In this document: in pieces, positions 1 through 14,198 of the stretch
Layout: every line of letters starts with the position of its first letter
Numbering within the stretch: the first letter of the stretch is position 1
DNA from: an uncultured bacterium
GTDB taxonomy: Bacteria; CALINM01
NCBI GenBank assembly: GCA_938045315.1
Contig: CALINM010000200.1
Location: forward strand, 1-14,198
DNA length: 14,198 nt
Direction of reading: 5' to 3'
Position numbers and translations under genes: made by a program
Notes under the pieces: generated by a model
Told to the model about the DNA's origin: nothing
Databases searched by the model: none
What the model saw: the letters and a program-made list of their open reading frames with translations, nothing else

Positions 1-948
1 AGCATAATAGAAGCTTTGAAAAACATGATCAGAATTAGGAGCCTCTATATGAAATAGCCAGCCCAGCCACTTACCCGACTTAAAATCCCTCCAGGCAGTA
101 ACCCATGGAAAGTGCACCTTATCAGTCCTTGGATCCACCACAGCCACATCCACCTGAGCATGGTCTGAAACCCAGACCTCCCCACAAACTATATTTGAAT
201 AATCCCGCTCAATATACACTCCATATTTCCTATTCCATGCCTCCCTGCCATACCTTGCAAGATAAATTGCCTGCTCTGGAATCTCTCTCTTGAGTCTCCT
301 CAAAAACGCCATAGGAGAAGGAAAATCCTTGGTATCAAAAGATGGCTCCAATGATTTAGCATACCCAAGCGTCCGAAGCCAGCAAGACTTAAGACTTGGT
401 GCCCCCTCTCTTAGATAAGCCCTCTTAAAATACTCAAACCACTCCCCTTTAACCGAACTCTCCCCGGCTCGCTTGCCATACCGTGCAAGGAGCCCTGCGA
501 TACCCTGCTCCTGATAGGCTTTTCTTGCTTCCATTACCCTCTGATAAGAGGTTTTCATCTCTGGATGCTCTTCATTCCACTGCATGATCCACTCTTTCAG
601 CTCATCTCCCTTAAGCCCGGCAGACTCTTTAAGTATCTTTAAATACTTATCAGCCTTCCTCCTTGCCCATTCTGGAGCAGATGAATAAACCACCATCTCC
701 ACCTCTTCATCAAAAAATACAGGGGCAGGCGGGGGAGAGACCTGCCCCTGGGGGTGGGGATTAGAGGAGGGCTTACCCACCCTCTGCAGCTCTGAGATAT
801 GTATTTGTATCTGTTTTCCCCTTCCATAGCCCTTAATACTGTGAACATACCTGAAATTAATCTTCTGTTTTTTAATCCAATCAAAAACAGTGCGCCTTGG
901 AATCCCTGTTAAAGAGACAAACTCCTTCAGGCTTATGTAATCATCCAT
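1..948 (-). CDS. Mu-like phage transposase (MuA family), C-terminal part beyond window
   Basis: This is an open frame of 316 codons that runs off the left edge without a stop. Residues 1-57 form a helix-turn-helix/winged-helix domain (MDDYISLKEF, IPRRTVFDWI, RGKQIQIHIS), like the DNA-binding N terminus of MuA. A proline-rich linker follows (about 60-80), then a helical region. From about residue 255 the DDE/rve-type catalytic core begins. VSDHAQVDV aligns with the INGDG region of MuA, making D262 the probable first catalytic acidic residue, and WRDFKSGKWLGW matches WQDVKTRKILGW. The second Asp and the Glu lie outside the window. Mu transposases are usually 600-700 aa, so about half is present. 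Start choice: ATG 948 has AGGGG seven bases upstream. In-frame ATGs at 954 and 963 are alternatives, the latter overlapping the upstream stop as ATGA. It joins and cuts phage ends for replicative transposition and integration. Confidence 0.88.
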   Translation of the reverse strand, partial: MDDYISLKEFVSLTGIPRRTVFDWIKKQKINFRYVHSIKGYGRGKQIQIHISELQRVGKPSSNPHPQGQVSPPPAPVFFDEEVEMVVYSSAPEWARRKADKYLKILKESAGLKGDELKEWIMQWNEEHPEMKTSYQRVMEARKAYQEQGIAGLLARYGKRAGESSVKGEWFEYFKRAYLREGAPSLKSCWLRTLGYAKSLEPSFDTKDFPSPMAFLRRLKREIPEQAIYLARYGREAWNRKYGVYIERDYSNIVCGEVWVSDHAQVDVAVVDPRTDKVHFPWVTAWRDFKSGKWLGWLFHIEAPNSDHVFQSFYYA

Positions 949-959
949 TGTCATGCCCC

Positions 960-1193
960 TCATTTTATTTCATCCTCCCAGAGGCTCTCATAGGGCACTT
1001 CAAGAGCCTCCGCTATCGCACGCCTGAGCCTTTTAGACTTACTCACCCCCTCAACCACCTTATAGATCGCCGTTCTATCCACTCCGCACCGACGGGCAAT
1101 TTCCGCCCCCTTAATACCCTTTAAAACTAAAAGCGCCTTAATTAGGCTTGCTTTTCTATTTATTTTATGCTTATTATTACTTATGATTTTCAT
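960..1193 (-). CDS. Ner-like / HTH phage early regulator
   Basis: A 77-residue basic protein with a single helix-turn-helix at about residues 28-48 (GAEIARRCGVDRTAIYKVVE), followed by RLRRAIAEALEV and a C-terminal Trp in SLWEDE. The pattern of an IAEAL helix followed by a Trp resembles Ner/Nlp proteins of Mu-like phages, which bind the early switch region and turn down early transcription. Position supports this: it is the first gene of the leftward early operon, its stop (TGA 962-960) touches the transposase start, and it diverges from the repressor. No convincing Shine-Dalgarno is visible before ATG 1193. Sequence identity to Ner itself is not claimed; it could equally be a generic Cro-like HTH regulator. 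Confidence 0.7.
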   Translation of the reverse strand: MKIISNNKHKINRKASLIKALLVLKGIKGAEIARRCGVDRTAIYKVVEGVSKSKRLRRAIAEALEVPYESLWEDEIK

Positions 1194-1204
1194 CTTGAAG
1201 AAAT

Positions 1205-1232
1205 TTTATACTCAAATGAGAATGTTTGTCAA
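1205..1232 (-). promoter_or_regulatory. Leftward early promoter with embedded operator-like repeat
   Basis: Reading the minus strand, TTGACA (1232-1227) and TATAAA (1210-1205) are separated by 16 bp, a strong sigma-70 type promoter for the Ner-like gene and transposase. The spacer contains the inverted repeat CTCA-AA-TGAG (1211-1220), and ATACTC (1208-1213) recurs inverted as GAGTA at 1233-1237 and GAGTAT at 1250-1255. These are reasonable operator half-sites for the divergent repressor or the Ner-like protein. The rightward repressor promoter must lie in the same 54-bp gap, but I see only a weak candidate (TTGAAG at 1195-1200). Confidence 0.65.
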
Positions 1233-1247
1233 GAGTAAAATGAAAAA

Positions 1248-1613
1248 ATGAGTATACAAAGCCGATTAAAAATTTTAATGGACATCTTGAATTTGAATAT
1301 CAAAGATTTTTCAGAGAAAACAGGTATACCTTATAGAACACTCCAGAACTATCTACTTGGTTTGCGAGAGCCCACTGTTAGCAATTTAACTAAAATAGCT
1401 ACTCATTTGGGTATAAACATAAACTGGCTTCTCACAGGTGAAGGCGAGCTTTTCATACAGAAATCCAGCATAGACTCTCGCCGACAAGCCATCATACAAC
1501 TCATTCTTGATATGCCAGAAGACAAACTTGACGATATATATAAAATGCTTGAAAAAGAGAAACTCCTTTTAGAACTTCTGGAAGAGAGAAAAAAACTAAA
1601 AAACACAGGATAG
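1248..1613 (+). CDS. XRE-family prophage repressor (c-type)
   Basis: A 121-residue protein and the only plus-strand gene in the window. Residues 6-62 form a classic Cro/CI helix-turn-helix domain (IKDFSEKTGIPYRTLQNYL, then LREPTVSNLTKIATHLGININWLLTGEG). NWLLTGEG is the usual end of this domain in phage repressors. The remainder is a short charged helical tail (about 75-118), probably for oligomerisation. There is no LexA-type Ser-Lys peptidase domain, so it is unlikely to be cleaved in an SOS response. It diverges from the early operon across a 54-bp gap and lies nearest the phage end, the position of the Mu c repressor. It presumably keeps the transposase silent in the lysogen. No clear ribosome binding site precedes the ATG. 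Confidence 0.82.
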   Translation: MSIQSRLKILMDILNLNIKDFSEKTGIPYRTLQNYLLGLREPTVSNLTKIATHLGININWLLTGEGELFIQKSSIDSRRQAIIQLILDMPEDKLDDIYKMLEKEKLLLELLEERKKLKNTG

Positions 1614-1615
1614 AC

Positions 1616-1694
1616 TGTCACTTAATTTGCACTTAATCATTGCACTTGGTTGTCACTTGGTGTCACTTGGTTGTCACTTGGTGTCACTTAATCA
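1616..1694. repeat. Seven TGTCACTT-like direct repeats at near-helical spacing
   Basis: Units begin at about 1616, 1628, 1641, 1651, 1661, 1672 and 1682. They read TGTCACTT or TGCACTT followed by AAT(CA) or GG(T). Start-to-start spacings are 12, 13, 10, 10, 11 and 10 bp, so the inner copies face the same side of the helix. Two adjacent copies of the 19-mer TTGTCACTTGGTGTCACTT (1650-1668 and 1671-1689) form a 21-bp higher-order repeat. The array starts two bases after the repressor stop codon. It is probably a multi-site binding region for the repressor or transposase. Confidence 0.8.
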
Positions 1695-1758
1695 GCTTTT
1701 TTAAAAATATGTCTAAAACCATTATTTATCAAGCCCTTAAACACTTTTTAAACACCTC

Positions 1759-1901
1759 ATAAAAATCCCAAACTAAGTGTTAAAATTGGCAATTTTTTGG
1801 TAAAACTGGCAAAAATTCTCAAACTACCAACTTCAGCAAAAACATAACAATATCAATCACTTAACCCCTCCTAACCCCTCCCCAAAAAATCTCAAACTAC
1901 C
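1759..1901. repeat. Three ~19-bp direct repeats, candidate transposase end-binding sites
   Basis: CAAAAATTCTCAAACTACC (1810-1828) and CAAAAAATCTCAAACTACC (1883-1901) match at 18 of 19 positions and are 73 bp apart, close to seven helical turns. A third, weaker copy (1759-1777, core AAAAATCCCAAACTA) matches 14 of 19 and is 51 bp further in. Mu-type phage ends carry several sites of about 22 bp for the transposase N-terminal domain, the outermost a few bases from the terminus. Size, number and position fit that role. The assignment to the transposase is inference. Confidence 0.65.
1862..1881. repeat. 10-bp tandem duplication TAACCCCTCC
   Basis: Two perfect head-to-tail copies of TAACCCCTCC (1862-1871 and 1872-1881), immediately inside the outermost candidate transposase site. 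It is G+C rich within otherwise AT-rich DNA. The function is unknown. Confidence 0.7.
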
Positions 1902-1921
1902 TGAAAAACTGTAATAAACAA

Positions 1922-1939
1922 ATGAGGCTTATGAGGCTT
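1922..1939. repeat. 9-bp tandem duplication ATGAGGCTT next to the probable phage terminus
   Basis: Two perfect copies (1922-1930 and 1931-1939), directly outside the candidate terminal CA at 1919-1920. It may be chromosomal target sequence or the last part of the phage end. It cannot be tested without the other end of the prophage. Confidence 0.6.
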
Positions 1940-2003
1940 AATCAAGTATTAACATTAATGGAAAATTTTGCGAGAAAATACAGAATAATATTATAAATAA
2001 AGT

Positions 2004-2180
2004 TTAATCTTTTTGCTCTTTGTTTTCTAAACTTTCAGCATCTTCAATAACAGGTATTGAGTAATCACCTCTAATCCACTTACCAAGATCAATTAATTTA
2101 CACCTTTCGGAACAAAAAGGCCTGTATGGATTTCCTTCCCAAGGGACTTTTTTGTAACAAATAGGACATTTTACAATCAT
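2004..2180 (-). CDS. yacG: YacG, zinc-finger DNA gyrase inhibitor
   Basis: A 58-residue protein with the complete YacG signature: CPIC at residues 5-8, the [11 protein letters not shown] segment (17-27) supplying the second Cys pair C23/C27, and [15 protein letters not shown] (29-43). The four cysteines bind one zinc. In E. coli YacG binds the GyrB subunit and inhibits gyrase. Length is normal for the family (55-70 aa), with a short acidic tail. It starts 13 nt after the 3' end of the tRNA-Gly on the same strand, so both are probably made as one transcript. No Shine-Dalgarno is visible before ATG 2180, which is unusual beside the strong sites of the redox genes. The prophage end lies directly downstream. 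Confidence 0.92.
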
Positions 2181-2193
2181 GGTTATGATATAA

Positions 2194-2265
2194 AGCGGGC
2201 GACGGGATTCGAACCCGCGACAGCAAGCTTGGGAAGCTTGAACTCTACCCCTGAGCTACGCCCGC
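2194..2265 (-). tRNA. tRNA-Gly (anticodon CCC)
   Basis: On the minus strand the acceptor stem GCGGGCG (5' end at 2265) pairs with CGCCCGC. The D stem is GCTC/GAGT. The anticodon arm is CAAGC-TTCCCAA-GCTTG, giving anticodon CCC at positions 34-36. The variable loop is CTGTC, and the T arm is GCGGG-TTCGAAT-CCCGT. The discriminator base is U (2194), as in bacterial tRNA-Gly. CCA is not encoded. It reads GGG codons. A near-consensus promoter lies directly upstream and yacG directly downstream. Confidence 0.97.
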
Positions 2266-2274
2266 AATAAAGAA

Positions 2275-2303
2275 ATTATATGATTTAATTGATAAAAAGT
2301 CAA
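2275..2303 (-). promoter_or_regulatory. Sigma-70 promoter for tRNA-Gly and yacG
   Basis: On the minus strand TTGACT (2303-2298) and TATAAT (2280-2275) are separated by exactly 17 bp. Transcription would start around 2268, a few bases before the mature tRNA 5' end. This is the best promoter match in the window. Confidence 0.85.
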
Positions 2304-2339
2304 TTATGCAAAAAAAGGCAAATATATTTTGATATCTTG

Positions 2340-2888
2340 CTAACGTTGTGAGGTTTTAGTTAATTTTGTGGTATCAAAATTATTTTTCTTTAAGCCCTCT
2401 ATAATGCGATTAAATACTTCTGCATCCATAAATTTTGTTCTACTTAATATCCATAAATACTTTTTTTTAGGTCCACTAACAACAGCATATTCATAGTTAT
2501 CACCAAGATCAATAATCCAGTAATCCCCATAAAAAGGCCATCTGAAAGTTACCTTTAGCTTTGCATTTGTGGTGTAATCAACAACATAAGCTTTACCACG
2601 AACTGATCTTAGTTTACCCTCAAAATTTTTGTCAAAACATTCATTCAAAACTTCTATTGTTCCTTCTTTGTTTAGGGTATAGGTAGCTTTAGTGCCCACA
2701 CAATTTTTTTGAAACCGATTAGGATAACTTGCTATTTCATACCATGTACCCACATATTTACTAAGATCCACATATTTTACTGTATTTACAGAATGCTGAT
2801 TATTTATAATCAATGAACACCCATTTAAGATAAAGATAAGAAAAGATAGTATTAAAGGGTTTAAAATGGATAGCTTCTTAAAAATCAT
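2340..2888 (-). CDS. blc: Blc-type bacterial lipocalin lipoprotein
   Basis: A 182-residue protein. Residues 1-23 are a lipoprotein signal peptide: a lysine pair, a long hydrophobic stretch, then the lipobox LNGC with C24 as the lipidated residue and SL after it. That predicts outer-membrane anchoring. The mature part is a lipocalin. It has the N-terminal GxW motif in YVGTWYEIASYPNRFQK, NCVGTKATY, the middle strand around AKLKVTFRWPFYGDYWIIDLG, and YLWILSRT near the C terminus, all characteristic of the E. coli Blc / apolipoprotein D-like group. Length matches Blc (177 aa). Blc binds lysophospholipids and fatty acids and is linked to membrane stress. It is transcribed alone, between the tRNA promoter and a strong hairpin. 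The ribosome binding site is weak. Confidence 0.92.
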   Translation of the reverse strand: MIFKKLSILNPLILSFLIFILNGCSLIINNQHSVNTVKYVDLSKYVGTWYEIASYPNRFQKNCVGTKATYTLNKEGTIEVLNECFDKNFEGKLRSVRGKAYVVDYTTNAKLKVTFRWPFYGDYWIIDLGDNYEYAVVSGPKKKYLWILSRTKFMDAEVFNRIIEGLKKNNFDTTKLTKTSQR

Positions 2889-2893
2889 AGCGT

Positions 2894-2922
2894 CATATTT
2901 TAAATTTAAATAATATTTTCAA
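2894..2922 (-). promoter_or_regulatory. Possible promoter for the lipocalin gene
   Basis: TTGAAA (2922-2917) and AATATG (2899-2894) on the minus strand are 17 bp apart, just upstream of ATG 2888. The -10 is poor and the region is very AT-rich, so chance is possible. It lies immediately after the 2928-2951 hairpin, where a new promoter would be expected. Confidence 0.35.
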
Positions 2923-2927
2923 AAGAT

Positions 2928-2951
2928 ACCCGGGGTTTTTCAGCCCCGGGT
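2928..2951. terminator. GC-rich hairpin terminator after the ferredoxin gene
   Basis: A perfect 8-bp stem ACCCGGGG/CCCCGGGT with an 8-nt loop lies in AT-rich DNA, 10 bp past the ferredoxin stop. For minus-strand transcripts the stem is followed by ATCTTTTG, an imperfect U-tract. On the plus strand it is followed by TTTTTCGTTTTT. It most likely ends the redox operon and may work in both directions. Confidence 0.8.
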
Positions 2952-2960
2952 TTTTCGTTT

Positions 2961-3134
2961 TTACTTCATTGGCTGTGGTGCACCAACAGGACAAACTTCT
3001 GCACAAGTACCACAATCATCACATTTGTTAGGATCAATAATATATTTTGGATCACCTTCACTGATAGCCTGATTTGGACATTCATCTTTGCAACTGCCGC
3101 ACATTACACAGTCGTCGTTTATATAGTATGCCAT
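2961..3134 (-). CDS. 2x[4Fe-4S] ferredoxin
   Basis: A 57-residue clostridial/bacterial-type ferredoxin. The first cluster motif is C9-V-M-C12-G-S-C15-K-D-E-C19-P and the second is C38-D-D-C41-G-T-C44-A-E-V-C48-P. Both are complete, so two [4Fe-4S] clusters are expected. It is a small cytoplasmic low-potential electron carrier. A very strong ribosome binding site (GGGGAGGTGAT) precedes ATG 3134, suggesting high expression. It is the last gene of the redox cassette, 25 bp after the rubrerythrin-like gene and followed by the hairpin terminator. Its partner enzyme is not in the window. The neighbouring rubredoxins may share an electron path with it. Confidence 0.96.
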   Translation of the reverse strand: MAYYINDDCVMCGSCKDECPNQAISEGDPKYIIDPNKCDDCGTCAEVCPVGAPQPMK

Positions 3135-3159
3135 ATTGTATCACCTCCCCTTTCATTGT

Positions 3160-3666
3160 TTAAAAAGCTTTAAATATAGCTTTGTTTGCTCCACACAATG
3201 GACATCTCTCTACTTCATCAGTTATAACCAATCCACATAAAGGGCAAACAACTATTTGTTTGTATACAGTATCTTTCATATTCTGCGCAAAGCTAAATAT
3301 TTTATCCAGTTCTAATTGTTCATTTTTAGATGTTTCCTGAGCAAAATACATGGTTTGATTTAAACCTGGTAAGTTTTCTTTGTTTGCAAATTCTTTTATG
3401 GATTCAACAATTTTGTTGTTTTCTCGATAATAACTATCAAAGTTAGCTTTTATGACATCATAACTATCTTCATTCAATTTTAAGTTTCTGTATAACTTCA
3501 TAATTAGAGTTTGCCTGGAATAGGCAACTGCCTTCATAAATCTTGATATATTTTTCAATCCTGCCCTTTCAAATCTTTCTGAAAGGTAATGTAACATCAT
3601 TATAAATTTTGAAAAATTAAAAACAAGTTCTTCTATAAGTGAGTTAAGATTTAAACCTAATTGCAT
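3160..3666 (-). CDS. Rubrerythrin-like protein with degenerate diiron site
   Basis: A 168-residue protein with a helical ferritin-like region (about 1-138) and a C-terminal rubredoxin-type ribbon (CPLCG, ten residues, then CPLCGA). This is the layout and length of rubrerythrin. The helix pattern aligns (ERAGLKNISRFMKAVA resembles the EKEG...F..A segment), but the ExxH iron-ligand motifs of helices 2 and 4 appear as YSRQ and TSKN, and the helix-1 Glu is replaced by Phe. A peroxide-reducing diiron centre therefore looks absent, while the Cys4 metal site is intact. Start: ATG 3666, four bases after the rubredoxin stop. An in-frame TTG at 3675 overlaps that gene and is less likely. No Shine-Dalgarno is seen, so translation is probably coupled to the rubredoxin gene. 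Confidence 0.72.
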   Translation of the reverse strand: MQLGLNLNSLIEELVFNFSKFIMMLHYLSERFERAGLKNISRFMKAVAYSRQTLIMKLYRNLKLNEDSYDVIKANFDSYYRENNKIVESIKEFANKENLPGLNQTMYFAQETSKNEQLELDKIFSFAQNMKDTVYKQIVVCPLCGLVITDEVERCPLCGANKAIFKAF

Positions 3667-3667
3667 T

Positions 3668-3775
3668 TTAATCAATTTTTACAAATTTTGATTTATCAGC
3701 ACCACAAACAGGACAAACATCCGGTGGCTCTGGCCCTTCATGAATATATCCACATATTGTGCACTGCCACTTCAT
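3668..3775 (-). CDS. Minimal 35-aa rubredoxin-like protein
   Basis: A 35-residue protein that is almost only a rubredoxin-type metal knuckle pair: C5-T-I-C8-G-Y-I-H-E-G and C21-P-V-C24-G-A. It is shorter than true rubredoxins (about 52 aa) and resembles the C-terminal domain of rubrerythrin as a free-standing protein. It is expected to bind one iron and carry single electrons in the cytoplasm. A strong ribosome binding site (AAGGAGGT) overlaps the stop of the upstream gene. It is 11 bp after that gene and directly before the rubrerythrin-like gene, which carries its own ribbon. Confidence 0.88.
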   Translation of the reverse strand: MKWQCTICGYIHEGPEPPDVCPVCGADKSKFVKID

Positions 3776-3786
3776 ATTTACCTCCT

Positions 3787-4125
3787 TTATCCCCATTTTC
3801 CTTTTTGTACATGGGTATTTATTTCTGCTAAAATCATGGATTTTAAAATTTTTGTAATCTCATTCATATGCCTGAATATATATAAGCAGCCTGGATCTAA
3901 ATTGTCATCTATACCTTTTATTGATAATTCCTGTAATTTATCAATTAAATAGCAAGAATTCATCAAAAGACCATTTGTATAATTAGAACGGTCAATGAGT
4001 TTTGATATATTTTCTGGTATCTCTTCAAATTGTTCTCTTGGAGCTCCACATTTAGGACATACTGATGGAGCTTCCAGTCCTTGATGAATGTATAAGCAAC
4101 TTTTACATCTATACTTTTTAACCAT
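3787..4125 (-). CDS. Rubredoxin-like domain fused to a helical domain
   Basis: A 112-residue protein. Residues 6-27 form a rubredoxin-type site (C7-K-S-C10-L-Y-I-H-Q-G and C23-P-K-C26-G-A), very similar to the 35-aa protein downstream. Residues 35-112 are a predicted all-helical domain with one cysteine in LDPGCLYIFRHM and an unusual C terminus ending KGKWG. I do not recognise this second domain by name, and it does not show ferritin or hemerythrin metal ligands. As first gene of the redox cassette it probably exchanges electrons with the small rubredoxin or the ferredoxin, but the reaction is unknown. No Shine-Dalgarno precedes ATG 4125. Confidence 0.75.
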   Translation of the reverse strand: MVKKYRCKSCLYIHQGLEAPSVCPKCGAPREQFEEIPENISKLIDRSNYTNGLLMNSCYLIDKLQELSIKGIDDNLDPGCLYIFRHMNEITKILKSMILAEINTHVQKGKWG

Positions 4126-4131
4126 GTAATT

Positions 4132-4160
4132 ATATTATCTTAATTGCTCATTCTAAACAA
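4132..4160 (-). promoter_or_regulatory. Possible promoter of the redox cassette
   Basis: TTGTTT (4160-4155) and TAATAT (4137-4132) on the minus strand are 17 bp apart. The -10 ends only six bases before ATG 4125, so a start at this promoter would give an almost leaderless mRNA, which would fit the missing Shine-Dalgarno. The sequence is AT-rich and the match is moderate. Read-through from the chemotaxis operon is the alternative. Confidence 0.35.
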
Positions 4161-4167
4161 CTAATTT

Positions 4168-4545
4168 TTAAGGTAATTTTAGTAACTCTTTAACCGTCGA
4201 AATAAGCTGCGTTGTTTGAACTGGTTTGGTCAAATAAGCATTTGCACCAAGCGATAACCCTTTTTTTCTATCTTCATCAGCTCCTTCAGTTGTTACAATG
4301 ATTATTGGCATATCATTATATTTTGGATCCTGTCGTACTAAACTAACCAATTTTAAACCATCCATTATTGGCATATTAATATCGGCGATCATTAAATGAA
4401 ATTGTTTATTCGATAATTTTTTTAAACCATCAACACCATCCGATGCTTCAGTTACGTTAACATCTTTTAATCTTTTTAAAGCAAAAACAATAAGCTGTCT
4501 CATTGTTGGTGAGTCTTCCACAACCAGAATCTCTATTTTTGCCAT
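4168..4545 (-). CDS. cheY: Single-domain response regulator (CheY-like)
   Basis: A 125-residue lone receiver domain. The acidic pair is E10/D11, the phospho-acceptor D55 is in ADINMPIMDG, the switch Thr is T85 in VTTEG, and the conserved Lys is K107 in LTKP. There is no output domain, so it works by binding a partner when phosphorylated, presumably by the CheA encoded at the other end of the operon. The DINMP and TTEG signatures are common in CheY proteins of chemosensory operons. It has a good ribosome binding site (AAGGAG) and is 15 bp after the GAF gene. It is the last gene of the chemosensory operon, with no terminator visible before the redox cassette. Confidence 0.93.
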   Translation of the reverse strand: MAKIEILVVEDSPTMRQLIVFALKRLKDVNVTEASDGVDGLKKLSNKQFHLMIADINMPIMDGLKLVSLVRQDPKYNDMPIIIVTTEGADEDRKKGLSLGANAYLTKPVQTTQLISTVKELLKLP

Positions 4546-4560
4546 ATTAAAATCTCCTTA

Positions 4561-5367
4561 TTATTTAGTGAGAAGTTCAATAAATCCTTGAATTGTGGAT
4601 AGTTTACGCTCTGATTCTGTGTATAATTTGGCACTAAAAAGTGCTGTTGCCGCATGTCCTGCAAGAAGTGTAAAAAGTTCATAATCTAACTCATTAAATG
4701 TGCTTTTTTGAACAAAAAGTTTATATATTGCTATCACACCGATTGTATGTTCTTTAATCTTTAATGGGATACAGGCTATGGGTGATTCTTGATTAAAGTT
4801 TTCAAAAATTGGTATAATCTCACTGAAGTAATTCTCGCCAGTTTTTGCAGATTTACCTATTATGCCTTTCCCGAGTTTTACGTTTGTTACTTCGTTTAAT
4901 TCTATTCCTTCAGTAGCTATAGGTGAAAGTTCGTTGGTTTTTTCATCTAAAAGATATAGAACAAAGACTTCAGCACCTATAAGGTTTATTACTATTTCCA
5001 TTATTATTTGAACAACTTCTTTAAAGTTTAAAGTGGAATGTAACTGAAAACTGGCTATATAAAGGTTTGCTAAATTATTGTTTTCGTTTTCAACTTCCAC
5101 GTATTTTTCAGCAAAACTTTTGTTTTCTGCTTCTACTTCTCTTATTTTGTTTAAAATCTCATTTTTTTCTGCTTCCAGTTGAGCAATTTTTGCAATACAT
5201 TGAGCATGAGCATCTACACCAACACCCTTTTCTTTGTAAGACTTTAGTTCTTCTTGAAGATTTGCTACTTGATATCGTAATTTTTCATTTTCCTGAAGTA
5301 ACTCTTTAACGAAATCAGCAGTTTTTTTAAAAGTATTTAAAAACTCTTCTGCCCTATTTTTTGACAT
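4561..5367 (-). CDS. Coiled-coil and GAF domain protein
   Basis: A 268-residue soluble protein. Residues about 5-108 are strongly heptad-like and rich in Glu/Lys (LLQENEKLRYQVANLQEEL, QLEAEKNEILNKIREVEAEN), so a long coiled coil is expected. Residues about 112-255 form a GAF domain (LHSTLNFKEVVQIIMEIV at its start, GKGIIGKSAKTGE, then IACIPLKIKEHTIGVIAIYK). No kinase, cyclase or phosphodiesterase domain follows. GAF domains bind small ligands or mediate dimerisation. Here it may sense a cytoplasmic signal or act as an adaptor. It lies between cheB and the second cheY, 46 bp after cheB, a larger gap than most in the operon and one that contains a possible promoter. It could be an alternative receptor-like input. 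Confidence 0.85.
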   Translation of the reverse strand: MSKNRAEEFLNTFKKTADFVKELLQENEKLRYQVANLQEELKSYKEKGVGVDAHAQCIAKIAQLEAEKNEILNKIREVEAENKSFAEKYVEVENENNNLANLYIASFQLHSTLNFKEVVQIIMEIVINLIGAEVFVLYLLDEKTNELSPIATEGIELNEVTNVKLGKGIIGKSAKTGENYFSEIIPIFENFNQESPIACIPLKIKEHTIGVIAIYKLFVQKSTFNELDYELFTLLAGHAATALFSAKLYTESERKLSTIQGFIELLTK

Positions 5368-5384
5368 AAAAAACCTCTTTATAA

Positions 5385-5413
5385 ATAATAGTTTTTATAA
5401 AATTTTTTTTCAA
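5385..5413 (-). promoter_or_regulatory. Possible internal promoter before the GAF gene
   Basis: On the minus strand TTGAAA (5413-5408) and TATTAT (5390-5385) are 17 bp apart, in the 46-bp gap between cheB and the GAF gene. The start point would fall very near the ribosome binding site (AAGAGG, 5380-5375), and the region is A/T-only, so this may be coincidence. Confidence 0.3.
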
Positions 5414-6430
5414 TCATTTATTAATTTTTTTCTCCAAAAGCACAGGAATTTCGTAAACAGGATGAATGTGATCAGCTACACCAGCATTAATAACTTCCTT
5501 TGGCATACCAAAAATAATTGCTGTTTCTTGTGATTCAGCCCAGATTTCTGCACCAGCATTTTTTAGTTTTATTGCGCCCTCTCTACCATCTGAACCCATA
5601 CCTGTAAGTATTATAGCGATTGTTTTTTCTGCGAATGGGACAAGGGAATCAAATAAATAATTGACAGAAGGTACATATAAGTCTGTATCTTTTTTTCTTG
5701 TTATCTTAATTTTATATTTCCCATCTTTTTTGTAAACTGACATGTGACTACCACCAGGACAAATATATACGCATCCATTTTCAATGTTCATTCCCTCTTT
5801 TGCTTCGAATACGCTAAAAGAAACCATTCTATCAAGCCTCTCTGCAAAAACTTTTGTAAATCCCTCTGGCATATGTTGAGCAATCAAAATAGGGGCATTT
5901 GGTGGGTTTTTGAAAGATGTAAGTATCTTCTGAATTGCTTGAGGTCCACCTGTTGATGCACCTATGGCTATTATCTTTTCAATGGTATCTGAAAGAACTT
6001 TTTCTTCCATCGCCTTAGAAGGTACCTGTTCTTTTTTAATCATTAAAGCCGCTTTTATTTTAAAGATTAAATCTTTTTTGATCTCCAGTAGCTTATATGA
6101 TGCCTTAGATGTTGGCTTGGTAACAAAATCGATAGCACCAAGTTCAAGGGCTTTAAAAACATCATCCGAAGAGTCTAAGCTGGATACTATTATTACAGGT
6201 GTTGGTTGCTGTGCCATGATGAACCTAAGAAGTGTAAAACCATCCATTTCAGGCATTTCTAAATCTAAAGTGACTAAATCGGGCTTGAGTTTTAAAACTT
6301 TTTTAAGTCCCTCCAAACCATTGGAAGCAGTATCTATTACCTCCATTTCCGGTTCTTCTTCTATTATTTCTTTTATAAGCTTCCTGGTGAAAGGGGAATC
6401 GTCAATTATAAGTATCTTTTTTTTGTTCAT
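5414..6430 (-). CDS. cheB: CheB, receptor methylesterase/deamidase with receiver domain
   Basis: A full-length 338-residue CheB. Residues 1-125 are a receiver domain (D10/D11, phospho-acceptor D56 in LDLEMPEMDG, K105 in TKP). Residues about 150-336 are the methylesterase, with catalytic triad S159 (GASTGGPQA), H186 (AQHMPEGFT) and D282 (LTGMGSDGREG). Phosphorylation by CheA activates removal of methyl groups from receptor glutamates, opposing CheR. It starts two bases after the cheR stop with AGGGA as ribosome binding site, so the two adaptation enzymes are translated together. Presence of both implies methylated chemoreceptors elsewhere in the genome, since none is in view. A C-terminal receptor-binding pentapeptide is not expected here. 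Confidence 0.97.
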   Translation of the reverse strand: MNKKKILIIDDSPFTRKLIKEIIEEEPEMEVIDTASNGLEGLKKVLKLKPDLVTLDLEMPEMDGFTLLRFIMAQQPTPVIIVSSLDSSDDVFKALELGAIDFVTKPTSKASYKLLEIKKDLIFKIKAALMIKKEQVPSKAMEEKVLSDTIEKIIAIGASTGGPQAIQKILTSFKNPPNAPILIAQHMPEGFTKVFAERLDRMVSFSVFEAKEGMNIENGCVYICPGGSHMSVYKKDGKYKIKITRKKDTDLYVPSVNYLFDSLVPFAEKTIAIILTGMGSDGREGAIKLKNAGAEIWAESQETAIIFGMPKEVINAGVADHIHPVYEIPVLLEKKINK

Positions 6431-6432
6431 AA

Positions 6433-7287
6433 TTATTCCCTGGGTTTCATGTATACCATATCATTTTTAAAATGTTTTATTGTAAAATCTGTTGAAATAT
6501 TAATTAAAGACTCAGCATGGCCAAGTAAAAGATACCCCCCTGGAATTAGTTTATCATAAAAATTCTCTATTACTTTTTTTCGTGAATTTATATCGAAATA
6601 AATTAATACATTTCTGCAAAAAATGATATCCATTGTTGGTAGAATACTCATCTTTGTTCTATCGAGAAGATTGAGTTGTCCAAAACTTACATATTCTCTA
6701 ATATATGGTTTCACCTGCCATTTACCAGGTTCAATTTCATCAAAGTATTTACTTCTTTGGAATTCCTTTGTTGATCTGAAAGAATTCTGGGTGTATATTG
6801 CCTCTCTTGCAATTTTTAAACATCTCTGGCTTATGTCGCTACCAAAAATATTTACCTTGAAATTTTGTATTAAATTTGGCATTTCAGAAATTATCATAGC
6901 AATTGTATAAGGTTCTTCGCCTGTGGAACACCCAGCAGACCATATTCTTATGTTTTTATCAAAATTTTTTAAACTCATAATTTCAGGTAGTATTTCTTCT
7001 TTAAAGGCTTTTAACTGATAATCTTCCCTGAAAAAATATGTCTCGTTAGTTGTAATGACATCATAGATAAAAGTAAACTCATCTTCTTTTTTTTTATCGT
7101 ATTTAAGAAAAAATATATATTCTTTGAAGCTATTGAATTTAAGATCTTTTAGTCTTCCAGAAAGGCGTTTTTCTAAAATATATCTGGAACCATCGTCAAA
7201 ATAAATACCACATCTGTCTCTTATTAAATTTCTCAAACTTTCAAATTCATCATCGGTTATTTTTGGGCCTGTAGAAATATCCCACAT
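6433..7287 (-). CDS. cheR: CheR, chemoreceptor methyltransferase
   Basis: A 284-residue protein covering the complete CheR family. The all-helical N-terminal domain (about 10-75) contains FDDGSRYILEKRLSGRL and is followed by the diagnostic NETYFFRE (81-88). The SAM-binding domain shows IWSAGCSTGEEPY (115-127), FGSDIS (148-153) as the acidic loop, and FCRNVLIYF (223-231). It transfers methyl groups from S-adenosylmethionine to receptor glutamates. No TPR or other extension is present. It lies two bases downstream of the HEAT-repeat gene with GAGGA as ribosome binding site, and two bases upstream of cheB. Confidence 0.97.
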   Translation of the reverse strand: MWDISTGPKITDDEFESLRNLIRDRCGIYFDDGSRYILEKRLSGRLKDLKFNSFKEYIFFLKYDKKKEDEFTFIYDVITTNETYFFREDYQLKAFKEEILPEIMSLKNFDKNIRIWSAGCSTGEEPYTIAMIISEMPNLIQNFKVNIFGSDISQRCLKIAREAIYTQNSFRSTKEFQRSKYFDEIEPGKWQVKPYIREYVSFGQLNLLDRTKMSILPTMDIIFCRNVLIYFDINSRKKVIENFYDKLIPGGYLLLGHAESLINISTDFTIKHFKNDMVYMKPRE

Positions 7288-7289
7288 CT

Positions 7290-9170
7290 CTATTCCTCAA
7301 AGAAGTCTTCGGGAAGTATTTTTGATATAAATTCTTTTCCTTTTTTGGTATGAAGGGTTTTTATAAATAGTTGTAAATCAGAAATTTTATTAGCCCTTTT
7401 GAGAGAATTTGCAAGTTCTCTATAAATATCCTCATCGTCGAAATTAAAAGCTAAATCAATGATAGTACTAATTGAAAAAGGTACGCCCTTTGTAATTAGA
7501 TCTAAAACAGTAAAATAAAGAAGAGGATGTATATCAGCAAGGATCTTATCTTCTACATGTTTTATAGAATTAGGTGATATTTTGCATAGGCTTATTAATG
7601 CAGATTTTTTTATATTAAAGTCGTCTTTGTCAAAAAAATTATATAGTATGTTTACTGATTCAGTATTTCCGATTTCTCCAAGAGTCTCTATTGCTTTTTG
7701 TTGCACAAGTTCATCTTCATCGGTTAAGTAAAATAAGGTTTCTTGTATAAAATCTGTAAGTTTAAGTTTTCCGATTAATTCAAGAGATTTTGCTCTAACT
7801 TCAGGGTAGTGACTTTTTAAAGTCTTATCAAGGTATTCTTTTTTGTAATATTTGATATTTGACAATAGCTCAAGAATAGCGATTATATGTTCTTTATTTT
7901 CAGAATTGAGTATTGAATTGGCAAATTCTTCAGGAAAATTATTTTGATTTACTATTGTTGATAGAGCCTTGATTGCCTGTTCTCTAACATCAGGATAGGG
8001 ATCTAAAAGTAGCCTGAATAAACATTCTATTGCATCATTTCCACCAATTCTCCCCAGTGAATAAGCTAAAGACTGTCTTGTATGTCCATATTCGGCATTA
8101 CAGAATGTTTTTAGTTGTGGTATCGAATTTTCTATTTTTAGAACCCCGCAAAGGTATACAAGATAAGCTTGTTTTTCATTTTTGAAATTTTTCAGTAATT
8201 TTAGGATCATTTCTTTATTTACAAAGGGTGCATAGTTATTCAAATGGGCGAAAAATTCAAGAGTTTCATTTGTAGCTCTTTCTAGCATGGGTATAAAAAA
8301 TTCTTCACCTTCATTAATGAAGGCACATAATGCATAAGCTTTCTCATCTTCAGGATTTTTTTCTAATAAAGTGTCAAAGTATTTGTTGTGATTTATATAT
8401 TTTGTTAAATTATGTTTTATAAATGGTAGCCTATCTTTATGTCTTAAAAATTGTTTATAAAGGGTTCTTGCTGAATTTTCAATTATATAAGGAGATTTTT
8501 CGTGAAAAGCTTTTTTAAATATTTCTATAGTATATTCAGGATTAATTATGGGAAGTAAATCAAGAATGGGTTTTCTAAGGGGATTTACTTTCCACAAAGG
8601 TAGTAACGATATTGCATCTGGAATATAACCAATTTGTGATATAGACTCAAGTATTACAAAAGATAACCATTGATTTGATGCATCAAGAAGACTGAGTAAG
8701 TTGCCCACTGCCTCTTTACATCTTAATTTACCTATATTTTCAATAGCAGCAATGACCACATTCTCATCTTCATCAGAAAGTGCTTTTATTAAAAAATTGC
8801 AAAATTCATTTTCTCCAATATCACCAATTATGTCTATTATAAATTTTCTGACATCTTTATCCGCTTTATCAAAAGATTCTATTAAGTGCCTAACTGCCTT
8901 TTTGCCAATTTTTGTTAGAGCCTCTTGACATGCATTTCTAAGACCAGCATTATCCTCTGCAGATAAACCGTTAATAAGCAGTTTAATTACCTCTATATCT
9001 TGATTAATTACAGCTAAATCAATAGCATCTTTTCTAACACGCCAGCTTGGATGGGATAAACAAAATAACAAAAAATCGAGGTTCTCTCTATTTATTGAAA
9101 AATCTTCAATTTTCATTTTGAGTTCTTTCCTGATTTCTTCTTCATTTAAATTTAAAATGTTTTCAGTCAT
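7290..9170 (-). CDS. Large HEAT-repeat protein in the chemosensory operon
   Basis: A 626-residue protein made almost wholly of helical HEAT/PBS-lyase-type repeats. Clear units include HPSWRVRKDAIDLA (from residue 40), ADKDVRKFIIDIIGDIG, DEDENVVIAAIENIGKL, EYGHTRQSLAYSLGRIG, DPYPDVREQAIKAL, HYPEVRAKSLELIGKL and EDELVQQKAIETLGEIG. I count at least ten recognisable copies, with a less regular middle part. There is no signal peptide, membrane segment or catalytic motif. HEAT solenoids serve as protein-binding scaffolds, and phycobilin lyase activity is not implied. Its start overlaps the stop of the zinc-ribbon receiver gene by 4 nt (ATGA), and cheR follows two bases after its stop, so it is co-produced with Che proteins and probably docks one of them. 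Confidence 0.9.
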   Translation of the reverse strand: MTENILNLNEEEIRKELKMKIEDFSINRENLDFLLFCLSHPSWRVRKDAIDLAVINQDIEVIKLLINGLSAEDNAGLRNACQEALTKIGKKAVRHLIESFDKADKDVRKFIIDIIGDIGENEFCNFLIKALSDEDENVVIAAIENIGKLRCKEAVGNLLSLLDASNQWLSFVILESISQIGYIPDAISLLPLWKVNPLRKPILDLLPIINPEYTIEIFKKAFHEKSPYIIENSARTLYKQFLRHKDRLPFIKHNLTKYINHNKYFDTLLEKNPEDEKAYALCAFINEGEEFFIPMLERATNETLEFFAHLNNYAPFVNKEMILKLLKNFKNEKQAYLVYLCGVLKIENSIPQLKTFCNAEYGHTRQSLAYSLGRIGGNDAIECLFRLLLDPYPDVREQAIKALSTIVNQNNFPEEFANSILNSENKEHIIAILELLSNIKYYKKEYLDKTLKSHYPEVRAKSLELIGKLKLTDFIQETLFYLTDEDELVQQKAIETLGEIGNTESVNILYNFFDKDDFNIKKSALISLCKISPNSIKHVEDKILADIHPLLYFTVLDLITKGVPFSISTIIDLAFNFDDEDIYRELANSLKRANKISDLQLFIKTLHTKKGKEFISKILPEDFFEE

Positions 9171-10078
9171 TTTAAACCCTTTCTTTTATTTATCACTTCT
9201 AAAAAAGCTTCTTCTATAAATCTTTTAGCATCTTCTTTTATTTCTGGTATTCGATGGGACAAATATTTTATTGCATCTTCAAAATCAAGCTTGAGCATTT
9301 CTCGAAAATTTTCATGAGTAACATTGTCAAGTATTTCCTGATTGTATAGGGCTATATCTGAAACAATCAATCTAGCTAATTTCCTTGCTTTAACATTTTT
9401 GTCAGTAATTGAATCCAAAACCGTTTGTTCATGTTTTCTTATTTTTTCTCTTTCTTCTAAAATTTCCTTGGTTTTTTCAAGTAATAAGTCTCTATTATCT
9501 TTAAGCAAAGATGCATCACTAAGTTCTTTTGTGGCTTTTAATTCCTGATTATTTATTGGTTGTTTAGAACCGGGAAGAAGTGCTAGAACTTTATTTAACA
9601 AACCGTCAGGTATATGATGCTTTTCTATATAATCATCAGCACCATATAAATTTTGGGGTTTTCTTTTATACCTGGTTCTATCATAAATAGAGGCAACTAA
9701 TATAACTTTTACATCTTTTAAAGAGGGATCATTTTTAATTTTTTCACACAACTCAAAACCAAACATACCGGGAAGTGCAACATCAATTATGGCGACAGCT
9801 GGTTTTTTGTTTGAAATAATCTTGTAAGCATCATTTCCTTCATATGCTGTTTCGACCTTGCATTTTATAGGTCCCAGTACTTTTTTTATAGCAGTTACAA
9901 CTCTGTAGTCATCATGGGCTATTACAATAAAAGGTAGAGAATTTTCTTCAGAATGTTTAAAATAATAGATGAAAACATAACCACATTTGTTACAGCGTAA
10001 TTTTTTTTGTGAGGCTGTAACTGAAAAATCATCTTTAAGTTTATAGTTAGTTTTACATTTTGGACAGGTTATTATCAA
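9167..10078 (-). CDS. Zinc-ribbon receiver protein (MJ0042-type finger + REC + helical tail)
   Basis: A 303-residue three-part protein. Residues 1-36 are an MJ0042-type zinc finger (C5-P-K-C8 and C29-N-K-C32-G-Y-V-F). Residues about 49-172 are a receiver domain with D56/D57, phospho-acceptor D99 (AIIDVALPG), a Ser in LVASIYD in place of the usual switch Thr, and a Lys in YIEKHH. The rest (about 190-303) is charged and helical, ending in a helical segment with FEDAIKYLSHRIPEIKEDAK. The start is TTG 10078, supported by AAGGAG five bases upstream and a 4-nt overlap with the cheW stop. No ATG gives the finger intact. It has no known effector domain and probably acts by protein or nucleic acid binding when phosphorylated. 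Confidence 0.85.
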   Translation of the reverse strand: MIITCPKCKTNYKLKDDFSVTASQKKLRCNKCGYVFIYYFKHSEENSLPFIVIAHDDYRVVTAIKKVLGPIKCKVETAYEGNDAYKIISNKKPAVAIIDVALPGMFGFELCEKIKNDPSLKDVKVILVASIYDRTRYKRKPQNLYGADDYIEKHHIPDGLLNKVLALLPGSKQPINNQELKATKELSDASLLKDNRDLLLEKTKEILEEREKIRKHEQTVLDSITDKNVKARKLARLIVSDIALYNQEILDNVTHENFREMLKLDFEDAIKYLSHRIPEIKEDAKRFIEEAFLEVINKRKGLK

Positions 10079-10521
10079 ACAAGCTCCTTTATTTGTTTTT
10101 TTAGATATTTTGAAAATAAATATTCCAGATCTAAAATAAAAATTATTTTATCCTCCATCTTGAATCCACCCTTCAAAAAATTTTTATCCATAGAAGTTAA
10201 AAGAGCCGGGGCGGGTATTATATTTTCATCATCAATTGTGAGAATATCTTCAATATCGTCTACTAACATTCCAAATATTTTTTTCTGAAATGCGATTATA
10301 ATAACCTTTCTTTTATCTTTATCTTCCCCTGGGATTTGCAAAACTTTTTTTATGTCTATAAGGGGTAACAAAAACCCCCTTAAATGTATTACCCCGGCAA
10401 AAAAATCTGGCATTGAAGGTAGTTGCTTAATGTTTTTAGCGAGGATAATCTCTCTTGCTATTTTTAGTTCCAGGGAGTAAAAATTATTTTGTAATCTAAA
10501 AATAATAAATTTTCTTTCCAT
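10075..10521 (-). CDS. cheW: CheW-like coupling protein (second copy)
   Basis: A 148-residue single CheW domain. It has FIIFRLQNNFYSLELKIAREII at the start, LPSMPDFFAGVIHLRGFLLPLIDIKKVL as the conserved core (the G-V-I-x-L-R-G signature), and IFGMLVDDIEDIL. CheW couples receptors to CheA in the signalling array. It starts one base after the upstream cheW stop and its own stop overlaps the next gene's TTG start. It is more divergent in its last third than the upstream copy, with GGFKMEDKIIFILDLE in place of the usual GV...G.L..LLD. Two different CheW proteins may link different receptors or bind the accessory proteins. Confidence 0.92.
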   Translation of the reverse strand: MERKFIIFRLQNNFYSLELKIAREIILAKNIKQLPSMPDFFAGVIHLRGFLLPLIDIKKVLQIPGEDKDKRKVIIIAFQKKIFGMLVDDIEDILTIDDENIIPAPALLTSMDKNFLKGGFKMEDKIIFILDLEYLFSKYLKKQIKELV

Positions 10522-10522
10522 T

Positions 10523-11173
10523 TTAGTAGCTCAACATTTTTTCAATGTCTAAAATCCTTATTATTTTACCATCCAATATCACCACACCATATAAAAATTC
10601 CTGTTTAGCTATGCTCACATTAAGTGGTGGGGGTTCTATCTGGTCCTTTGAAATCTTTCTTATCTGGACAATTTTGTCTGTTACAATACACAGAAATTCA
10701 TTGTCTACTTTTAATAGAATTAGTTTTTTATTTTTTTCATCATAATGTGAGAATTCTATACCAAGGATTTTTTTGATATCAAAGACTGGTATTATTTCTC
10801 CTCTTATAGCAACTATTCCTAGTATAATGTCTGATGTCTTTGGAACAGGGGTGATTTCTTTAAATTTTAAAACCTCTTTTGCTATTTTTACTTCAATACC
10901 ATATTCCTCATCTCCTAATAAAAAACATAAATATTCTGCTTTTTCTTTTTCTTCGCTAATTTTGTGTATATTAGAATAAAAAGACTCTTCATCAATGAAG
11001 TCTAAAGCTTCTATTGGTGATTCTATGTACTCTTCGGGTAATTTTTCTTCTTTTTGGGGAATTGGTAATGTGTTGTCTGAAGAAAGAGAAGCCTCTTTTT
11101 TTATGATTTCTTCAGATACCTGGTCTTTTTTTTCAGACTTTTTCTTTTTTTTTCTAATCTCTGCTATATTCAA
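10523..11173 (-). CDS. cheW: CheW with charged N-terminal extension
   Basis: A 216-residue protein. Residues 1-75 are a low-complexity charged extension (starting MNIAEIRKKKKKSEKKD, then acidic and Pro-rich), probably disordered. Residues about 79-215 are a standard CheW domain (YLCFLLGDEEYGIEVKIAKEV, then ITPVPKTSDIILGIVAIRGEIIPVFDIKKIL). The start is TTG 11173, with GGAG seven bases upstream, and the frame has no better ATG before the domain. It is three bases after the ATPase stop and one base before the second cheW. The basic N terminus could tether it to CheA, nucleic acid or membrane. This kind of extension is not part of the usual 150-170 aa CheW. Confidence 0.92.
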   Translation of the reverse strand: MNIAEIRKKKKKSEKKDQVSEEIIKKEASLSSDNTLPIPQKEEKLPEEYIESPIEALDFIDEESFYSNIHKISEEKEKAEYLCFLLGDEEYGIEVKIAKEVLKFKEITPVPKTSDIILGIVAIRGEIIPVFDIKKILGIEFSHYDEKNKKLILLKVDNEFLCIVTDKIVQIRKISKDQIEPPPLNVSIAKQEFLYGVVILDGKIIRILDIEKMLSY

Positions 11174-11176
11174 TTG

Positions 11177-11983
11177 TTAACTCCATTCATTAAACTCATG
11201 TGCTGACTCTATAGCTATCTCCTTATCAATATACTTATTTCCTTTTTCAAATGCAATCAACAAAGCATTTTGTGCTAAATGATTGATAACTCGTGGGATT
11301 CCCTTTGAAGTGTTATGTATAACTTTACTTGCTTCCTCACTAAATGGCATATATGTACCACCTGCAACTTTAAAACGGTGTTCTAAATATTTAAAAGTGT
11401 CCTGCTCATCAAGAGGACCAATATGGTAAAAAAAACCAACTCTTTGCCTAAAGGCTTCCCAGTTTCCCCGTTTTAATTTTTGTTTTAATTCAGGTTGACC
11501 TAAAAGTATTATAGAAATCAAATTCTCATCATCCATTTGGAAGTTTGTTATGAGGCGTATTTCTTCAAACACCTCTTTGTGTGATATTAATTGAGCTTCA
11601 TCAATGATTAAAACTGGTGTAATATTTTTTTCATAGAAGTTGTAAAGAATTTCATAAATTTGTTCGAGTAAATCTTTTTTATAGTATTTTGGCTCTCTTT
11701 TTGAAAAAAGTTTAACCACATTCCTTAAAAAATTACCCGCACTGCCCCTTGGATTTATAATTACGACGGGATAAAATCTTTCTTCATCAAGTTCATCGAG
11801 CAGTTTACGAGAAAGGGTAGTTTTACCACAACCAATTTCTCCTGTTATTACAATAATCTCCTTCTCTTCAGCACCGTATTCCATTCTTGCCAGTGCTTCT
11901 TTATGTTTATCCGACAAGTATATAAAACGTGGATCTGGCGTTTTTGAGAAAGGTTTTTCTTTAAGACCAAAAAACTCAAGCAT
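11177..11983 (-). CDS. ExeA/MshM-type AAA ATPase
   Basis: A 268-residue ATPase of the ExeA/GspA/MshM group. The N terminus MLEFFGLKEKPFSKTPDPRF is diagnostic for this family (FYGL...PF...PDP.F). Walker A is GEIGCGKTT (48-56), Walker B VLIIDEAQ (124-131), and a sensor-like segment ILLGQPEL is followed by FRQRVGFFYHIGPL. The C-terminal part (RFKVAGG, then FSEEASKVIHNTSKGIPRVINHLAQNALL) is the usual lid. ExeA in type II secretion carries a membrane segment and periplasmic domain. This one ends after the ATPase, as MshM-like forms do, so it should be cytoplasmic. It starts one base after the cheA stop and lies three bases before cheW, which makes it an integral operon member. A link to type IV pili or secretion is inference. 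Confidence 0.93.
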   Translation of the reverse strand: MLEFFGLKEKPFSKTPDPRFIYLSDKHKEALARMEYGAEEKEIIVITGEIGCGKTTLSRKLLDELDEERFYPVVIINPRGSAGNFLRNVVKLFSKREPKYYKKDLLEQIYEILYNFYEKNITPVLIIDEAQLISHKEVFEEIRLITNFQMDDENLISIILLGQPELKQKLKRGNWEAFRQRVGFFYHIGPLDEQDTFKYLEHRFKVAGGTYMPFSEEASKVIHNTSKGIPRVINHLAQNALLIAFEKGNKYIDKEIAIESAHEFNEWS

Positions 11984-11984
11984 A

Positions 11985-13970
11985 TTATCCTTTTGTTACC
12001 CCACTTATTAATCCTGAGGGATCTAAAACAAGGATTGTTTTCCCCTGCCCTATTTGGGTTGCACCTGCTATACCATTTACCTTTATGAATTTGCCCATAG
12101 ACTTTATAACTATATCACCATGTCCAAGTATATCGGAAACAATCATACCCACTTTCTTCTCCCCCACTTTAATTACAATCATATACCTGAAATTTTCGGG
12201 AATTGGCGCAAATTCAAAAATATTTTCTAAGTAAAAAACAGGAAGAGGTGCATTTCTTAAATTTACAACATCTTCACCTGAAATTTTCATAATATCATTT
12301 TTTGTGATTTCTACTACCTCATCAACTGCATTTATAGGTAAAGCAAAAATTTTGTCACTTGTTTTTAATATAATAGCCCTAACAATTATAAGAGTCAGTG
12401 GCAGAGTTAAAATAAAAGTTGTACCTTTACCTAATTCTGTTTTTACCTCCACTAAACCTCTTAATTTTGCCAGGTTACTTTTTACAACATCCAAACCCAC
12501 ACCTCTTCCAGACAACTCTGTAGGATTTTCTTTTGTGCTGAATCCTGGCATAAAAATATATTGAAGTAAATTCTCCTCTGATACTTCTTGTTCTGGCGAG
12601 AGTTTGTTTAATTTAATAAGTTTTTCTCTAATTTTCTGTACATCTATACCTTTACCATCATCAGACACTTCAATGAAAACATAATTACCCTTTTGATAAG
12701 CTTTCAAAGAAATCTGTCCATATGGGGGCTTGCCAAGAGACATTCTTTCTTCAGAGGATTCAATACCATGATCAATACAGTTTCTAATTATATGCATTAG
12801 AGGATCAGATAGTTCTTCCATGATGAATTTATCTAACTCTGTATCGCCTCCGCTAACTAATACTTTAATCTCCTTTCCCAAATCGTGGGCAATCTTTTTT
12901 AAATTCCTCTCTAATTTGTCAAAAAGTTGACTTAAAGGCACCATTCTAACAGACATAATTGATTCTTGTAGGTCATTGATCTTTTTTTCTATGGAATTGG
13001 TAACTTTAGTTAAATTCAATGCAAGATCTTCGTTTTGTATGTATTTCTTTGCATTATCAACAAGCCTAGCCAATTCAGATTTTTGGGTAACTAATTCTCC
13101 CACAATGTTCATTACGTAATCTAATTTTGAAATGTCTACCCTTACTGTGTTACTGATACTTTTTAATTGGGATTGCTGCAAATTTTGTTGATCTAATAGT
13201 TCTTTTTTTTCAAAAAATGAGGTTATTGGTATTTGGGTAGATTGAGTTATTGAAGTTATTTCGTATTCATAAATATTTTTTATGGGAATTTCATTCTCCT
13301 TAAAATCTGTAGCGTAAATAATTGTAAAAATAATTTTACCAGGCAAATTAGATGGTTTTGGAAGAGTACTAATTACTTCACCTTTCGATTTAAGTATATT
13401 TGTAATTTCGTTTAGCCTTTCATCAAACTCATCAAGGGAGAAAACAAATTTTATAGCGAAGACATTTTTCCCTTTTTTTATATTTTCCTGAAATCTATGT
13501 TCTTCGTATTCTGTTAAAACTTGTAAAAGATCATTGATGGTTTCATTAACATTTAATATTGGCACCTGTTCTTTTTGCTGAGCAAATATTAAGCTAATGT
13601 TTTCGAGAAAATTTTTCAGGTCATAATCATCACTGTTAGACAGAGATATTTTAGAAATTATTTCATGCATAATATCCTTGCCTTGAAGCAGTAACTCTAT
13701 CACCTCATCATCAAGAGAGATTTTGCCCAGGCGAACTTTATCAAGAAAGCTTTCTAACTGGTGGGATAGTTTTGATAGATTTGCAAAACCAAACATTCCT
13801 GAAATACCCTTTAGTGAATGAAAATCCCTGAATAAAGAGTTTATTAAATCTGGAGACTCTACCCCTTGACTTATTATTTCTCTCAGTTCTAAAAGTTTTT
13901 TTTCAATACTTTCTATTAATTCTTCAGCTTCAGCTATAAATTCTTGCAAGGCTTTATTTTCAACCATCAT
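11985..13970 (-). CDS. cheA: CheA, chemotaxis histidine kinase
   Basis: A full-length 661-residue CheA. HPt domain P1 is at about 8-125 with phospho-acceptor H51 in FRDFHSLKG. A P2-like domain is at about 168-240 (FAIKFVFSLDEF, GEVISTLPKP). The dimerisation domain P3 is at about 275-345 (VRVDISKLDYVMNIVGELV, SVRMVPLSQLF). The ATP-binding domain P4 has its N box at 393-401 (HIIRNCIDH), G1 at 437-442 (DDGKGI) and G2 at 488-494 (GRGVGLD). A CheW-like P5 domain (about 520-661) completes it. There is no C-terminal receiver. It phosphorylates the CheY proteins and CheB and probably the zinc-ribbon receiver. Its start overlaps the upstream cheY stop (ATGA). A second ATG three bases later is as well placed for AGGA. 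Confidence 0.98.
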   Translation of the reverse strand: MMVENKALQEFIAEAEELIESIEKKLLELREIISQGVESPDLINSLFRDFHSLKGISGMFGFANLSKLSHQLESFLDKVRLGKISLDDEVIELLLQGKDIMHEIISKISLSNSDDYDLKNFLENISLIFAQQKEQVPILNVNETINDLLQVLTEYEEHRFQENIKKGKNVFAIKFVFSLDEFDERLNEITNILKSKGEVISTLPKPSNLPGKIIFTIIYATDFKENEIPIKNIYEYEITSITQSTQIPITSFFEKKELLDQQNLQQSQLKSISNTVRVDISKLDYVMNIVGELVTQKSELARLVDNAKKYIQNEDLALNLTKVTNSIEKKINDLQESIMSVRMVPLSQLFDKLERNLKKIAHDLGKEIKVLVSGGDTELDKFIMEELSDPLMHIIRNCIDHGIESSEERMSLGKPPYGQISLKAYQKGNYVFIEVSDDGKGIDVQKIREKLIKLNKLSPEQEVSEENLLQYIFMPGFSTKENPTELSGRGVGLDVVKSNLAKLRGLVEVKTELGKGTTFILTLPLTLIIVRAIILKTSDKIFALPINAVDEVVEITKNDIMKISGEDVVNLRNAPLPVFYLENIFEFAPIPENFRYMIVIKVGEKKVGMIVSDILGHGDIVIKSMGKFIKVNGIAGATQIGQGKTILVLDPSGLISGVTKG

Positions 13971-14198
13971 TTCTGTCCTAAAAGCTTTTTTACCTTTTTT
14001 TGCAGGGTTTTTAAATCAAAGGGCTTCATAAGATAATCATTTGCACCCATGGAAAGAGCACGGTTTAGGTCTTCTTCTTTCGTTTCCGTTGAAATCATTA
14101 ATACTGGTATATCTTTATAGTTTTCAGATGTTTTTACAAAATGCAAAAGTTCAAGTCCGTTAATATCTGGCATATTGATATCAGAGATTATTAGATTA
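13967..14198 (-). CDS. cheY: CheY-like response regulator, N-terminal part beyond window
   Basis: The frame continues to the right edge without a stop, so an ATG at 14173 is internal and the first part of the gene is outside the window. The visible 76 codons cover the second half of a receiver domain: the phospho-acceptor Asp in IISDINMPDING, the switch Thr in MISTET, and the Lys in LMKP. It ends at a natural C terminus, GQK, and no output domain follows. Its stop overlaps the cheA start by 4 nt, so it is translated with the kinase. It is similar in style to the second cheY at the far end of the operon (shared DINMP), which suggests an old duplication. Confidence 0.92.
   Translation of the reverse strand, partial: NLIISDINMPDINGLELLHFVKTSENYKDIPVLMISTETKEEDLNRALSMGANDYLMKPFDLKTLQKKVKKLLGQK

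Follow-up and report, generated by a model that had tools for sequence, protein, structure and literature searches.

A helically phased direct-repeat array at the left end of a Mu-like prophage, a candidate platform for the N-terminal domain of the transposase

The window (the whole stretch of DNA analysed, 14,198 nucleotides) is an entire contig, one of 244 in a metagenome-type assembly of 1.86 Mb, and its first 1.9 kb form the left end of a Mu-like prophage. On the minus strand lie gene A (1-954), whose C-terminal part is cut off by the contig end, and a gene for a Ner-like Cro/HTH protein of 77 aa (960-1193); A encodes a DDE transposase of the MuA family (PF09039, E = 8.9e-9) with the Mu transpososome, 4fcy, as its best Foldseek match. 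Gene c on the plus strand (1248-1613) encodes a CI-type HTH repressor of 121 aa with 59% identity to the repressor of the related IMG/VR contig L017 (7.6 kb). Transcription of c is divergent from that of ner-A, as in the left ends of Mu-like phages, and the gene order is the same in L017. The region between c and ner holds an early promoter-like sequence on the minus strand (TTGACA-18-TAAAAT, 1203-1232) and an operator-like sequence, CAAATGAGAATGTTTGTCAAGAG (1213-1235), and is conserved in L017, including CAAA...ATTTG and TTGACA. In the transposase gene, which is AT-rich, there is also a G+C-rich palindrome, CAGGGGCAGG...CCTGCCCCTG (715-785), and a similar one is found in L017 at 1540-1567.

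Beyond c, three copies of a 15-base motif, RGTTTGAGATTTTTTG, on the minus strand are predicted to be the end-type transposase sites L3 (1759-1773), L2 (1810-1824) and L1 (1883-1897), the number of sites seen in the left end of a Mu-like phage. L017 also has three predicted sites of this type (at 111, 194 and 245), and the distance between L2 and L3 is 51 bp in the window, in L017 and in a second contig of the same genome, C155. The left terminus of the phage (AGTTTTTCAGGTAGTTTGAG..., minus strand) occupies 1889-1910, and the terminal sequence TTTTTCAGGTARTTTG is common to the window and three further phage contigs (L101, L103 and L106). The right end and the remainder of the phage were not found in the contigs of the genome, and the window contig has the left end only. 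Two small perfect tandem duplications flank the phage end (TAACCCCTCC and ATGAGGCTT, at 1862-1881 and 1922-1940).

Between c and L3 there is an array of seven direct repeats of the unit TG(T)CACTT on the plus strand (1616-1689), five of which are exact copies of TGTCACTT. The units start at 1616, 1628, 1641, 1651, 1661, 1672 and 1682, and the second and third read TTGCACTT. A first-pass annotation made from the sequence had described a seven-copy array with spacings of 12, 13, 10, 10, 11 and 10 bp, beginning two bases past the repressor stop, and we confirm each of these statements: the c stop codon TAG is at 1611-1613, and the spacings hold with TG as the reference point. With the invariant CACTT (at 1619, 1630, 1643, 1654, 1664, 1675 and 1685) as the reference, they are 11, 13, 11, 10, 11 and 10 bp, so that the units follow one another head to tail at about one helical turn, the format known from arrays bound by BldC- and Xis-type proteins. 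The perfect repeat reported at a 21-bp period does have that period, but it is 26 bases long and not 19 (1643-1668 = 1664-1689, within 1643-1689). No 8-mer exceeded three copies per 80 bp in any of 500 shuffles that preserved the dinucleotides of the whole window, against the five exact copies of TGTCACTT, and five copies with one mismatch allowed were seen in none of 60 shuffles of 560-1920. The array is thus real. Neither the c-ner region nor the early promoter of the window contains the unit, and none was found in the 5' part of the window's own gene A. Because the three RGTTTGAGATTTTTTG copies are placed as L1-L3 should be, the array falls within the phage, with L3 on one side of it and c on the other. 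An element extending to the right of 1616, with the array as its terminus, was considered and rejected, since L1-L3, the C155 boundary and L017 put the end at about 1910.

A diverged second copy of this left end is present on C155 (C155:3117-3313; 1490-1690 in the extracted stretch L002), where window positions 1649-1828 recur at 90% identity between chromosomal genes, without c, ner or A. This solo left end has an array of four CACTT units spaced 11-12 bp apart, upstream of the same AT-rich stretch as in the window, followed by an L3 site and a fused L2/L1 of the RGTTTGAGATTTTTTG type. Since the similarity stops at window position 1910 (the boundary at 1910/1911), C155 looks like a relict left end, one with an apparent deletion of about 72 bp in the L2-L1 interval. 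The presence of this second copy in the same genome also rules out an error in assembling the window contig as the source of the array.

The first 60 residues of A are predicted to form a DNA-binding domain. In an AlphaFold2 model of the window A fragment (mean pLDDT 70), residues 1-60 form a winged helix, and residues 2-62, approximately the domain encoded by 769-954 on the minus strand, adopt in the model the MerR-like fold of the BldC/Xis type of direct-repeat binder. This part superimposed on DNA-bound BldC (6ama) with Z = 6.9 (2.3 Å over 54 residues) and on the Pukovnik Xis (4j2n), also with Z = 6.9, values that are modest alone, being in the range where common folds score too. Pfam HTH_17 agreed weakly with the assignment, and a PDB sequence search with the domain gave nothing usable. 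Residues 81-318 matched MuA in the structure comparison, with residues 166-237 corresponding to MuA Igamma (Z = 6.9, 2.2 Å over 64 residues, again a modest score by itself), and MuA Ialpha was not among the structural matches listed for the window protein. BldC binds direct repeats of varying number in head-to-tail fashion (PMC5859096) and forms extended filaments with one protomer per DNA turn (PMC11963761), while in Mu the Ialpha winged helix of MuA binds the enhancer and Ibeta/gamma bind the ends (PMC3362531).

L017 allowed the array to be compared in a close relative. An array occupies the same place there as in the window, but its unit is a different one, GGTTGCAACC, with copies in attL at 348, 369, 381, 402, 464, 485 and 505. 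The expectation that close relatives would carry the same array was therefore borne out for its position, which is kept in both C155 and L017, but not for the unit in L017. Protein identity between L017 and the window is 71% in the A core and 59% in c, but only ~25% in the N-terminal domain of A. Furthermore, GGTTGCAACC is repeated in the 5' coding part of L017 gene A (at 1584, 1605, 1617, 1637 and 1662) with the same 21-12-21/20 spacing as in the attL array.

Five further phages (L077, L104, L103, L106 and L101), found through MuB-like proteins together with the array pattern, carry an array of fixed spacing near the 5' end of the A coding sequence (first 250 bases). Its layout is an inverted unit, direct units ~21/22, 12 and 20/21 bp apart, and a last unit 73 bp further on that sits inside the code for the N-terminal domain. 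The unit is GGTTACAACC in L077 and L104, GGTGGCTACC in L103, GGTGCGAACC in L106 and GGTRRCAACC in L101. Within each phage the units are nearly uniform and fall in two reading frames, and they are almost absent from the rest of the contig; selection thus appears to act on the DNA. Among these five phages a change in the recognition helix of A goes with a change in the core letters of the array, and this in every copy. L077 and L106, for example, show 95% identity in the A core and 98% in B, yet the core of all five units differs between them and so do the recognition helices (QQATQKHIS and KERAIQKHC, respectively), whereas L077 and L104, despite a core identity of 65%, have both helix type and unit in common. 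L017 and L077 are likewise similar in unit and helix type, with 45% identity in the A domain, although their cores are only 30% identical. Among the phages compared, only that of the window pairs helix PRRTVFDWI with unit TGTCACTT, so that this type has one example. Because array and domain are adjacent in gene A, a single block exchange could move both; arrays without linkage to the domain are those in attL of the window and of L017, and no others. Variation among the relatives extends to Ner as well, but L017 and L077, read by eye, share the unit and not the Ner helix. Scanning for arrays of GGTTNNAACC returned, besides L017 and L077, repeats of other kinds or a match in a replication-type gene (L083), and these were set aside.

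We consider it probable that the array is a platform for the N-terminal winged helix of A and acts in the manner of the Mu enhancer (IAS). Several A protomers would load head to tail on the TGTCACTT units, one per helical turn, and the end-binding domains of this array-loaded A would then hold L1-L3 and the right end. Since A bound to the array would at the same time hold the ends, the array is proposed to promote transpososome assembly. The fold of the front domain, together with the BldC and MuA precedents, points to that domain as the likeliest reader and to transpososome assembly as the likeliest purpose. On this reading A would bind cooperatively, and for enhancement of transposition rather than for control of transcription. 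The first-pass annotation had suggested that a single protein loads on one face of the DNA and had named the repressor, the transposase or a host factor as candidates; the loading still appears a good reading, and the transposase is clearly the best of the three, with the other two disfavoured.

Readings in which A is not the binder fare poorly. Operators for the c repressor would be a natural thought, because the array begins two bases after c and the repressors of Mu-like phages bind repeated operators, but no unit is found between c and ner, where the repressor must act. That region is conserved in L017 whereas the array unit is not, which disfavours the repressor, and L101 and L103 have similar c recognition helices with different array units; we regard this reading as very improbable. 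Still less credible is binding by a nucleoid protein of the host. Phased arrays can load architectural proteins, but the unit is not constant among the phages and varies with the transposase domain, following the phage's own protein, and a DNA search of 98 sampled genomes with the left end matched only the phage in its own genome and one 22-base chance match. That the array is a tandem repeat produced by replication slippage, with no function, is as improbable as operators for c. The perfect 26-base repeat at 21 bp and the change in copy number from seven in the window to four in C155 are in keeping with slippage, as is the occurrence of arbitrary short-unit arrays in other viral contigs, where a scan for TGTCACTT arrays gave 34 stretches and the reversed control pattern 19. 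(With these numbers TGTCACTT is not a strikingly common viral signal, and no Mu-like transposase was seen beside the 34 stretches in the DNA fetched.) The spacing of 10-13 bp, however, has no fixed period, and both the array of an unrelated unit at the same place in L017 and the fixed-spacing arrays in two reading frames of the five relatives point to function.

Two further readings keep A as the binder and assign the array another role. Use of the array by the N-terminal domain for transcription control, as autoregulation or as a roadblock behind c, is unlikely, if the least unlikely of the alternatives. In the five relatives the array comes after the early promoter region and sits in the 5' part of the A coding sequence, and BldC and some Xis-like proteins are transcription regulators (PMC5859096, PMC11963761); in attL of the window and of L017, on the other hand, the array lies past the end of c with no phage gene downstream of it, and its distance from the early promoter region is ~0.4 kb in the window and 0.5-0.65 kb in L017. 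Improbable, too, is that the repeats are additional end-type sites (L4 and so on) for the end-binding domains of A. Sites of ~20 bp would not fit into a 10-11 bp period, and in L017 the end-binding core is nearly the same and L1-L3 are the same while the array unit is quite different, although the array does lie in attL beside L1-L3 and C155 has a unit, TTCACTTGAA, that we take to be Mu-like from its resemblance to the Mu end.

The proposed enhancer-like platform differs from the known systems in its arrangement. The Mu enhancer is situated between c and ner and overlaps the repressor operators. The array studied here lies outside c in attL in the window (1616-1689), or inside gene A in the relatives, and consists of one-turn direct repeats located away from the apparent c operators. 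It is nevertheless best read as working like the Mu enhancer while lacking that element's defining position. Replication origins of the lambda O type have iterons inside the initiator gene, and the relatives' arrays resemble these in lying within the gene of the proposed binder, beside its DNA-binding domain, but the protein here is a transposase and not an initiator, and the window array is outside the gene. The likeness to the Mu enhancer (IAS, O1-O2) is that of a cis element near the left end which would be the target of an N-terminal winged helix, other domains of the protein being on L1-L3 (PMC3362531). With the filaments of BldC, Xis and RdfS the system shares the domain fold (Z = 6.9, modest alone), the repeats at about one turn and their variable number (PMC5859096, PMC11963761), but here the domain belongs to a DDE transposase.

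More tentatively, and short of an even expectation, we propose that a group of Mu-like phages has a re-programmable enhancer, the unit of which can be rewritten in step with the recognition helix of the A front domain, sometimes inside the A reading frame, such that each transposase would serve its own genome only and related phages sharing a cell would not cross-activate. To our knowledge, Mu and its closest relatives are the only phages whose transposition enhancers are well known. If the proposal is correct, these phages offer transposases whose array codes differ naturally, a series from which to derive how BldC/Xis-like domains recognise their sites, a means of testing whether enhancer specificity keeps related transposable phages apart, and a case of a regulatory array encoded in the very protein that reads it.

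The earlier remark that an array on the outer side of the repressor is unusual was upheld by a survey of Mu and nine other named Mu-like phages, which had no array of comparable significance in the early region. Weak repeats were seen in StopSmel and in BalMu-1 (L087), where RYGTTTAAA recurs ahead of c in the left end, at intervals of 10-22 bp (205-267; 3 of 60 shuffles). In MT835795.1 (L086), TGTTAAAA-like repeats at 11-22 bp are located in gene A just past the HTH code (1458-1517; 1 of 60 shuffles). Arrays of TGTCACTTCG with inverted copies were also found in four contigs (L044, L048, L050 and L067) beside a large primase-polymerase-looking gene, and these are possibly replication origins.
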